Source: Halanaerobiales bacterium (GTDB lineage Bacteria; Bacillota; Halanaerobiia; Halanaerobiales; DTU029). Taken from it: a DNA stretch of 64,000 nt. Position 1 is the stretch's first letter; each line of letters opens with the position of its first letter. Under the pieces are notes generated by a model. That model was not told where the DNA came from and ran no database searches. It worked only from the letters and a program-made list of their open reading frames with translations. Shown one piece after another: positions 1 through 64,000 of this stretch. The stretch is taken from NCBI GenBank assembly GCA_029981855.1, contig JARRCS010000009.1, positions 1-64,000 on the forward strand, written 5' to 3'. The position numbers were made by a program, and so were the translations under genes.

Positions 1-110
1 CTGAATTTTTAATGGAGATGAACATAGGCGAATACAAAAATTTCTACTGAATCGAAAACATCTATTTGTAGTTTGCAAAAAAGAAATTTCCTATGGTATC
101 TAGTTAAGTT
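1..110 (+). repeat. Dispersed intergenic repeat, copy A
   Basis: Positions 49-104 hold the right half of the window-wide repeat: CTGAATCG, then an AACATCTATTTGTAGTT arm, then an A-rich tract and the TTTCCTATGGTATCTAG end. The left part (1-48) is only loosely similar to other copies and the element may start beyond the window. It lies just downstream of the cbiB stop codon. Confidence 0.6.
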
Positions 111-1067
111 TCAGAACACCAACGATATTATTACTCTAACAATTAAAAAGAAGAAAACAAATAAACCCAGATTCCAGAACATCATTCTGATTACGGCTTT
201 AATATCTTCTCTAATTAGTTCCCTCTCCTTATCACCGAGATAGTTCCGGAATTCGGCCCGGCCCTGATAGTAATTTAAACCACCAAGTCTTATTCCCAGA
301 GCACCGGCAACTGCTGCCTCAGGAAAACCGGCATTCATACTAGGGTGTTTGCCGGCATCACGCCACATTACCTGCCAGGACCTTTTAGCATTATGCCCCA
401 GCAATAAAGCCGCCAGAGCAAAGCCAAAACCGGTCAATCGGGCAGGTATAAAATTAGCCAGGTCATCTAAACGAGCGGCTGCCCAGCCAAAATATTTATA
501 TTTTTTGTTTAAATGACCGACCATGGAATCGAGGGTATTAATGGCCTTATAGGCCATAGCCAGAGGGGTTCCTCCAATGATGTAAAAAAAGATGGGAGCC
601 AGGATACCATCAGAGGTATTTTCAGCTATTGTTTCCACCGTAGCCCTGACAACTTCACCCTCCTCCATCTGCCCGGTATCCCTTCCCACAATCTCTCCCA
701 CTGACTCCCGGGCTGACTCAATATCCCCAGCTGATAGATTCTCGTAAACCTTCATACCGGCCCGGGCTAGCCCTGTAATAGCTATAGTCGTCGATAGCAG
801 CCATAAGTTAATAATTATTCCCAGATAATAATTAACGGAAAAGGCTAATTTAATTAAATAGAAGGTTGTCAAATAAACAGCCCCTACCACCAGTATTACC
901 AGAACTACTCCTGCTAATCTCTCCCCCCTTCCTGTTCTTACTATCTTACGCAAACCGCTTTCAATCAATGTTATTAATCTTCCGATGATTATAACCGGAT
1001 GGGTGATCAAGATAGGGTCTCCGATAATTAAATCTATTAATATAGCCGTTAATAAATAGTACTCCAT
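111..1067 (-). CDS. cbiB: Adenosylcobinamide-phosphate synthase CbiB
   Basis: Integral membrane enzyme that joins the aminopropanol linker to adenosylcobyric acid, giving adenosylcobinamide phosphate. The N-terminal hydrophobic stretch carrying LIIGDP, the central ETIAENTSDG signature and several membrane segments are typical of CbiB/CobD, and 318 residues is normal length. The open frame reaches a TTG at 1157, overlapping cobQ. I prefer the ATG at 1067 because the family begins at about this residue and GGGAGAAGG stands just upstream. It is the last gene of the riboswitch-led operon btuF-cobU-cobQ-cbiB. Repeat copy A follows, and no clear terminator is visible before the window edge. Confidence 0.93.
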   Translation of the reverse strand: MEYYLLTAILIDLIIGDPILITHPVIIIGRLITLIESGLRKIVRTGRGERLAGVVLVILVVGAVYLTTFYLIKLAFSVNYYLGIIINLWLLSTTIAITGLARAGMKVYENLSAGDIESARESVGEIVGRDTGQMEEGEVVRATVETIAENTSDGILAPIFFYIIGGTPLAMAYKAINTLDSMVGHLNKKYKYFGWAAARLDDLANFIPARLTGFGFALAALLLGHNAKRSWQVMWRDAGKHPSMNAGFPEAAVAGALGIRLGGLNYYQGRAEFRNYLGDKERELIREDIKAVIRMMFWNLGLFVFFFLIVRVIISLVF

Positions 1068-1134
1068 AGCCTTCTCCCTTTTCTCCCTGGCAGTAAGATT
1101 ATCTCCTGATAGTGGCTCCAGTCCTTTATTCTCT

Positions 1135-2817
1135 TCATCTATTATCTCCCTCATCAATCTTTAGCAGGTCATAAATGAACTCCATCCTGAGGTTCTCCCT
1201 GACAATCTCAGCCAGTTTATCATAATCAGCATCCAGTTTCTGCCGGTAAGAAAATCCGCTGCCTTCAGGGGATAACCCCTTTCTCTTTCTGAGCCGGTTA
1301 AGAAAGGAACGGCGGAAATGATCATTGTTAAATATCCCATGGATATAGGTGCCAAAATGTAATCCGTTTTCGGAAACCGCCCCATCCCTGACATCAACCC
1401 TTTGACCGGAGCGTTTATAGATCCGGAAGGGAGATATAAAATATGGTTGAGATGGAGATTGACTTTGCAGGCAAGATTGCGTTTGAGATTGGGCTTGAGA
1501 CCGGGATCGAGACAGATACCGGCTTTCCCCCATATGGATCTCATAACCCTCGACAATCTGGTCCTTTAAACCAGATAGTAATAAACCTTGACCGGTTACC
1601 CGGGCCTTGACCTGGTGGGTCGTTTTCTCTGGCAAAAAGGTAGTCTCTACCGGAAGAATACCCAGACCGGATATTTCTTCTATTGGCCCTTCGGTATGGT
1701 GGGGATCAAGCAACCTTCTCCCCATCATCTGGAAACCCCCACAGATTCCCATAACCGGTAGGCCATCCCGGCTTAACTCCATAATTCTCTCTGCTAAACC
1801 GGTTTTTTTAAGGTATTCCAGATCAGTGGTAGTGCTCTTCGTCCCGGGAATAATAATTAAATCCAGCTCAGTTAACTCTCTCGTTTCTTCTATATAAGTA
1901 AGACTCACATCCGGTTCCCCGGCCAGGCTGGCAAAATCGGTAAAGTTAGAGATATGTGGGAGCCTTATCACACCTATCTTAATCTCTTCCTGCAGGGTTG
2001 ATCTTCCCTCTTGCTTGATTAAAGAGACTGAATCCTCTTCCGGCAATTTTATATCTCTAAGATAGGGGATTACCCCCAGAACGGGTCTGCCCGTATACTC
2101 TTCCAGAAAATCTATCCCTGGCTGCAAAATATCAACATCACCGCGGAAACGGTTGATAATAAACCCCTTGACCAGCTCCCGTTCCTCTGCTTCCAGCAGT
2201 TGCAGGGTGCCAACCAGGGAGGCAAAGGCCCCGCCCCTGTCAATATCTGCAACCAGGATCACCGGAGTCTTATTGAGCGCGGCTACCTTCATGTTAGCCA
2301 GGTCCCGTTTCTTTACATTTATCTCGGCCGGACTACCGGCCCCTTCCAGCACAACAATCTCATATTTGTCTTTAAGCCTGTTAAGGGAGCCTCTAATAAT
2401 ATCCAGGGCCCATTTAATATATTCCTCACTTCCCTGCTGATAACCCATATCACCGATGGGTTTACCCCTGACGACCACCTGGCTCAAACCATCCCCCTTC
2501 GGTTTAACCAGGATAGGCTGCATATCAACTGTGGGGCTGACTCCGGCCGCCTCAGCTTGAATGGCCTGGGCGATACCGATCTCCCCTCCCTCAGGGGTAA
2601 CAAAGGAATTTAATGACATATTCCAGGATTTAAAGGGGGCTACCCGAAAACCATCCTGTTTAAAGATACGGCAGAGGGCAGCCGCCAGCAAACTCTTACC
2701 TACATTAGAGGCCGTTCCCTGGATCATAATGGTTTTATTCCGGGTTTTATTATTCAGGCTTTTATGATGATTATCGGTTTTTTTCTTTTCTGTTATCTTG
2801 TTTGCTAAACTTGTCAA
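1135..2817 (-). CDS. cobQ: Cobyric acid synthase CobQ/CbiP
   Basis: ATP- and glutamine-dependent amidation of adenosylcobyrinic acid a,c-diamide to adenosylcobyric acid. The N-terminal dethiobiotin-synthetase-like domain shows QGTASNVGKS and LEGAGSPAEIN. The C-terminal type 1 glutamine amidotransferase has its nucleophile in GICGGFQMMG (about residue 359) and its histidine in YIHG (about residue 494). Between these lies an unusual Ser/Gln-rich stretch of some 22 residues (about 1437-1510). The TTG at 2817 has GGGATG upstream but adds 30 non-conserved residues. The ATG at 2727 fits the family start better but has a weak ribosome site. The stop overlaps the longest cbiB frame. Confidence 0.93.
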   Translation of the reverse strand: MTSLANKITEKKKTDNHHKSLNNKTRNKTIMIQGTASNVGKSLLAAALCRIFKQDGFRVAPFKSWNMSLNSFVTPEGGEIGIAQAIQAEAAGVSPTVDMQPILVKPKGDGLSQVVVRGKPIGDMGYQQGSEEYIKWALDIIRGSLNRLKDKYEIVVLEGAGSPAEINVKKRDLANMKVAALNKTPVILVADIDRGGAFASLVGTLQLLEAEERELVKGFIINRFRGDVDILQPGIDFLEEYTGRPVLGVIPYLRDIKLPEEDSVSLIKQEGRSTLQEEIKIGVIRLPHISNFTDFASLAGEPDVSLTYIEETRELTELDLIIIPGTKSTTTDLEYLKKTGLAERIMELSRDGLPVMGICGGFQMMGRRLLDPHHTEGPIEEISGLGILPVETTFLPEKTTHQVKARVTGQGLLLSGLKDQIVEGYEIHMGESRYLSRSRSQAQSQTQSCLQSQSPSQPYFISPFRIYKRSGQRVDVRDGAVSENGLHFGTYIHGIFNNDHFRRSFLNRLRKRKGLSPEGSGFSYRQKLDADYDKLAEIVRENLRMEFIYDLLKIDEGDNR

Positions 2818-3391
2818 GGTTTTTCATCCCTATTTCCTTAATTTCAACCGGTAAGCCGGCAATGCAGAGATAGACTTCATCTGCGGTTTCAGCCAGAAGT
2901 TGATTAACCCTGCCGGCAATATCCCGGTACTGCCGGCCCAGTTTATACATGGGTATCAGCCCCTGACCTACCTCATTACTAACTAAAATTAAATCCAGTT
3001 TTTTCTTCCGGGCTGCAGCAATAATTGCTTTAATTTCCTGCATTACCTCCGGTTCCTTACCGGCAGGTTCGAACTCCTTCTCCTCTATACCGACATTCTC
3101 CCCCTGTAAGAGGAGATTAGAAATAAGGACCGTGATACAGTCCAGGAGAACCACCCGGCCTGCCGGTAAATCTGCCAGTACCCGGCTGACCTGATAGGGT
3201 TCCTCTACGGTCTCCCATGTAGCGGGCCGGGTCTGGCGGTGTTTTCTTATCCTTTCCTCCATCTCGTCATCCCGTACCTCGGAGGTAGCCAGATAGATAA
3301 CCTCTGCCCCTCCCTTACTCCAGGCTACCATCTCGGCAAATTTGCTTTTACCGCTCCTGGCTCCGCCCAGAATCAGGATTATCTTACTCAA
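2771..3391 (-). CDS. cobU: Adenosylcobinamide kinase / guanylyltransferase CobU
   Basis: Bifunctional nucleotide-loop enzyme: it phosphorylates adenosylcobinamide and transfers GMP to give AdoCbi-GDP. The P-loop GGARSGKS lies near the N terminus. LVSNEVGQGLIP and GRQYRDIAGRVNQ are family signatures. I chose the TTG at 3391: GGGGAG stands about 9 bases upstream, the protein then begins directly before the first beta strand, and the start overlaps the btuF stop by 8 bases. The open frame itself extends to 3436. The gene overlaps the cobQ frame at its 3' end, as expected of coupled genes in one operon. Confidence 0.93.
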   Translation of the reverse strand: MSKIILILGGARSGKSKFAEMVAWSKGGAEVIYLATSEVRDDEMEERIRKHRQTRPATWETVEEPYQVSRVLADLPAGRVVLLDCITVLISNLLLQGENVGIEEKEFEPAGKEPEVMQEIKAIIAAARKKKLDLILVSNEVGQGLIPMYKLGRQYRDIAGRVNQLLAETADEVYLCIAGLPVEIKEIGMKNLDKFSKQDNRKEKNR

Positions 3392-4322
3392 TCTGATCGA
3401 TCTCCCCGGCCAGCTCGGGGAAGATGGCCTTAACAAACTGCTTTAAACCCTCGATAATTCTTGGCGAGGGGCGGTTTATGATATCTGTGTCGATAACATA
3501 TACCCTGTTGTTTTTGATTGCCTTGAGATTTTTAAAATTCTCCCTACTCTTGACCGATTCCGGGGTAACCTGATGTGGCGCACTATGCGGGCTGGAGACA
3601 TAGACATCGGGGTTCTCAATTAATAACTTCTCCATACTGTACTGAGGCCATGCACCATGGGCCTTGCGTCCGATATTAATCCCTCCCGCCAGGGTTATTA
3701 CGTCATCGATAAAGGTACCCTTACCGGCCGTATAGAGGGGATCATTCCAGATCTCGTAAAAAACCTTTGGTCGGGGTTTATCTTTAAGTACTTTATCCAC
3801 CAGGTCCTGAATCTCCGACATCTGGATATACATATCGGTTACGATCTCCCTGGCTGTATCGCTCTTCCCGGTAAGCTTGCCTATCTTCTTTAGGGTGATA
3901 AAGATATCGTTAACAGTCCGGGGATTGAAACCGGCAACCTTCAGGCCCAGTTCTTTAAGCCTTTCAATGGACTCCAGCTTATTAATCCCGGCTGCTAATA
4001 CCAGATCGGGTTTTAGGGAATAGATCTTTTCAATATTCGGTTCATATATTGTACCTATCTTTTCCTTACTTAAAGCAGCTTCGGGATAGTTGGCATAGGT
4101 AGTAACCCCGACAATCTCTTCATCCAGACCGAGGGCAAAGAGGATCTCCGTATTGCTGGGCGCAAGGGAAATAATCCTCTCCGGTTTCTTATCCATGGTA
4201 ATCTTGTAGCCCAGATCATCCTCTACGGTAAGTGGAAAATCGACCGCCAGAACCGGAAATACCAGGACCAATACCAACAATAACAACAATAAACCGGTAA
4301 ATAACTTTTTCTGCTTAAACAT
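3384..4322 (-). CDS. btuF: Cobalamin ABC-transporter substrate-binding protein (BtuF-like)
   Basis: Exported binding protein of the helical-backbone metal/cobalamin receptor class, predicted to deliver corrinoids to a BtuCD-type transporter. It has a signal peptide (KK followed by a long Leu/Val run, about residues 5-27). The mature part begins with DDLGYKITMDKKPERIISLAPS, typical of class III binding proteins. An iron-siderophore binding role would be the alternative, but a cobalamin riboswitch lies upstream and cobalamin genes follow. GGAGG precedes the ATG. No permease or ATPase gene is present in this window, so the partners must lie elsewhere. Confidence 0.88.
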   Translation of the reverse strand: MFKQKKLFTGLLLLLLVLVLVFPVLAVDFPLTVEDDLGYKITMDKKPERIISLAPSNTEILFALGLDEEIVGVTTYANYPEAALSKEKIGTIYEPNIEKIYSLKPDLVLAAGINKLESIERLKELGLKVAGFNPRTVNDIFITLKKIGKLTGKSDTAREIVTDMYIQMSEIQDLVDKVLKDKPRPKVFYEIWNDPLYTAGKGTFIDDVITLAGGINIGRKAHGAWPQYSMEKLLIENPDVYVSSPHSAPHQVTPESVKSRENFKNLKAIKNNRVYVIDTDIINRPSPRIIEGLKQFVKAIFPELAGEIDQIE

Positions 4323-4494
4323 TCTTTTTCCTCCATTCTAATTTAATCTTACAATACCTAAAGTTTTCCTAAAATCTGATACCAAAAGTTACTCCCAAAA
4401 ACAATGAACAAAAGCGCTACATCCATTAAACCAGATAATCCCCGGTAGCACAAAGAACATAAAAGTTATCCAGAAAAGTATAGTTCCCTTGAAA

Positions 4495-4530
4495 CAAAAA
4501 GAAAAAACCCTACCTCAGCAGGTAGAGTTA
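4495..4530 (-). terminator. Intrinsic terminator, expression platform of the cobalamin riboswitch
   Basis: On the minus strand CTCTACC-TGCTGA-GGTAGGG forms a 7-bp stem (4508-4527) followed by TTTTTTC and further T-rich sequence. It lies between the riboswitch aptamer and btuF, so it is the likely premature terminator used when cobalamin is bound. From here to btuF (4323-4494) only untranslated leader is visible. Confidence 0.8.
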
Positions 4531-4589
4531 ATTCCGGAAATCCAGCTTTAACACCTACATGCCTTGCTACCGAAGAATGCAGGCAAAAT

Positions 4590-4759
4590 AAACAGGCAGG
4601 TCTCCTGACTTATAGATCATCATAAGACCGCTAACCCTTCCCCCAAAGGGTGGGTATATCTGCCTTCCGGCCTTATTCCCTAATCACAGTGGCGGGCCCG
4701 TTCAGGATTTGCACCTGATTCCCTATTCTCCCCCGGTTTTTACCTGGAGGCACCTGTTT
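4590..4759 (-). ncRNA. Cobalamin (AdoCbl) riboswitch
   Basis: The minus strand contains the B12-box core GCCACTG (4687-4693), the upstream motif CAGGTGCAAATCCTG (4703-4717) and a closing P1 helix AAACAGG/CCTGTTT (4753-4759 with 4590-4596). The arrangement matches the Rfam Cobalamin class. A terminator hairpin and then btuF-cobU-cobQ-cbiB follow, so uptake and synthesis genes should be turned off when adenosylcobalamin is plentiful. Confidence 0.92.
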
Positions 4760-4783
4760 ATTCAGCCGTATGCAATTTTTGGA

Positions 4784-4813
4784 TATCAAGCAAAAAGATC
4801 AATTTTATGTCAA
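4784..4813 (-). promoter_or_regulatory. Candidate sigmaA promoter of the cobalamin operon
   Basis: On the minus strand TTGACA (4808-4813) and TTGATA (4784-4789) are 18 bases apart, placing the start of transcription just before the riboswitch. The -35 box lies within a perfect 16-bp palindrome, ATGTCAAGCTTGACAT (4807-4822), which could be an operator. The rest of 4823-4971 is AT-rich with several TCTATA repeats and no gene. Confidence 0.45.
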
Positions 4814-4971
4814 GCTTGACATCAAACTACATCGCCAAAAAATTGACGAGCTTCGTAGTCAGCAGGTTGTAGTCCTGTGACCCAACATATATGTTATCTA
4901 TAGATATATTATCTATAAACATATTCTCTATAGACTTAGAAATTCCTGCAAGAAATTTTTTTTCTTCTTAG

Positions 4972-5916
4972 TTAACTAATGCAGAAAGGGGTTTGTACAA
5001 GGTTCTCCCAGCCGGCCTCTATTTGGGGCTGGAGTGAACTACCAATTTTAGAGAAGATGATAAGCCCCGTCTCCCTGACATCGACATCCTTTCTAAGCTT
5101 TTTCAGTTTAAATCTATCTCCTACAGAATCTACATTCACAACCCCGTCCTCCAGGGGTAGGAAACCCTTAATTCTGTAGGTATTGGGTGCTATCTCCTTT
5201 AAGAAATCAAGCAGTTTCTCCCTTTTAACCGGCTCCTCTACCTTCAGAAAATAGGTCTCCGGTCTACCTGCATCACAGCCGGTTAACGAGTAACCGCTAT
5301 TCACCGGTAAACCATAGTCTTCCTCCAGTATTACCGGATCAATCTCTCCAAAGCTGGTTCTAATTATTCCCGCCTCCGGGTTGATCTCCCTGATCCTTTC
5401 TTCAATCACCTGGAGCTTATTCTCATCCACCAGGTCGGTCTTATTGATTAAAATCAGATTGCTGTAAGCAACCTGTTCCTGTAGAGAGTTTAGGCTCTGA
5501 ACCAGGGTCAGGAAATTGGTGGCATCGACCACACAGAACATCCCCCGGTAAGCAAAGGTATCCCCGGTTAGCTTCTCGATTTGGGTTAGTATCCCTTCAA
5601 TACTGGAGGGCCTTGCCATTCCGGAGCTTTCAACCAGTAAATAATCTAGCGGCAGGTCCTGATAGGCGACTATACTTTTAACAAAGGAGCCAGATAAACA
5701 GCTGCAAAAGATTGAGCCGTTATTAATCGCCGAGATCTTCAGGTCTTTATCTCCATCTATCAGGGCAGCATCGACATTAATCTCTCCGAAATCGTTGACA
5801 ATTACCCCTATCTTCCGGTTCTTTAAACCGGCCAGGAGATTGTTCAGTAAGGTCGTCTTTCCAGCCCCCAGAAAACCGGTGATAAAATGTAATTTAATCG
5901 GTTCTTTTACAGGCAT
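4972..5916 (-). CDS. CobW/G3E-family P-loop GTPase
   Basis: GTPase of the G3E (CobW/HypB/UreG) class, whose members load metals or cofactors onto client proteins. Walker A is GFLGAGKTTLLNNLL (about residues 13-27). There is a Cys pair in FCSCL, where CobW proteins carry a metal-binding CxCC, then the SGMARP motif and the guanine-specificity motif NKTD. The C-terminal CobW_C-like domain is present. It overlaps the upstream UroD-thioredoxin gene by 10 bases, so the two are almost certainly co-translated. I infer it serves that protein (metal or corrinoid loading) rather than cobaltochelatase, for which no genes are nearby. Confidence 0.85.
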   Translation of the reverse strand: MPVKEPIKLHFITGFLGAGKTTLLNNLLAGLKNRKIGVIVNDFGEINVDAALIDGDKDLKISAINNGSIFCSCLSGSFVKSIVAYQDLPLDYLLVESSGMARPSSIEGILTQIEKLTGDTFAYRGMFCVVDATNFLTLVQSLNSLQEQVAYSNLILINKTDLVDENKLQVIEERIREINPEAGIIRTSFGEIDPVILEEDYGLPVNSGYSLTGCDAGRPETYFLKVEEPVKREKLLDFLKEIAPNTYRIKGFLPLEDGVVNVDSVGDRFKLKKLRKDVDVRETGLIIFSKIGSSLQPQIEAGWENLVQTPFCIS

Positions 5917-7262
5917 TTTTTGATCTCCCCCAGCAGTTCCTCCCGGTTAGGCACAATCGAGGAAAACTTCAGTTCACCATTGATATAAATACTGGGCAGA
6001 TGCTTAACCCCCATCTTCCTGACCCGGGCAATATTCTCCCGGTTATTATACTTATATTCCCTGACTTCAATCTTATCACCGAAATACTTCTTTCCCTCCA
6101 GCGCTGCCGCATACATATAGGTACAGGCTGCACAGGTATCTGAATCCAGGGTAAATACCTCCACCAGAGGTTTATCTAGATTCTCATAGTCCGGGATCTC
6201 AACCTCAACATCCAGATCCTCTGCTTCATAGTTTTCTACCATCTGACGGACCTGTTCTGTCTGGTGAACCGCCTGCTCTATCGCAATAACATTTTCTGGT
6301 GGAATATCATAGGGCATATCACAGCCCGGGGAGATAATCAGATTGTTATGACTGACTGAGTCCAGTAATTCAACTACACACTTCATATTATCCTGCTGAG
6401 AACCCAGTAACATGACGGTGGTCAGGGGGATATTTCCCCCGAGGGCAATATTATACCTATCAGTAATCTCCTTGGCCTCTACCATGGAGACGTTCTCATC
6501 GACAGAGATACTGTCAGGTTCTGTCAGACACATCTCTTCGATATTATTGCTGGCATTCCCACAGACAAAGAAGGAAGAAAGAGCGCCCTTACTGCGGATA
6601 AACTCAAACAACTCGCTAAAGGGTTCGTTTAAAAACTCCCTGAAATGAGCCGGTGAGATCTGTGATACCATCGGATCGACAGCAGCTATTACATCCATTC
6701 CTGTATCAATGTAATACCCGGCCATGGTTAAGGCAACCTTATTAGTATACTCCAGAAGTTTTTTAACATAATCCGGGTCAGTAATCATATCCATAAATAG
6801 ATCGGTCCCTCTGAGATGTGAAGCCAGGGTAAAGGGTCCACAGATTAAACCGTAGAGAGCTGTCTTATCTCCTACCGCCTGTTTCATTTTCTCCATGACA
6901 TCCAGTACCAGGGGAATCCTGCCATCCTTTCTGGTAGGAATGGTAGCGGGAACCTCCTTGGTCTCAGCCAGCGGATGGGAAACTACGGTAGGTGGTGTAT
7001 CCTCCGCCCACTTTAATTTACAGCCGAGAACCTCTGCTTCAATCTGCAGATCAAAGATAACCGGCTGCCCGTCGGGATGATAAATCTTATTAACCTCTAT
7101 TAAGGATGTAAATAATTTATTGCCATCCTTTAATACTTCTTCAGCATTATAGCCCTTTAGCTTGCCGGCATGAACCCCGGCGAAGGGAACCCAGGGCACT
7201 GCTTTTACATCTTCATTTTTTAATACCCTGTAAATTAATTCTTTTCCGGTCATAGCTATCAA
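5907..7262 (-). CDS. UroD/MtaA-like methyltransferase fused to a thioredoxin-like domain
   Basis: Residues 1-350 are a uroporphyrinogen-decarboxylase-superfamily barrel of the MtaA/CmuA kind, used in corrinoid methyl transfer. Residues about 370-451 form a thioredoxin-like fold: beta strand EVFTLDSDT, CAAC redox motif, later cis-Pro segment HLPSIYING. In MtaA enzymes zinc is held by His-x-Cys and a distal Cys. Here FFVCGNA has Phe in place of His, while the distal Cys (SPGCDMPYD) is kept. True HemE activity is unlikely given the fusion and context. Substrate unknown. It shares a short operon with the CobW-type GTPase. The nearby cobalamin genes suit a corrinoid-linked role, but no corrinoid-binding protein gene is adjacent. 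Confidence 0.8.
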   Translation of the reverse strand: MIAMTGKELIYRVLKNEDVKAVPWVPFAGVHAGKLKGYNAEEVLKDGNKLFTSLIEVNKIYHPDGQPVIFDLQIEAEVLGCKLKWAEDTPPTVVSHPLAETKEVPATIPTRKDGRIPLVLDVMEKMKQAVGDKTALYGLICGPFTLASHLRGTDLFMDMITDPDYVKKLLEYTNKVALTMAGYYIDTGMDVIAAVDPMVSQISPAHFREFLNEPFSELFEFIRSKGALSSFFVCGNASNNIEEMCLTEPDSISVDENVSMVEAKEITDRYNIALGGNIPLTTVMLLGSQQDNMKCVVELLDSVSHNNLIISPGCDMPYDIPPENVIAIEQAVHQTEQVRQMVENYEAEDLDVEVEIPDYENLDKPLVEVFTLDSDTCAACTYMYAAALEGKKYFGDKIEVREYKYNNRENIARVRKMGVKHLPSIYINGELKFSSIVPNREELLGEIKKCL

Positions 7263-7433
7263 CTCCTTGTAACAATATCATACCTGTTTTATCAAAGATC
7301 CTTTTTTTCTTAATTTTATTTTAACAGGAAGGTAGTTCGGTTTATTGTAAATATTTTTGCTTATTTTGTAATTTTTTTCACAGCTAAAAAGCTATCTCCA
7401 AAATAGTCTTGTAATAAATGTCCTGTCCCGGTA

Positions 7434-7468
7434 AAAAGAAAAAACCCTACCTTCTGATAAGGTAGAGC
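7434..7468 (-). terminator. Terminator after the AIR-synthase-like gene
   Basis: On the minus strand CTACCTT-ATCAG-AAGGTAG (7447-7465) is followed by GGGTTTTTTC. It ends the MFS and AIR-synthase-like transcription unit. The region 7263-7433 in front of the UroD gene shows nothing else I recognise. Confidence 0.8.
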
Positions 7469-7507
7469 TTAATAAGGTAATTCTCTTTCCTCTTTTAAAG
7501 CCTGGCA

Positions 7508-8278
7508 TTATTCTCTCTTTGTAATTAACCGACCGACCATATTTACCGGCTTACTGATAAACCGGCTTACCTCTTCAATCTTATCAGCAGGAAGGCTGGC
7601 CAGTAAAACCGTTCCCGGTCCAGCTGACTTTTCTGGATCAATCTTTAGTTCAGGATTAAAATCAAGCTTAAACCCGGACATTTTAGCTAGAATACCGGCT
7701 TCATAGGAGATGCCTTTAGAGCCTACCGGTAGTATCTCATGAATAAAATCCAACTGGAGAAGTCCCTGCAGTGTTGATAGATCTGCAATTAGCTCTTCCT
7801 TTGCCAGTACCTCTTCCCCTACCATCGGCAAACCAACTGCCACGACCATGTCCAGGGGAGAAGATCTGGCCAGCCTCAGTCCGGAGGCCTCTACCAGGCC
7901 GATAACGGTAACCCCTATACCGGTCTGAAATGTAGGAATGTTCTCTTCCGTACTCCCGTTAATAACGATATCGGGATCTAAACCTGCCTTATTTACCTCC
8001 GCCCTGATCCCGGTTATAATCTCCTTGCCGGTAGGTTCATACTCAACTGCCAGGGTATTAATGACATTGACAGGCCTGGCCCCGACAGCCATAACCTCCA
8101 TCAGTGCTACCCTGGTAGTAAAACGGCCAACTACCTGACCGGGGACCCGGAGGGAATCTCCTTTCTTCGGGCCGATACCCCCGGCCGAATCACAGGCAAT
8201 TACCAGATAGTTTTCATCACCAAGCCGGATTAGAGAAATATCCCGCAGAGTATCGATCTGTTGGTACAATTCTCTCAT
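7508..8278 (-). CDS. PurM/ThiL/HypE-superfamily (AIR synthase-related) protein; possible alpha-ribazole kinase
   Basis: ATP-dependent enzyme of the PurM superfamily: an N-terminal domain with acidic CDSAGGIG and the segment VVGRFTTRVALMEVMAVGA, then a PurM C-terminal-like domain from about residue 120. It is not purM itself, being too short and far from purine genes. As I recall, the alpha-ribazole kinase CblS, which salvages the lower cobalamin ligand, belongs to this superfamily, and the cobalamin genes next door make that a fair guess. A ThiL-like kinase is the main alternative. I chose the ATG at 8278 (GAGGAAGGTG upstream) over the frame's first start at 8359, which would overlap the MFS gene. 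Confidence 0.6.
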   Translation of the reverse strand: MRELYQQIDTLRDISLIRLGDENYLVIACDSAGGIGPKKGDSLRVPGQVVGRFTTRVALMEVMAVGARPVNVINTLAVEYEPTGKEIITGIRAEVNKAGLDPDIVINGSTEENIPTFQTGIGVTVIGLVEASGLRLARSSPLDMVVAVGLPMVGEEVLAKEELIADLSTLQGLLQLDFIHEILPVGSKGISYEAGILAKMSGFKLDFNPELKIDPEKSAGPGTVLLASLPADKIEEVSRFISKPVNMVGRLITKRE

Positions 8279-8315
8279 CCTACAAACACCTTCCTCAAAC
8301 ATGTAATAATTTGGA

Positions 8316-9548
8316 TCATTTCGATTTCCGTTGTCCGGTTCCTGCCCCCTTTTGCACAAAGTACATAATGATAAAGGGGATGGACCCCAGAATTAATAAA
8401 CCAACCGTTACCATAAAGACATGATAGATGACCATTACCTTTAACAGGGAGTTACCTATTAAGGGACCGATCAATCCCCTGACACCTAACATGGTTAAAT
8501 ATAGACCGCTGTACTGGGAGGACCTCGCGCCGCCCAGTTTCATCATCAGATTGAGCCAGCCCAACTCCAGACTCGATCCGGCTGCCCCGCCCAGAAAGGA
8601 GGCCAGCATCAATAAGTAATAGGGACTTTGAAAGAAGTAGATCAAGGGTGAGCCTAAAAAGATAATTATAGAAATTACTATTGAATGTAACGGCTGAAAA
8701 TGGTCAATAATCCAGCCCCAGAGAGGAACGGTTGTAAACCAACCGGCAATCCAGAAGATAGCAAGCTGGCCGATTTGCAGATTGGTTAAACCAAGTTCAT
8801 TAACCTGAACCAGCGGATAGACTGGGGCCAGAATCAGATTTCCCAGATCAAAGATAAAAAATCCTGTAATAGCCAGTCTTAATAATCTATCTGCCTTTAA
8901 TAATTGAAAGGTATTCCTGAGAGAAAAACGGCTTCTGGGTGGAAGTTTCTCCTGCGGTTCCCTAATTCGGGTAAAAATTAGGGAGGCCAGGATACCGAAT
9001 GAACCGGCAATAATAAAGAGACTGGTAAACCCGTGGGCATCCAGCCAGAGGCCGGCAAGATAGGTTACTACTACCCTGACCATTCCTATAATAAATTGAA
9101 TCCGGCCCATTATCTGCCCTCTAAATTGAAGTGGATAGATCTTCCGGACCAGACTGGTAAAAGCAGGACCTCCAATTGAAGCTAGTAAAAAATGTAGAAT
9201 AACAAAAAGAGCAAAAAACTCTGCCTTACTAACAAAAGCAAGCAATATTACCATCAACCTGGACAAAATTCCACTAATAACGACAAAGGGGAGTTTCTGT
9301 CCCTGATCACTCCTGTGACCCCAGTAAACTGCAAACAACTGGCCCATAAAGGGAGCCGCTGTAATCATGGCCAGTAGGGTGCCCGTCACCCCGAGTCTAA
9401 CTGCAGTTACGGCAAAAAAGGGATAAACAGCCCCGGCAAAGAAGCCGAAACATACTGAAGCTCCCATATCTATCTTCATATTAAACCGGGTATCTTCATC
9501 TAAACGGTAAAAAAAGGGGATAAATCTGTTAACAAGATTGACAGGCAT
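8316..9548 (-). CDS. MFS transporter, 12 membrane segments
   Basis: Major facilitator permease of 410 residues with about 12 hydrophobic segments. The cytoplasmic loop after segment 2 carries the motif-A-like GHRSDQGQKLP. It lies 37 bases upstream of the PurM-like gene and shares its direction, so the two are probably one operon. If that partner is a salvage kinase, this could import its nucleoside or cobamide precursor, but nothing in the sequence fixes the substrate. The long soluble loop typical of drug exporters is absent. Confidence 0.8.
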   Translation of the reverse strand: MPVNLVNRFIPFFYRLDEDTRFNMKIDMGASVCFGFFAGAVYPFFAVTAVRLGVTGTLLAMITAAPFMGQLFAVYWGHRSDQGQKLPFVVISGILSRLMVILLAFVSKAEFFALFVILHFLLASIGGPAFTSLVRKIYPLQFRGQIMGRIQFIIGMVRVVVTYLAGLWLDAHGFTSLFIIAGSFGILASLIFTRIREPQEKLPPRSRFSLRNTFQLLKADRLLRLAITGFFIFDLGNLILAPVYPLVQVNELGLTNLQIGQLAIFWIAGWFTTVPLWGWIIDHFQPLHSIVISIIIFLGSPLIYFFQSPYYLLMLASFLGGAAGSSLELGWLNLMMKLGGARSSQYSGLYLTMLGVRGLIGPLIGNSLLKVMVIYHVFMVTVGLLILGSIPFIIMYFVQKGAGTGQRKSK

Positions 9549-9570
9549 TGAAAATCGGTCCTTCCAAAGT

Positions 9571-9712
9571 TAAATTAATGCCTCACTATCATTCGGCAAC
9601 TTACTTTACCTTCAAACAACTGCAAATAGATGTTAGAGAGATGTTTTCCACTGAATCGGAAACATCTATTTGCAGTTTTAAAAAAGGAATTTTCTAAGGT
9701 ATGAACTTATTA
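9571..9712 (+). repeat. Dispersed intergenic repeat, copy B (most complete)
   Basis: Best copy of the family. A left conserved block CACTATCATTCGGCAACTT is followed by an arm AACTGCAAATAGATGTT (9618-9634), a 26-base spacer with GAGAGATGTT and CTGAATCGG, the exact inverse arm AACATCTATTTGCAGTT (9661-9677), an A-rich tract and the end block AATTTTCTAAGGTAT. It lies between the nadE terminator and the MFS start. Confidence 0.85.
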
Positions 9713-9783
9713 AAATATATACCATCTCCTAAATAATGTCAATCATTTTTACAGATAGAATCAACTCCTCTCAGGAACATATG

Positions 9784-9820
9784 TAAAAAAAAGAATCCTC
9801 TCCCCAAAAAGAGGGAGAGG
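9784..9820 (-). terminator. nadE terminator
   Basis: On the minus strand CCTCTCCC and GGGAGAGG (9797-9820) pair around a T-rich loop, followed by ATTCTTTTTTTT. It stands directly downstream of the nadE stop codon. Confidence 0.85.
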
Positions 9821-9830
9821 TCTATCTTCT

Positions 9831-10577
9831 TTATAACAGGCTTTCCCGATCAGGTATTGGTATTGGAGCTAACTTGTGGGCACTCTTTCGGGCTAATTCC
9901 TTTATCCTTTCCTTTTCTTCCGGGTCTGCCTCTCCTGTCAAAATATACTTATCCAGTGTCTCATAGGAGATTCCCATCTCATCTTCATCGGTTTGACCGT
10001 GCCAGAGTCCGGCTGAAGGGGATTTATTGATAATCCTTTCGGGTATTTTTAGATGCTTCGCCAGTTCCCTTACCTCGTTTTTAACCAGCCTACCGAGGGG
10101 AGCTATATCGATACCCCCGTCACCGTATTTGGTGAAATAACCTACCTTCAATTCGCTCCAGTTATCCGTCCCCACAACCAAGTAATTCTTTTTAGCAGCA
10201 TAATAATAGAGGGTAATCATCCTCAATCTCGGTTTCATATTGGCCAGGGCCAGATTATCCTCCTCTTTCTCCTTGCTACCTTCTAAGACAACTAAAAACT
10301 CATCCAGAACCGAACTTAAATCCCTGGTTATGTAATCAATCCCGAAGGTCTCGGCCACGAGACGGGCATCCTCTGCATCCTGCTCATTACTATAACAGGG
10401 CATAATAACACCTAAAACCTGATCACCGAAGGCCTTTTTACATAAAACAGATGTTACCGAAGAATCAATCCCCCCGCTCAGGCCGACAACGGCCCCTCTG
10501 GCTCCTGCAGCTGCAACCTTTTCTCTTAGCCAGTCTACCAGTACCTCTTCAACCTTTGCATAATCTAGTTCACTCAA
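9831..10577 (-). CDS. nadE: NH3-dependent NAD+ synthetase
   Basis: Makes NAD from deamido-NAD, ATP and ammonia. The PP-loop motif GLSGGIDSS lies at about residues 29-37. GTDNWSELKVGYFTKYGDGG and SPSAGLWHGQTDE are diagnostic for NadE. At 248 residues it lacks the glutaminase domain, so free ammonia is the nitrogen donor. That suits an organism fermenting amino acids. The TTG start at 10577 has AGGGGTG upstream. It forms its own transcription unit with a terminator behind it. Confidence 0.95.
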   Translation of the reverse strand: MSELDYAKVEEVLVDWLREKVAAAGARGAVVGLSGGIDSSVTSVLCKKAFGDQVLGVIMPCYSNEQDAEDARLVAETFGIDYITRDLSSVLDEFLVVLEGSKEKEEDNLALANMKPRLRMITLYYYAAKKNYLVVGTDNWSELKVGYFTKYGDGGIDIAPLGRLVKNEVRELAKHLKIPERIINKSPSAGLWHGQTDEDEMGISYETLDKYILTGEADPEEKERIKELARKSAHKLAPIPIPDRESLL

Positions 10578-10721
10578 AACTTTTCACCCCTATCTTTTCT
10601 TAAAGAGAAATGATAATTTTTCTTTTAAAGTTAAGTTAAAAGTTAAGCCGTCTTATCACTATTATTCTATCACTAATCATTATCTCTTGCAAGTTTGATG
10701 TTATGTTTTATGAATTGTATG

Positions 10722-11498
10722 TCAGCTTTTATTATTTTTTCCTGTCCAGAGCTCATTCATCTTTGCCGCTAGCTCCTCTCTGGGTGGTTCCTCCGGCCAC
10801 AGTTCCATCGATGTCCCCTGCCGCATGGCTCCGGCAAGATTAAAGAAGATCTGTTTCTCCCGGATTAAGGCCCTGATCTCCGCTCTTACTGTTCTACCGT
10901 CATAGGGGCAGGGGCTCTCAAGTGGCTTAAAGCCCATCAACTTGCCGGCCTCAATTATTTTTTTTTCTCGCAGGTAAATTAATGGCCTGATAATAAAAAT
11001 GTCATTATGGGACAGATGCCTTTTAGGCTTAAGGGTCATTATCTGACCGGAATAGATTATACTCATCAGGAATGTCTCTACGGCATCATCATAGTGGTGA
11101 CCGAAGGCAACCTTATTAAAGCCATGCTCCTTCATAAATTCGGCCATAGCCCCCTTTCTGAAATGGGCGCATTTAGCACAAGGATTATCTACCTTCTCAT
11201 CCAGTATATATTCTGCTATCTCCGTCCTTTTAATATAATAGGGTATACCAAGCTTCTGACAGAAATCCTTGAGAGAAGCAAAATCACTCCCGGCAAAACC
11301 AAGATCGACCGTTAAGGCACTCAAATTGAAGTTGACTGCTAAATTCCGCCGGAGAATAGTTAAAGCATAAAGTAGAAAGGCACTATCCTTTCCCCCAGAT
11401 AGACCGACTAAGATATTATCCCCCTCCTCTATCAAATTAAACTCTGCTATTGCCTTAATTATTTTATTATTATAGCTTTTAGGCAATGATAGTTCCAT
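10722..11498 (-). CDS. TtcA-like tRNA thiolation enzyme (PP-loop ATPase with Fe-S cysteines)
   Basis: Member of the TtcA/TtuA group, which activates a tRNA base with ATP and inserts sulfur, classically 2-thiocytidine at position 32. The PP-loop is GLSGGKDSAF (about residues 33-42). NPCAKCAHFRKG supplies the CxxC and ESPCPYDGRT the third cysteine that together hold a 4Fe-4S cluster in this family. At 258 residues it is normal for the short bacterial form. The exact base modified cannot be read from sequence. It is a single gene, divergent from the T-box/tyrS unit. Confidence 0.85.
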   Translation of the reverse strand: MELSLPKSYNNKIIKAIAEFNLIEEGDNILVGLSGGKDSAFLLYALTILRRNLAVNFNLSALTVDLGFAGSDFASLKDFCQKLGIPYYIKRTEIAEYILDEKVDNPCAKCAHFRKGAMAEFMKEHGFNKVAFGHHYDDAVETFLMSIIYSGQIMTLKPKRHLSHNDIFIIRPLIYLREKKIIEAGKLMGFKPLESPCPYDGRTVRAEIRALIREKQIFFNLAGAMRQGTSMELWPEEPPREELAAKMNELWTGKNNKS

Positions 11499-11727
11499 AT
11501 TTCAGACCCCCAGAATCTGATTATTAGGTTTAGTTTAGTTGAGAACCTTGCCAGTTTACAATTAATCGTAAGGATTAATTGTAAACTGGTCTTACTAGTT
11601 CTCTAGAGGCTTAAATTCTCTATAACTATTCAACAAATACTCAGATTTTCCTTTTTCAGTTGCCCTGGTTTTTTCATGGGCAAAATATATTTAAAAGATA
11701 ATGCCACAGAACTAGTTATTAAATTAG

Positions 11728-11776
11728 TACCTCACTCCCGTCCTGTAATAACTACAAATAGATGTTACTCGATAAT
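11728..11776 (+). repeat. Dispersed intergenic repeat, copy G (left half)
   Basis: TTAGTACCTCACT and AACTACAAATAGATGTT match the left block and left arm of the family. The right half is missing and the tyrS promoter begins at once after it. Confidence 0.6.
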
Positions 11777-11779
11777 TCC

Positions 11780-11808
11780 TTGACAGAATAATTATTATAT
11801 AATATTAT
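11780..11808 (+). promoter_or_regulatory. SigmaA promoter of tyrS
   Basis: TTGACA (11780-11785) and TATTAT (11803-11808) are 17 bases apart, with the T-box leader starting some 25 bases downstream. Confidence 0.7.
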
Positions 11809-11835
11809 AAAAACAAAATATTATTAAATACAAAC

Positions 11836-12075
11836 TATGAAGGAGACAGTAGCTCCCTATGTCTATAATCAGAGAGCAGACTGGTCGGTGAAAAGTCTGC
11901 GGTGCATAGGGCTGTGAATTACACTCTGGAGTTGCAATGTGAAAATATTGCGGCTGTCAACCGTTATCCTGACCAGAAGGCACCTCTTGAGGTGGAAAAA
12001 GCAACACCTCTTTAGGTGTAAAGTAAGGTGGTACCACGGGTCTTCTCGTCCTTATAGACAGAAGACCATTTTTCT
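11836..12075 (+). ncRNA. Tyr T-box leader
   Basis: A classic T-box transcription-antitermination leader. Stem I carries the specifier codon TAC (11920-11922, within GAATTACACT), specifying tyrosine. The T-box sequence AAGGTGGTACCACG lies at about 12025-12038. The terminator stem GGTCTTCT/AGAAGACC (12039-12046 with 12060-12067) is followed by ATTTTT. Uncharged tRNA-Tyr should favour the antiterminator and raise tyrS expression. It leads directly to tyrS. Confidence 0.95.
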
Positions 12076-12152
12076 TTCCAGAAGACTATTGTCTCCCCTA
12101 ATATTTTGACATAAACCATAGATAATAATCATTAGAAGGAGGTATTATTTTT

Positions 12153-13382
12153 ATGGCTAATGTTTTTGATATTTTAAAAGAGAGGGGTTATATAGAACAG
12201 ACAACCCATGAAGAAGAGATTAAAGAACTATTAGAGAAGGAATCTGTTACCTTTTACATCGGCTTTGATCCGACTGCTGATAGTCTTCATCTGGGACATT
12301 TTATTCAAATTATGGTAATGATGCATATGCAGAGGGCCGGCCACAGGCCTATAGCAGTAATTGGCGGGGGAACGGCCATGGTTGGCGACCCCACCGGGAA
12401 GACCGAAATGAGAAAGATGCTGACAGAAGAGGAGATCAATAAAAATGCGGCAGCACTGGAAAAACAGATCTCTAAATTTATTGATTTAGATGATGATAAG
12501 GGGATTGTTGTTAATAATGCCCTCTGGCTTAGGAATCTGAATTATATACATTTCTTAAGGGAGATCGGTGTCCACTTCTCAGTCAACCGGATGCTGACTG
12601 CTGAATGCTTTAAAACCAGGTTGGAAAAGGGCCTTTCCTTTCTGGAGTTCAATTATATGTTAATGCAGTCTTATGATTTCTTAGAACTATACAGAAGATA
12701 TAACTGCAAACTCCAGCTAGGCGGAAATGACCAGTGGTCCAATATCCTGGGAGGCATCGATCTCATTAGGAGAAAGGAAGGGGCTTCTGTCTACGGATTA
12801 ACCTTTAGACTCCTTACCACCAGTGAAGGTAAGAAAATGGGTAAGACCGAGTCCGGGGCTATCTGGATCGATCCGGATAAGACCTCTCCTTATGATCTGT
12901 ATCAGTATCTAAGAAATATTGGTGATGCTGATGTAGAGAAGGCCCTTGCCCTGTTAACCTTCCTACCCATGGAAGAAGTTAAAAGACTGGGCTCACTGGA
13001 AGGAGCAGAAATTAATAAGGCCAAGGAGATTCTGGCCTATGAATTCACCAAAATAGTTCATGGTGAAGAGGAGGCGAAAAAGGCTCAGAAAGCTGCCAGA
13101 GCATTATTCAGTAATGAAGCGGAAGATGCCGCTTCTGTCCCTTCTACGGAAATGGAGAAGGAAAGGTTTACAAAGGGAGTAGGTATTCTGGACCTGTTAA
13201 CGGAAACCGGTTTGACCTCCTCCAAGAGTGAAGGACGAAGACTGATCAAACAGGGTGGAATCTATCTGGAAGATGAAAGAATAAATGATATGGACCTGAT
13301 AATAACAACGAAGAATTTTAAAGATAATAAGCTCCTACTGAGAAGAGGAAAGAAGATATACCACCAGATTGAGTTAGTTTAG
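12153..13382 (+). CDS. tyrS: Tyrosyl-tRNA synthetase
   Basis: Class I synthetase that charges tRNA-Tyr. The Rossmann domain has [13 protein letters not shown] (HIGH-type motif), the tyrosine-binding QLGGNDQW and the KMSKS-type loop KMGKT. A C-terminal S4 RNA-binding domain spans about residues 340-409 ([14 protein letters not shown]). Length is normal. AGAAGGAGG precedes the ATG. Expression is governed by the T-box leader upstream, and a strong terminator follows. Confidence 0.97.
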
Positions 13383-13458
13383 CCGCCATTTTCCCGAAAA
13401 TATGTCGTACCAGTGCTCATAAGAACAAAATGGCTTCGTCATTTTACTTTTTAGGATT

Positions 13459-13497
13459 GGAAAGGGTGCCGGAACCCCCCGGCACCCTTTATTTTTT
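13459..13497 (+). terminator. tyrS terminator
   Basis: AAAGGGTGCCGG and CCGGCACCCTTT (13461-13472 with 13479-13490) form a 12-bp stem followed by ATTTTTTTAG. The A-rich left side gives weaker termination potential for the converging ykuS-like gene. Confidence 0.92.
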
Positions 13498-13533
13498 TAG
13501 TATCCCTTTTAAATTCTTTTTTCTCTTACTTCC

Positions 13534-13788
13534 TTAAACTTTTACGTTACCTAATCTTTTCTCAATCTCGGACCGGACCTGCTCTGCGGTCATACCCCGG
13601 GCATTGATTACCGTTGCTTTGGTCTTAATATCTGCCATATTCATCACATTATTATCCTCTCCGGAGACAACAACCGCACTGACATTCTGGATCTCATTAC
13701 TATTGAGATCTACTACCTCATACCCCTGAGTTCTTAAATCCCGGGCGATATTTGTCAAACTACCTTCTACTGCTACTCTAGGTTTCAT
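13534..13788 (-). CDS. YkuS-like (UPF0180) small protein
   Basis: 84-residue protein of the YkuS/UPF0180 family, whose function is unknown. It matches the usual pattern: an N-terminal strand and helix (RVAVEGSLTNIARDLRTQGY), a central VVVSGEDNNVM turn and a C-terminal helix (AEQVRSEIEKRL). Its ATG overlaps the stop of a short upstream frame (ATGA at 13785-13788), which suggests translational coupling with that frame. Confidence 0.8.
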   Translation of the reverse strand: MKPRVAVEGSLTNIARDLRTQGYEVVDLNSNEIQNVSAVVVSGEDNNVMNMADIKTKATVINARGMTAEQVRSEIEKRLGNVKV

Positions 13789-13925
13789 CCCCTATCCTCC
13801 TCAGTAATTGGAATACTGGGGGTTCCCTGATGTTCTAAGGGAAACCTCGCTTTATTGGCCGTTAACTGCTCTGCCCCCCTGAGTTCTCTTAAATTCTGCA
13901 GTTCCATATTGTTGATATGTGGTAT
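13785..13925 (-). CDS. Short upstream frame coupled to the ykuS-like gene
   Basis: Open frame of 40 residues from the ATG at 13907, or 46 from an ATA at 13925, ending in a TGA that overlaps the ykuS-like ATG. The sequence includes MELQNLRELRGAEQLTANK and ends PITEEDRG. I recognise no family. A strong ribosome site, AAGGAGGG (13933-13940), sits 7 bases before the ATA but 25 before the ATG, so a non-standard start is possible. Coupling and the ribosome site argue that it is translated. 13941-14170 holds only AT-rich sequence before the permease. Confidence 0.4.
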   Translation of the reverse strand: MPHINNMELQNLRELRGAEQLTANKARFPLEHQGTPSIPITEEDRG

Positions 13926-14170
13926 ATCTGGTCCCTCCTTTCCTTCAATAGTGTAGACTAAATCTGTAAAAAAATACTGTAAAAATCAACCATACTATTT
14001 CTGTGAACCTCTCCATCCAAATCACAAACAAGATTTAGATGGAGCTTGGAGTTTTCTTAGGGTATTTCGATAAAAGAATGATAATTTAGCTATAAAAGGC
14101 TAATAATATAATAAAAGTACTACTAATACATCAACATATTTATGAGCAGCAAATTACTGGGGGATTAAAA

Positions 14171-15712
14171 ATGGCACAAGATAAAGGTTTATCTGCCTGG
14201 CAACTTACCATGCTAGCCCTCGGCACCGTAGTAGGGGGGTCCTTTTTTCTGGGATCTGCTATCGCTATTAGATCTGCAGGTCCGGCAGTCCTTATCTCTT
14301 ATCTGCTGGGAGGTGGACTCGTTTACCTAATTCTCTTCTCCCTCTCCGAGATGACAGTTGCCGACCCTGCCCCGGGCTCTTTTAGAACCTACTCAGAGAA
14401 AATGTACGGGCCTCTGCTGGGTTTTCTGGTCGGCTGGCTTTACTGGACCGGGCTCGTACTGGCCATGTCCAGTGAGGCTATTGCCGTTTCGGTCTTCCTC
14501 AAGGTCTGGGTCCCGCAGATTTCCCTGCCTGTCCTGGGCTCAGCGGTTATTATAATTGTCACCCTGATTAACCTGCTGGGGGTAGATAGATTAAGTAAAC
14601 TTGAGAGCGGACTGGCCGCAATCAAGCTGACGGCGATTATCGGTTTTATTGTCCTGGCCTTCGCCCTGATAGCCGGATTATTCCCCGGCCGCCCTCCTGT
14701 CGGTACCGGCGAGATAGCCGGGGAAAGGCTCCTTCCCGGAGGAATTGCGGGTATTGCCGGTAGTATGTTAATTGTTATGTTTACCTATGCCGGTTTTGAA
14801 ACTATCGGGCTAGCAGCATCCGAAGCGCGGGATCCCCACCGCACGGTTCCCAGAGCCATCACCTATACCATACTGGGGCTGGTAGGCCTCTATACGGCAA
14901 CAATCATCTTCCTCCTGCCTCTAGTCCCTACCGCCAATCTTACTGAAGAGGTTAGCCCGCTGGTGGCCGCCCTAACCAGAAATGGCCTCGGTTGGGCCGG
15001 AAGTATAATCAATATAGTTCTAGTAACGGCAATTCTGTCAACCATGCTGGCCGCCACCTTCGGTATCGCCCGCATGGTCCGTTCTCTGGCCGAAGAGGGC
15101 CATGCACCGAACTGGCTCAAAGATAAAGGGGACATCCCTTATAGGGGTATAATCTTCTCGGGAGTAGCCATGCTGGCAGGTCTGGGACTCGGGTTTATCC
15201 TGCCCAGACGGATCTATCTCTTTCTTATCAGTTCGGGAGGTTTTGCCCTGCTCTTTGCCTATCTGATTATCGTAGTTACCCATTATAAATTTCGCCGGGA
15301 ATACGGCTGCCCGCCGAAAGGCAAGTGTCAGATACCCGGTTATCCTTATACTTCCTGGCTGGCCATTATTTCTCTGATCGCAATTATTGCCAGTATGCCC
15401 CTTATACCCGGACAGGGCTCCGGACTAATAGCAGGCCTGCTTTTAATTCTCTTTTTCCTAATAGTCTATCTGGTGAAGGAGTTAGTGGGTAAGAAAAGAC
15501 CTTTCAACAGGTTTTTAGAGCAGTTAAGACCCCGGACCAGTATGGAATTTGCCAAAGAACTAAGTAATTTAGAGAAAGAGAGGCTAAATGAGCCGGTAAA
15601 AGAAGAACTGCGTGAAATGATGAGAAAGGAAATAAGCGAAAAGGAAAAAATTAGTGAAATGAAAACAGAAGAATTAAGTAATCCGGAGAGGAAAAAGAAA
15701 GATAATAAATAA
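14171..15712 (+). CDS. APC-superfamily amino acid permease
   Basis: Amino acid-polyamine-organocation transporter with about 12 membrane segments. The first helix begins LGTVVGGSFFLGSAIAI, matching the substrate-binding unwound helix of APC carriers. The conserved FTYAGFETIGLAASEARDP (about residues 207-225) is typical. It ends with a charged, Lys/Glu-rich cytoplasmic tail of about 75 residues (residues 440-513). The substrate cannot be named. It stands alone, with GGGGG before the ATG and no clear terminator after it. Confidence 0.85.
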   Translation: MAQDKGLSAWQLTMLALGTVVGGSFFLGSAIAIRSAGPAVLISYLLGGGLVYLILFSLSEMTVADPAPGSFRTYSEKMYGPLLGFLVGWLYWTGLVLAMSSEAIAVSVFLKVWVPQISLPVLGSAVIIIVTLINLLGVDRLSKLESGLAAIKLTAIIGFIVLAFALIAGLFPGRPPVGTGEIAGERLLPGGIAGIAGSMLIVMFTYAGFETIGLAASEARDPHRTVPRAITYTILGLVGLYTATIIFLLPLVPTANLTEEVSPLVAALTRNGLGWAGSIINIVLVTAILSTMLAATFGIARMVRSLAEEGHAPNWLKDKGDIPYRGIIFSGVAMLAGLGLGFILPRRIYLFLISSGGFALLFAYLIIVVTHYKFRREYGCPPKGKCQIPGYPYTSWLAIISLIAIIASMPLIPGQGSGLIAGLLLILFFLIVYLVKELVGKKRPFNRFLEQLRPRTSMEFAKELSNLEKERLNEPVKEELREMMRKEISEKEKISEMKTEELSNPERKKKDNK

Positions 15713-15827
15713 ACCCGATATAACGTACTGGCCCTTCATTTTACAATGCAGGGTTGGGCCAGCACTAGTTCATCGAGGTTGTCGCTAGCTTTAGGTACCA
15801 CCAGCTCTCCTGAAACTAAACGACTAT

Positions 15828-17123
15828 TTATTCATTACCCTCCCCGGACCTAATTTCCCCCGATCTGATCAGGGCATACTCGGTCAGTAGAGGACCGATT
15901 ATCTCGGTAATTACGGTCGTAAATAAGATAATGTTAAAGATCAAAAGAGAAATCTCGCTAGCTTCTGAAGAAAGGCGAATAAAATTATGCTGGACAATGT
16001 AGGCAAGATCTATTGCTACACCAATCTGGGGCAACAGACCGAATCCCAGAAATTTTTGCACCTTATCAGGGGCCCTGGATAGTTTTGCCCCGATGGAAGC
16101 CCCGCCGACTTTTCCCGTTATTCTTGCCAGAGTATAAATCAGGGCAATCAAAAGAAACCCGCCCGAAGTTATCTTATAGATATCAATCTTGGTACCGGCT
16201 AGAATAAAGTAGATAGCAAATAAGGGAATGGTCAGAGTATCTATCCTATCGGCAATCTCCAGATGTTTTTTGGCAAAATTCCGGTAGGCAAACCCTACCG
16301 ACAGATTGGCAATTAAATGAGAGAGGCCAAGGGAGATAGCAAGAGCTGAGACACCGAATACCGTGGCCAGTATCAGCAATACCTTCCTGCTCTTGGTATG
16401 ATAAGACCCCATTAACCTCTGGGAGAAGTAACCTGCTACCAGACCGATAAAAATAGCCCCGATTATCTTCCCCAGGGGAATAAGCAGGAGATTAATAATA
16501 GATAATTCCGCTCCCGGTGTAAGACCCAGTAGAGAGAGCGGTTCGATAAAACCGAAAATAATTAAAGCCAGTGCCTCATCAAGGGCCAGGACAACCATCA
16601 GGGTAGCCGATAACTCCCCCTCCGAACCATATTCCTTTAATACCATGACGGTTGCAGCGGGGGCGGTCGCAGTAGCGATGGCACCTAAAATCAAAGCAAT
16701 ATAGAGGGTTTTCCCCAAAAGGAGCATGCTGATGGTAACCAGAAAGAAGGCCCCGAAGGACTCCAGTAGAACAATCAGGGCAAATTCCAGCTCTAATCTC
16801 TTTAAAATTTTGATTGAAAGGGAAGTACCGATGGTAAAGGCGATAAAGGAAACAGCCAGTATAGTCACATAATTAAAGGAATCAATCAGATAAGAATACC
16901 ATTCGATAAACTCAGCCGAAAAAAAGGGTAGATGCCGGATAACACTGACACTAAAAAGTGTCCCGGTCAGAATGTAACCGACTACACTGGGTACCCGGAA
17001 TCTCTTAGTTATGGTATGGATTATAAAAGAAAAGACAACCAGTAAGCCAATGATATAAATAATCTTATAGCTGACTAAGTTAAGCATAAACCAATGCTGT
17101 AGATCAGTTAAATTATAATTCAT
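15828..17123 (-). CDS. CPA2-type cation:proton antiporter
   Basis: Monovalent cation/proton antiporter of 431 residues, close to KefB/NapA-type membrane domains, with 12-13 hydrophobic segments. Landmarks are RVPSVVGYILTGTLF near the N terminus, the cluster AIATATAPAATVMVLKEY, and ALDEALALIIFG with its acidic pair. Soluble regulatory domains (TrkA-N) are absent, so it is a bare transport unit, probably for Na+ or K+ balance. That would suit a salt-adapted organism. It is a single gene with ATG at 17123. Confidence 0.85.
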   Translation of the reverse strand: MNYNLTDLQHWFMLNLVSYKIIYIIGLLVVFSFIIHTITKRFRVPSVVGYILTGTLFSVSVIRHLPFFSAEFIEWYSYLIDSFNYVTILAVSFIAFTIGTSLSIKILKRLELEFALIVLLESFGAFFLVTISMLLLGKTLYIALILGAIATATAPAATVMVLKEYGSEGELSATLMVVLALDEALALIIFGFIEPLSLLGLTPGAELSIINLLLIPLGKIIGAIFIGLVAGYFSQRLMGSYHTKSRKVLLILATVFGVSALAISLGLSHLIANLSVGFAYRNFAKKHLEIADRIDTLTIPLFAIYFILAGTKIDIYKITSGGFLLIALIYTLARITGKVGGASIGAKLSRAPDKVQKFLGFGLLPQIGVAIDLAYIVQHNFIRLSSEASEISLLIFNIILFTTVITEIIGPLLTEYALIRSGEIRSGEGNE

Positions 17124-17277
17124 CTTTTCACCCTTTAGTTTATTACTTCAAGCTCTTTTATAATTGGATTTAAATATGCAAGAGTCCCCCTTATTATATT
17201 CTACAAGCCAAAGAATTATCCTTTAATTTTTTCATCTACAATTAGTCCCTTAAGTCTGAAAAGTTTTTTTTAAAATA

Positions 17278-17311
17278 AATCCCCCTCAAATTCCTCATAT
17301 ATGGGGGGTAT
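17278..17311 (-). terminator. Probable terminator of the kinase-like gene
   Basis: On the minus strand ACCCCCC and GGGGGAT flank a loop and are followed by TTATTTT. The stem is GC-rich but the loop is long. Confidence 0.5.
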
Positions 17312-17322
17312 GAATGAAGACC

Positions 17323-18711
17323 CTAATCAGTAAGCTCCTCTATCTTACCCTGGATTAGCTTTTCTATACTACCCTTTAATTCCACAATCCGCCAACATCC
17401 TTCGACATTTCCCAGCTTAATGATATCAGTCATTTTCATCTCCTGCTTTTCTTCAGGGGCATTAAGATAAAAGATATATTCGGCCTGAAAGATCGGCTGC
17501 GGCTTATCCTCGAGTAGAGTGATCTTTAGCTCCTTTATTCCGAATAGGCTTTCAGCAGCATCCTTATCTGGCGAATAGGCGGATTGCATCTTCTCTATCA
17601 CATGGGTTTCCGTGACCATCCTCTCCAGCCTTTTTAGGTCGAGAATGGTAGTATCACCCAGTAAAACGACATCCTTCTGATCTATTGCCCGGTAAAACAG
17701 CTCTACCACCTGCAAGGGAGTAGTATCTTCCGTTACCTCCGACGGTGTTCCCCCCATCAGTGTTAACAGAACTATTAAGACCACTGCCAGCAGGGAACTG
17801 GCCAGCACCTTCCACCTCTTCCGCAGGAAGGACCTGAGCCCCTTTTTCCGTCTGCTGGCTTTAATAACCTTACCGGCTTTAGCCGCAAATTTTTCCTCCT
17901 CTTCCTTACTGGCTTTAAGTAATTCCTTGTCTTTTAACTTCTTTAATTTTTTTAGAAAATCATTCCAGCTTTGGGGGCGTTCTTCTCTCTCCCTGGCTAT
18001 TAAGCCTATGATAAATTTGTTTAGAGCCGGTGAAATCTTGTGATTAAGATAAGCGGGTTCTACCGGCCGGGAATGCATAATCTCATCAATCAGGTCTGCC
18101 TTTTCACCGTCGGTAAAGGGCGGCTTACCTGTAAGTAGATAATAGAAGATAATACCCAAGGAGTAAATTCTACCCCGCTCATCCCATTTCCTCTTCTGGA
18201 AGATCTCTACAGGTAGGAAGAGTTCTTCAGGAAGAAACCCGGTAGACTCCCCTCTATATTGTTCTATCAGCCCGGTAACCCCGGGGTCAGCCAGCCTGAT
18301 CATCCCGCTTTTATCAACCCATAGTGTTCTTAAGTTAAAGCCGGGCCAGTTAAGCTTCTGCTCCTCCGCCTCTCTGGCAATCTCCCCTATTGTTAACACC
18401 CAGTCTACAATTCTCTCCAGAGGTGGTTGCTCCTGCTGAAGATAGACCATCAATGGAGTCAAAAGCTGATCATCTTCCCTGAGCAGGCAGTAGTCTCCAC
18501 CAACCTGTTCGATCCCGAGGTAATTAATATAGGCCGGATGGTTAATCCTTTGCTCCTTAATTCTTTTTTCTAGCTGCTTAATTACATCAAGTATTACCCG
18601 GGAGCGCGGTTTTTTGGTGACAAAAATGGCTTCGGCCAGATACCTTTTATCTGCTTCCTCTAAACGATAAAACCTCATTCCCCAGGCTTCTTTTTTCTCC
18701 TTAATCTGCAC
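17323..18711 (-). CDS. Membrane-anchored Ser/Thr kinase-like protein, probable pseudokinase
   Basis: Cytoplasmic kinase-like domain (about residues 10-255), one membrane helix (LLAVVLIVLLTLM, about 305-317) and an outside domain of some 145 residues resembling an NTF2-like fold (VVELFYRAIDQKDV). The C-lobe is recognisable (RGRIYSLGIIFYYLLTGKPPF). The catalytic loop, however, reads LNWPGFNLRTL, without the HRD aspartate, the DFG site reads DPG, and no glycine-rich loop is evident. Catalysis is therefore doubtful. I chose the GTG at 18711, 9 bases after AAGGAGG; the open frame extends to 18777. It stands alone between CPA2 and pgi. Confidence 0.7.
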   Translation of the reverse strand: MQIKEKKEAWGMRFYRLEEADKRYLAEAIFVTKKPRSRVILDVIKQLEKRIKEQRINHPAYINYLGIEQVGGDYCLLREDDQLLTPLMVYLQQEQPPLERIVDWVLTIGEIAREAEEQKLNWPGFNLRTLWVDKSGMIRLADPGVTGLIEQYRGESTGFLPEELFLPVEIFQKRKWDERGRIYSLGIIFYYLLTGKPPFTDGEKADLIDEIMHSRPVEPAYLNHKISPALNKFIIGLIAREREERPQSWNDFLKKLKKLKDKELLKASKEEEEKFAAKAGKVIKASRRKKGLRSFLRKRWKVLASSLLAVVLIVLLTLMGGTPSEVTEDTTPLQVVELFYRAIDQKDVVLLGDTTILDLKRLERMVTETHVIEKMQSAYSPDKDAAESLFGIKELKITLLEDKPQPIFQAEYIFYLNAPEEKQEMKMTDIIKLGNVEGCWRIVELKGSIEKLIQGKIEELTD

Positions 18712-18793
18712 CGAGCCCACCCTCCTTAGTGAAAATGAATCACACAAGAAAAAAATTTTATTTGCGTAAATCATCATTGTACAATATATGTTA

Positions 18794-18846
18794 TACTATC
18801 GTTCGGAAATAACTGCAACTTTCAAAAAGAAAATTCTTATAGTATT
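18794..18846 (+). repeat. Dispersed intergenic repeat, copy H (internally deleted)
   Basis: ACTATCGTTCGG, AACTGCAA and the end block CAAAAAGAAAATTCTTATAGTAT match both ends of the family with the middle missing. It lies upstream of the kinase-like gene. Confidence 0.6.
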
Positions 18847-18906
18847 AAATAACATTACAATTAATATTATATCATTTAAATACAGATAATTAAACCAGAA
18901 AGAAGA

Positions 18907-18937
18907 CGAAAAAAATCCCCCACCCATTACAGGTAAG
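18907..18937 (-). terminator. pgi terminator
   Basis: On the minus strand an imperfect stem of CCCCTTACC with GGGTGGGGG is followed by ATTTTTTTC, just after the pgi stop. Confidence 0.7.
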
Positions 18938-18952
18938 GGGACAGTTAGCTAT

Positions 18953-20380
18953 CTATATAATTAGATTCTGATCCTTTTCCGGCCTGCTAAAATACTCTTC
19001 CCTCTTATCGGCATAGCCCTTCCTACCCAGGACACCGTAGGTATAATGTTTGCCCAGTTCAACCCCGGGCTGGTTAAAGGCATTGATATTAAAGAGCTCA
19101 CCAACAAGGGCAGTCTGCAGTTCTAACATATATAACAGCTGACCCATGGTAAACTCATTAACCTCGGGTAGGGTAATTGTTGCATTTAAGCGTCCCCTCT
19201 TTGTCAGGGCCAGCTCAGTAGCATTCTTCTCCGTCTGAATCAATTCATTTAGGGTATGGCCACCGAGGTAGGAAACACCCTCAATATCTTCATATAGCTT
19301 GGGGATTTTAACCTCTACCCCGTAGTTTTCCACCTCCAGAAAGGTAATTACCTTATCAAAGGGGCCTTCCATATAGAGCTGAGCCTGGGAATGCTGATCA
19401 GTGGTCCCTAAAGCCTTAATCGGGGTCGGCCCCACATTGACGATATTTCCCTCCCTGTCAACCTCCTTACCCAGGGACTCGGCCCAGAGCTGCCTGTACC
19501 AGTCAGCCACATCCTTCAAAGCGTGAGCATAAGGCATCATTACTGAAAGTGTTTTCCCCTTTTGATAGGCCAGGTACTGTAAGACCCCGTTAAGATAGGC
19601 GGGATTCTGCCAGAGATCTTCCGTCCGGCACCGCTCAGCCATCGAGGCAGCACCGGCCAGTAGTTCATCTATATCTATTCCGCATACAGCTGCAGATAGC
19701 AGCCCTACCGGAGTCAGAACGGAGAACCGGCCCCCGACATCCTCCGGAATGTAGAAGGTTTTAAATCTTTCCCTTCTGGCAATCTCGATCAAGTACCCGG
19801 AGTCCTTACTGGTAGTGGCGATAAAATGGTCGGCCACCTTGTCTTCACCGAGCTCCCTGGCCACAGCCTGCCGGGTAATCAAAAACTGGCTCATGGTCTC
19901 TGCCGTTCCGCCTGACTTGGTTATAACATTAAAGACCGTTTTCTCCAGGTCAAGGAGATCCAGCAGGCTCTGGAAACGGACCGGGTCCACATTATCGGGT
20001 ACAAATAAGCGCGGATAACCATCCCTCATCTCTTCAGCATAATTATAATAGGGATCATTGAGTGCGGTCTGCAAGGCAATATTACCCAGGGCAGAGCCAC
20101 CGATACCGAGGACAACAAAATTCTCAATCTTACCCGCTAACTCCCCGGCCAGCTCCTTAATCTCTTTAACTACCTCCGCCTGCTCGAAGGGTAGTTTCAT
20201 GAAACCCAGGTCGGCCTCTTCCATATTCTTGTGGGCCTGACTGACCCTCTGCTGCAGCTTATCAACCTCCTCCCTGGTTAACCCCTGCTCTTCTCCAACC
20301 TTATCGGTAAACATATTATTAACATCCAATCTAATTCTCATCTCATTTACCCAGTCCTGATCATTAAATCTTTTAGTCAT
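18953..20380 (-). CDS. pgi: Glucose-6-phosphate isomerase
   Basis: Interconverts glucose 6-phosphate and fructose 6-phosphate. The first SIS domain carries VLGIGGSALGN and the signature NVITKSGGTAETM. The second half has QLWAESLGKE and the C-terminal EFTMGQLLYMLELQTALVGEL with the active-site region around LGKHYTYG. 475 residues fits the Firmicute form. Start ATG at 20380 with AAAGGGGG upstream. It is monocistronic with its own terminator. It links with the glucan phosphorylase and ROK kinase at the far end of the window through glucose metabolism. Confidence 0.96.
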   Translation of the reverse strand: MTKRFNDQDWVNEMRIRLDVNNMFTDKVGEEQGLTREEVDKLQQRVSQAHKNMEEADLGFMKLPFEQAEVVKEIKELAGELAGKIENFVVLGIGGSALGNIALQTALNDPYYNYAEEMRDGYPRLFVPDNVDPVRFQSLLDLLDLEKTVFNVITKSGGTAETMSQFLITRQAVARELGEDKVADHFIATTSKDSGYLIEIARRERFKTFYIPEDVGGRFSVLTPVGLLSAAVCGIDIDELLAGAASMAERCRTEDLWQNPAYLNGVLQYLAYQKGKTLSVMMPYAHALKDVADWYRQLWAESLGKEVDREGNIVNVGPTPIKALGTTDQHSQAQLYMEGPFDKVITFLEVENYGVEVKIPKLYEDIEGVSYLGGHTLNELIQTEKNATELALTKRGRLNATITLPEVNEFTMGQLLYMLELQTALVGELFNINAFNQPGVELGKHYTYGVLGRKGYADKREEYFSRPEKDQNLII

Positions 20381-20494
20381 CTTAAAACCCCCTTTGGAAA
20401 TAATTTAACCCATACCGGATATTTATATTTATGTACCTAACAAATCTTTTCTCTAACAGTATATATTTTATGGTAAGTATTTGCAAGTTAAATA

Positions 20495-20646
20495 TTAATT
20501 AATGCCTTACTATCGTTCGGCAACTTTATTTTACTTTAAAACAACTGCAAATAGATGTTGGAGAGATGTTTAGAAATTTTTGTAAATGAGCCTTAGTGAA
20601 TCGAAGTTAAAAATCAGGCCGAACCAATTTCCTATAGTATTTAAAT
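20495..20646 (+). repeat. Dispersed intergenic repeat, copy C
   Basis: Left block TTACTATCGTTCGGCAACTT and left arm AACTGCAAATAGATGTT (20543-20559) are nearly identical to copy B, followed by GGAGAGATGTTT. The right arm has diverged (GTGAATCGAAGTTAAAAAT) but the end block CAATTTCCTATAGTATTTA is kept. Confidence 0.8.
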
Positions 20647-20678
20647 TCACGCCTGATAGCATTCATTCCCTATAATTC

Positions 20679-20713
20679 AAAAAGGCAGCAGGAGATTAAA
20701 ATCTCCTACTGCC
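20679..20713 (-). terminator. Spore protein gene terminator
   Basis: On the minus strand GGCAGTAGGAGAT and ATCTCCTGCTGCC form a 13-bp stem (one G-T pair) followed by TTTTTG. It overlaps the stop codon of the spore protein gene. Confidence 0.92.
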
Positions 20714-20879
20714 ATTGATTCCGGGCCATCATTTCTTCGGCCTTGGCAATAGCTGCCCTGACCAGTGACCCGGCTTCACGGGTGGTTATATTGCCCCAGT
20801 CACCATCCTTGACCTTGTGAGCGAAACCCAACTCTTCGGCCAGCTGGTATTTGGTTCTTTCTGACATCAAACGTGCCAT
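20706..20879 (-). CDS. Alpha/beta-type small acid-soluble spore protein
   Basis: 57-residue DNA-binding protein that coats and protects the chromosome in dormant spores. It begins MARLMSERTKYQLAEELGF, then KVKDGDWGNITTREAGSLV, and ends in a helix KAEEMMARNQWQ. The pattern LAEELG followed by GDWG-TTREAG is the clostridial alpha/beta SASP signature, and the Glu-Leu-Gly segment is where the germination protease cuts in this family. GGAGGTGGAG lies 9 bases before the ATG. It is monocistronic, with a strong terminator overlapping its stop. SigG control is expected from the family; I did not identify the promoter. The gene implies an endospore-forming host. Confidence 0.88.
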   Translation of the reverse strand: MARLMSERTKYQLAEELGFAHKVKDGDWGNITTREAGSLVRAAIAKAEEMMARNQWQ

Positions 20880-20945
20880 TTATAAGGGCTCCACCTCCAG
20901 TAATAGTTTTACCTCAATTATGCTAAATTACCCGGGTAAAAAATA

Positions 20946-20988
20946 ACAAAAAAATTAGGCCAATAGATAGCATTTTACTCTATTGGCC
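20946..20988 (-). terminator. Terminator of the lysine-fermentation (kam) operon
   Basis: On the minus strand GGCCAATAGA and TCTATTGGCC form a perfect 10-bp stem (20958-20967 with 20979-20988), followed by TAATTTTTTTG. It lies 80 bases after the last gene of the operon. Confidence 0.92.
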
Positions 20989-21067
20989 AATAATTTTAAT
21001 TTAAGAATAATCATCGCTTATCCTTGCCGAAACCTGCAGCCCCCGGATAAATTTATTCAGAACAGCT

Positions 21068-22318
21068 TTAATACTTCTCCTGTAAATACTCCAGGCTCTC
21101 TTTAATAGCATTAACAGTATAATCGAGATCATCCTCGGTATGGCGGTAACAGATATATCCATGGTGATAAGGTTGCATAAATACCCTCTGCCTGATCAGC
21201 TGGGCATAAAAATCCTCCCTTTTCTTTTTATAAATTTTCTGGGGATCCCTTTTAAAAGTTATATAAGGCATCGGTGGGATTCCGGAAACTTCAGCCCCTA
21301 CATCATACCTTTCGGTTAGTTCCTTTATATCCTTCAGAAATTTTTCGCCTTTTTCCCAGATATCTTCCAGTACTTTTTCTTTTTCGATCATTTCTATTGT
21401 TTTCAGGGCAGCTACAAAGGCCAGACTGTTGGGGAAAAAAGTAGAGGAAACAAATACATTCTTTTCTGCCTCTTTCATAATTTCTGCCTTACCTACTACA
21501 GCACCGATGGGATAACCGTTAGCCATTGCTTTGCCAAAGAGGGCTAAATCCGGTGTAACATTATAATATTCCTGGGCTCCCCCCAAAGATACTCTAAATC
21601 CGGTCCTGATCTCATCAAAGATCAGAACACTCCCATACTTCCGGGCCAGTTTTTTTACACCTTCAAGAAAACCTGCTTTGGGGGTTTGAATTTTATTACC
21701 CAGAGGATGGCCTACCGGTGTCAGGATAATGGCGGCAGTCTCTTCCCCATGTTCTTCCATTAGTTTCTCCAGACTCTCTAAATTATTATATTCAAATTCA
21801 TAGACATCTTCGTAAAGTTTCTTGGGAATTCCCCCCTTAACTTCAACACACCAGTAATGCCAGCCGTGGTAGCCGCACCGCATGACCTTTGTTCTTCCCG
21901 TATAACTTCTGGCCAGACGAATAGCCAGGGTAGCTGCAGCGGAACCAGTTTTTAAAAATATTACCATCTCCGCACAGGGGATTATTTCAACCAGTTTTTC
22001 AGCTAACCTGTTCTGCACGGACTGAGTTAAAGAAAAGCAAAATCCCTTATCCCTGATCTGTTTAATCACTGCTTCATCTATTTTCTCTTCGCGGTAACCC
22101 AATAAAATTGGACCGTAGGCACATAAATAATCAATATACTCATTGCCATCAAGGTCAATTATTTTACAGCCTTTCCCCTCTTCAAAGTAGATTGGGTACT
22201 CCCCTTCGACAAAATTATAGGGTCTCCTTATTCCCAGGACAGCACCTGGAGTAAGTTTCTTCCCCTTCTCATATTCAAGCATACTCTTGGTTAGATTTAG
22301 TTTACTTGCACCTCCCAT
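21068..22318 (-). CDS. Class III aminotransferase, candidate 3-aminobutyryl-CoA aminotransferase
   Basis: PLP-dependent enzyme of the glutamate-1-semialdehyde/omega-transaminase type, 416 residues. The PLP aspartate lies in LIFDEIRTGFR and the Schiff-base lysine in LFGKAMANGYPIGA. As the last gene of the lysine operon, directly after kdd, it is a good candidate for the beta-transaminase (Kat) known from an alternative lysine pathway, which takes the amino group from 3-aminobutyryl-CoA and gives acetoacetyl-CoA. The same operon also encodes the ammonia-lyase Kal, so two routes may coexist. GSA aminomutase is less likely because no heme genes are near. AAAGGAG precedes the ATG. Specificity is inference. 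Confidence 0.7.
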   Translation of the reverse strand: MGGASKLNLTKSMLEYEKGKKLTPGAVLGIRRPYNFVEGEYPIYFEEGKGCKIIDLDGNEYIDYLCAYGPILLGYREEKIDEAVIKQIRDKGFCFSLTQSVQNRLAEKLVEIIPCAEMVIFLKTGSAAATLAIRLARSYTGRTKVMRCGYHGWHYWCVEVKGGIPKKLYEDVYEFEYNNLESLEKLMEEHGEETAAIILTPVGHPLGNKIQTPKAGFLEGVKKLARKYGSVLIFDEIRTGFRVSLGGAQEYYNVTPDLALFGKAMANGYPIGAVVGKAEIMKEAEKNVFVSSTFFPNSLAFVAALKTIEMIEKEKVLEDIWEKGEKFLKDIKELTERYDVGAEVSGIPPMPYITFKRDPQKIYKKKREDFYAQLIRQRVFMQPYHHGYICYRHTEDDLDYTVNAIKESLEYLQEKY

Positions 22319-22338
22319 TTTAACCTAACTCCTTTCTT

Positions 22339-23373
22339 CTAAGTATATAATCTTGTAAATATCTCTCGCAATTTTTCATTTTCCCGCAGTATTTCCAGGG
22401 AAATCTCAGCATGCCCCTTCATATAGCCATTACCGATAATCATCTCCACATCCTTGCCGACACCCTCTGCTCCCAGGGCCGCTTTAGTAAAACTAGTAGC
22501 CATACTAAAGAAATAAATCCTCCCCCCATCCCTGGTAGCCAGGATAGAGGCCATCTCGGTATCGGGGATATTGACATTATTAATAACGATATCGGCCAGC
22601 TCCCCGTTGGTTACCTCTTCAACCATCTCCAGGACCTCGAGCGGTCTGGTGGCATCACCCTGGATAACTACATCGGCAAGCCCCAGCTCCCTCGCCCTAT
22701 TGCAGCTGGCATCACTATGGCCCATAGCAATAACCTTACCGGTCACACCGGCCCGCTTTTTGGCCTCATGCAGGCAGAGGAGGCCTGATTTACCGCCTGC
22801 CCCGATGATCAGTACGGTATCCCCCGGTCTGACAAGCCTGGCCGTCTGGGCCGCGGCCCCCGCTACATCCAGTACTGCCAGAGCCAGGGTGTCTTCCATA
22901 TCCTCTGGTAGTTTGGCATAGATCCCGCTCTCAAAGAGGATCGCCTTACCATCAATATCTACCTGGTCGATCTCCTTCCGGACCTCCTTGATCCGGTCTA
23001 TCCTAAGTGGTGTCAGGGAAAGCGAAACCAGGCTAGCGATCCTGTCACCGACCTTAAGGTCACGGTCTTTCAGCGCCTCCCCGATCTCCTCCACCTTACC
23101 GATAAACATCCCACCCGAACCGGTTACCGGATTATGGTGTTTACCTCTCTCTTTAACGATCTCCAGCATCCGGTCCTTGATCTTCTCCACATCCCCGCCG
23201 GCCTCTTCCTTAATCTGGGTAAAGCTGGCAGAATCGATATTCAGGGTCTGAACATCGACCAGGATCTCATTATCATAGATCTCCATCGTATTATCGATCT
23301 TCCAGGCCGGCTGTGGCAATACCCCTTCCGGCTCAATTACCCGGTGAACCCCGTATTTATCTCCCTTTTTCAT
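22339..23373 (-). CDS. kdd: L-erythro-3,5-diaminohexanoate dehydrogenase
   Basis: Oxidatively deaminates 3,5-diaminohexanoate to 3-keto-5-aminohexanoate, passing electrons to NAD(P), the step before Kce in lysine fermentation. The 344-residue protein starts KYGVHRVIEPEGVLPQPAWK, characteristic of Kdd. It carries a medium-chain-dehydrogenase-like Rossmann motif LIIGAGGKSGLLCL (about residues 189-202) and ends in a segment found only in this family. It lies between kce and the aminotransferase with short spacers. A broken second copy of part of this gene lies at 41797-42003. Confidence 0.93.
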   Translation of the reverse strand: MKKGDKYGVHRVIEPEGVLPQPAWKIDNTMEIYDNEILVDVQTLNIDSASFTQIKEEAGGDVEKIKDRMLEIVKERGKHHNPVTGSGGMFIGKVEEIGEALKDRDLKVGDRIASLVSLSLTPLRIDRIKEVRKEIDQVDIDGKAILFESGIYAKLPEDMEDTLALAVLDVAGAAAQTARLVRPGDTVLIIGAGGKSGLLCLHEAKKRAGVTGKVIAMGHSDASCNRARELGLADVVIQGDATRPLEVLEMVEEVTNGELADIVINNVNIPDTEMASILATRDGGRIYFFSMATSFTKAALGAEGVGKDVEMIIGNGYMKGHAEISLEILRENEKLREIFTRLYT

Positions 23374-23409
23374 CTAATCACATCCTTTCTATATTTCATA
23401 TCCAGAAAA

Positions 23410-24237
23410 TTATACATAAAACTTCCATGACAACCCCAGAATTCGCCTGGCTTCATCGGGGGTGGCAATCTCCCGGCCAAGCTCCCCGGCCAGCCGGACA
23501 ATTCTGGCTACCAGCTGGGCATTGCTCTCAGCCAGCACTCCCCTGGTATAGTAGATATTATCCTCAAACCCTACCCGAACATGCCCCCCCATTAAAATGG
23601 CATGGGTGGCCATCGGTAACTGGTGTCTCCCGATACCGGCAACGGTCCAGGTAGCCTCCGGTGGTAATAACTCAACCATAAATAAGAGATTTTTGATTGA
23701 CGCTTTAATGGCTCCGGGGACCCCCAGGACCAGATCAAAGTGCAGGTGTCCTTCCAGGAGGCCCTCCTTTTTAAGCTGCAGAGCATTATAGATATGGCCA
23801 GGCTCAAAACACTCCAGTTCCGGTAGGATATTGTATTTCTGCATCTCCCGGGCAAAGTTCCGCATCAGGGGAAGATCATTGACAAAAATCTCATCACCGA
23901 AATTGACGGTCCCGCAATCAAGGGTTGCCATTTCCGGTTTAAGGTAAACAGGCTGTATCCTCTCCTGCCAGGACATCCCTGCTGCTCCCCCGGTTGAGGG
24001 CTGGATAATTGCCGTTACTCCCTTTTCCTTCATCCTGTCTATAACTTCAGCAAAAACTTCTTTACTCTGGGTCGGTTTTCCCTCCTGATCCCGGACATGG
24101 AGGTGGATAATTGCTGCCCCTGCCCTTTCTGCTTCCAGGGCCGCCTCAGCCAGTTCTTCGGGAGTCACAGGGAGGTTGGGATTATCTTCTTTGGTTACTT
24201 CCGCACCGCAGATGGCTGCGGTAATTATTACCTTCTC
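23410..24237 (-). CDS. kce: 3-keto-5-aminohexanoate cleavage enzyme
   Basis: Zinc-dependent BKACE-family (DUF849) TIM barrel: 3-keto-5-aminohexanoate plus acetyl-CoA gives 3-aminobutyryl-CoA plus acetoacetate. It begins MEKVIITAAICGAEVTK. Metal-binding HLHVRD follows, then later PELECFEPGH and the HAILMGGHVRVGFEDN region, all typical of Kce. The ATG at 24237 is set by GGAGGTGA five bases upstream; the longer frame to 24300 would overlap Kal by 56 bases. The ribosome site contains the stop codon of kal, so the two are tightly coupled. Confidence 0.95.
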   Translation of the reverse strand, partial: EKVIITAAICGAEVTKEDNPNLPVTPEELAEAALEAERAGAAIIHLHVRDQEGKPTQSKEVFAEVIDRMKEKGVTAIIQPSTGGAAGMSWQERIQPVYLKPEMATLDCGTVNFGDEIFVNDLPLMRNFAREMQKYNILPELECFEPGHIYNALQLKKEGLLEGHLHFDLVLGVPGAIKASIKNLLFMVELLPPEATWTVAGIGRHQLPMATHAILMGGHVRVGFEDNIYYTRGVLAESNAQLVARIVRLAGELGREIATPDEARRILGLSWKFYV

Positions 24238-24244
24238 CATCCAA

Positions 24245-24631
24245 TCACCTCCGCTGTCTTTCTTTCGGTACCACACAGGTTCCGCTGGCCCGGCAGACAA
24301 CTATCGGTTCCTCCAGGACATCGGCTGAAGACTTAAACGGGCCATCAATTGCAGCAGTTATCACCTTTTTAGCAACAAATTCCATCCGCCGCGAGGTATT
24401 CCCTACCTTTACAATCTTACCGGTAGCCTCAATGTAATCCCCTACATAGACCGGAGCGGTAAATTCGACGTTATCATAAGCGGCAAACAGTCCTTCATCT
24501 CCATCATGTCTGATTAATAACTCGGTGGCGATATCACCAAAGATCTCCAGCATCTTTGCTCCATCGATTAAATCTCCGGCATAATGAGATTCATGGGAAC
24601 TCATCCTAACCCTGATCATTACCTCTTCCAT
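24245..24631 (-). CDS. kal: 3-aminobutyryl-CoA ammonia-lyase
   Basis: Hotdog-fold enzyme of 128 residues that removes ammonia from L-3-aminobutyryl-CoA to give crotonyl-CoA. [20 protein letters not shown], the [16 protein letters not shown] stretch and [14 protein letters not shown] match the Kal family closely. GGAGGTG stands 8 bases before the ATG. It sits between kamE and kce in the order seen in other lysine fermenters. Its crotonyl-CoA product can pass to the Crt/Hbd operon at 36.8-38.5 kb. Confidence 0.92.
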
Positions 24632-24661
24632 TTGAGTACACCTCCACCTATGGATATTTAA

Positions 24662-25408
24662 TTAAATCATTTTCCTTTTTACCAGAGTCTGGACAATATA
24701 AGAAGCTACATCCGGTGGTATCGTCCCTGGTCCAAAACCGGCATCAAAACCAAGTTCAAGAGCAAGCTCATGGGTGATACGCGGTCCTCCAACAATCAAT
24801 AAAAACCTCTCCCTCAATCCTTCTGCTTCCAGGAGTTCGACCAGTTCCGTTAAATTCTTGATATGAATCTCTTTCTGGGTTACCACCTGGGAAACCAGGA
24901 TGGCGTCAGCATTAACTTCAACGGCTTTTTTGATTAACTCCTCATTGGGAACCTGACTCCCCAGATTGTAGGCATTTATTTCCGGATAGCGCTCCAGCCC
25001 ATATTCACCGGCATAGCCCTTCATGTTCATAATAGCATCAAGACCTACAGTATGGGCATCAGAACCGGTACAGGCTCCTACCACTGTAACCTTTCTACCT
25101 ATCTTCTCTCTGATATATTCATTAATTTCATAATAGGACATGGTCCTGGTCTCTACCCGGGCTACCTTTATTTTGCTAACATCAACACTGTGCCTCAGCT
25201 TGCCGTAAAGGATAAAGAAGGAAAAACCCTCACCGAGTTCCTTCATTTCGACCACATCGACCTCTTCCAGGCCCATTTTGTTTGCCAGCCTCCGGGCAGC
25301 TTCCCGGGCCTCCGGGCTGGCATCAAGAGGAAGGGTAAAACTGAGCTGTACCTTACCATCGTTCAAAGTATCACCATAGGGTTTAACAAGCATTGTGTTT
25401 TCTCCCAT
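24662..25408 (-). CDS. kamE: Lysine 5,6-aminomutase beta subunit KamE
   Basis: B12-binding subunit of the adenosylcobalamin- and PLP-dependent aminomutase that moves the terminal amino group of D-lysine or L-beta-lysine. The base-off cobalamin motif D-x-H-x-x-G appears as GSDAHTVG. The second half has a Rossmann-like B12-binding fold ending LGFDAGFGPGTIPPDVA. The ATG at 25408 overlaps the kamD stop (TGATG). A second ATG at 25393 has the better-placed GGGAG. The lysine that forms the PLP link should lie in this subunit; I did not assign it. Confidence 0.95.
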   Translation of the reverse strand: MGENTMLVKPYGDTLNDGKVQLSFTLPLDASPEAREAARRLANKMGLEEVDVVEMKELGEGFSFFILYGKLRHSVDVSKIKVARVETRTMSYYEINEYIREKIGRKVTVVGACTGSDAHTVGLDAIMNMKGYAGEYGLERYPEINAYNLGSQVPNEELIKKAVEVNADAILVSQVVTQKEIHIKNLTELVELLEAEGLRERFLLIVGGPRITHELALELGFDAGFGPGTIPPDVASYIVQTLVKRKMI

Positions 25409-27006
25409 CAGATACCCAGCTCCTCTCTGAATATTTCCATGAAGGGATTGAAATAATCATTACCCTTTTTAACCACTCCATCGGCTCCCTTACCACCATC
25501 AATGGAGCGGCAAATGTCAGCAAACATTCCTTCCTCAATGGCCTTCATCAACCCTTTATCAGCAATTTCCTCCAGCATTTGACAGGTCTCGTTAAGGACT
25601 CTGTCCGCTCTTTTCTGGATCCTGCCGTCATTTTTAAAATATATTTCCTCCTGCAGGTGACGGGCATTATTGAAGATATATTTGGCATTTTCGATACTGA
25701 GGGCCCTGTCACTTAAAAATGGTGTATGAATGGCTTCGGTAAGCATACCGAGAAGCTGAATACTCTGACCGGTCATAATTGAAACCAGGTTAAACATACC
25801 GTCCATTAAATGCCCTTTAAAGATATCTCCTGACATATATTTGGTGGGTGGCATATATTTCAATGGAGCCTCTGGAAAGATCTGTCTGATTAACTGGGCC
25901 TGGGCTACTTCCATTAAAAAACCATCTTCAATATCAGGGTTTATTTCAAAGGCATGACCGAGTCCCATCTGGTCCGGTTTCAGTCCCGACCTGCGGGCCA
26001 GTTCTTCATTGATAAACTGGGAAGCCAGCACGGTATGGGCCTCTTCCACAGCATCGGCTGTGGTCAAATAGTTGTCTTCACCGGTATTGATAATTATACC
26101 GGCAAAGGCATTAATCATCCTGGAAAAATACTGGTCAATAAAGGTTCGTTTCATATTTATATCCCTGAAGAGTATCCCGTACATGGCATCATTAAGCATC
26201 ATATCCAGCCTTTCCATAGCCCCCATGGCCGTAATCTCCGGCATGGCCAGACCTGAAGCATAATTGACCAGCTGAACATACCGACCTATTTCCCGGATAA
26301 CTTCATCAAGACCTTCCCGCATAATCCTGAAATTGGCCTGGGTTGCATAGGTTCCCCCAAAGCCTTCCGTAGTTGGTCCATATGGAACATAATCGAGAAG
26401 GCTCTGGGCCGTACTCCTGATTACCGCAATTACATCCGCCCCCTGACGGGCAGCAGCCCTGGCCTGAACCACATCTTCATATATGTTACCGGTGGCAACA
26501 ATTACATACAGCCAGGGTTGGGGACCGGGCGGGTATTTATTCATCAGCTCTTCCCGCTCTTCCCTTCTTTTTTTAATCCTGTTTACCATCTCGACGACAA
26601 CACCCTCTAAAACCTTTCTAACCTCAGCAAGGTTGTGGCGGGGCAATTCAACCAGGGATAGCCTGCCTACGGCGACCGCTTCGGCGATTTCCTGGAGGCT
26701 CTTTCCCGTTTCCAGCATAGCATTCCCCAGCCAGTAGGCTATTCCTTTACCCAGCTGACCGTGTTCGTGGACATCATCCACCACTATATTGGGCAGGGGA
26801 ACCTCAATCCCCCTTTCCTCCACCCCATCAATCCCCATTAACCGGACAACGGTTCTTTCAACGGTGGTAGTGGTATTTTCATCAATATATCCCTGAATAC
26901 CATCAGCAATCTCCTTTGCCAGGTTACGACAGTGATCTACCAATTTTCGGTCTAATTTCAGCTTTTCCTCCATTCTTTCCACCTCCTCAATGAAAGTATT
27001 CTTCAC
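25408..27006 (-). CDS. kamD: Lysine 5,6-aminomutase alpha subunit KamD
   Basis: Large catalytic TIM-barrel subunit (532 residues, normal length) that forms the heterodimer with KamE. Conserved stretches include RTVVRLMGIDGVEERGIEVPLPN, PYGPTTEGFGGTYATQANF and INTGEDNYLTTADAVE. It overlaps the KamB-like gene by 20 bases upstream and touches kamE downstream, so all three are translated together. It needs adenosylcobalamin, which the cbi/cob genes at 1-4.3 kb help to make. Confidence 0.95.
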   Translation of the reverse strand: MKNTFIEEVERMEEKLKLDRKLVDHCRNLAKEIADGIQGYIDENTTTTVERTVVRLMGIDGVEERGIEVPLPNIVVDDVHEHGQLGKGIAYWLGNAMLETGKSLQEIAEAVAVGRLSLVELPRHNLAEVRKVLEGVVVEMVNRIKKRREEREELMNKYPPGPQPWLYVIVATGNIYEDVVQARAAARQGADVIAVIRSTAQSLLDYVPYGPTTEGFGGTYATQANFRIMREGLDEVIREIGRYVQLVNYASGLAMPEITAMGAMERLDMMLNDAMYGILFRDINMKRTFIDQYFSRMINAFAGIIINTGEDNYLTTADAVEEAHTVLASQFINEELARRSGLKPDQMGLGHAFEINPDIEDGFLMEVAQAQLIRQIFPEAPLKYMPPTKYMSGDIFKGHLMDGMFNLVSIMTGQSIQLLGMLTEAIHTPFLSDRALSIENAKYIFNNARHLQEEIYFKNDGRIQKRADRVLNETCQMLEEIADKGLMKAIEEGMFADICRSIDGGKGADGVVKKGNDYFNPFMEIFREELGI

Positions 27007-28035
27007 TCATAATGTCATAAACGGGTATATCTTTAAGTTCTTTACGTAACCTGCAAACTAATTTACATGAATTTAGACAGACCCCGTATGGGCTAACGGG
27101 ATTAACGGTAACAGCTATTAAATTTATAGGGTTATAAACCTGAAGTTTAATTCTCCGCTTTTCAAGCAGGTTTAGTTTTCTTTTATCAAGAAATACCCTG
27201 GTACCATCTCTTACGATCAGATAACAATTTTTAATATCGGTATACTGTATTAATTTATCAACAAAGCCGTTAACCAGAGCTCCTCCCAGAATGATTGCCT
27301 TTACCTCCTCTGGTTTAACCTTTTTTATTTCATTTATGTTTCCAAAAAAGGTTCCTGTTTTAAAAGGCAAAACATTTCCATCCTGAAGTACAATTCCGCC
27401 ATTACCGGCTAAATAAGCCTCCTTTGTTGCCTTCCTTAAACCGGCTTCCTTTACTTCCGGAAGGGTCAGCTTCTCAATTTCAGCCATGGTTCTTTTAACA
27501 ACCAGGTCTTCAGTATTACCGATAACGGCTCCGGTGGCCAGAATTATTCCATCAGCCAGGCCGGGCATTGCTGAACTTCTACGGTCAAGGGCGCCATCAA
27601 TCAGGACCAGGTCGACCTCATCGGGAATCATTTTACCCATCTGCTCAAGCCTGCTGGCCGAATTAATCCCCACCAGTTCAACATAACCACCTTTATTACC
27701 GGCTTTATATAGATTTACCTCACCTAACAGGGTATCAAATCCTGTTCTGCTGAGGAGGGTTCCGTTGAGATCACTGGTATAAAAAGCCTGTTCGGCAGTG
27801 GCAAAAATATCCCGTGGCGGAACGTAAATACGGGGTTTTTTCTTTAAAGTAATTGCATCAATCTCTTCCCCGTCCCTTCCGTAGGAAAATAAAGCAAGCT
27901 TTAATCCCTTGGCCCTGGCTTCAGTAACCAGGTTATTAAAGGTTACCGTCTTACCGGCATTTTTAGCCAGTCCGATAATGGCGACATATTTTAACTTTTC
28001 TTCAAGAATATAATCTATTATCTTTTTTACCCCAT
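26987..28035 (-). CDS. kamB: KamB-like aminomutase reactivase subunit, start codon out of frame
   Basis: First gene of the kam operon; probably the KamB subunit of the factor that reactivates lysine 5,6-aminomutase. A P-loop-like GLAKNAGKT lies near the N terminus and a cysteine cluster (CLNSCKLVC) near the C terminus. The frame is open from 28042 to 26987 but has no ATG, GTG or TTG before 27673, which would remove the nucleotide-binding segment. The natural start, ATG at 28035 with AAGGGGTG eight bases upstream, is one base out of frame: ATG GGG TAA. One extra G in the G4 run, or a -1 slip on it, restores the gene. Deletion, sequence error or programmed frameshift are all possible. Its partner KamC, which as I recall is MutS-like, is not in this window. 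Confidence 0.7.
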
Positions 28036-28095
28036 AACCGATTCACCCCTTAGCGGGTAATTAATTATCAGAACCCATTTACCCGTTATTATTTA

Positions 28096-28113
28096 ATGCA
28101 ATTAACATGCCAT
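28096..28113 (-). promoter_or_regulatory. Sigma54 promoter of the kam operon
   Basis: The minus strand reads TGGCATGTTAATTGCA (28112-28097), with GG and GC exactly 10 bases apart as in the -24/-12 consensus. Transcription would begin near 28086, about 50 bases before the KamB-like ATG. The gene for a sigma54 activator lies immediately upstream. Confidence 0.85.
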
Positions 28114-28181
28114 CTTTAAAAGAACAAAAAAAATACCCTGGTCCATGTGCCGGGTATAATGAAAATGAAAATTTATAAATT

Positions 28182-29633
28182 CTAATACTGGATCATATAT
28201 TTTTTTAATTTATACTGGAGGGACTGCCTGGATATCTTTAACTTCCGGGCTGCAGCACTGATATTACCATCCGTCCTCTCCAGTGCCGTATAAATTAGTT
28301 CCTGTTCAATCTTCTCCAACACTTCGTCAAGGGAGGGTATCTGTTCATCGGTGACGGTAAAGACAACATTATCAACAGCCAGCTCAGGGCTCTTTATTCT
28401 ATCCTTGATATAACCGGGCAGATCCTGGAAACAGATTACCTCTTCATCATTAAGAATATTAAAGGCACTTTCAATGACATGCTGTAGTTCCCTGACATTA
28501 CCGGGCCAGTCATAAATCCGGAAAACCTCTTCAAGCTCACCATCTATCCCCTTAATAGACCTCCTGAACTTTTGATTGTAATAATTAATAAAATGATCAA
28601 CCAGGATGGGAATGTCTTCCTTCCGGTTCCTCAAAGGCGGTAGTTCCAGATAGACCACACTGAGCCGGTAAAAGAGGTCTTCCCTTAATTTTTGCTCACG
28701 AAAGGCCCGCTCAGGACTCATGTTCATGGTAGCAATTATCCGGACATCTACATCTATCTCCCGCTGTCCCCCAATCCGCCTGACCCTGTTTTCCTGAAGC
28801 ACCCTGAGTAATTTAGCCTGTAGACCAGGGTCCATGGAATTTACCTCATCCAGCAGTATCGTCCCACCATTGGCCTGTTCAAACAGGCCGGGACGGCTCT
28901 GGGCTCCGGTAAAACTACCCTTTTCAGTACCGAAAAGGAGCCCCTCTAAAAGGTTTTTGGGTAGGGCAGCACAGTTCTGGGCTATAAAGGGCCTGTTTCT
29001 CCTGCTGCTGGCATTATGGATACTCTGAGCAAATAGCTCCTTCCCTGTACCCGTTTCTCCAATTAAGAGGACTGAGGAATTGCTGCCCGCTGCTCTCATC
29101 GCATCCTTCATCACCTTTTTTAATGCAGGACTTTCACCAATGATGTCTTTAAAACTGTAACTGGTATTGTTATTAAAATTGTCTCTACCGGTCTTATTGC
29201 CCTTTACTGACAGATTGGTTCTCAGGGAATTAAGGTCATTAGCCATTTCTTCCAGCTGGGTAATATCCCTGGAGATTTCCATTGCCCCCTTCTCCCCATT
29301 AGCAAATTCCAGGGGGATGGTCCGGTTGATGGTAGTTATTTTTTCTCCTTTTGAATTAATAAAGGACTGCTGTTTGTTGGTAATCGGTTTACCAGTTTTC
29401 AATGTCTGCATCAGGGTACTGGTCTCGATGGTCAGTGAGGGGTAGGATTCAAAGATGTTTTTACCCAGTACTTCTTCCGGTTTAAGTCCGTCAATTTCAG
29501 AAACCTTTTTATTATAAAAAACAGTCCTTCCTTCCTGGTCAACAATGTGTATCCCCTCATCCAGGGCATTTAAAATCAAATACAAACTTTTATCCGATAA
29601 AATATTATGAATATTTCCCCATTTTTCCTCCAA
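28182..29633 (-). CDS. PAS-AAA-Fis sigma54-dependent activator of lysine fermentation
   Basis: Enhancer-binding protein of 483 residues. A PAS sensor (about 15-125) is followed by an AAA+ domain with Walker A GETGTGKELF, the sigma54-contacting loop GSFTGA (a variant of GAFTGA) and Walker B GGTILLDEV. A C-terminal Fis-type helix-turn-helix ends NISAAARKLKISRQSLQYKL. The layout resembles RocR-type regulators of amino acid catabolism. The TTG start at 29633 has GGAGGT 8 bases upstream. It lies between two units with sigma54 promoters, so it is the obvious regulator of this block. The PAS ligand, perhaps lysine or an intermediate, is unknown. Confidence 0.92.
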   Translation of the reverse strand: MEEKWGNIHNILSDKSLYLILNALDEGIHIVDQEGRTVFYNKKVSEIDGLKPEEVLGKNIFESYPSLTIETSTLMQTLKTGKPITNKQQSFINSKGEKITTINRTIPLEFANGEKGAMEISRDITQLEEMANDLNSLRTNLSVKGNKTGRDNFNNNTSYSFKDIIGESPALKKVMKDAMRAAGSNSSVLLIGETGTGKELFAQSIHNASSRRNRPFIAQNCAALPKNLLEGLLFGTEKGSFTGAQSRPGLFEQANGGTILLDEVNSMDPGLQAKLLRVLQENRVRRIGGQREIDVDVRIIATMNMSPERAFREQKLREDLFYRLSVVYLELPPLRNRKEDIPILVDHFINYYNQKFRRSIKGIDGELEEVFRIYDWPGNVRELQHVIESAFNILNDEEVICFQDLPGYIKDRIKSPELAVDNVVFTVTDEQIPSLDEVLEKIEQELIYTALERTDGNISAAARKLKISRQSLQYKLKKYMIQY

Positions 29634-29696
29634 ACTATATTACCTCCTCTCTAATATTATAGATTCTATATCTATCTATAAATCCCTCTTTTTTGC

Positions 29697-29713
29697 TGCA
29701 TAATTTTTTGCAT
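29697..29713. promoter_or_regulatory. Candidate activator site 1 (TGCA-N9-TGCA)
   Basis: TGCATAATTTTTTGCAT, identical to the 17-mer at 32698-32714. Both lie in divergent spacers of the lysine block. This one is about 125 bases upstream of the sigma54 promoter at 29835. A related half-site with TTTTTTTGCATTTCAG follows at about 29740-29755. Confidence 0.6.
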
Positions 29714-29834
29714 GATAAGTAAAATTTTTTGCGGTGGATTTTTTTGCATTTCAGTAAATTAGGATTTATAATAAGAGTAACATTAATAATAGTTTATGAT
29801 AACATTATACATACGGGTAGCTAATGTATAAAAA

Positions 29835-29852
29835 CCGGTTTAATTAGTGCAA
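29835..29852 (+). promoter_or_regulatory. Candidate sigma54 promoter of the amidohydrolase gene
   Basis: CCGGTTTAATTAGTGCA has GG (29837-29838) and GC (29849-29850) 10 bases apart. The -24 element is weaker than in the other three. Transcription would start near 29862, just before the ATG at 29890. Confidence 0.55.
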
Positions 29853-29889
29853 ATTTATATTCAAAAAAATTACAAAGGAATGAAAGCCG

Positions 29890-31512
29890 ATGAACACTAT
29901 CTTTAAAAACGGGAAAATAACCACCCTTGATGAAAGGCAACCGGAAGTTGAGGCGCTCTTTGTTAAAGATGAGCGAATTGTTGATCTGGGAACCGACCGG
30001 TACATTACGGATAACTACCGGAAGAAGGCAGCGGAAATTGTTGACCTTGAAGGCTGCAGGGTAGTACCCGGTTTTAATGATGCCCACCTTCACCTCTATC
30101 AGTATGCCCTGGCTAAAAATAAGGTTAACCTTGCCGGTGTACGATCTTTTAAAGAAATAAAAGACAGGGTCAAAAAACACCTGGAAAAACAAAAGATCAA
30201 AAAGGGCCAGTGGGTTGAAGGTAAAGGCTGGAATGATAAGGACTTTGATCAGCCGACAATTCCCGATAAAAAGGCCCTTGATACTATTACCCGTGACCAC
30301 CCGATTATTTTAAAAAGGGCCTGTTACCATGTGGCTCTGGTTAACAGTAAAGCCCTGGAGTTATGCGGGATAGACAAAAATACCCCTGATCCTGATAGTG
30401 GAAAAATCGGGCGGGACCGCGATGGTAACCCGAACGGTATTCTTTATGACCAGGCCATTGACCTGGTTGATAGCCGGATACCCCATCAGGACATCTCCGC
30501 TATCAAAAAAGCCCTTAAAGATAGTTTTCAAGATGCCCTCAGTGTCGGGTTAACCTCTGTCCAGACCGATGACTTCATTAATGTAGATAACCCGGAGGAT
30601 ATCTTTAAAGCATACCTGGAACTGGCCCGGGATAACGAAATCCCTTTAAGGGTAAACCTCCAGTTGCGCTGTAGTGAACGGGAGAAAATTACTGAACTGG
30701 CCGGTAAAGGCTACCGGACAGGCTATGGTGACAGTTACTTAAAGATAGGGCCGGTCAAGATTATCGGTGATGGTTCACTGGGAGCCAGGACGGCTGCCCT
30801 TAAGGAACCCTATAATGATGACCCTTCCACCAGAGGAGAACTCCTGTACAGCCAGGAAAAATTAAACAGCCTGGTCCTGACAGCCCACCAAAATGGTTTC
30901 CAGCTGGCTATTCATGCCATCGGCGATGCCGGAGCTGAACTGGCCCTCAACTCCTTTAAACATATGCTGGCAGCCCGACCCGGGAAGGATGTCCGTCCGA
31001 TAATAGTTCATGCCCAGATAGGCAGTCATGACCTCTTTAAAGAAATGAAGGAACTGGGTGTAGTGGCAGCAATCCAGCCGATTTTTCTGGCAACTGACTG
31101 GCCAATCATAGAAAAGAGGGTAAGTACAAAGCGGGCCGAAACCAGTTATGCCTGGAAGAAAATGCTTGATTATGGTATCCCGCTGGCAGGCAGTTCCGAT
31201 GCACCAATCGAGCCCTTTAACCCCCTCTTTGGAGTATATGCTGCTGTAACAAGAAAGGACCTGAACGGCCAGCCGGCAGGAGGCTGGCATCCAGAAGATA
31301 AACTATCCCTAACCCAGGCATTAAAACTATTTACTGCAGGAGGGGCCTATCAGTCTTTTGAAGAATCATTAAAAGGAAGTATTTCCAGGGGAAAACTGGC
31401 CGATTTTGTGGTACTGTCAGAGGACATCTATACTATAAATGAAAATAGAATAAAAGATATAAATGTCCTGCAGACCTATGTGGGCGGTAAACCTGCATAC
31501 CGGTCAGGATAA
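29890..31512 (+). CDS. YtcJ-like metal-dependent amidohydrolase
   Basis: 540-residue amidohydrolase of the YtcJ branch. A small N-terminal beta domain (DLGTDRYITDNY) is followed by the first metal motif GFNDAHLHL, then IHAIGDAG and the late SSDAPIEPFNPLFGVYAAVTR, all typical of YtcJ. Members hydrolyse N-acyl or amide compounds but most substrates are unknown. Its place in the sigma54-controlled lysine block, divergent from the regulator, suggests it frees lysine or a related amine from a conjugate. It looks cytoplasmic (no signal peptide). AAAGG precedes the ATG. Confidence 0.82.
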   Translation: MNTIFKNGKITTLDERQPEVEALFVKDERIVDLGTDRYITDNYRKKAAEIVDLEGCRVVPGFNDAHLHLYQYALAKNKVNLAGVRSFKEIKDRVKKHLEKQKIKKGQWVEGKGWNDKDFDQPTIPDKKALDTITRDHPIILKRACYHVALVNSKALELCGIDKNTPDPDSGKIGRDRDGNPNGILYDQAIDLVDSRIPHQDISAIKKALKDSFQDALSVGLTSVQTDDFINVDNPEDIFKAYLELARDNEIPLRVNLQLRCSEREKITELAGKGYRTGYGDSYLKIGPVKIIGDGSLGARTAALKEPYNDDPSTRGELLYSQEKLNSLVLTAHQNGFQLAIHAIGDAGAELALNSFKHMLAARPGKDVRPIIVHAQIGSHDLFKEMKELGVVAAIQPIFLATDWPIIEKRVSTKRAETSYAWKKMLDYGIPLAGSSDAPIEPFNPLFGVYAAVTRKDLNGQPAGGWHPEDKLSLTQALKLFTAGGAYQSFEESLKGSISRGKLADFVVLSEDIYTINENRIKDINVLQTYVGGKPAYRSG

Positions 31513-31520
31513 AATTCGTG

Positions 31521-32591
31521 TTATCCCAGGTAATTTTTATAAACATAAGGAGATGTCATTACCGCCAGCATAGCTCCGTAATCAAGGTAAAATTCCATCT
31601 CGTCCCCGATCCTTAATTCCCTGTCAACCTCTGTTATGTCAACCAGCAGGTGGTCACTACTCGCCCCCATTATTTCCGCCTTATCAAGGGCCGGTGTTAA
31701 TCCGTCCAGTTTCATATCCTGTCTGCCAACAGCCAGAATAGCCCTCTTTCTGATACCCCGGTCCGGGTATTCCGGTTTATTACCAAAGGCATCACACCCG
31801 ATCTCCCCGGTAGGAACAGAGGGTTTTTCCTTTATTTCAATGATACTGGCCGTCAGGGTAAAATTATTGTGATTAAGGCCTCTGATAACCCGCTGGTTGG
31901 TAATATCCGTCCCCTGTAGAATGGCTTCCCCTACCCGCAGGTTATTGATACCCACGGGTAAACTGTTCTCCTCAAACAAAATAGTAGTTGCCGTGTTACC
32001 TCCGGAGACAACCGGTAGATTAATGCCCAGCTTTTTCTCGATTCTAGCTTTCAGGTCAACAAGGAGCCGGGTATTTTCCCTTGAGGGGAGAACCCCTCCA
32101 TAACAACCTACATTGGTACCCAGGCCCCTGATCTCTATCCCCGATAAATTAACTATTCCCCGAATAAAGTCTTCCAGGTCTTCGGGTAAAACACCCTCCC
32201 TCAGGTCCCCGACATCCACCATAATTATTATCCCGTGAACCTTATCTGCCTTTCGGGCAGCAGTGCCAAGGGCCCTGATAGTCGTTTCTTCACTGACCAG
32301 GCTGACATCTGCATATTGAATTATCTCATTAACCTCATTGAGCTGGGGAAGCCTTAAAAGAACGATTTCACCGCTGAAACCGGCCTCGCGGAACTTAATA
32401 ATATTCCTTAACCGGGAGTCTCCAAGACTTTCTATTCCGCCCCGTAAAAAGGCCTCCATTACCCTGATATCACCGGCAGCCCCTTTGAGCACACCGGTCA
32501 AATTGATTCCCCGGACTGTACACCATTCCTTTAATCTGCCTGCATTCTCCTCTATCTGCTTAAGATTAATATTCACTCTGGGGGTTTTCAT
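31521..32591 (-). CDS. Orr/alanine-racemase-like amino acid racemase, candidate lysine racemase
   Basis: PLP-dependent, alanine-racemase-type TIM barrel of 356 residues, most like ornithine racemase (Orr) of clostridial ornithine fermentation. The N-terminal PRVNINLKQIEENAGRL and VLKGAAGD place the PLP lysine as in this family. SGGNTATTILFE and LRVGEAILQGTD are further signatures. It is divergent from kamA and no ornithine aminomutase genes are present, so D-lysine for KamDE is the likely product. AAAAGGAGGAG precedes the ATG. Its own promoter was not found. The substrate is inference. Confidence 0.8.
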   Translation of the reverse strand: MKTPRVNINLKQIEENAGRLKEWCTVRGINLTGVLKGAAGDIRVMEAFLRGGIESLGDSRLRNIIKFREAGFSGEIVLLRLPQLNEVNEIIQYADVSLVSEETTIRALGTAARKADKVHGIIIMVDVGDLREGVLPEDLEDFIRGIVNLSGIEIRGLGTNVGCYGGVLPSRENTRLLVDLKARIEKKLGINLPVVSGGNTATTILFEENSLPVGINNLRVGEAILQGTDITNQRVIRGLNHNNFTLTASIIEIKEKPSVPTGEIGCDAFGNKPEYPDRGIRKRAILAVGRQDMKLDGLTPALDKAEIMGASSDHLLVDITEVDRELRIGDEMEFYLDYGAMLAVMTSPYVYKNYLG

Positions 32592-32697
32592 GACACTCCT
32601 CCTTTTTCTGTTGATTATGCAAGATCCTTAATTATTTAATTCTGTTTATTTATCTATATTCCTTTTTTGAGTAAAATACAGGAATCTAACAAAGAGA

Positions 32698-32714
32698 TGC
32701 ATAATTTTTTGCAT
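32698..32714. promoter_or_regulatory. Candidate activator site 2 (TGCA-N9-TGCA)
   Basis: TGCATAATTTTTTGCAT, identical to site 1 at 29697-29713. It lies about 37 bases upstream of the -24 box of kamA and between kamA and the racemase gene. Confidence 0.6.
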
Positions 32715-32748
32715 TTTATGAAAAATTTTTTTCAGATAATGATTTAAA

Positions 32749-32766
32749 CTGGCATAACCTTTGCAC
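32749..32766 (+). promoter_or_regulatory. Sigma54 promoter of kamA
   Basis: TGGCATAACCTTTGCAC: GG (32751-32752) and GC (32763-32764) with 10 bases between, close to the TGGCAC-N5-TTGCA consensus. The leader to kamA would be about 95 bases. Confidence 0.88.
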
Positions 32767-32872
32767 GTAAGATTAAATGCTGGTATAATTAAAGTGATAA
32801 TTTGACTAAATAACCAATTTAATAAAAATTCTATCAGCTAGCTAAAATTATCAAAGGAGGGAGGAACCGGGT

Positions 32873-34084
32873 TTGATTACCCGGGTCTATATGAGAAATT
32901 ACCGTGAAATAGGACTTTGGAAAGATGTTAGTAAAGAGGAATGGAATGACTGGAGATGGCAGGTCAGAAATAGAATTACAACCGTAGATCAGTTAAAGCA
33001 GGTAATTAATTTAAGCGATGAAGAAGCAGAGAAAATTAACAGGTCTCTGACCCGTTTACGGATGGCTATTACTCCCTATTATGTTACCCTGATTGATCCT
33101 TCCGACCCCGATTGCCCGATTCGTAAACAGGCTGTCCCGACCGAACTCGAGCTAAAATTGGGTAGTGCTGATATGGAAGACCCCCTTTATGAAGATGTGG
33201 ACTCACCGGTACCGGGTCTTACCCACCGTTACCCTGACAGGGTTCTCTTACTGGTTACCGACCAGTGCTCTATGTACTGTCGCCACTGTACCAGGAGGCG
33301 TTTTGCCGGGACAACCGATAAGGCTATCCCCATGAAACAGATTGAGCAGGCTATCGACTATATCAAAAAACACCCGGAAGTAAGGGATGTCCTCCTCTCC
33401 GGCGGAGACGCCCTCTTAATCAGTGATGAAAGGCTTGAAGAGATTATTAGAGAACTCCATGCCATACCCCATGTGGAAATAATCAGGCTTGGCTCCCGGA
33501 CCCCGGTTGTGATGCCCCAGCGTATCACTGATAATCTGGTAAATATGCTAAAGAAATATCATCCTATTTATATCAATGTCCATTTTAACCACCCGAAGGA
33601 AATAACTGAGGTCAGTGCAGCTGCCTGTGAAAAATTAAATAATGCCGGTATACCCCTTGGCAATCAGTCAGTTCTACTAAAGGGAATAAATGACCAGCCG
33701 GCAGTCATGAAAAAACTGGTTCATGAACTTCTGAAAATCAGGGTAAAACCTTACTACCTCTATCAATGTGATCTGTCCCAGGGGATTGAGCACTTCAGGA
33801 CTCCGGTAAGCAGGGGGATCGAAATAATCGAGTCCTTAAGGCAGCATACTACCGGGTTTGCCGTACCCACCTATGTTATTGATGCTCCCGGCGGCGGAGG
33901 CAAGATACCTGTTGGACCCCAGTATTTGATATCCATGTCGGAAGGCAAGGTAATTCTAAGAAATTATAAAGGAAAGATTTTTGCTTACACCGAACCGGGT
34001 TATAATCCGGCCGACCATCAGACTGCCCCGGGTACTAGCGGAGTCAGCAAACTGGCCCAGGACGATAAATTTACCCTGGAATAA
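32873..34084 (+). CDS. kamA: L-lysine 2,3-aminomutase
   Basis: Radical-SAM, PLP-dependent enzyme that turns L-lysine into L-beta-lysine, the first step of the pathway. The 4Fe-4S motif is [11 protein letters not shown] (CxxxCxxC). [11 protein letters not shown] is typical. The PLP lysine lies near the C terminus, as in [12 protein letters not shown]. 403 residues is normal. The TTG at 32873 has GGAGG 8 bases upstream; the ATG six codons later has no ribosome site. It is monocistronic between a sigma54 promoter and a strong terminator. Confidence 0.96.
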
Positions 34085-34187
34085 CTGAAGTGGATTACCT
34101 TTATACCTGATACCTGTCCCAATCATCGCAGGGGTTTAATCTATAGAAACAGTTTAATCTATAGAAACATAAAGAAAAATAATTGAA

Positions 34188-34231
34188 AACTTAGAAAAGA
34201 CCACCTTTGTGAGTGGTCTTTTCTAAGTTAA
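34188..34231. terminator. Bidirectional terminator between kamA and the CoA-transferase gene
   Basis: AACTTAGAAAAGACCAC pairs perfectly over 17 bp with its inverse (34188-34204 with 34213-34229). T-rich or A-rich flanks serve both converging units. Confidence 0.93.
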
Positions 34232-34273
34232 TTTACTCGCGGATTATTAATCCCTGAAGGACAATTTGTTTTA

Positions 34274-34921
34274 TCAAAAGGTCTTTAATTCCTCACTAAC
34301 AATCAAATCTGCATCTGTTTTTTCAATTACTTCATCAACTTCTACCCCTTCAGCTATCTCTTTTAAGACCAGTCCCTCTCTGGTTACCTCCATCACTGCC
34401 AGCTCGGTCACAATCAGGTTAACCTGCTCTTTAGCAGTCAGGGGAAGGGTGCATTCCTTTAATATCTTTGGCTCTCCCTTTTTAGTTAGGTGGGTTGTCG
34501 CGACAATCACCCTTCTGGCCCCTACGGTCAGGTCCATCGCTCCACCCATCCCGGGAACCAGTTTGCCGGGAATCATCCAATTGGCCAGATTCCCCTTTTG
34601 GTCTACCTGCAGGGCACCCAGTACGGTTGCATCCAGGTGTCCGCCCCGGATAATAGCAAATGAGGTAGCACTATCGAAAAAGGCTCCACCGGGTTTAATG
34701 GTGACCGGCTGACCGCCGGCATTGGTCAGGTCTTTATCCTCTTTTCCTTCAGGTGGTGTAGGCCCTAAACCGACAAAACCATTCTCCGACTGCAGAATAA
34801 TCTGAACACCTTCAGGGATATAATTGGCAACCATGGTCGGCATCCCGATACCCAGGTTTACCAGGTCGCCATCTTTGAATTCCTGAGCAATCCTTCTGGT
34901 AATCTTTTCCCTGATGTCCAT
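34274..34921 (-). CDS. atoA: Butyrate/acetoacetate CoA-transferase subunit B
   Basis: Beta subunit of a class I 3-oxoacid CoA-transferase (215 residues). The catalytic glutamate lies in [12 protein letters not shown], and [17 protein letters not shown] is conserved. With subunit A (36136-36786) it should move CoA between acetoacetate, the product of Kce, and butyryl-CoA or acetyl-CoA. GAGAGGG precedes the ATG. It is the last gene of the operon; unusually, the thiolase gene separates the two transferase subunits. Confidence 0.92.
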
Positions 34922-34925
34922 ATTC

Positions 34926-36107
34926 TCACCCTCTCTCCACTATGGTAGCTACTCCCTGGCCCCCACCGATACAGAGGGTTGCCAGTCCGTATTTTACATC
35001 CCTCTTTTTCATTTCATGAAGAAGGGTAACCAGGATTCTGGCACCACTGGCTCCAATTGGATGGCCCAGGGCAATTGCACCACCATTAACATTAACTTTT
35101 TCCGGGTTTAAGCCGAGTTCCTTTAAAACTGCAATTGATTGAACAGCAAAGGCCTCATTGGCTTCAACCAGGTCCAGGTCCTCAACCTTCAAGTCAGCTT
35201 TCTTTAAGGCTTTACGGGTAGCCGGAACAGGACCAATACCCATAATTGCCGGATCAACCCCTGCTGAAGCATAGGCTTTAATCCTGGCTAAAGGGGTTAC
35301 CCCCAGTTCTCTGGCCTTCTCTGCACTCATTAAAACAAGGGCAGCAGCACCATCATTGATACCAGAGGCATTTCCTGCAGTAACCGTACCATCCTTTTTA
35401 AATGCAGGTCTCAATTTGGCCAGTTTGTCAACCGTTGTTCCGAATCTGGGGTACTCATCTACCTCAAAAATAATGGGGTCACCTTTCCTTTGCGGGACCT
35501 TAACAGGGACTATCTCATCCTTAAAGCGCCTTTCTTTAATAGCCTTTTCGGCCTTCTGCTGACTCTCCGTAGCAAATTTATCCTGTTCTTCCCGGCTAAT
35601 ATTCCACTTTTCAGCAATATTCTCAGCTGTAACTCCCATATGATAGTCATTAAAGACATCCCAGAGCCCATCTCTGATCATCAGGTCAACCATCCGGGAA
35701 TGGCCCATTCTATTACCCCAACGGGCTCCCTCTACCAGGTAACCGGCCCGGCTCATACTTTCCATACCACCGGCTACTATTATTTCTGCATCCCCGAGCA
35801 TAATGGACTGGGCTGCCAGGTTTACAGACTTCAATCCCGAACCGCAGACTTTATTTACAGTCATGGCCGGTATTTCATAGGGAATCCCGGCTTTAACGGC
35901 TGACTGGCGTGCCGGATTCTGACCCAGACCACCCTGTAGAATATTACCCATAATTACCTCATCAGGTTCTTCAGGTTTAACTCCAGCCCTCTTTAAGGCC
36001 TCCTTAATAACAATTGCTCCAAGTTCAGTAACTTCAATATCCTTCAATGTCCCGCCAAAGGAACCGATTGCTGTCCGGACAGCACTGGCAATAACCACTT
36101 CACGCAT
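34926..36107 (-). CDS. atoB: Acetyl-CoA C-acetyltransferase (thiolase)
   Basis: Cleaves acetoacetyl-CoA to two acetyl-CoA in this catabolic setting. The nucleophilic cysteine lies in [12 protein letters not shown] (about residue 88), the histidine in [14 protein letters not shown] and the second cysteine in [10 protein letters not shown]. 393 residues is normal. AAGGGAG precedes the ATG. It sits between the two CoA-transferase subunit genes, ready to use the acetoacetyl-CoA they form. Confidence 0.95.
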
Positions 36108-36135
36108 CTAACCACTCCCTTCCATTTTTGTATTA

Positions 36136-36786
36136 TTAACTGAAATCAACAATATAATCAACGAAGATACCCGGGGTCATTATTTCATTGGGATCCAGAG
36201 AACCTATCGGTACTATTTCTTCTGTCTCAACAATAACCAGGTCAGCTGCCATAGCCATCAGTGGATTAAAGTTCCGGGCAGAATACCTGTAGATTAAGTT
36301 TCCGGCTTCATCGGCCTTCCAGGCCTTAATTAAGGCTACATCGGCACCAAGGGGTTTTTCCAGGATATATTCCCTGCCATTGATGACCTTCTTTTCCTTT
36401 CCCTCCTCAACAACAGTACCGACACCCGTCGGTGTATAAAAGCCACCGAGACCGGCTCCATAAGAACGTATTCTCTCTGCCAGGGTCCCCTGGGGTACCA
36501 GTTCTACCTCTATTTCTCCTTCATTCATCTGCCTACCGGTTTCCCGATTGGTTCCGATATGAGAGGCAATAACCTTTTTGACCCTTTTTTGCACGATTAA
36601 ACTGCCAAACTTTTTGTCAGTAAACCCGGTATCATTGGCAATTAAGGTGATATCCCTGATACTGTCTTCCAACAGGACATCGATTAATCGTTCCGGGGTA
36701 CCGCATTCCAGAAAACCGCCGACCATAATTGACTGGTTATCTTTAATCTTTCCCTTCAGGTCTTTCCTCTTGATGACTTTTGACAT
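36136..36786 (-). CDS. atoD: Butyrate/acetoacetate CoA-transferase subunit A
   Basis: Alpha subunit of the class I CoA-transferase (216 residues). The N-terminal IMVGGFLECGTPERL is the CoA-binding glycine-rich segment, and GGFYTPTGVGTVVEEGKE is highly conserved. It pairs with the subunit at 34274-34921. GGGGG lies before the ATG at 36786. It follows crt with an 18-base spacer. Confidence 0.92.
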   Translation of the reverse strand: MSKVIKRKDLKGKIKDNQSIMVGGFLECGTPERLIDVLLEDSIRDITLIANDTGFTDKKFGSLIVQKRVKKVIASHIGTNRETGRQMNEGEIEVELVPQGTLAERIRSYGAGLGGFYTPTGVGTVVEEGKEKKVINGREYILEKPLGADVALIKAWKADEAGNLIYRYSARNFNPLMAMAADLVIVETEEIVPIGSLDPNEIMTPGIFVDYIVDFS

Positions 36787-36803
36787 TTATTAACCCCCTT
36801 TTC

Positions 36804-37577
36804 CTATTTATTTTTTTCTAAGAATGCCTCCATTCTCCTGCGCTGTCCTTCACTACTAAAGCAGAGAGCAAAAGAATTTGTTTCAAAAAAAAGCCCCTGT
36901 TCGATACCCTCCTCCAGACCAAAGTTAACGGCTGATTTAGTCAGTTTTACAGCCAGGGGATCATTCTTTATAATCCTTTCTGCCAGCTTTCTGGCTTCCT
37001 CCAGCAGCTGGTCACCGGAAACCACTTTATTAACCAGGCCAATCCTGAAGGCCTCCTCAGCCCCGATCAATTCCCCGGTTAAAAGAAGTTCTTTAGCCCT
37101 TCCAGCCCCAACCAGTTTGGTAAGACGCTGGGTACCGCCAAAACCGGCCGTAATCCCCAGTCCCACTTCCGGTTGACCAAAACGTGACTTTTGGGTAGCC
37201 AGGCGGATATCACAGGCCAGCGCCAGTTCATTACCACCACCTAAAGCATATCCGTTTACAGCTGCAATTACTACCTTGTTACTCTTTTCAATCAGACTGA
37301 AAACACTGTTCCCCAGTTTAGCAAACTCCCGGGCCTCAAGGGGAGACATTCCTTTCATCTCACCGATGTCCGCCCCGGCAACAAAGGCCTTTTCACCGGC
37401 CCCGGTGATAATCAGGACCATAAGTTCATTATCTTCCTCCAGAAACTCTAAAGCCTCCCTTAGCTCCTTTAATAGCTCTTTATTCAGGGCATTAAGGGCC
37501 TCGGGTCTATTAATTTTTAATATGGCAAGCTTCCCTTCCTTATCCAGTTCCAGGTATTTATAATCCAGAATAACCAC
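36804..37577 (-). CDS. crt: Enoyl-CoA hydratase (crotonase)
   Basis: Reversibly hydrates crotonyl-CoA to 3-hydroxybutyryl-CoA. VAGADIGEMKGMSP gives the first oxyanion-hole region. ALGGGNELALACDIR and QPEVGLGITAGFGGTQRL carry the catalytic glutamate region. 257 residues is standard. The start is unclear: the GTG at 37577 touches the GGGGGG run, so initiation may be slightly downstream. Next to hbd, it can connect the Kal product to the oxidative route. Confidence 0.92.
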   Translation of the reverse strand: MVILDYKYLELDKEGKLAILKINRPEALNALNKELLKELREALEFLEEDNELMVLIITGAGEKAFVAGADIGEMKGMSPLEAREFAKLGNSVFSLIEKSNKVVIAAVNGYALGGGNELALACDIRLATQKSRFGQPEVGLGITAGFGGTQRLTKLVGAGRAKELLLTGELIGAEEAFRIGLVNKVVSGDQLLEEARKLAERIIKNDPLAVKLTKSAVNFGLEEGIEQGLFFETNSFALCFSSEGQRRRMEAFLEKNK

Positions 37578-37675
37578 CCCCCTGGTATTTTTGGAAAAAA
37601 TTTATGATGATAATATACTCAATGGCACCCGTAAATCTTATGAAGTATATACTGCTATAATAATCAATCAACTAA

Positions 37676-38527
37676 TTAATAGATAAAGAATCCTTCCCCC
37701 GTCTTTCTACCGAGATGGCCGGCTCTGACCTTCTTTCTCAAGAGCGGACAGGGGCGATATTTGGAATCTCCAAACTCCTGATAAAGGGTCTCCATAATTG
37801 CCAGGCAGACATCCAGTCCAATTAAATCAGCTAAAGCCAGTGGACCGATAGGATGGTTGGCCCCCATCACCATTGCTGCGTCAATATCCTCAGCAGAAGC
37901 AACCCCTTCATTCAGGATAAAAGCAGCTTCATTAATCATCGGTATCAATAGTCGGTTGACCACAAAACCCGGAGCCTCTTTAACCTCTATCGGGCTTTTT
38001 CCTATATCTTTGATCAGTTTCTTTACTTTAAAGAAAGTATCATCAGATGTGGTTATTCCTCTGATTAATTCTACCAGTTTCATCACCGGTACCGGGTTAA
38101 AGAAATGTACTCCGATAATCCTGTCCGGTCTACCGGTTGCCATGGCGATTTCTGTAATACTTAGAGCCGAGGTATTGCTGGCCAGAATCGCATCTTCCCT
38201 GCAAATACCATCCAGTTCCTTAAAGACCTTTTTTTTAAGCTCCAGATCCTCATTTACAGCTTCAATTACCAGGTCAACATCAGATAACAGCTTAAGCTTG
38301 GTAACCGGTGTTATCCTGGCAATAATGCTTTCCTTTTCTTCCTCTTCTATCCTACCCTTTTCGACACCTCGCTGCAGATGCAACTCAATTTTTTCCATAC
38401 CCTTTTTAAGATATTCCTCCTTAATATCCCGGAGAACAACCTCATAGCCTGCCTGGGCCATCACCTGAGCTATGCCGCTTCCCATCGTACCGGCCCCTAA
38501 AACAGCAATCTTTTTCACTTTTACCAC
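37676..38527 (-). CDS. hbd: 3-hydroxybutyryl-CoA dehydrogenase
   Basis: Oxidises 3-hydroxybutyryl-CoA to acetoacetyl-CoA with NAD, or runs in reverse. The N-terminal Rossmann motif is [29 protein letters not shown] and the [13 protein letters not shown] segment are diagnostic. The frame starts at GTG 38527; the GTG at 38518, 8 bases after GGGAG, is more likely. It is the first gene of the operon hbd-crt-atoD-atoB-atoA behind a sigma54 promoter. Confidence 0.95.
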
Positions 38528-38632
38528 TCCCTAGAAAATATTTAAGAATGAAATTTGTAATTAGGAGATTACTAATTAACCCTTCTTTAGTCTTAAAAAG
38601 AGACCAGAAAAAAAAGATCTACTAAAATATAG

Positions 38633-38650
38633 ATGCAAGATTTGTTCCAG
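38633..38650 (-). promoter_or_regulatory. Sigma54 promoter of the hbd operon
   Basis: The minus strand reads CTGGAACAAATCTTGCAT, with GG (38648-38647) and GC (38636-38635) exactly 10 bases apart. Transcription would start near 38623, about 100 bases before hbd. No copy of the TGCA-N9-TGCA site was seen next to it. Confidence 0.82.
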
Positions 38651-38673
38651 TTCTTCCTTTGGAGTTCATCACA

Positions 38674-38706
38674 TTAAACAAAATTCCCCCGGTTTCCCGG
38701 GGGAAT
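38674..38706 (-). terminator. Symporter gene terminator
   Basis: On the minus strand CCCCCGG and CCGGGGG form a compact stem followed by AATTTTGTTT. It ends the sodium-solute symporter transcript and lies just upstream of the hbd sigma54 promoter. Confidence 0.85.
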
Positions 38707-38766
38707 AATTAATTCGTTATTTAAATTGTAACCATCAAGTCATCAGAAATATATTCTAATTACAAC

Positions 38767-40233
38767 CTATTCGGCTGTTTCCGGAAAGAAGGTTTTGATA
38801 TCCTCTTCTTCACTGTGCTCGGTCATCAGCGAAATGATAACCAGTGCCAGGAAGGATACGATCCAGCCCAGATAGGACTCGGAGAAACCGTAGGGATTCT
38901 TTAAAATTGGTCCCCAGAGGATCGCTGAAGCACCACCCAGGATGATACTCCAGAAAGCCCCGGTCGCTGTGGCCCTCTTCCAGAAGAGCAATCCCAGCAT
39001 GGGGAAGAAAAGACCGGCTGCACCAAAAGTATAGGCAAATAAGACAATATCCAGTACAGATGGTACTTTATAGGCCAGATAGATAGCCAGGACACCCATT
39101 ATCAAGGTAGCCCAGCGCCCGACCTTAACCAGCTGTCTTTCAGAAGCATCGGGTTTAAATAACTTTTTATAGACATCATTGACAAAAATAGCAACAGGAC
39201 CGATCAAGCAGGAGTCTGCGGTCGACATAACAGCAGCTATATAAGCGGCTACAACGATACCACTGATACCGAGCGGCAGCAGAGTAACAATCATGTTCGG
39301 TGTAGCCATTTCAGGGTCAGCCAGTTCAGGCATCATTATCCGGGCAAACATACCGACCAGGGTAGTTCCGATGGCAAATATTGGCCATTCGATTGGAATA
39401 CCGGTTAGAAAAATACCCTTTTTGGCAGTATCTTCATCTTTAGCAGCAATAATCCGCTGGAATGTTGCGATGGAAATGAACCAGACCGGGAAGATTGACA
39501 GGAACCAGCCAATAATAGTCTTCCAGCCTGCAGCACCCCAGTTGGTTAATTTGGCCGTTTCCGCTGAAGCCCTTAACTGTTCCATCATCGCAGACCAGCC
39601 ACCAACCCGGGCCAGCCCGATTGGAACCATTAACAAGATAATACCGATGAAGAGAATAATAAACTGAAAAACATCAGTATAGATAACGGCTTTTAATCCG
39701 CCCATGATTGTATAAGCCAGGACAATGGCACCGGCAATAAAAACAGCTGTGGTTAAATCAAATCCCATCGTTCCGGAGATAAGTTTACCACCGGCTATTA
39801 TCTGGCCGCCGACAAAGGCAAACCAGGATATACCAATTAATATTGCTGCCACTAATCCGGTCTTTTTATCAAACCTTTGTCCAAAAATATCACCGGTTGT
39901 AAACCCTTTAACATCGTCAGCCCATTTCTTTACCTTGGGCACCAGTAAAAAGGAAGCAAAAACTGCACTGAGACCGGAAACAGCAATCAGCCATGAACCC
40001 GAAATGCCAAGGGTGAAACCGAGACCACCCATAGCAATACTGAAACCGCCGCCTAAGTCGGTTGCAGCCGCAGAACCGGTTGTTTGCAAGAGATTCATGT
40101 TTCTATCGGCTGCCAGGAATGACTCTGCTTCTCCTTCTCCCCTTTTTTCCCTCATAATACTGTAACCAATATACAGTAGGACAACAAAGTATAACACCAT
40201 CATTAAAATGTCAAGACTACCTAAAGTTTTCAT
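38767..40233 (-). CDS. Sodium:solute symporter (SSS family)
   Basis: 488-residue secondary transporter with about 13 membrane segments. It shows the SSS features TDLGGGFSIAMGGLGFTLG in an early helix and ILAYTIMGGLKAVIYTDVFQ, the family signature around helix 6. It probably imports a small solute with Na+. Lying between the hbd operon and an M20 peptidase in the lysine block, it may bring in lysine or a lysine derivative, but the family is broad (proline, pantothenate, sugars). No sigma54 promoter was found in front of it. Confidence 0.85.
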   Translation of the reverse strand: MKTLGSLDILMMVLYFVVLLYIGYSIMREKRGEGEAESFLAADRNMNLLQTTGSAAATDLGGGFSIAMGGLGFTLGISGSWLIAVSGLSAVFASFLLVPKVKKWADDVKGFTTGDIFGQRFDKKTGLVAAILIGISWFAFVGGQIIAGGKLISGTMGFDLTTAVFIAGAIVLAYTIMGGLKAVIYTDVFQFIILFIGIILLMVPIGLARVGGWSAMMEQLRASAETAKLTNWGAAGWKTIIGWFLSIFPVWFISIATFQRIIAAKDEDTAKKGIFLTGIPIEWPIFAIGTTLVGMFARIMMPELADPEMATPNMIVTLLPLGISGIVVAAYIAAVMSTADSCLIGPVAIFVNDVYKKLFKPDASERQLVKVGRWATLIMGVLAIYLAYKVPSVLDIVLFAYTFGAAGLFFPMLGLLFWKRATATGAFWSIILGGASAILWGPILKNPYGFSESYLGWIVSFLALVIISLMTEHSEEEDIKTFFPETAE

Positions 40234-40341
40234 CTAACTATACTCCTCCCTTTCTCGAATTTTTCCTTTTACACCAATTCCTCAAAAAAACAGATTACCC
40301 TCTTTTATAAATCCATTTACCCCTCCTTCCTCTAATTGATA

Positions 40342-41568
40342 TCATGATACTAATACATATTTAAGAAAATCATAAATTATTTCTGCCGTCTTTACAACCG
40401 TATCCAGTTCCACATATTCATCAGCACTATGGTAATTCTCTCCGGCCGGTCCAATTACATAGGTGGGCAATTTGGCCCTTGATCCCAGGTAATTAAAATC
40501 ACCAACACTGGAAAAATAGGCAATTTTGGGCTCTTTGCCGGTAGCCGAGATAATGCTTTCCTTCATTGCTCTGGTATATGGGTTGCTTTCAGAGACAACA
40601 TATGGTTTAAACCCGGCATTATCCGGGTGGGGTGCATCCCTGAACTTAATTGTGGCCTTTCCCTTAATGTTAGCCCGTTTAATTGCTTCTTCCACTTCTT
40701 TCCTTAAGTAATACCTATCTTCTCCCAGAGTAACATGGCGGAAGACAGAAAAAGAAGCCTTATCGGGAACAGATAACGGAGCTCCGCCGCCTTCAAATTC
40801 GATAATACAAATCGAACCTGTCCCCAGTTTAGGGTGAGGTTTTAATTCAGCCTTTTCCAGCTCAAGTAGTATTTTTGATGCCTCACTGATTGCATTTATA
40901 CCCTTTTCCGGTTCAGCCCCATGGGCTGATTTTCCTTTAACCGAAACGGTGTATTTCCAACCACCCCGGGCCCCGAGGCAGAGGCAGGGGAAAGCACAAT
41001 CAGCAAAAGAACCGCTGGGCTCGGGAACAATTGCTACATCAGCATTATCATAATACCCATCCATTATCAGGGCATCAGTTCCCAACCCGTAAGGCCCCTC
41101 TTCATCACAGACCAGGGTATATAATATCTCTCCATTAAATTCATCAACTGTATTGATAAAAGCTTCTACAGCCAGCATAATAGCTGCAGAACCACCCTTC
41201 ATATCCAGAGCACCGAGACCATACAACCGGTTACCCTCTATTTCTGCAGACAACGGCTCCCTTGTCCAACCTTCACAGATATTAACAGTATCCAGATGGC
41301 CGTTAAGAACAACCGTAGGGCCTTCATCCTGACCGGTAATTTTGCCAACAATATTTTTGCCGTGATAATTTGTTATTTTATTTTCATGAAATAAATGGTA
41401 TTCCACCGGTAAGCCCCTTTTTTCAAACCACTGGTAAGCATACTCCATCACTTCATCTTCTTCAAAGAAGGGGCTATGTATCTTAACAAGGTCGCTGACT
41501 AACCGGGTTGCCCTTTTTAGGTTAATATAATCAGTTACCCTGTTCTTTCCTCCACTCCCGGTTTCCAT
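40342..41568 (-). CDS. M20-family metallopeptidase / amidohydrolase (ArgE/DapE/acetylornithine deacetylase type)
   Basis: 408-residue zinc hydrolase. Metal ligands are visible in order: LNGHLDTV, GALDMKGG, CDEEGPYG, VPEPSG and the late GENYHSADEYV. The central dimerisation domain is GKSAHGAEPEKG. The family removes acyl groups from amino acids or cuts dipeptides; here release of lysine from an N-acyl or peptide form is a reasonable guess. It is oriented with the symporter and separated by 108 bases. Confidence 0.85.
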   Translation of the reverse strand: METGSGGKNRVTDYINLKRATRLVSDLVKIHSPFFEEDEVMEYAYQWFEKRGLPVEYHLFHENKITNYHGKNIVGKITGQDEGPTVVLNGHLDTVNICEGWTREPLSAEIEGNRLYGLGALDMKGGSAAIMLAVEAFINTVDEFNGEILYTLVCDEEGPYGLGTDALIMDGYYDNADVAIVPEPSGSFADCAFPCLCLGARGGWKYTVSVKGKSAHGAEPEKGINAISEASKILLELEKAELKPHPKLGTGSICIIEFEGGGAPLSVPDKASFSVFRHVTLGEDRYYLRKEVEEAIKRANIKGKATIKFRDAPHPDNAGFKPYVVSESNPYTRAMKESIISATGKEPKIAYFSSVGDFNYLGSRAKLPTYVIGPAGENYHSADEYVELDTVVKTAEIIYDFLKYVLVS

Positions 41569-41796
41569 AAAAAATATCCCTCCCGGATCAAATAAAATTT
41601 ATTATTATAAAATTTCCTTATTTATATATATTCTCAACAATTTTTAAAATTCCTTTAAAAATAATTGACTCTAAGTTAAATTTCGTCAAACCATAGCAAA
41701 AATCCTTTTTATATTTCTATAAAAATCCAAAAAATTCATTATATGCAACAGCCTAACCTTGAAACTATTTAAAAAATGACCTAAAGCCATAATTAT

Positions 41797-42003
41797 ATTT
41801 ACATTGTTTATTACGGTATCGCATAATTCTCCATCGGTTACTTCCTCAATCATCTCCAGTACCTCAACGGACTTGGTAGCATCTCCCTGAATAATTACAT
41901 CAGCCAGGCCCAGTTCCTCAGCCCGCTTACAGCTGACATCACTATGGTCCATAGCAATAACCTTACCGGTCACACCGGCCCGTTTTCTGGCCTCAGCAGG
42001 TTC
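41797..42003 (-). pseudogene. Truncated second copy of kdd
   Basis: The reading frame shows KRAGVTGKVIAMDHSD and, further on, LGLADVIIQGDAT, VLEMIEEVTDGEL and VINNVN. It aligns with the middle of the intact Kdd at 22339-23373 (roughly residues 205-273) at high identity. Both flanks are lost: upstream it breaks at repeat copy F, and downstream it runs into unrelated AT-rich sequence (41569-41796). That AT-rich part contains TTAGGCTGTTGCA, which resembles an insertion-sequence end, but no transposase is present. The fragment is too short to work. Confidence 0.85.
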
Positions 42004-42053
42004 GGAAACATCTATTTGTAGTTTTCAAAAAGGAGATTCCTATAGTTTCAAAG
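42001..42053 (+). repeat. Dispersed intergenic repeat, copy F (right half)
   Basis: TCGGAAACATCTATTTGTAG, an A-rich tract and the end block GATTCCTATAGTTTCAAAG. It begins where the kdd fragment stops and reaches the stop codon of the LysO-like gene. Confidence 0.75.
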
Positions 42054-43037
42054 ATTAACCAGAAAGGGGACTAAAAGGGGAACAAGGGCGGAGAGGATAA
42101 CCCCATTAATAAAGGCGGGAATTACCGTCTCTTCCCCGGCAGTCTCCTTAATCAGGGGCAAGGTAACATCCATCGTAGTAGCCCCCCCGGGAGCGATACC
42201 TGTAAGTTTACCCAGGTATTTTACAACAAAGGGCAGAGAGATGATTGTAAGTAATTCCCGGAAGACATTGGCCAGAAAGGCCAGTGACCCCAGTTCAACA
42301 CTATAGATCTTGGCCAGGAGAATCCCCGAAAGGCTGTACCAGCCAAAACCGGCACCCACAGCAGCCGCCTCATTCCCGGCCAGCCCGAGGAAGAAACCGA
42401 TAATAACCGCACCAGCTATACTGCCTATCGCCACAATCAGGGGGATGGTAGTTATCTGCCAGCCCAGTTCCTTTAACTGGCTTAGAATCTCCTTATTGCG
42501 TCCGATATCCACCCCTACGCCCAGTAGCAGGGCAGCCAGGGCATAGGTAGTAACCTGGTCCAGATAGATAAAAAATGACGGGGACAGGATAAAGAGACCG
42601 GCTAGAATACCGCCCACTACCGAAGCAATAATAATCAGGGTCATGGCCCCGCTCTCACCCCCACCGGCTATATCTTCATCTTCCGCTCCCCGGGAACCGA
42701 TGGTAAAATTGAATCTTAAACTAACTAATTTAACCAGAAAGATACTGCCTATAACACTACCCAGGGCCAGCATCAGGGCCTGAAAACCGATGGTGCTAAG
42801 CTGGGTGAAGATCCTATCATCCACCCCGATCTTTGCCCCCATAGCTGCTAGTAATACTATCAGACCAATCCTGGTAATTACTTCCGCTATTCTAAAGATC
42901 TTTTTTGAGATGGGTTCAATATAGCCTGCTAAAAACCCTATCAGGAGAAATAGTACTATCATCCACATGTTCATAAGTAAATCACCTACTTTATTCCGTA
43001 TTTTTTCATCCTTCAGCATCATTCCAGATAATGCCAT
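42048..43037 (-). CDS. lysO: LysO-type lysine exporter (DUF340)
   Basis: 329-residue membrane protein with about 10 hydrophobic segments, matching the LysO/YbjE family that exports L-lysine. LIGFLAGYIEP at the N terminus, ALAALLLGVGVDIGRNKE in the middle and GFGWYSLSGILLAKIYS are family landmarks. GAGGG lies 6 bases before the ATG at 43037. Next to lysine fermentation genes it may serve as a relief valve or antiport partner. No lysine riboswitch or sigma54 promoter was found upstream. Confidence 0.85.
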   Translation of the reverse strand: MALSGMMLKDEKIRNKVGDLLMNMWMIVLFLLIGFLAGYIEPISKKIFRIAEVITRIGLIVLLAAMGAKIGVDDRIFTQLSTIGFQALMLALGSVIGSIFLVKLVSLRFNFTIGSRGAEDEDIAGGGESGAMTLIIIASVVGGILAGLFILSPSFFIYLDQVTTYALAALLLGVGVDIGRNKEILSQLKELGWQITTIPLIVAIGSIAGAVIIGFFLGLAGNEAAAVGAGFGWYSLSGILLAKIYSVELGSLAFLANVFRELLTIISLPFVVKYLGKLTGIAPGGATTMDVTLPLIKETAGEETVIPAFINGVILSALVPLLVPFLVNL

Positions 43038-43266
43038 GTTAATCCCTCTTTCTTCTATTCTACTACTTTATTTTTTTTCAAATTCCTTCTATATATTTTT
43101 TAATATTTTTCCCGGTGAAAAAGTAGTAGGGATGTACTCCTTTTTGACCTGTGCTGTTGCTTTTGGACTGACAGATAGTAATTAGAGTTATAAATTAAGT
43201 AGAAACTACTACAAGGATTTAGCCCTTTGATAGCGAATTTATATTATAAAAGGAAGGTGAAACTAT

Positions 43267-43689
43267 ATGGAAGAAGTCTTGAAGAAAATCTTAAAGAAAA
43301 TAGAAAAGATAGATGATCTTGAAAAGCAATTAAACAAAATTAATGAAAAGGTAAATAGGATTGATGATCTTGAAAAGAAGTTAAACGAAATTAATGAAAA
43401 GGCAGATAGGATAGATGACCTTGAAGAGAAATTAAACGAAATTAATGAAAAGGTAGATAGGATTGAAACTCAGCAAGGAGAAAATACTAAGATTTTGCAG
43501 GCTTTAGAGCATGCTAGTAAGGTTCATAAAGCTGAATTAGATAAACTAACACATCAAATTGCTGAAATTAGTGGTACTCAAGAGAAGATAAAAGAAGATA
43601 TTGAAACTATTAAGGATGAGATCGATATAATTTCAATTAACACAGCTAAGAATTCTTTGGACATTGCAAAAATAAAGTCTATTAAATAG
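43267..43689 (+). CDS. Tandem-repeat coiled-coil protein of unknown function
   Basis: 140-residue, highly charged protein predicted to be nearly all alpha-helical coiled coil. Residues 15-65 are three tandem copies of a 17-residue unit (IDDLEKQLNKINEKVNR and variants), also visible as 51-base repeats in DNA (43309-43461). The rest keeps a heptad-like pattern. There is no signal peptide or membrane segment. AAAGGAAGG precedes the ATG and a terminator follows, so it is a real, monocistronic gene. I do not recognise a function. Confidence 0.75.
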   Translation: MEEVLKKILKKIEKIDDLEKQLNKINEKVNRIDDLEKKLNEINEKADRIDDLEEKLNEINEKVDRIETQQGENTKILQALEHASKVHKAELDKLTHQIAEISGTQEKIKEDIETIKDEIDIISINTAKNSLDIAKIKSIK

Positions 43690-43704
43690 AAGAGAATACT
43701 TTTA

Positions 43705-43739
43705 AAGCCTTAGGGATTTGCTCTAAGGCTTTATTTTTA
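43705..43739 (+). terminator. Terminator of the coiled-coil gene
   Basis: AAAGCCTTAG and CTAAGGCTTT pair around a short loop, followed by ATTTTTA. Confidence 0.88.
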
Positions 43740-43790
43740 TGCCTATTAAAGTTATTTTATAATGTTTTTAAAAAATCCTTTTTTTTGGTA

Positions 43791-43830
43791 GAAAAAAAGA
43801 TAACCGGTAGGATCTAATCCTACCGGCTTA
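43791..43830 (-). terminator. Probable rubrerythrin terminator
   Basis: On the minus strand CCGGTAGGAT and ATCCTACCGG form a 10-bp stem followed by TTATCTTTTTTTC. It lies about 95 bases after the rubrerythrin stop. Confidence 0.85.
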
Positions 43831-43924
43831 AAACTTAACTATAAAACTGTTAAATTGACTATTCCTCTATTCTATTCCATCTAAGAATAACTCCTAAATT
43901 CCCTCCCACTATCCGTAAAGGTGC

Positions 43925-44482
43925 CTACTCTCTAAACTCCTTAAATTTCTCCTTTGGGGCACCGCAGATAGGGCACTTATCGGGGGTTCCATCCTTAACA
44001 GTATGACCGCAAACCTCACAAATGCTTACATACTCCAGTTTATAGTCATTACCTGCCTCTACAGCCTCTCGAGCCTCACTAAAAAGCTTTGAATGGATCT
44101 TCTCGGCCTCCAGGGCATAATGGAAAGAGCGGGCGGCATCCTTTTCATCCTGGTCCTCGGCAACCAGATGATAGGACGGATACATCTGGAAACTCTCAAA
44201 ATTCTCTCCGGCAATAGCCCCTTCTAGATTCTCGGAGGTAGGACCGAGACCAAAACCGGCACCGGCAGCAACCAGAAAATCTCCCTCTAGATTGGAATGG
44301 GCTTCAAAGTGGTTACCGGCATGAATCTGTTCGGCATAGGCAATTGCCTTAAACAGTAAACCTACTTTCGGAAAGCCATCCTTCTCTGCCTTCTTCCCCC
44401 AGACTATGTAACGCTGATAGGCCTGACTTTCACCTCCAAAAGCGGAACGCAAATTCTGAGCAGTAATCTCGTTTTTCACCAT
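43925..44482 (-). CDS. Rubrerythrin
   Basis: Peroxide-reducing non-heme di-iron protein of anaerobes. The N-terminal ferritin-like domain (about residues 1-140) carries the E-x-x-H-type ligands in YAEQIHAGNHFEAH and ALEAEKIHSKLF. The C-terminal rubredoxin-like domain has CEVCGHTV and CPICGAPKEKF. 185 residues is normal. AAGGAGG precedes the ATG. A 15-bp perfect palindrome 50 bases upstream suggests PerR or Fur control. Confidence 0.94.
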   Translation of the reverse strand: MVKNEITAQNLRSAFGGESQAYQRYIVWGKKAEKDGFPKVGLLFKAIAYAEQIHAGNHFEAHSNLEGDFLVAAGAGFGLGPTSENLEGAIAGENFESFQMYPSYHLVAEDQDEKDAARSFHYALEAEKIHSKLFSEAREAVEAGNDYKLEYVSICEVCGHTVKDGTPDKCPICGAPKEKFKEFRE

Positions 44483-44531
44483 CTAAAAATACCTCCTTAT
44501 CGCTTTTAAGGATTTCTATCAGTAATCGTTA

Positions 44532-44546
44532 CTATTATCATAATAG
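44532..44546. promoter_or_regulatory. PerR/Fur-like operator upstream of rubrerythrin
   Basis: CTATTATCATAATAG is a perfect 7-1-7 inverted repeat, the geometry of PerR and Fur boxes, and close to the PerR consensus TTATAATNATTATAA. It lies 50 bases before the rubrerythrin start, a fitting promoter position. Confidence 0.6.
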
Positions 44547-44732
44547 CATCTCTTATCTTTCCTGTCAAGATCATTTTCAATGTATAGAGGAACTTATACA
44601 TAAAATATTTGCAAAATATTTCCGACATCATTGAAAGCAGATATTTTTTCACTATGTTAAATAGTATCCCACTGTAAAAAAATAAAATTCATCTATTTCC
44701 CAGCTCAGCCAGAGACAGGGTCATCTTAAGTC

Positions 44733-45266
44733 TCATTTCGATTTATTAAAATCAGACCCCTCAATTAATATCCCTACAAACTCCTCAAGGTATTTCCGGT
44801 CAAGCCGGTCAAACCTCTCTTTAACAGGACTGTCAATGTCCATAACCCCGATGAGCCTGTCACCATCAAGCATGGGAACTACCAGCTCCGACTCTGAGGC
44901 CTCATCACAGGCGATATGCCCAGAAAATTGATGGACATCAGGCACCAAATAGGTTTTTCTATCAGCAGCGGCACTACCGCAAACACCCCTGCCGAGATCA
45001 ATTCGAATACAGGCAGGCAGTCCCTGAAAGGGACCGAGTATCAGCTGGTTATTCCTGTAGAGATAAAAACCGGCCCAGTTTATCTCTTCCAGCTCATTAT
45101 ATAAAAGGGCTGCCGCATTGGCCAGATTGGCAAGCCAGTCTTTTTCCCCCTTGATTAATGCCCTGAGCTTTTGGTTCAATAATCTCAGTTTTTCTTCCTT
45201 TTTCTCTATTGAACTATCTTTTTTAACCATTATACCACCCCTTCCGATTTGTTCATATATTCGCAA
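44733..45266 (-). CDS. Free methionine-(R)-sulfoxide reductase (GAF domain)
   Basis: Single GAF domain that reduces free Met-R-sulfoxide. Three cysteines expected in the fRMsr family are present: LPACIRID, GRGVCGSAA and HIACDEAS; they form the catalytic and resolving pairs. The sequence between (VPDVHQFSGHIACD) is typical. The frame begins at 45266; the ATG that gives MVKKDSSIEKKEEKL is closer to the usual start and has GGGGTGG upstream. With rubrerythrin next door it forms a small oxidative-stress pair. Confidence 0.88.
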   Translation of the reverse strand: MRIYEQIGRGGIMVKKDSSIEKKEEKLRLLNQKLRALIKGEKDWLANLANAAALLYNELEEINWAGFYLYRNNQLILGPFQGLPACIRIDLGRGVCGSAAADRKTYLVPDVHQFSGHIACDEASESELVVPMLDGDRLIGVMDIDSPVKERFDRLDRKYLEEFVGILIEGSDFNKSK

Positions 45267-45324
45267 TATCTTGAGAAGGAATTTACTACTTTTTAGAGAA
45301 TATTATAAATAGATATCTCTCTCT

Positions 45325-45648
45325 ATGTCTAGTAAAAAGGAGGAGATTAAAATTAATAAAGCAAATCTTCAAAAGAAATTAAATAACTATACAGAAAAGG
45401 TTGTCCTGGAGACAATAGAAGACCTGCTAAAAAGACCGGAATTTAAAGATATTTGTACCTGTGAACAGTGTCTCCTGGACATAGCTTCCTATGCCCTCAA
45501 TAGATTACCGGCAAAATATATTGCCAGTTCTCAGGGAGAATTACGGACAAGGGTAACAGAATTCGAAAACCAGGTTCAGGTAGATGTTATCTCAACGGTA
45601 ACCAGAGCCATAGAAATTGTCTCCCGTGACCCTAGACATCAGGGTTAA
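45325..45648 (+). CDS. ComFB-like late competence protein
   Basis: 107-residue protein matching the ComFB domain: LNNYTEKVVLETIEDLLKRP at the N terminus, then the cysteine motif ICTCEQCLLDIASYALNRLP and a C-terminal TRAIEIVSRDP. The role of ComFB proteins is uncertain; some bind cyclic dinucleotides. The ATG at 45325 has no ribosome site, while a strong AAGGAGG (45337-45343) lies 8 bases before an in-frame ATT (45352). The true start is therefore doubtful. It converges with the GNAT gene and abuts its end. Confidence 0.78.
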   Translation: MSSKKEEIKINKANLQKKLNNYTEKVVLETIEDLLKRPEFKDICTCEQCLLDIASYALNRLPAKYIASSQGELRTRVTEFENQVQVDVISTVTRAIEIVSRDPRHQG

Positions 45649-46443
45649 TTAATCCAGCTGGATGATGCTCCAGTTACCTATCTCTTCAAAGCCAATCCTC
45701 CTGTAGATCTTTCCAGCTTCAGGATTGTCGTAAAAGAGACAGGGGGTCTTTTTTTCTGCCAGCAGGTCTTCGCAAATCCGGTAGACGCAGTTGGTTGCCA
45801 AGCCACGTTTCCGGTATTCAGGTAGAGTAGCCACCCCGACAATCATAGCCGATAAACTATTTTCGGCTGAGGTTGCAGCACTGGACACCATCCTGCCGGT
45901 ATTATCCTCAAGATAATAAACCCTGCCACTACCCGTTTTTAGCTTCTTAACTACTGCTTCCCGGTTTAAGGGAAGGCTTCCAAACTCAGCAATCTGATTC
46001 CTCAGTTCTAATAATCTATCTACATCCTTAACTCCGGCCCTTTTGATCTTTAGACCTTTATCTAACGGGATTGAGCGATTCAACTCCCTCAGACGGGCAA
46101 AATAATCCTTCTTTTCCTCAATAATATTCTTTGTTAAATAAGGTTTAATTATATCTATGATCTCCTGCTTGCCGGAAACAACCCTGGCCCCCAGGGAAAT
46201 CAGGGGAGCAAATCTTTTTAATATCTCCCGGTCATAAGCATAGGGGATAAAGGAACTATAATACTTTAATAGTATCCCCTGAACCCTATTTCCGCTGTCT
46301 ACCATCCCCCAGATGGTTTGAAAATCGGTATTATAGCCGAAGTTTTCAATATCACCGATGATAAAGAGATTAAATTCCGGCTCCTGCATTAAATATTCCA
46401 TAACCGCTTGATTATCCTCTTCTTTTAATCTCCGGAAAATCAC
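45649..46443 (-). CDS. GNAT-family acetyltransferase
   Basis: 264 residues in two halves: an N-terminal segment of about 130 residues with little conserved sequence, and a C-terminal GNAT fold with acetyl-CoA-binding VATLPEYRKRGLATNCVYRI and the late YRRIGFEEIGNW. This layout is common for clostridial proteins annotated only as N-acetyltransferases. Substrate unknown. It probably stands with the PHP gene upstream (49-base gap). Confidence 0.8.
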   Translation of the reverse strand: MIFRRLKEEDNQAVMEYLMQEPEFNLFIIGDIENFGYNTDFQTIWGMVDSGNRVQGILLKYYSSFIPYAYDREILKRFAPLISLGARVVSGKQEIIDIIKPYLTKNIIEEKKDYFARLRELNRSIPLDKGLKIKRAGVKDVDRLLELRNQIAEFGSLPLNREAVVKKLKTGSGRVYYLEDNTGRMVSSAATSAENSLSAMIVGVATLPEYRKRGLATNCVYRICEDLLAEKKTPCLFYDNPEAGKIYRRIGFEEIGNWSIIQLD

Positions 46444-46491
46444 CTTAAGTCCCCCTTTAACGAACTTTTATCTCCGACCAGTAAATAGCCA

Positions 46492-47244
46492 TCACAGGAC
46501 ACATCTCTGTCTCCCGGCTCCCTTCCTGCTGATAAAAGCCTCAACTAAATCAAAAGAGCTATTAATTATATCCCGTTCGCTCAGCTTAGCTTCCTTAATT
46601 ACCGGCGACAATGTCTCTATATTTCCTACATCCCTGTGAAAATGGGCATCACTATTTAAACTTAAGGGAACACCGTACCTTTTGGCCAGACAGCATAGTT
46701 TTAAACTTAATTCCTTACTCCCTCGCTTACCCAGACGGAATCTATCAAAGGAACTGGCATTAACCTCCAGGATAACCCCGTATTCAGCCGCTGCCTGAAC
46801 AACTGCCAGTAGGTCAACGGGAAAATACAGGTTTGCAGGATGGGTAATCATTTTAACAAGAGGATTCTTAATGGCCCTGATGGTTGCCTCCGTATGCTCG
46901 GTTTTACTTGTATTCTCATAACCGGCATAGCGATGGATTCCCGCTGCAACAAAGTCGAGCTGCTTTAACCTTTTCTCAGGAAGGTCAAGTTCTCCGTTGC
47001 TCTGAATATTGGCCTCTATCCCCTTTAAAATCCGCACCCCGAAGATCTCTTCCGGTAGAACCGATAGATTACCGAAATAATACTCATGGGGTCCGCCGGG
47101 CATAGCAGGCCCATGGTCGGTTATTGCTATTAGCTTCAGTCCCTTCTCGGCAGCAGCCCTGGCCATCTCCGTTACGGTACTATAAGCATGGCCGCTGGCA
47201 ACTGTATGGGTGTGTAAATCAGCCTCAATCCTCAACAAAATCAT
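46492..47244 (-). CDS. PHP-domain phosphoesterase (YcdX-like)
   Basis: 250-residue trinuclear-metal hydrolase. Ligand motifs in order: EADLHTHT, ITDHGPAMPG, GIEANI, AGIHR, THPANLYF and NSDAHFHRDVG. The order and length match the YcdX group of PHP phosphatases. Natural substrates are poorly known. It is likely in one unit with the GNAT gene downstream. Confidence 0.85.
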   Translation of the reverse strand: MILLRIEADLHTHTVASGHAYSTVTEMARAAAEKGLKLIAITDHGPAMPGGPHEYYFGNLSVLPEEIFGVRILKGIEANIQSNGELDLPEKRLKQLDFVAAGIHRYAGYENTSKTEHTEATIRAIKNPLVKMITHPANLYFPVDLLAVVQAAAEYGVILEVNASSFDRFRLGKRGSKELSLKLCCLAKRYGVPLSLNSDAHFHRDVGNIETLSPVIKEAKLSERDIINSSFDLVEAFISRKGAGRQRCVL

Positions 47245-47349
47245 CCTTTCTTATTTTACTTATTTTCTTTTACAGGGGCTTTTACCTTATCTGTATATAT
47301 TCCATAAACATGTCTCATTTTCCTACATGAAAAAACGAATTTTTTTAGG

Positions 47350-48201
47350 TTACTTCAGCCCGGCACGACGCCCCCTGAGTAGACCGTTAAAAAATACCCT
47401 TTTATTGTTATAGAATAAATCATCCATCGTGTACCTGCTTAATAGATCGGCCCATTTTTCTCTAAAAGCCTGCCAGCCTTCATTGATATATCTTTCCTGC
47501 TGTTCTTGAGGCAGAGATTGAAAGGATTTATGATCATAGTGGTGAACAAAGACATCTTCAGCTACATAAAGCCTGTATCCTGCCATTCTGGCTCGTAAAG
47601 AATAATCAAAGTCATCGGCAGACATAAAAAGAGAGGGATCAAAGGGCCCAACCTTATCCACCACCTCCCTTTTTACCAGCAAACAACACCCTATCAGAAA
47701 CTTCGTCTCCGTATAATCACTCCGATACCGCATAAAAAGCTGTTCGGCAAATCTATCTAACCCGCCATTTTCTGGATCAGCATAGGCAAAATCATGATAA
47801 ATACCTACATAGTTTTGCTCCCCTCCGATAGCCTTACCCATAGGGCCAACCAGACCGGCTTGAGGATCTTTATTCAAATGAGAGACAAGCCTACCTAACC
47901 AGGCCTTACTTACCATAATATCACTATTTAAAAAAACCAGATAATCCCCCCCGGCCCGTTCTATTCCCTGGTTACAGGCACCGCTATAGCCCTTATTCTC
48001 GTCATTTAAGATAATATGATACCTATTTGCCCCTGTTTTTAAATCATTTGCACCGGTCTCTAACCATTCTTTTGTTCCATCACCGGAATTATTGTCAATA
48101 ATAATCAACTCATAAGGGATTATTGTCTTCTTAAGGATAGAATCGATACATATTTTTAAATAAAAAAGACTGTTATAGGTTACAACAATGATAGATACCA
48201 A
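47350..48201 (-). CDS. Family 2 glycosyltransferase
   Basis: 283-residue inverting glycosyltransferase with a GT-A fold. The start MVSIIVVTYNSLFYLKICIDS, the metal/nucleotide site in LVFLNSDIM and the acceptor-side SADDFDYSLRARMAGYRLYV are typical of GT2 enzymes with rhamnosyl- or hexosyltransferase roles in surface glycans. No membrane segment. It opens the glycan locus on the minus strand. Sugar and acceptor cannot be told. Confidence 0.87.
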   Translation of the reverse strand: MVSIIVVTYNSLFYLKICIDSILKKTIIPYELIIIDNNSGDGTKEWLETGANDLKTGANRYHIILNDENKGYSGACNQGIERAGGDYLVFLNSDIMVSKAWLGRLVSHLNKDPQAGLVGPMGKAIGGEQNYVGIYHDFAYADPENGGLDRFAEQLFMRYRSDYTETKFLIGCCLLVKREVVDKVGPFDPSLFMSADDFDYSLRARMAGYRLYVAEDVFVHHYDHKSFQSLPQEQQERYINEGWQAFREKWADLLSRYTMDDLFYNNKRVFFNGLLRGRRAGLK

Positions 48202-48239
48202 CTAGCCCTCCCTCCCCGTCTATTCTCACTTAAAATAAT

Positions 48240-48353
48240 CTAATGACTTTCATCAGCAAAAGGCAGCTCCCTTATATCAGCATAGTAATCAATTTCAATG
48301 CCGGAACCTCGAATACATTTTGCATATTTTCCCCTTAATTCAAAACTATTCAT
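48240..48353 (-). pseudogene. Remnant of a SAM-dependent methyltransferase
   Basis: 37-codon frame whose end, IDYYADIRELPFADESH, resembles the D-x-R-x-LPFxDxSFD stretch of class I methyltransferases common in glycan loci. It then hits a stop. No SAM-binding motif remains. The rest of the gap 48354-48552 shows no gene. Confidence 0.35.
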
Positions 48354-48552
48354 TTATTTTCCCTCCATGGTTATACCCCTTTATAGTTGCGCCTGCTAAG
48401 GCCAATTTATTCTTTGATAGCACTTAACGAAGGGATTACTGATAATAATATATTATAAAATTCTATCTTTTGTTCCAATATCATCTAATACACCACTGTA
48501 ATAGATATAGAATAGTATATACATAATGAAGTATTTTTAGAAAGGAAATAAA

Positions 48553-49305
48553 ATGCTGGTAAGTATCATTATTCCCGTCTTTAATCAATGGCCATATACA
48601 GAAAAATGTTTAAAAAGCATACAGCAATATACCACATACCCCCATGAAATAATTATCATCGATAATGGTTCTAAAGATGAAACTGCCAAAGAATTAACGG
48701 GTAATTCTACTATAAAATTACTAACCAATCCTCACAATTTAGGTTTTGCCCGGGCCTGTAACCAGGGGGCTAAGATAGCGAGGGGAGAGCTGCTCCTCTT
48801 TCTCAATAATGACACCATAGTTACCCCCGGCTGGCTAAGGTCAATGGTTAATCTACTAACAGATAGTAAAATCGGTGTAGTAGGAAATAAGTTATTATTC
48901 CCCGATACTAATAGGATTCAACATACCGGTGTTTTTTTACATAATAAATTACCCGGGCATATCTATTATAATCAACCCGGAAACTTTTCTGAAAGTAATA
49001 TTAAAAAAATATATCCCGCAGTAACAGGTGCCTGTCTCCTGACCAGGAAAATACTTTTCCTGGAAGTTGGAGGATTTGATGAAACCTATATCAATGGTTA
49101 TGAAGATGTTGATTACTGCTTAAAAATCTGGGAAAAGGGATATAAAGTAATCTATTGCCCTGATAGTATTATCTATCACTATGGCTCAATTTCTGCCGGT
49201 AGACACCTCCTGGAAAAACAAAACCTGGCCTGCTTTTTAGAAAAATGGAAAAACAAACTTAAGTCGGGTAAGATTATTAACGAAAATCCACTTAAAAATT
49301 CTTGA
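48553..49305 (+). CDS. Family 2 glycosyltransferase
   Basis: 250-residue GT2 enzyme with N-terminal SIIIPVFNQWPYTEKCLKS, acidic site FLNNDTIVTPGWL and C-terminal NGYEDVDYCLKIWEKGYKVI. It belongs to the same branch as the enzymes at 47350 and 57646 and the N-terminal half of the protein at 50826, so the locus holds several related transferases. GAAAGG precedes the ATG and a terminator follows. Confidence 0.87.
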   Translation: MLVSIIIPVFNQWPYTEKCLKSIQQYTTYPHEIIIIDNGSKDETAKELTGNSTIKLLTNPHNLGFARACNQGAKIARGELLLFLNNDTIVTPGWLRSMVNLLTDSKIGVVGNKLLFPDTNRIQHTGVFLHNKLPGHIYYNQPGNFSESNIKKIYPAVTGACLLTRKILFLEVGGFDETYINGYEDVDYCLKIWEKGYKVIYCPDSIIYHYGSISAGRHLLEKQNLACFLEKWKNKLKSGKIINENPLKNS

Positions 49306-49341
49306 TTTTAAGCATAATACCCTAAGTATCAAAAATAACTG

Positions 49342-49377
49342 AAAAGGTAGAGCACTTGTAATGCTCTACCTTTTAGC
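49342..49377 (+). terminator. Terminator after the 48.5-kb glycosyltransferase
   Basis: AAAAGGTAGAGCA and TGCTCTACCTTTT form a 13-bp stem around a short loop. It works for either strand. Confidence 0.85.
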
Positions 49378-49381
49378 TACA

Positions 49382-49540
49382 TTAACGCCAAGAGGAAAAA
49401 TCAGGTAAAATAAACTCTTGAATTTTTTCTTTTTTTTCGTCATCTAACTCAATCTCAAAAAAATCAACAAATTTTTGAGCTTCATTAATAGGATGGCTCT
49501 TAAGTGTAATGTAATAATATATGCAAAAATAAGTGTAATG
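49382..49540 (-). pseudogene. C-terminal remnant of a sulfotransferase-like gene
   Basis: Open frame without any start codon. Its last residues, HPINEAQKFVDFFEIELDD followed by KIQEFILPDFSSWR, resemble the C-terminal helix-and-FILP region of the intact sulfotransferase at 53804-54679 (KEIINFLEI, KFILPNEEV). It appears to be the tail of a lost paralogue. The remainder to 49722 is AT-rich, with a short direct repeat (TAAGTGTAATGT) and no other gene. Confidence 0.4.
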
Positions 49541-49722
49541 TTATAATAAGGTTGCATTAATATTATATATACAATATTATATAGCTTTTGTAACAAAAAT
49601 ATCTTCCGGGTATATAATATTAATACATCTAATCGCACCATTATAGTCCGGAAGAATGATTAAAAAATTGATTATAATTGTAGTAATGGTTCTTAAAATA
49701 AAAAAATAGGGGAGAATGATTC

Positions 49723-50685
49723 ATGAAAATCTTTTATATCCCTTCAGGAGCTGGTTTTTTTCATGACCCCATAGATGAAGCAATTATTCAAACCTTAAAG
49801 GAGCTCAATATAGAAACACATATCTATAATTTGGTACAAACACCAAATGTAGATTATTTATCTATTTTAGATAATATAAAACCGGATCTTGTTTTAACTT
49901 TTTATGGTGCTAGATTACAGCGAGAAATTATGGAAAACATTCATAATGCGGGTTATAAAACAGCTATCTGGTTAGTTGATGACCCTTATGAAATAGATAA
50001 TACAGTCACTTTTGCCATTTATTTTGACTATGTATTTACAATAGAAGAAAACTGTATTCCTATCTATAAAAATGCCGGAGTTAAAAACGTTCACTGGTTG
50101 CCTTTAGGTACTCTGCCCTCAAGATTTAAACCGATGAATGTAGAAAGCAAATATCATTCAGATATTTGTATAGTGGGAACAGCATTTAATAATAGACTAG
50201 AAATAGTTGATACTTTAGCAGATTATTTACTAAGCAAAAATACTAAGATTATTGGCCGCTGGTGGGAAAATTTAAATAATTATCAAAAGCTTAGTAGTAT
50301 AATAATTAATCAGCTTATACCACCGGAAGAAATAGTTAAATATTATAATGGTGCCAAAATAAATATTAATATTCACCGGATATTCAATATTTTCAATCAA
50401 AGAAATATACCCGCCCAGACCCCTAATAACCGTACCTTTGATATTGCTGCCTGCAGTGCTTTTCAATTAATTGATTACCGGGAAAAATTAGACCAATTTT
50501 ATACTCCTAATGAAGAAATAATAATATTTCAAAATGCTGCAGATCTAATGAGAAAAATCGAATACTATCTTACCAATGAAACAGAGAGAAAAAAGATAGC
50601 TCAATTAGCTGCGGAAAAAACCTTAAAAAAGCATACCTTCCGTCATAAAATAAAAAAGTTAATTAATATTATTATGAACAATTAA
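49723..50685 (+). CDS. CgeB-like glycosyltransferase
   Basis: 320-residue protein of the CgeB (spore maturation / GT1-like) family. The N-terminal Rossmann half has IKPDLVLTFYGARL and WLVDDPYE. The C-terminal half has the nucleotide-sugar region NNRTFDIAACSAFQLIDYR and ends with a helix typical of GT-B folds. CgeB proteins decorate spore coats in Bacillus, and relatives occur in surface or flagellin glycan loci. It is strongly AT-rich. AGGGGAG precedes the ATG. Confidence 0.82.
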   Translation: MKIFYIPSGAGFFHDPIDEAIIQTLKELNIETHIYNLVQTPNVDYLSILDNIKPDLVLTFYGARLQREIMENIHNAGYKTAIWLVDDPYEIDNTVTFAIYFDYVFTIEENCIPIYKNAGVKNVHWLPLGTLPSRFKPMNVESKYHSDICIVGTAFNNRLEIVDTLADYLLSKNTKIIGRWWENLNNYQKLSSIIINQLIPPEEIVKYYNGAKININIHRIFNIFNQRNIPAQTPNNRTFDIAACSAFQLIDYREKLDQFYTPNEEIIIFQNAADLMRKIEYYLTNETERKKIAQLAAEKTLKKHTFRHKIKKLINIIMNN

Positions 50686-50737
50686 AGCTATTTTCTTTAA
50701 GAATCTTGTATTAAACAAAAGCCTTCAACATGAATAT

Positions 50738-50763
50738 AAATATAAATATATATATATATATGA
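50738..50763. repeat. AT dinucleotide microsatellite
   Basis: Alternating TA run in the spacer before the two-domain glycosyltransferase. A shorter TA run lies at about 58516-58530. Such runs are open to slippage. Confidence 0.6.
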
Positions 50764-50825
50764 AGTTATTTTGCATTTTAGAAATGATAGTATAAAGTAA
50801 AAAAAAAGGAGAAGGGTGGCTTAAA

Positions 50826-52730
50826 TTGAATAATTATAATCTGGTTAGTATAATTATTCCAAATATTAATCGAGCTGATCTGGTACAAAAATGTATTAGC
50901 TCGTTAAAAACTATAACTCAAGATGTTAACTATGAAATTATAGTCGTTGATGATGGTAGCACTCAAGAAGAAAAAATAAAATTACAAAATCTATCTAAAG
51001 AGCTTAACTTTAATCTAATCTTAAAAGATAATAATACTGGGTTTTCAGCTGCTATTAATTCTGGTATAAAAGCAGCCAGTGGCAAATATATCGTTTTAGC
51101 TAATAATGATATAATCTTCATACAACATGATTGGCTAAAAGAAATGATTAATACAGCTAACTTAGACCAGAGAATAGGTATAGTTGGCTGTAGATTATTA
51201 TATCTCGATAATAGAATTCAACATGCCGGTATGTCCTTTAATCTAAATCGAGAAAATTTTGAACACGATTATCGTTTTCAACCCGCTGATTTTCCTCCGG
51301 CTTTAGAGGTTAAACCGGTCCCTTTTGTAACCGGAGGACTAATGTTAATCAGGCGTGAAACTATCGATGAGATTGGTTTATTTGATGAGACCTTTTTTGT
51401 AGCTTGCGAAGATGTTGATTATTGTCTGAGAGCTAGAGAAGCCAGGTGGATAGTAATGTACTGTGGCAGAGCAAAGGCTATCCATTTAGAAGGGGCAACA
51501 AGGGGTAACACTCCTCAGAATAAGGTTCAGGTATGGTACCAGAAAGAACTGGAAGGTTATAAAATATTATTAAATAGTATTAATACCCCACCTCAAAGAA
51601 AAGTTATATTACAACCGGTCAAGGTTGCAGATAATTATCCTCAGATTATATATGTGTTGCCCTTTTTAAATCTAACAGGAGGAGTCAAGTCCGTATTAGA
51701 ACAGGCCAATAGATTAGCTGAAAGAGGTTATAAAGTTGCCATTTATAGCCTGGAAGATAACCTTAACTGGTTTAATCTTAAAGTCCCGTTAGTTTGCTAT
51801 AAAGATTTTCAATATTTAACTGCTGCTTTAAAAAAATTAAACTGTATTAAAATCGCAACCTGGTGGGAAACAGCTCCAATAGTTTTAAATAGCTGTGATC
51901 CCTACCAGGGTGGCCGGGGGACCCCGGCTTACTATGTACAGGATATGGAGGATTTATTTTACCCCAATTCTCCAGAAATACAAAATAAAGTCAGGGCGAC
52001 TTACCAGCTGCCTATGCTTTATTTTACAGGTTCAGAATGGGTAAAGAAACAATTAGAAACAAAATACAACCAAAAGGTTTTTAATATTTCTTACGCTATA
52101 GACCTGGATATCTTTAAACCTCAAAAAAGAATAATAGATTATGATTGCCGGCGGGGAATAGCCTATAGTAAATCAGACCACCTTAAAAACCTTACCATTA
52201 TTGAAGAAGCCATGAGCCAGGTTTCCCCGGAGATAAAATTTATTTCCTTAATAACCTTTGGTCCTCAACCGGAAGTAAAATTAAATAATATTGCCCACAT
52301 GCATTTCCCCCAGCCTGATGATTATCAGTTGGCTTATTTATATAATAGTTCAGGTTTTTTTATTCATAATTCTAAACACGAAGATTTCAGCTTCCCAATT
52401 TTAGAGGCTATGGCCTGTGGAACTCCGGTGATTACTACCAGGGCTAATGGCAATTTAGAATATTGTCAGGATGGGTATAACTGTCTCTTAACATCTCCGG
52501 ATAATATCTCTGAATTAGCTGAAAAAATTAAACAGGTTTTAACAAACCCTGATTTAGCAAGACAGCTTGCTCTCAATGGAATTAAAACAGCCCAAAAATA
52601 TAACTGGTCATCAACTATTAACAAACTGGAACTATTCATTAATAAAGCCTTAAAAAAAAATAAATCACCTAGTTATAAAATGGCACTAAGCTCCTGGATT
52701 TATTCAACTAACCTTCAGGGGGGAGTTTAA
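50826..52730 (+). CDS. Two-domain glycosyltransferase (GT2 + GT4)
   Basis: 634 residues. The N-terminal GT2 domain (about 1-250) has SIIIPNINRADLVQKCI, ANNDIIFIQHDWL and ACEDVDYCLRAREA. The C-terminal GT4-like domain (about 270-620) has LNLTGGVKSVLEQANRLAER and the sugar-nucleotide signature EDFSFPILEAMACGTPVI. One polypeptide could therefore add two sugars in turn. The ATG lies after AAAGGAG. Its stop codon falls in the centre of a palindrome shared with the converging GT9 gene. Confidence 0.88.
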   Translation: MNNYNLVSIIIPNINRADLVQKCISSLKTITQDVNYEIIVVDDGSTQEEKIKLQNLSKELNFNLILKDNNTGFSAAINSGIKAASGKYIVLANNDIIFIQHDWLKEMINTANLDQRIGIVGCRLLYLDNRIQHAGMSFNLNRENFEHDYRFQPADFPPALEVKPVPFVTGGLMLIRRETIDEIGLFDETFFVACEDVDYCLRAREARWIVMYCGRAKAIHLEGATRGNTPQNKVQVWYQKELEGYKILLNSINTPPQRKVILQPVKVADNYPQIIYVLPFLNLTGGVKSVLEQANRLAERGYKVAIYSLEDNLNWFNLKVPLVCYKDFQYLTAALKKLNCIKIATWWETAPIVLNSCDPYQGGRGTPAYYVQDMEDLFYPNSPEIQNKVRATYQLPMLYFTGSEWVKKQLETKYNQKVFNISYAIDLDIFKPQKRIIDYDCRRGIAYSKSDHLKNLTIIEEAMSQVSPEIKFISLITFGPQPEVKLNNIAHMHFPQPDDYQLAYLYNSSGFFIHNSKHEDFSFPILEAMACGTPVITTRANGNLEYCQDGYNCLLTSPDNISELAEKIKQVLTNPDLARQLALNGIKTAQKYNWSSTINKLELFINKALKKNKSPSYKMALSSWIYSTNLQGGV

Positions 52731-52744
52731 AACTCCCCCCTGAA
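52714..52744. terminator. Shared hairpin over two converging stop codons
   Basis: TTCAGGGGGGAGTTT pairs perfectly over 15 bp with its inverse around one base. The TAA stops of the plus-strand gene (52728-52730) and the minus-strand gene (52727-52729) both lie in the centre. T-runs after it are poor, so it may block converging polymerases or stabilise RNA ends. Confidence 0.6.
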
Positions 52745-53644
52745 ACTAAGTTTCATTTTATTTGCTAACCTCCCCGTCTTTAATAATACCTCCCAGACCC
52801 CATTTATAACTTCTTCTCTACTAATTTCCTCCAAACAATAAATCCTATCCCTGGTACACTGGGCATATGTCCTGGGAAAAGGTGGCCAGTGCCGGCACCC
52901 GGTACAATCACCATCACTTTGAATACCTAAACTTATACCGTTAAACGGTAATACCTTATCCGGATCTGTACAACCAAAAACAGCAACTATAGGTGTTTTA
53001 ACAGCTGCAGCTAAATGAAGCAAACCAGAATCAACTCCCAGAAACAGATCACAGTGTTTTAAAATAGCAGCAGCCTGTTTGATAGAAGTCTGGCCAATAA
53101 GATTCATATCCAATCCTAGTGACTTACAATCACCAGCACCAAGCTCCACGATTCTGAATCCAAATTTTTCTTTAAAAAAATTTAAAACATACCTGAAGTT
53201 TTCTAGCCCCCATAATTTACACGACCAGCTACTACCTCCACTGTGTAGCCCAATCAAAATTTGCTCAGAATTATAACCATAATCTGCCAGATAATTTTTG
53301 GCAAACTCTATTTCTACTTGGTCTAAAACAATGAATAATTCCTTACTGGAAGGATTTACATCTGCTACCTGGCAATAGGCATCAACCATATGCATATAAG
53401 GTCTACTTTCATATTCTAAATCAAAAAATAAATCATAGTTATTATAATCTACTTGATTTTCCTCAAAAAAAATAATTTCATCTATTAAAGGATTTCCACT
53501 GATTACCTCAGCACTATTTTTTCTTGTTAAAAACGTTATTCTACATCCGGAGTATTTTTCTTTAAGACCCCTGATTGCTGGAATGGTTAACAACACATCC
53601 CCCAGAGCTCTTTCTCGTTTTACTAAAATATTCAGTTTATTCAT
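52727..53644 (-). CDS. Family 9 glycosyltransferase (heptosyltransferase-like)
   Basis: 305-residue GT-B enzyme of the ADP-heptose:LPS heptosyltransferase family. KRERALGDVLLTIPAIRGLK at the N terminus, IGLHSGGSS, and the C-terminal GVDSGLLHLAAAVKTPIVAVFG motif are typical. A cysteine-rich segment (CTGCRHWPPFPRTYAQC) follows, as in many GT9 proteins. With gmhA, hldE and gmhB 1-4 kb away, ADP-heptose is the likely donor. Confidence 0.88.
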   Translation of the reverse strand: MNKLNILVKRERALGDVLLTIPAIRGLKEKYSGCRITFLTRKNSAEVISGNPLIDEIIFFEENQVDYNNYDLFFDLEYESRPYMHMVDAYCQVADVNPSSKELFIVLDQVEIEFAKNYLADYGYNSEQILIGLHSGGSSWSCKLWGLENFRYVLNFFKEKFGFRIVELGAGDCKSLGLDMNLIGQTSIKQAAAILKHCDLFLGVDSGLLHLAAAVKTPIVAVFGCTDPDKVLPFNGISLGIQSDGDCTGCRHWPPFPRTYAQCTRDRIYCLEEISREEVINGVWEVLLKTGRLANKMKLSFRGEF

Positions 53645-53761
53645 CAGTTTCCTCCCTTTTATTTCTATGTTGAAATTTTATGTTTATTTCATGTTCGCTG
53701 TTCCATAAACAATTTTATTGATTAAAGCTTCCCATTTAAGTGGGAAACCATTCTATCTTAC

Positions 53762-53782
53762 AATAATAATAATAATAATAAT
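53762..53782. repeat. AAT trinucleotide microsatellite
   Basis: Seven tandem AAT units in the spacer between the sulfotransferase and GT9 genes. A TTCCCA/TGGGAA hairpin lies just before it (about 53729-53746). Confidence 0.75.
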
Positions 53783-53803
53783 TTATAGCTGAAAAATGGT
53801 TTT

Positions 53804-54679
53804 TTAATTTTCTTTTATATCTCTTAAAGATGATAAAAAGATTATACATAATATTATATATGCTGCATTAAAATATATCATTTCTTTATTAACTGATATT
53901 TTATCAGTAATTTCTGTAACATTATATATAACATCGGAAATTTTATGAACTTCTTCATTTGGTAATATAAACTTAACAGCTCTTTGAAAATCTTTATTAC
54001 TAACCACTATTTCTAAAAAGTTTATTATCTCCTTTACCCATTTTCGTGGTGCATTTATCACTTCTTCATAATATAGATCTAATCTAGGCAGGCCGGGATG
54101 CTCAGAGAAAAAATTATTAATTCGTTCTTCATACAAGTTTCTTAAATTTATACCACTTTCAATATTAATAAAATCAGGATCTCTTTTTTGCAGTGAGGCT
54201 GCAACATCTTCTGCCTTCCTATGGCACACAATAAAATATGGATTTTCTAAATAATCTATATAGAGATCAATTGTTAAACTTGTTCTTGGATCCTTCCAAC
54301 CCCATATCCCGGTATTAACTTTACTCGTTAGAGTCATAATCTCTGCCTGAAATTGTTCTTTTTGCTCCAAAATTTCTTTTTCAGAAGGTGGATTAAGCCA
54401 ACTTCCTCTAGCAGCTTTTAATATCCTTTCATTTAAGTCTAAAAAATCCTCATCCTCAAAGTGCCCCAGAGGATTAGATGGAGACTTGCCTAATAATTTA
54501 TCCCCCATATTTATACCAAGTTTATTCAAAACACCGGCAATCATAGAAGTCCCACACCGATGCATACCTAAGACAATTACTGTTTTCTTAGATTGTGGAG
54601 ATTCTTTTTTCTGCATTAAACATAGAAAAAAAAGGCAGATAATAACTGGATACAAATTATTTTTCTGTAAACTATTCAT
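53804..54679 (-). CDS. Sulfotransferase family protein
   Basis: 291-residue protein with a PAPS-dependent sulfotransferase fold. The 5'-phosphosulfate loop is LGMHRCGTSMIAGVL, followed by WGWKDPRTS and the 3'-phosphate region CHRKAEDVAASLQ. A hydrophobic segment near the N terminus (VIICLFFLCLM) and another at the C terminus (YIILCIIFLSS) suggest membrane attachment. It probably sulfates a surface glycan; stand-alone relatives of unknown acceptor are common in such loci. Confidence 0.82.
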   Translation of the reverse strand: MNSLQKNNLYPVIICLFFLCLMQKKESPQSKKTVIVLGMHRCGTSMIAGVLNKLGINMGDKLLGKSPSNPLGHFEDEDFLDLNERILKAARGSWLNPPSEKEILEQKEQFQAEIMTLTSKVNTGIWGWKDPRTSLTIDLYIDYLENPYFIVCHRKAEDVAASLQKRDPDFINIESGINLRNLYEERINNFFSEHPGLPRLDLYYEEVINAPRKWVKEIINFLEIVVSNKDFQRAVKFILPNEEVHKISDVIYNVTEITDKISVNKEMIYFNAAYIILCIIFLSSLRDIKEN

Positions 54680-54707
54680 AAAAAACCACCATCTTAACCT
54701 AAATTAT

Positions 54708-55214
54708 TTATCTTTCATGGATTATCCCTTTAACTATTTGCAACAAATTTAATGAGCTAGTTACTTTAAAGGATCTCTTTAAACCGGCATTTATACCTGC
54801 TTTTATATCACTATCTTCATTACCGATCATATATGATTGAGATTTATCTATATTAAATTCTTTCACAGCCTGTTCGATCATTCCTATATCTGGTTTGCGG
54901 CATTTACATTTCCTTTTATACCTGCCAATTCCTTCTTGATGATGGGGACAATAATAAAATTTATCAACATAAGCATGATATTTATTCAGTTCCCTGTTTA
55001 TAAAATTATGCAGATTGATTACATCAGGCTCCGAATAATAACCTCTGGCCACACCGGATTGATTTGTGATTACTATTACCAGATAATCATTATCATTGAG
55101 CATTTTTATAGCTTCAATTGCCCCGGGGATAAACTCAAATTCCTTTTTTTTATATAAATATCCTTTATCTACATTAATAGTCCCATCACGGTCCAGAAAA
55201 ACCGCTCTATTCAT
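54708..55214 (-). CDS. gmhB: D-glycero-manno-heptose 1,7-bisphosphate phosphatase
   Basis: HAD-superfamily phosphatase that removes the C7 phosphate in ADP-heptose synthesis. The catalytic pair lies in VFLDRDGTIN, the second motif in VITNQSGVARG, zinc ligands in YCPHH and KCKCRKP, and motif IV in MIGNEDSDIKAG. I chose the ATG at 55214, which overlaps the gmhA stop by 8 bases with AAAGGTG upstream; the open frame runs to 55244. The third gene of hldE-gmhA-gmhB. Confidence 0.92.
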   Translation of the reverse strand: MNRAVFLDRDGTINVDKGYLYKKKEFEFIPGAIEAIKMLNDNDYLVIVITNQSGVARGYYSEPDVINLHNFINRELNKYHAYVDKFYYCPHHQEGIGRYKRKCKCRKPDIGMIEQAVKEFNIDKSQSYMIGNEDSDIKAGINAGLKRSFKVTSSLNLLQIVKGIIHER

Positions 55215-55797
55215 CACCTTTACCCCTAAATAATTCCTCTTCAACCAGTTGACAAATAATATGCCCTATCATAATATGGCTTTCCTGGATTCTTGGGGTT
55301 TGACTACCGGGAACAATTATATATAGATCGGCATTATTTTTTATCTTACCACCATCTTTACCTAGTAATCCTATTGTCGTAATTCCTTTAGATTTGGCAA
55401 ATTCAAAGGCCAGGCCAATATTTTCTGAATTTCCACTTGTACTAATGCCTAATAACACATCTCCTTTTTTCCCCAGGGCTTCAATCTGCCTTTGATAAAT
55501 TACCTTAAAGTCATAATCATTGGCAATGGAAGTTAAAATAGCACTATCGGTAGTTAAGGCTACTGCTGCTAACCCTTCCCGTTCCCTTTGAAATCTACCT
55601 ACAAATTCAGCAGCTATATGCTGGGCATCGGCGGCACTCCCCCCATTTCCGCAGACTAAAAGCTTATGATTATTACTAAGTGCCTCTAAAATTACCTTTA
55701 CGGCATTTTTTATAGAGGAAATAATATCTTCGCTTTCATAAATAATTAGTTTGGCTCTAATACTCTCTTGAATCAAATTCTTAATAATATCTTCCAA
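55207..55797 (-). CDS. gmhA: Sedoheptulose-7-phosphate isomerase
   Basis: SIS-domain enzyme that converts sedoheptulose 7-phosphate to heptose 7-phosphate, the first committed step of ADP-heptose formation. CGNGGSAADAQHIAAEFV, GISTSGNSENI and the C-terminal IQESHIMIGHIICQLVE are characteristic. 196 residues is normal. The frame starts at a TTG (55797) with AGGAGG about 13 bases upstream. Overlaps gmhB and follows hldE within 10 bases. Confidence 0.94.
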   Translation of the reverse strand: MEDIIKNLIQESIRAKLIIYESEDIISSIKNAVKVILEALSNNHKLLVCGNGGSAADAQHIAAEFVGRFQREREGLAAVALTTDSAILTSIANDYDFKVIYQRQIEALGKKGDVLLGISTSGNSENIGLAFEFAKSKGITTIGLLGKDGGKIKNNADLYIIVPGSQTPRIQESHIMIGHIICQLVEEELFRGKGDE

Positions 55798-55805
55798 TTT
55801 AATAA

Positions 55806-57239
55806 TTAATCCTCCTTATAAACCTTTAAGATTTTATTAATTATATTAGTCGTTGATTCTCCAGAAAAATACGGCAGTATCTTAACTTCACCACCGTATT
55901 TCTCCACGATATCCCTACCAACAACCTCTTTTGCCGTATAATCCCCACCTTTAACGATAATATCAGGTTTAATTTCATTTATTAAGTTATACGGTGTTTC
56001 CTCGTCAAATACTACTATATAATCAATAACACTTAATTCCTCTAATATTTTGATTCTATTATTTAAACTAATTATCGGTCTTTTTTCACCTTTGATTTTT
56101 TTGACTGAATTATCAGAGTTCAAACCAACAATTAAAATATCCCCTAATTCTTTTGCTTTTTTTAAATATGCTATATGCCCTGAATGTAGGATATCAAAAC
56201 AACCATTTGTAAATATAATTTTTTTCTTATTCCTCAGTTTTTCAGTGATTTCTTTTATTTCTTTGAGACTCTTCCTTTTACCGTTATTCATAACATCTAT
56301 TAATTCTTCCAGATAAACTACCGATGTACCTATTTTTCCTACCTGAACACCGGCAGCAAGATTAGCTAATTTTACACTATCTAATGTTTTTAAACCATTG
56401 GCTAAACCAGCTGCTAGATAAGCTAAAAAAGTATCACCGGCTCCGGTAACATCATAAACATCTCTTGCTTCAGAAGGTATTTTAAAATAATTATCAAATT
56501 TATCTAAAAAGATAACCCCATCACTACCTAAGGTAACCGTTAGATATTGTAAATTCAATTCCTTTTTTAAAACAAAAGCTGCTTCTTTGAGTTGGAATTC
56601 ATTATTGATATTTTTGCCGGTAAATTCTGCCAGCTCTTTTTTATTAGGTTTTAACAGGGTAGCATTTTTATATTTACTTATCTTTTTATCCTTCGGATCA
56701 ATGAAAATAGGAATACCTTTTTGGTTACATATATTAATTAAGTTTTGAGTAAGATTACATTCTAACAGACCTTTCATATAATCGGATATAATAACTATAT
56801 TAAATTTAGAGCAGTTTTTTTTAAATATATCTACTAATCGATAAACTAGATCATGATTAATAAAATCTGTATCTTCCTCATCTACCCTTAACATCTGCTG
56901 ATTATTCTGGGCAAGGAACCTCGTTTTTACTGTAGTCTTTCTCTGCTTATCTCGTAAAATTAAATCATGATTAATGCCATATTCTGATAATAAACTAATA
57001 AATCTATCACCATAAGTGTCATCTCCGATAACACTCATCAAATAGACCTTTTGTTTTGCCCCTATAAGATTGGTTGCAACATTTGCAGCCCCTCCGGGAG
57101 CATATCTTTTTTCTCTAAATCTTAAAACAGGAACAGGGGCTTCAGGGGAAATACGCTTAACATCTCCTAAGATATATCTATCAAGCATTACATCCCCAAT
57201 AACTAATATATTTTTATTATCAATATTAGACAATTGCAA
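55806..57239 (-). CDS. hldE: Bifunctional heptose-7-phosphate kinase / heptose-1-phosphate adenylyltransferase
   Basis: Two-domain protein. The N-terminal PfkB/ribokinase domain (about 1-310; PGGAANVATNLIGA and DVTGAGDTFLAYLA) phosphorylates heptose 7-phosphate at C1. The C-terminal nucleotidyltransferase (about 340-477; FTNGCFDILHSGHIAYL with the HxGH motif) adds AMP. 477 residues is full length. A TTG start at 57239 follows GAGGGTG. It leads the operon hldE-gmhA-gmhB. No hldD epimerase gene is in the window. Confidence 0.95.
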   Translation of the reverse strand: MQLSNIDNKNILVIGDVMLDRYILGDVKRISPEAPVPVLRFREKRYAPGGAANVATNLIGAKQKVYLMSVIGDDTYGDRFISLLSEYGINHDLILRDKQRKTTVKTRFLAQNNQQMLRVDEEDTDFINHDLVYRLVDIFKKNCSKFNIVIISDYMKGLLECNLTQNLINICNQKGIPIFIDPKDKKISKYKNATLLKPNKKELAEFTGKNINNEFQLKEAAFVLKKELNLQYLTVTLGSDGVIFLDKFDNYFKIPSEARDVYDVTGAGDTFLAYLAAGLANGLKTLDSVKLANLAAGVQVGKIGTSVVYLEELIDVMNNGKRKSLKEIKEITEKLRNKKKIIFTNGCFDILHSGHIAYLKKAKELGDILIVGLNSDNSVKKIKGEKRPIISLNNRIKILEELSVIDYIVVFDEETPYNLINEIKPDIIVKGGDYTAKEVVGRDIVEKYGGEVKILPYFSGESTTNIINKILKVYKED

Positions 57240-57362
57240 ACCAACTCACCCTCTAGAAAAAAAGATCAAATACTAAAATATTTATTTTTTTATGTAATAT
57301 TATATGGAATAAAGCTATATAATGTGAACATCAACGCAGACCCTTGAATACAATATTTTAGA

Positions 57363-57590
57363 ATGTCTATAAGGAGACCAATTAAAAATGGCCCCTTAAA
57401 TCTCTTTCGTGAAGGGACCCTAATTAAAGGAAGTTCAGTCAATATTTATTTTGTCTACGGATATAAGAAAAACCTAATTCCTAATCCCGATGTCTATATT
57501 GCCTTTGGTTTCAAAGATGACAATGTAATAAGTGTTTCAGATGATGAATTAGCTATTATGCCGACCGGATCTCAATTGCATTATAATTGA
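57363..57590 (+). CDS. Small protein of unknown function
   Basis: 75 residues, soluble and beta-rich by eye (SVNIYFVYGYKKN, VYIAFGFKDDN), with no signal peptide or recognisable motif. It has its own terminator, which supports it as a gene. The ATG at 57363 has no ribosome site; AAGGAG (57371-57376) lies inside the frame, 4 bases before an in-frame ATT. It is flanked by heptose and glycosyltransferase genes pointing the other way. I do not recognise it. Confidence 0.5.
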   Translation: MSIRRPIKNGPLNLFREGTLIKGSSVNIYFVYGYKKNLIPNPDVYIAFGFKDDNVISVSDDELAIMPTGSQLHYN

Positions 57591-57592
57591 GT

Positions 57593-57625
57593 AAAGCTCG
57601 CCACATCTTATAGCGAGCTTTTATA
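57593..57625 (+). terminator. Terminator of the small protein gene
   Basis: AAAGCTCGC and GCGAGCTTT pair around an 11-base loop, followed by TATAAT rather than a long T-run. It may also serve the converging glycosyltransferase gene. Confidence 0.7.
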
Positions 57626-57645
57626 ATATCCAAACAGCAAATCTG

Positions 57646-58377
57646 TTAATTCCATTTTTTGAGAAAACGTTCTTTGTTTTCATTAAAAATCCGGTTGAGA
57701 TCTAAATTATTTCCTTTAAAGGTCTGACTGCCAAAATGATAGACAAAGGTATCGCCAGCACAATAAAGCTTATATCCCTTGATTAAAGCCCGCTGACAGT
57801 AATCATTATCTTCACCCATCCCATACAAAAAATCCTCATCAAATAAACCAATATCGCTAATTACTTCCCTTTTAATCAGCATGCAAAAACCAACAATTAC
57901 ATAGGTCTCAAACCATTTGCCGGGGTCAGGCTGGTTAAAGCAATTACTAAACTCAATTATCTTGTCAATAGTATTGAAATCCCCTATTATACCCCCCTGT
58001 TCACCTCCGGCATAATTACTTCTTGGCCCAACTATCCCTATTTCCGGTTGGTTATTTAGACAGTTCAATTGATTACTCAGCCAGTTTTTAGCAACAATAG
58101 TATCATTATTCAATAAAAGGATATAGTCACCTTCTGCCACTCTGATTCCCTGATTAACTCCTTTACTAAAACCAAGATTAGTCTGGTTAGAAATGATTTT
58201 AGCATTCTCGATCGATTTAAGGTATTCCGCCGTTCCATCAGTAGAACCATTATCGATTAAAATTAGTTCATAGGGAAGATCAGTATATTCCAGGAGACTA
58301 TCAAGACATAATATTGTGTATTTTAACTGGTTATAAGTCAGAATGATAATACTCGTTAAACCTAATTTCTTCTCCAT
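57646..58377 (-). CDS. Family 2 glycosyltransferase
   Basis: 243-residue GT2 enzyme: SIIILTYNQLKYTILCLDS, nucleotide/metal site LLLNNDTIVAKNWL, and C-terminal GMGEDNDYCQRALIKGYKLY with the late FVYHFGSQTF. It is close in style to the enzyme at 47350. It ends the glycan locus. Repeat copy E lies about 60 bases upstream. Confidence 0.87.
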   Translation of the reverse strand: MEKKLGLTSIIILTYNQLKYTILCLDSLLEYTDLPYELILIDNGSTDGTAEYLKSIENAKIISNQTNLGFSKGVNQGIRVAEGDYILLLNNDTIVAKNWLSNQLNCLNNQPEIGIVGPRSNYAGGEQGGIIGDFNTIDKIIEFSNCFNQPDPGKWFETYVIVGFCMLIKREVISDIGLFDEDFLYGMGEDNDYCQRALIKGYKLYCAGDTFVYHFGSQTFKGNNLDLNRIFNENKERFLKKWN

Positions 58378-58435
58378 CTACCTCTAACCACCTATAGTAA
58401 ACTACATCGGTATTTAATACCGAGTTTCGTGGGAA

Positions 58436-58495
58436 CTTGATAAATCGGAAACATCTATTTACAGTTTTAAAAAGGTAATTCCTATGATATCTAGG
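58436..58495 (+). repeat. Dispersed intergenic repeat, copy E (right half)
   Basis: AAATCGGAAACATCTATTTA and CAGTTTTAAAAAGG, then AATTCCTATGATATCTAG. It lies between the glycosyltransferase and the PocR-AraC regulator genes. Confidence 0.75.
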
Positions 58496-58585
58496 TCATA
58501 ATGTATTGGAAATGTTATATATATATATAGATTAATAATAATTTACACATTATTTTATGCAAAATAACGATAGATTGTGCTAATC

Positions 58586-59839
58586 CTAGCCCCGCCATTT
58601 ACCGGGAGAGACTCCCTCAATCTTCTTGAAAACCTTGGAAAAATAGCTCTGATCGTTGAAACCGACCAACTGAGCCACATTAACCAGGGAATGCCCCTCC
58701 TTTAATAACTGCTTTCCGGCCTCGATTCTGACCCGGTTAAGATAATCGGTATAACTGATCTTCATTTCATCTTTAAATAATTTGCTGAAATAGGATGGGT
58801 TAAGGCCGACCTCAGAGGCTACTTCATCCAGGCTGATATTTTTATCATAATTTTCCCTAATATAACTCATGGCCTTGTAGATAATATCCTTATTTTTGAC
58901 ATTCTGGATGGAGAAGGCACATTCAATAAACCTGTCCAGGACCTTTGTCAGCCACTCGGATAACTCATCTATGTCACTGACACCGTCAATATGCTCCAGG
59001 TACATATATTCCAGACCGAAGATTATCTCCAGATCGGCATTGGCCTCAATTGCCGCCCTGGCCAGAACAACCATCAGTTCAATGGCCTTTGACTTGACAA
59101 TGGCAAACTTGCCTCCACTCTGGAAGTAGATAAATCCCAGGATTTCATTAAGGATCTCCCTGGCCCCCTGCTTGTCCGCCAGTTTTACCTTTAAGATCAG
59201 TTCATTCTCCTTCTCGAAGGGGTAGAGGCCATTCTCCAGGTTTATCTCTCCCTTTTTTAGACCATGAATCGTTTCGGCAATCCGGGCATTGATGACATTC
59301 ATTTCCTGCTGTCTTTCCAGCCTGACAATATTTTCAACCATCAGATTCTTGGCCAACCTCAAAAGCAAGTCGGCCAGGTATCTGACCCGGATAGTATCAA
59401 TAACTTCGTGTTTATTTAAACTTATTTTTAGGTCATTAAACCGGTGTTTTAAGAGAGGATTCTGCTGGATAATATCCTCAATTAAAGAATCATCAACCTT
59501 ATGCATTAAGACGGGGCCACCGGTAAAAAAATACTTCATCTTGTTATCTTCCAGGACGGGGACGGCCCAGTTGACCAGGCCATAAGGGCAGAAATAGATA
59601 TAATAGTCACTCAATTTCTCCGCCTGTAAACCACCGTATAAGTAAGATTGACGGCAGTCCTCCTTACCCTGGTCAAACTCCTTAACTAGCTGACAGAAGG
59701 AGCAGCTTTCATCTTCCCCGGGATGGCTGAAGAGCTCCTTCCCACCGGCGTCGAAGGCCTTGCAACCAACCCTTGTTGAAATACTGTAGGTTTCTATTAA
59801 TTTTATCAGATCTTTCTTTTCTATTTTCTTATCTGCCAT
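58586..59839 (-). CDS. PocR-domain AraC-family regulator
   Basis: 417 residues. The N-terminal PocR sensory domain (about 5-180) shows KLIETYSISTRVGCKAFDAGG, a CxxC-type cysteine group (SCSFCQLV and DCRQSYLYG) and YYIYFCPYGLVNWAVPV. The C-terminal AraC double helix-turn-helix (about 318-417) has NISLDEVASEVGLNPSYFSKLF and LVGFNDQSYFSKVFKKIEGVSPGKW. PocR-type sensors respond to small hydroxylated or hydrocarbon compounds such as propanediol. Its target is not clear: it stands alone, flanked by repeat copies D and E. GGGGGGAG precedes the ATG. Confidence 0.9.
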   Translation of the reverse strand: MADKKIEKKDLIKLIETYSISTRVGCKAFDAGGKELFSHPGEDESCSFCQLVKEFDQGKEDCRQSYLYGGLQAEKLSDYYIYFCPYGLVNWAVPVLEDNKMKYFFTGGPVLMHKVDDSLIEDIIQQNPLLKHRFNDLKISLNKHEVIDTIRVRYLADLLLRLAKNLMVENIVRLERQQEMNVINARIAETIHGLKKGEINLENGLYPFEKENELILKVKLADKQGAREILNEILGFIYFQSGGKFAIVKSKAIELMVVLARAAIEANADLEIIFGLEYMYLEHIDGVSDIDELSEWLTKVLDRFIECAFSIQNVKNKDIIYKAMSYIRENYDKNISLDEVASEVGLNPSYFSKLFKDEMKISYTDYLNRVRIEAGKQLLKEGHSLVNVAQLVGFNDQSYFSKVFKKIEGVSPGKWRG

Positions 59840-59859
59840 CTTACTCCCCCCGCCAATTA

Positions 59860-59945
59860 CCTTAAAACAACTGCAAATAGATGTTGAAGAGAGGGTTCTC
59901 CTGAATCGGAATTTTGCAAAAAAGAAATTCCTCTGGTATTAAACA
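59860..59945 (+). repeat. Dispersed intergenic repeat, copy D
   Basis: Left arm AACTGCAAATAGATGTT (59869-59885), then GAAGAGAGGGTT, CTGAATCGGA and the end block GCAAAAAAGAAATTCCTCTGG. Most of the right arm is missing. A GAGG/CCTC hairpin (59947-59973) follows it. Confidence 0.75.
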
Positions 59946-60072
59946 TGAGGATCATCCACAAGGGATGACCCTCTTAATGTCTAGTAAATTACGCACAAAT
60001 GATTCTGTGGATAATTTACGACATCAACAAATTTACCTTTTTAATGATTATGGCGAAGCTAATTTGTTCTTT

Positions 60073-60726
60073 TTAATATTTTACCCTCTTGCCGGTAACA
60101 GTATAAATGGTCTCTTCTCCAATATTTGTTGCATGATCACCAATTCTCTCCAGGGCTTTGGCTACACTGATAAATCGGACGACCTGGCTTATTTTTCTGG
60201 TACCTTCACTCTTATCAATCAGTTTGATACTGCTTTTATAGATCTGTTCAAAAATATTATCCGCTTCCTCATCTTTACGGCAGACAGCCTCAGCCAGGTC
60301 AACATTTTTGGTAATAAAAGCCTCCAGAGCAGCATCTAACATCTCGGAAACGGTTTCCGCCAGTTCAGGAATCATTACTAAGGGTTCCAGATATTCTTCA
60401 TTTTTAAGTTCCAGGACTGCTTCGGCGATATCATTAGCCAGATCTCCGATCCTCTCCAGATCTCCCGCAATCTTGACCGCAGCAATATTGTTCCAGGTAT
60501 CGCTTATTAGTGGCTGATTCATGGATAATAAGCGCGAGACCTTTTCTTCAACGGTAATTTGATAGTTATCCAGAACGTCATCCCGGTTAATGACCTTCTT
60601 GGCCAGAGCTGCGTCTTTACTATCCAGTGCCTTGATGGCATCCTGCAGCATCTCCTCTGCGACCTCACTCATATCACTTAAATCAGCCAGCAGTTGCTCC
60701 CATTTCTCATCGTATTTCTGTTCCAT
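60073..60726 (-). CDS. phoU: PhoU-family phosphate signalling regulator
   Basis: 217-residue helical protein of two PhoU repeats (three-helix bundles), each with metal-binding acidic motifs seen here in ADEEADNIFEQIYK-like and ERIGDLANDIAE / ERIGDHATNIGEE segments. PhoU links the Pst transporter to the PhoR kinase; no pst genes lie nearby. ATG at 60726. Alone between the PocR regulator and the phosphorylase. Confidence 0.9.
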   Translation of the reverse strand: MEQKYDEKWEQLLADLSDMSEVAEEMLQDAIKALDSKDAALAKKVINRDDVLDNYQITVEEKVSRLLSMNQPLISDTWNNIAAVKIAGDLERIGDLANDIAEAVLELKNEEYLEPLVMIPELAETVSEMLDAALEAFITKNVDLAEAVCRKDEEADNIFEQIYKSSIKLIDKSEGTRKISQVVRFISVAKALERIGDHATNIGEETIYTVTGKRVKY

Positions 60727-60903
60727 TTGCCCTTTTCACTCTCCCCTCTCTCCCCTTTTTATTTAAATATTTCTTTATCGAGCATAGAATTCCTCCTTTT
60801 TTGGATTAAAATATTTTTCCTTTAAATTATTAATATAACTTTTAGAGCAAATTACTGAAAAAGACTTCTCGGCCTCCTGCCTTCATTCCGACGGTCCGAA
60901 TCA

Positions 60904-62568
60904 TTATTCAATAATAAAGTATTCATTAAGCTCATACATTAGACTATAATAATCGGAGAGCATTCTCCGGGCGGAGAGCTGTATATAAGTAGATTTAATA
61001 CTAGCCTGCATCATCCAGATCCATTTCTTCCGGTCCTGATAATAAGTAGGGATAACCTCTGTTAAAAGCACCCTGTAGAGGGACTCCAGATCATGCTGGT
61101 CCTGTATCCTTACCCTTTCCTGATGGGTACCGCTGAAATCATCCTCATCAAGACCGTCACCGAGCTGCCAGCCATTTTCATCGTGCCGGCAGATTTCAGG
61201 CCACCAGCCATCAAGGGTGCTTAAGTTTAAAACCCCGTTCATGGCAGCCTTAATCCCTGATGTTCCACAGGCCTCCTTGGGCCTGCGGGGATTATTTAAC
61301 CAGAGGTCACAGCCCCGGGTAAGGTAACGGGCAATCTCCATATCATAATCCTCTAAAAAAATCACGCTCTCAGGGTATTTATCGGCAAACCCAACCTGTC
61401 TGGCCACTATCTCCTTACCGGTATCATCTAAAGGATGGGCTTTACCGGAAAAGATTAGCTGCATCTTCCCTTCCCTGAGCAGGGGAGCTATCTTTTCTTC
61501 ATCAGTAAAGATAAAATCTCCCCGCTTATAGGGGGCAGCCCTTCTGGCAAAACCAATCAGAAGGGAATCGAACCTCAACCTCCGGCCCGACCTTCCTTCA
61601 ACAAAATTAATCAGCTCTTCCTTCAGTTTCTGATGTATCTGCCAGAGTTTTTCACCATCGTCCAGGGAGGAAATAATCTCCTCCGAGACCCAGGTAGGGC
61701 GGTGGACCCCGTTGGTAATCCCAATAATCTCCGAGCGGTTGGAGACATCTTCCCACATCTTATTTGCCGTCCGGCTGTGGAGCTTACTGACACCGTTACT
61801 GATATAGGAGAGGCGCAGTCCGGCAACGGTCATATTAAAGGGGGCCCCTCCGATCTCGACCATTTCTTCCAGACTTAAATTCTGCCCGGCTCCCATGTAC
61901 TGAAGTAAGGCATGAGGATGTTCCTCATTGCCCTCGATCACTGGTGTATGGGTGGTAAAGACAACCTCCTCCCTGGTAGCCTCCCAGGCCTCATGAAAGC
62001 TCATTCCCTCTTCTTCCATCTTCTCCCTAATCAGCTCCAGACCGGCAAAAACGGCATGGCCTTCATTAAAGTGAAAGATATCTATATCTAGTTCGAGGGC
62101 CCTGATAGCCCTTACCCCACCGATACCCAGGACCATCTCCTGGGCGATTCTCTCTTCAGCAAACCAGCCATAAAGCTGGCCCGTGATCCAGGGGTCCTCG
62201 TTTTCGGGCAAATCGGTATCCAGTAAAAAGAGGGGAGCATTAGCAAACTGGTCAACCATCCAAACCCGGCAGTAGACATCCCTTCCCCTAATCTTTACTT
62301 TAACTTTAACCCCGGTATCCTCCAGAAAATCATACCTATAAACAGGATAGCTATCAATAGGCCTTCTATCTTCGCTGATAACCTGCCTGGTATAGCCCTG
62401 TTTCCAGAGAATACCGATCCCGATCACCGGTAGTTTCATATCTTTAGCGGCCTTCAGGTAATCACCGGCCAGAATCCCCAGACCTCCGGCATAGATCTTA
62501 AAATTAGATTCCAGACCGTACTCCATACAGAAATAGGCTACCTGCGGCAGATGTTCCACATCTTTCAT
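60904..62568 (-). CDS. Short-form alpha-glucan phosphorylase (GT35)
   Basis: Releases glucose 1-phosphate from glycogen or maltodextrin. YFCMEYGLESNFKIYAGGLGILAGDYLKAA opens the family core, with FHFNEGHAVFAGLE and FTTHTPVIEGNEEHP in the middle. The PLP region is ACGTSGIKAAMNGVLNLSTLDGWW, containing the Schiff-base lysine. At 554 residues it is much shorter than classic phosphorylases (about 800) and matches the shorter alpha-glucan phosphorylase group. ATG at 62568. Substrate chain length cannot be told. Confidence 0.88.
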   Translation of the reverse strand: MKDVEHLPQVAYFCMEYGLESNFKIYAGGLGILAGDYLKAAKDMKLPVIGIGILWKQGYTRQVISEDRRPIDSYPVYRYDFLEDTGVKVKVKIRGRDVYCRVWMVDQFANAPLFLLDTDLPENEDPWITGQLYGWFAEERIAQEMVLGIGGVRAIRALELDIDIFHFNEGHAVFAGLELIREKMEEEGMSFHEAWEATREEVVFTTHTPVIEGNEEHPHALLQYMGAGQNLSLEEMVEIGGAPFNMTVAGLRLSYISNGVSKLHSRTANKMWEDVSNRSEIIGITNGVHRPTWVSEEIISSLDDGEKLWQIHQKLKEELINFVEGRSGRRLRFDSLLIGFARRAAPYKRGDFIFTDEEKIAPLLREGKMQLIFSGKAHPLDDTGKEIVARQVGFADKYPESVIFLEDYDMEIARYLTRGCDLWLNNPRRPKEACGTSGIKAAMNGVLNLSTLDGWWPEICRHDENGWQLGDGLDEDDFSGTHQERVRIQDQHDLESLYRVLLTEVIPTYYQDRKKWIWMMQASIKSTYIQLSARRMLSDYYSLMYELNEYFIIE

Positions 62569-62671
62569 CCTATCAGCCCCTACTTAACATTTATATGTAT
62601 AAGATACCCAAATTTGCCTCTATATATATTAATATAAAGATAAAATTTGCTAACCCTAAAAAATATAAAGA

Positions 62672-63631
62672 TCATCTCCTTCCAATCGCTACAGCGATAG
62701 CCCCCTTTACTCCGACCTCATCTCCTAACACAGCCTGTCGAATTTGTACTGAATTAAAGGCATTTTCAAAGGAATATTTCTTTAAGCTCTTTTGCATTGG
62801 TTCCATAATTAGGTCTCCTGCTTTCATAATTCCACCACCCAGTATAATCATCTCTGGATTAAATATATTTAGTAGATTAGCTAAACCGATACCTAAATAA
62901 TGTCCTGCTTTTACCCAAATTTCTTTGGCTGCCTCATCCCCCATTTTAGCAGCCTTAGCTATAATTCCTCCATCAATACTATCTAAATTTCCATTAGATA
63001 ATTCCGAAATAATTGTATTCTGATGTTTTTCAACTGCCTCTTTTCCCATTCTGCTTATAGCAGTTCCAGAAGCCAGGGCTTCTAAACAACCATAATTACC
63101 ACAACCGCAGAGAGGACCATTAGGTTCAATAACCATATGCCCAATCTCACCTGCTCCATCATTAGCTCCGTGGTAGATTTTGCGGTCAATGATGATTCCA
63201 CCACCAATTCCGGTGCTGATTGTGATATATAGTAAATTATCTATCCCTTGACCTGCTCCAAACCACTTTTCACCTAAAGCTGCTGCATTAGCGTCATTCT
63301 CGAGGTTAACCGGAATACCCGTCTTTTCTTCCAGTATTTCAGAGATAGGAACATTCTCCCAGCCCAAATTGGGGGCCTGATAAACAAGTCCTTCTTCTAT
63401 ATTTAAAGGACCAGGAATTCCAACCCCCATTCTAACAATATCCTCATAATTAAAATTTACTTTATTAAGTACCTTATTAATTGAAACAATAATATTATCG
63501 ATTACTTTATCTTTACCTTTGTGTTCTTCAGTCGGTAATTTTATCTTCGCTAAAATGTTACCTTCTTCATCAGCAACTGCGGTTAAAATCTTGGTTCCAC
63601 CGAGGTCAATTCCTAAGAAATAATCTGCCAT
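62672..63631 (-). CDS. ROK-family sugar kinase (glucokinase type)
   Basis: Phosphorylates glucose or a related sugar. ATP-binding GIDLGGTKILTAVADEEG at the N terminus, sugar-binding LENDANAAALGEKWFG, TGIGGGIII, and zinc-binding GHM-CGCGNYGCLEALASG (the ROK cysteine motif) are all present. No DNA-binding domain, so it is an enzyme rather than a repressor. The ATG at 63631 is fixed by AGGAGG 6 bases upstream; the open frame to 63682 extends into the upstream terminator. Fits with the glucan phosphorylase and pgi. Confidence 0.92.
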   Translation of the reverse strand: MADYFLGIDLGGTKILTAVADEEGNILAKIKLPTEEHKGKDKVIDNIIVSINKVLNKVNFNYEDIVRMGVGIPGPLNIEEGLVYQAPNLGWENVPISEILEEKTGIPVNLENDANAAALGEKWFGAGQGIDNLLYITISTGIGGGIIIDRKIYHGANDGAGEIGHMVIEPNGPLCGCGNYGCLEALASGTAISRMGKEAVEKHQNTIISELSNGNLDSIDGGIIAKAAKMGDEAAKEIWVKAGHYLGIGLANLLNIFNPEMIILGGGIMKAGDLIMEPMQKSLKKYSFENAFNSVQIRQAVLGDEVGVKGAIAVAIGRR

Positions 63632-63657
63632 ATAAAACCTCCTAATAAATGATAGTA

Positions 63658-63690
63658 AGAAAGGGCACCATTTAAAAGGCACCCTTCATT
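63658..63690 (-). terminator. Terminator between the sugar isomerase and the ROK kinase gene
   Basis: On the minus strand AAGGGTGCC and GGTGCCCTT pair around a TTTTAAAT loop, followed by TCTTACT. It suggests the kinase gene can be separately controlled. Confidence 0.75.
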
Positions 63691-63708
63691 TCTTCATATT
63701 TTCTTTAC

Positions 63709-64000
63709 TTATTCTAATTCATTTTCTATTGCTTTTAGATGATCTAGTGCAGCTTTTGCTATGGAGTCGGGGTGTGCAGACCTAGCATTGAATCCAACTT
63801 CCATAGTAACATAACCATCATAGCCTATATCTTTTAGTGCCTGAATTACTGGATAGAAGTCCATACCTCCTTGTCCGGGCGCAAGACGATCATAATCAGA
63901 AAGGTGAATATGCTTTAGGTGTTCACCCATTGTATAAATATAATCTGATGGCACTTCATTGCGATAAAGTACATGGAATGTATCAAACATAACTTTAACA
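63709..64000 (-). CDS. Sugar phosphate isomerase/epimerase, C-terminal part
   Basis: The gene runs off the right edge of the window and only the last 97 residues are seen. They belong to the xylose-isomerase-like TIM barrel: VMFDTFHVLY, the metal-binding HLKHIHLSDYDR, QGGMDFYPVIQAL and YVTMEVGF. This matches the IolE/DTE-type sugar isomerase or epimerase group. Substrate unknown. Lies upstream of the ROK kinase. Confidence 0.8.
   Translation of the reverse strand, partial: VKVMFDTFHVLYRNEVPSDYIYTMGEHLKHIHLSDYDRLAPGQGGMDFYPVIQALKDIGYDGYVTMEVGFNARSAHPDSIAKAALDHLKAIENELE

Follow-up and report, generated by a model that had tools for sequence, protein, structure and literature searches.

The window, a 64,000-nucleotide stretch of DNA from a Halanaerobiales bacterium, encodes a 448-residue protein in which an MtaA-like barrel of the URO-D family is fused to a C-terminal thioredoxin-fold domain and in which the metal site of the barrel is rebuilt. 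On the evidence of its gene neighbourhood, the fusion is part of a corrinoid methyl-transfer module. Our preferred reading, held tentatively and at somewhat less than an even chance, is that the protein is an S-methyl-type corrinoid methyltransferase whose fused dithiol performs disulfide chemistry at the substrate or at the site. The features referred to below are the following.

4972-5916, minus strand: CobW/COG0523-type GTPase with an FCxC motif; the start of its gene and the stop of the fusion gene overlap by 10 bp.
5910-7253, minus strand: fused protein of 448 residues, from an ATG start (the ORF call, 5907-7262, includes the stop codon and a TTG start).
7263-7268, minus strand: ribosome-binding site AAGGAG, read directly in the sequence.
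6252-7253, minus strand: MtaA-like URO-D TIM barrel, residues 1-334, from PF01208 and superposition on 4ay8/4ay7.
6561-6569, minus strand: Phe229-Val-Cys231, in place of the His-x-Cys zinc motif of MtaA, from the alignment of copies.
6528-6530, minus strand: Cys242, invariant in the fused clade and missing from unfused relatives.
6321-6323, minus strand: Cys311 (PGCD), the second conserved metal-site cysteine.
6168-6251, minus strand: linker, residues 335-362, with Pro354 and Tyr356 invariant in a 66-sequence alignment.
5910-6167, minus strand: thioredoxin-fold domain, residues 363-448 (start about 363), with 1nho and 1fo5 as nearest solved relatives.
6123-6134, minus strand: CAAC, Cys374-Cys377, read in the sequence and the alignment.

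The frame 5907-7262 on the minus strand is open throughout. The true start is probably the ATG at 7251-7253, behind the AAGGAG sequence, and residues are numbered from it. In the window protein, URO-D (PF01208) matched residues 3-331 with E about 3.5e-52 and 178 bits, above the gathering cut-off of 23.9. Thioredoxin_3 (PF13192) matched residues 371-441 with E=1.3e-4 and 22.4 bits, slightly below its cut-off of 24.8. Both profiles matched all 66 aligned relatives, with E-values of up to 0.01 for Thioredoxin_3. An AlphaFold2 model built from 66 sequences had a mean pLDDT of 93.7 and a pTM of 0.90. Directly upstream of the fusion gene, at 7508-8359 on the minus strand, lies a gene whose AIR-synthase-like product weakly matches methanogenesis marker 2; further along the window, a T-box leader was found at 11828-12056 on the plus strand.

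The barrel of the model had 4ay8/4ay7 as its closest fold (Z 42.8, rmsd 1.7 over 326 residues, 24% identity in the structural alignment), which bears out the MtaA-like barrel claimed in an earlier note on this DNA. Human UROD scored well below this, at Z 36.6. Through the barrel, the family profile also reached MtaA of Methanosarcina (4ay7) with E=4e-32. The cut-offs of the MtaA/CmuA models of NCBIfam (TIGR01463, NF040654) were not reached (145.7 against 235.4, and for MtaA 131.7 against 400). A role as uroporphyrinogen decarboxylase (hemE) was rejected, the TIGR01464 score of 67.5 lying under the cut-off of 302.95.

Zinc in MtaA-type S-methyltransferases is held by a His-Cys-Cys set (PMC10418091). 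The corresponding His-x-Cys...Cys ligands are not present as such in the fusion: every fused copy covering the site has Phe for the His, and both zinc-site cysteines, Cys231 and Cys311, are retained. Among 84 matches with the C-terminal Cys pair, 82 carry the full set His28, Asp68, Phe229, Cys231, Cys242, Glu253, Cys311 and CxxC; of the two exceptions, one has Gln for His28 and the other lacks its N-terminal half. This invariance is somewhat inflated, since the residue sample consists of the best 80 of at least 519 motif-scan matches. The scan used the patterns FDLQ[IV]EA[EQ] and VDPM[VT]SQI and the best matches were kept, so that residues inside the patterns were partly selected; Phe229, Cys242 and CAAC fall outside both. 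The three fused copies least similar to the window protein (43-48% identity) have the same residues, with CAPC instead of CAAC. None of the unfused URO-D relatives at the same loci combines Phe229 with Cys242, and nearly all of them keep the His. The replacement of His by Phe, together with a new invariant cysteine, shows that the barrel does not hold a normal MtaA site. In the model, Cys242 occupies the end of a predicted helix, perhaps a long way from the metal site, which counts against the preferred reading.

The C-terminal thioredoxin-like domain with CAAC was likewise confirmed. From its C-terminus, the family profile reached the solved methanogen thioredoxins 1nho (E=2.9e-8) and 1fo5. 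The domain has both a CxxC and a cis-Pro in a thioredoxin fold, and Cys374, Cys377 and the cis-proline, Pro420, are invariant in 66/66 relatives. An invariant cis-Pro marks a thioredoxin as redox-competent, and from these residues the fused domain looks redox-competent. The invariant Pro354 and Tyr356 of the linker, taken with the pTM of 0.90, suggest that the two domains are fairly fixed relative to each other in the predicted structure.

Searches of other genomes recovered the fusion repeatedly. In the window's own group it was present in 7 of the 41 genomes, one of them with a copy interrupted by an in-frame stop. Scanning genome_contigs yielded at least 519 confirmed candidate stretches with the fusion, of which the best 80 were read. 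An assembly join or chance is excluded by this recurrence in hundreds of contigs. Hosts belong to the Clostridia, Halanaerobiales, Spirochaetes and Chloroflexi; the best 80 matches include Acetobacterium and Eubacterium species and gut Lachnospiraceae, and Blautia and Eisenbergiella are among the carriers. The sampled fused proteins group together in a barrel-based tree as a single clade with support 0.999, for which one ancient fusion is the simplest reading. The two leaves of this clade that look unfused are the same half of the stop-broken copy, present in two loci. That copy, from genome G002 (L003; G002:C31:9171-10514), is 71% identical to the window protein and has an in-frame TAA in the barrel, reflecting either a broken gene or a sequencing error. 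Both the URO-D fold and the corrinoid module are already known. What the literature searched does not describe is the fusion with its matching change at the metal site; there we found no account of a barrel-thioredoxin fusion, in agreement with the earlier statement that no such system was known.

We then consider the genes around the fusion. A CobW-type GTPase gene lies near it in 71 of 82 loci (72/83 with the window counted) and is directly the next gene in 61. The 10-bp overlap of the window recurs in three relatives, and the CobW partners carry FCxC. A selenocysteine form of the CobW partner was rejected, as the only in-frame stop, in 1 of 73 copies, is near the C-terminus and away from FCxC. 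Of the same 82 loci, 42 have a corrinoid protein gene close to the fusion, 33 a gene for a RACE activase and 28 one for a PocR/AraC regulator. The view that the barrel works with a separate corrinoid protein is thus supported by this neighbour in 42/82 loci and by a corrinoid protein in the window's own genome that is 76% identical to one such neighbour. PocR-type regulators are thought to sense small molecules, and their presence suggests an inducible, catabolic use. Some of these results count against the preferred reading: a MeTr gene adjoins the fusion in only 3 of the 82 loci, and no sulfur genes stand out among its conserved neighbours.

Several other elements were seen at these loci. 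In the window, a cobalamin riboswitch at 4578-4772 on the minus strand precedes the run of BtuF-like, CobU, CobQ and CbiB genes that follows the CobW gene; control of the fusion gene by a B12 riboswitch was rejected here, as the riboswitch is downstream and stands before the btuF-like gene instead. In a Sphaerochaeta genome, a cobalamin riboswitch (L048:9089-9273) precedes the fusion gene by about 0.7-0.9 kb, approximately where the corrinoid protein gene directly upstream of the fusion should begin. Eight loci (for example L021:8669-9388, minus strand) have, beside the fusion, a gene for a protein of 230-240 aa that matches the MetH activation domain over a short stretch, and in 8 loci a radical SAM protein nearest to BioB/PylB models is encoded close to the fusion (L070:2817-3800, L066:12331-13305, L030:12472-13476). 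Two genes before the fusion, a 428-431 aa protein (L097:8035-9321, L047:8020-9315) is possibly another URO-D-like enzyme; on scanning, the L097 protein had no Pfam or NCBIfam match.

The window's own genome contains one PF02607 corrinoid protein, one RACE and one pterin-binding methyltransferase, all on a single contig, C15, which also has MetV-, MetF-, HdrA- and formate-H4folate-ligase-like genes (named by reading the sequences). The pterin-binding protein is a methyl-H4folate:corrinoid methyltransferase by NF005719, and the corrinoid protein gene adjoins it. This corrinoid protein shares 76% identity with its counterpart beside the fusion of a relative, G012, and is the probable cognate partner of the fusion. 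MttB, a CdhC domain of acetyl-CoA synthase and a match to MetE were all not found in the own genome. These findings make it likely that the fusion exchanges methyl groups with methyl-H4folate through the corrinoid protein encoded there. Against the preferred reading, MetH is the only pterin-binding protein of G012. MtsA of Methanosarcina does both half-reactions and is, by analogy, a possible precedent for the other half-reaction in G012. A simple replacement of MetH by the fusion was rejected, since G012 has both. The own genome also encodes a stand-alone 296-aa homocysteine module resembling the start of MetH, while the corrinoid part and the methyl-H4folate part are encoded individually on another contig. 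Read from the genes (L156:6328-7218, L121:8825-10578), this looks like a split methionine synthase sharing that corrinoid protein.

In the mechanism that we propose, the barrel would mediate methyl exchange between a separate B12 protein and a soft, sulfur-type substrate. The substrate would be held at a two-cysteine metal site formed by Cys231, Cys311 and possibly Glu253, the usual His having been lost, and the metal would probably be supplied by the CobW-type GTPase made with the fusion. The fused thioredoxin would provide dithiol-disulfide exchange for the same reaction, either by opening the substrate or product in its disulfide form or by re-reducing the cysteines of the site, with Cys242 as a candidate partner. 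A bolder version, which we regard as rather unlikely, sees in the fusion a corrinoid methyltransferase of a new class, whose thioredoxin acts in each catalytic cycle, for instance by opening a methyl or mixed disulfide at the His-less two-cysteine site. If so, anaerobes would have here a route from methyl-sulfur compounds to methyl-H4folate.

Other roles for the dithiol have to be weighed against this. The earlier note had offered two, keeping the metal site reduced or serving as a protein thiol that accepts methyl groups. The former is possible; the latter has lost ground. Here Cys374 would be a methyl acceptor or donor, a built-in replacement of coenzyme M shuttling methyl groups between the barrel and another partner, which would explain a thiol domain on an MtaA fold and how the His ligand could be lost. 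However, one cysteine suffices for a methyl acceptor, yet Cys374, Cys377 and the cis-Pro are all invariant, and methylation of a cysteine would lead nowhere unless a second partner removed the methyl group. Disulfide chemistry is therefore favoured, and a protein-thiol acceptor such as Cys374 appears quite improbable. Alternatively, the domain may act outside each turnover, as a switch responding to redox or metal status or as a site handing over zinc with the CobW GTPase. The CobW gene directly next in most loci and the FCxC of its products agree with this, and a CxxC is able to bind zinc, whereas the invariant cis-Pro points to a redox-competent thioredoxin. We consider such a role unlikely.

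Two further readings change the substrate. Demethylation of methyl-selenium compounds, as in type 1 mlp gene clusters, would be in line with the selenide activity of an MtaA-like protein of an mlp cluster (PMC10418091) and with reduction of methyl-selenium compounds by thioredoxin systems, as indicated by a title cited in PMC10418091. The mlp proteins keep the His-Cys-Cys set, however, which is absent from the fused family. In addition, selD above cut-off is absent from 5 of 7 relative genomes with the fusion (the own genome included) and present in 25 of 34 without it (Fisher p=0.035, uncorrected for kinship); this distribution argues against a selenium role, and we hold that role to be very improbable. 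Vicinal thiols bind methylated metals and metalloids, and the fused dithiol might hold such a compound (methyl-arsenic, methyl-mercury) for demethylation by Co(I). The Cys-Cys-Asp of the barrel (PGCD) would fit this idea, but the conserved neighbours included no recognisable arsenic or mercury genes, which leaves it highly improbable.

Which methyl compounds are open to anaerobes, in sediments as in the gut, depends on their corrinoid methyltransferases. A class as widespread as this one, with its added redox domain and its rebuilt metal site, would bring a further substrate class or a further mechanism, and the linked corrinoid protein allows direct tests of the fusion.

Compared with known systems, the fusion resembles MtaA of Methanosarcina (PDB 4ay7/4ay8) in the fold of the whole barrel, the two zinc-site cysteines, the separate corrinoid protein and a CobW-type gene nearby, found for MtaA in methanogens. 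It differs from MtaA by only 24% identity, the change of the zinc His to Phe, the extra Cys242 and the fused thioredoxin. Like Mlp1-3 of type 1 mlp clusters (Kountz and Balskus 2023, PMC10418091), it is an MtaA-like barrel in non-methanogens with, in many loci, a corrinoid protein and RACE nearby. By their published description, in contrast, the Mlps have a His-Cys-Cys site (several Mlp1 excepted) and occur several per cluster; a thioredoxin domain is not mentioned in PMC10418091, and their selenium link is not seen for the fusion. CmuA/MecE (NCBIfam mtaA_cmuA, whose cut-off the fusion does not reach) and CdmB also use a URO-D superfamily barrel that feeds a corrinoid protein; in the available portions of PMC9768040 and PMC13222342, no thioredoxin fusion is described for them and no zinc was seen in CdmB. 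The small MJ0307/MTH-type thioredoxins (1fo5, 1nho) share the fold, CxxC and cis-Pro of the C-terminal domain; those are free-standing, whereas here the domain is fused and carries CAAC. Finally, COG0523 subfamily 13 sits beside Zn-dependent mtaA (Haas 2009, PMC2770081), and by gene context the window shows the same coupling of a CobW-type GTPase to a corrinoid methyltransferase gene.
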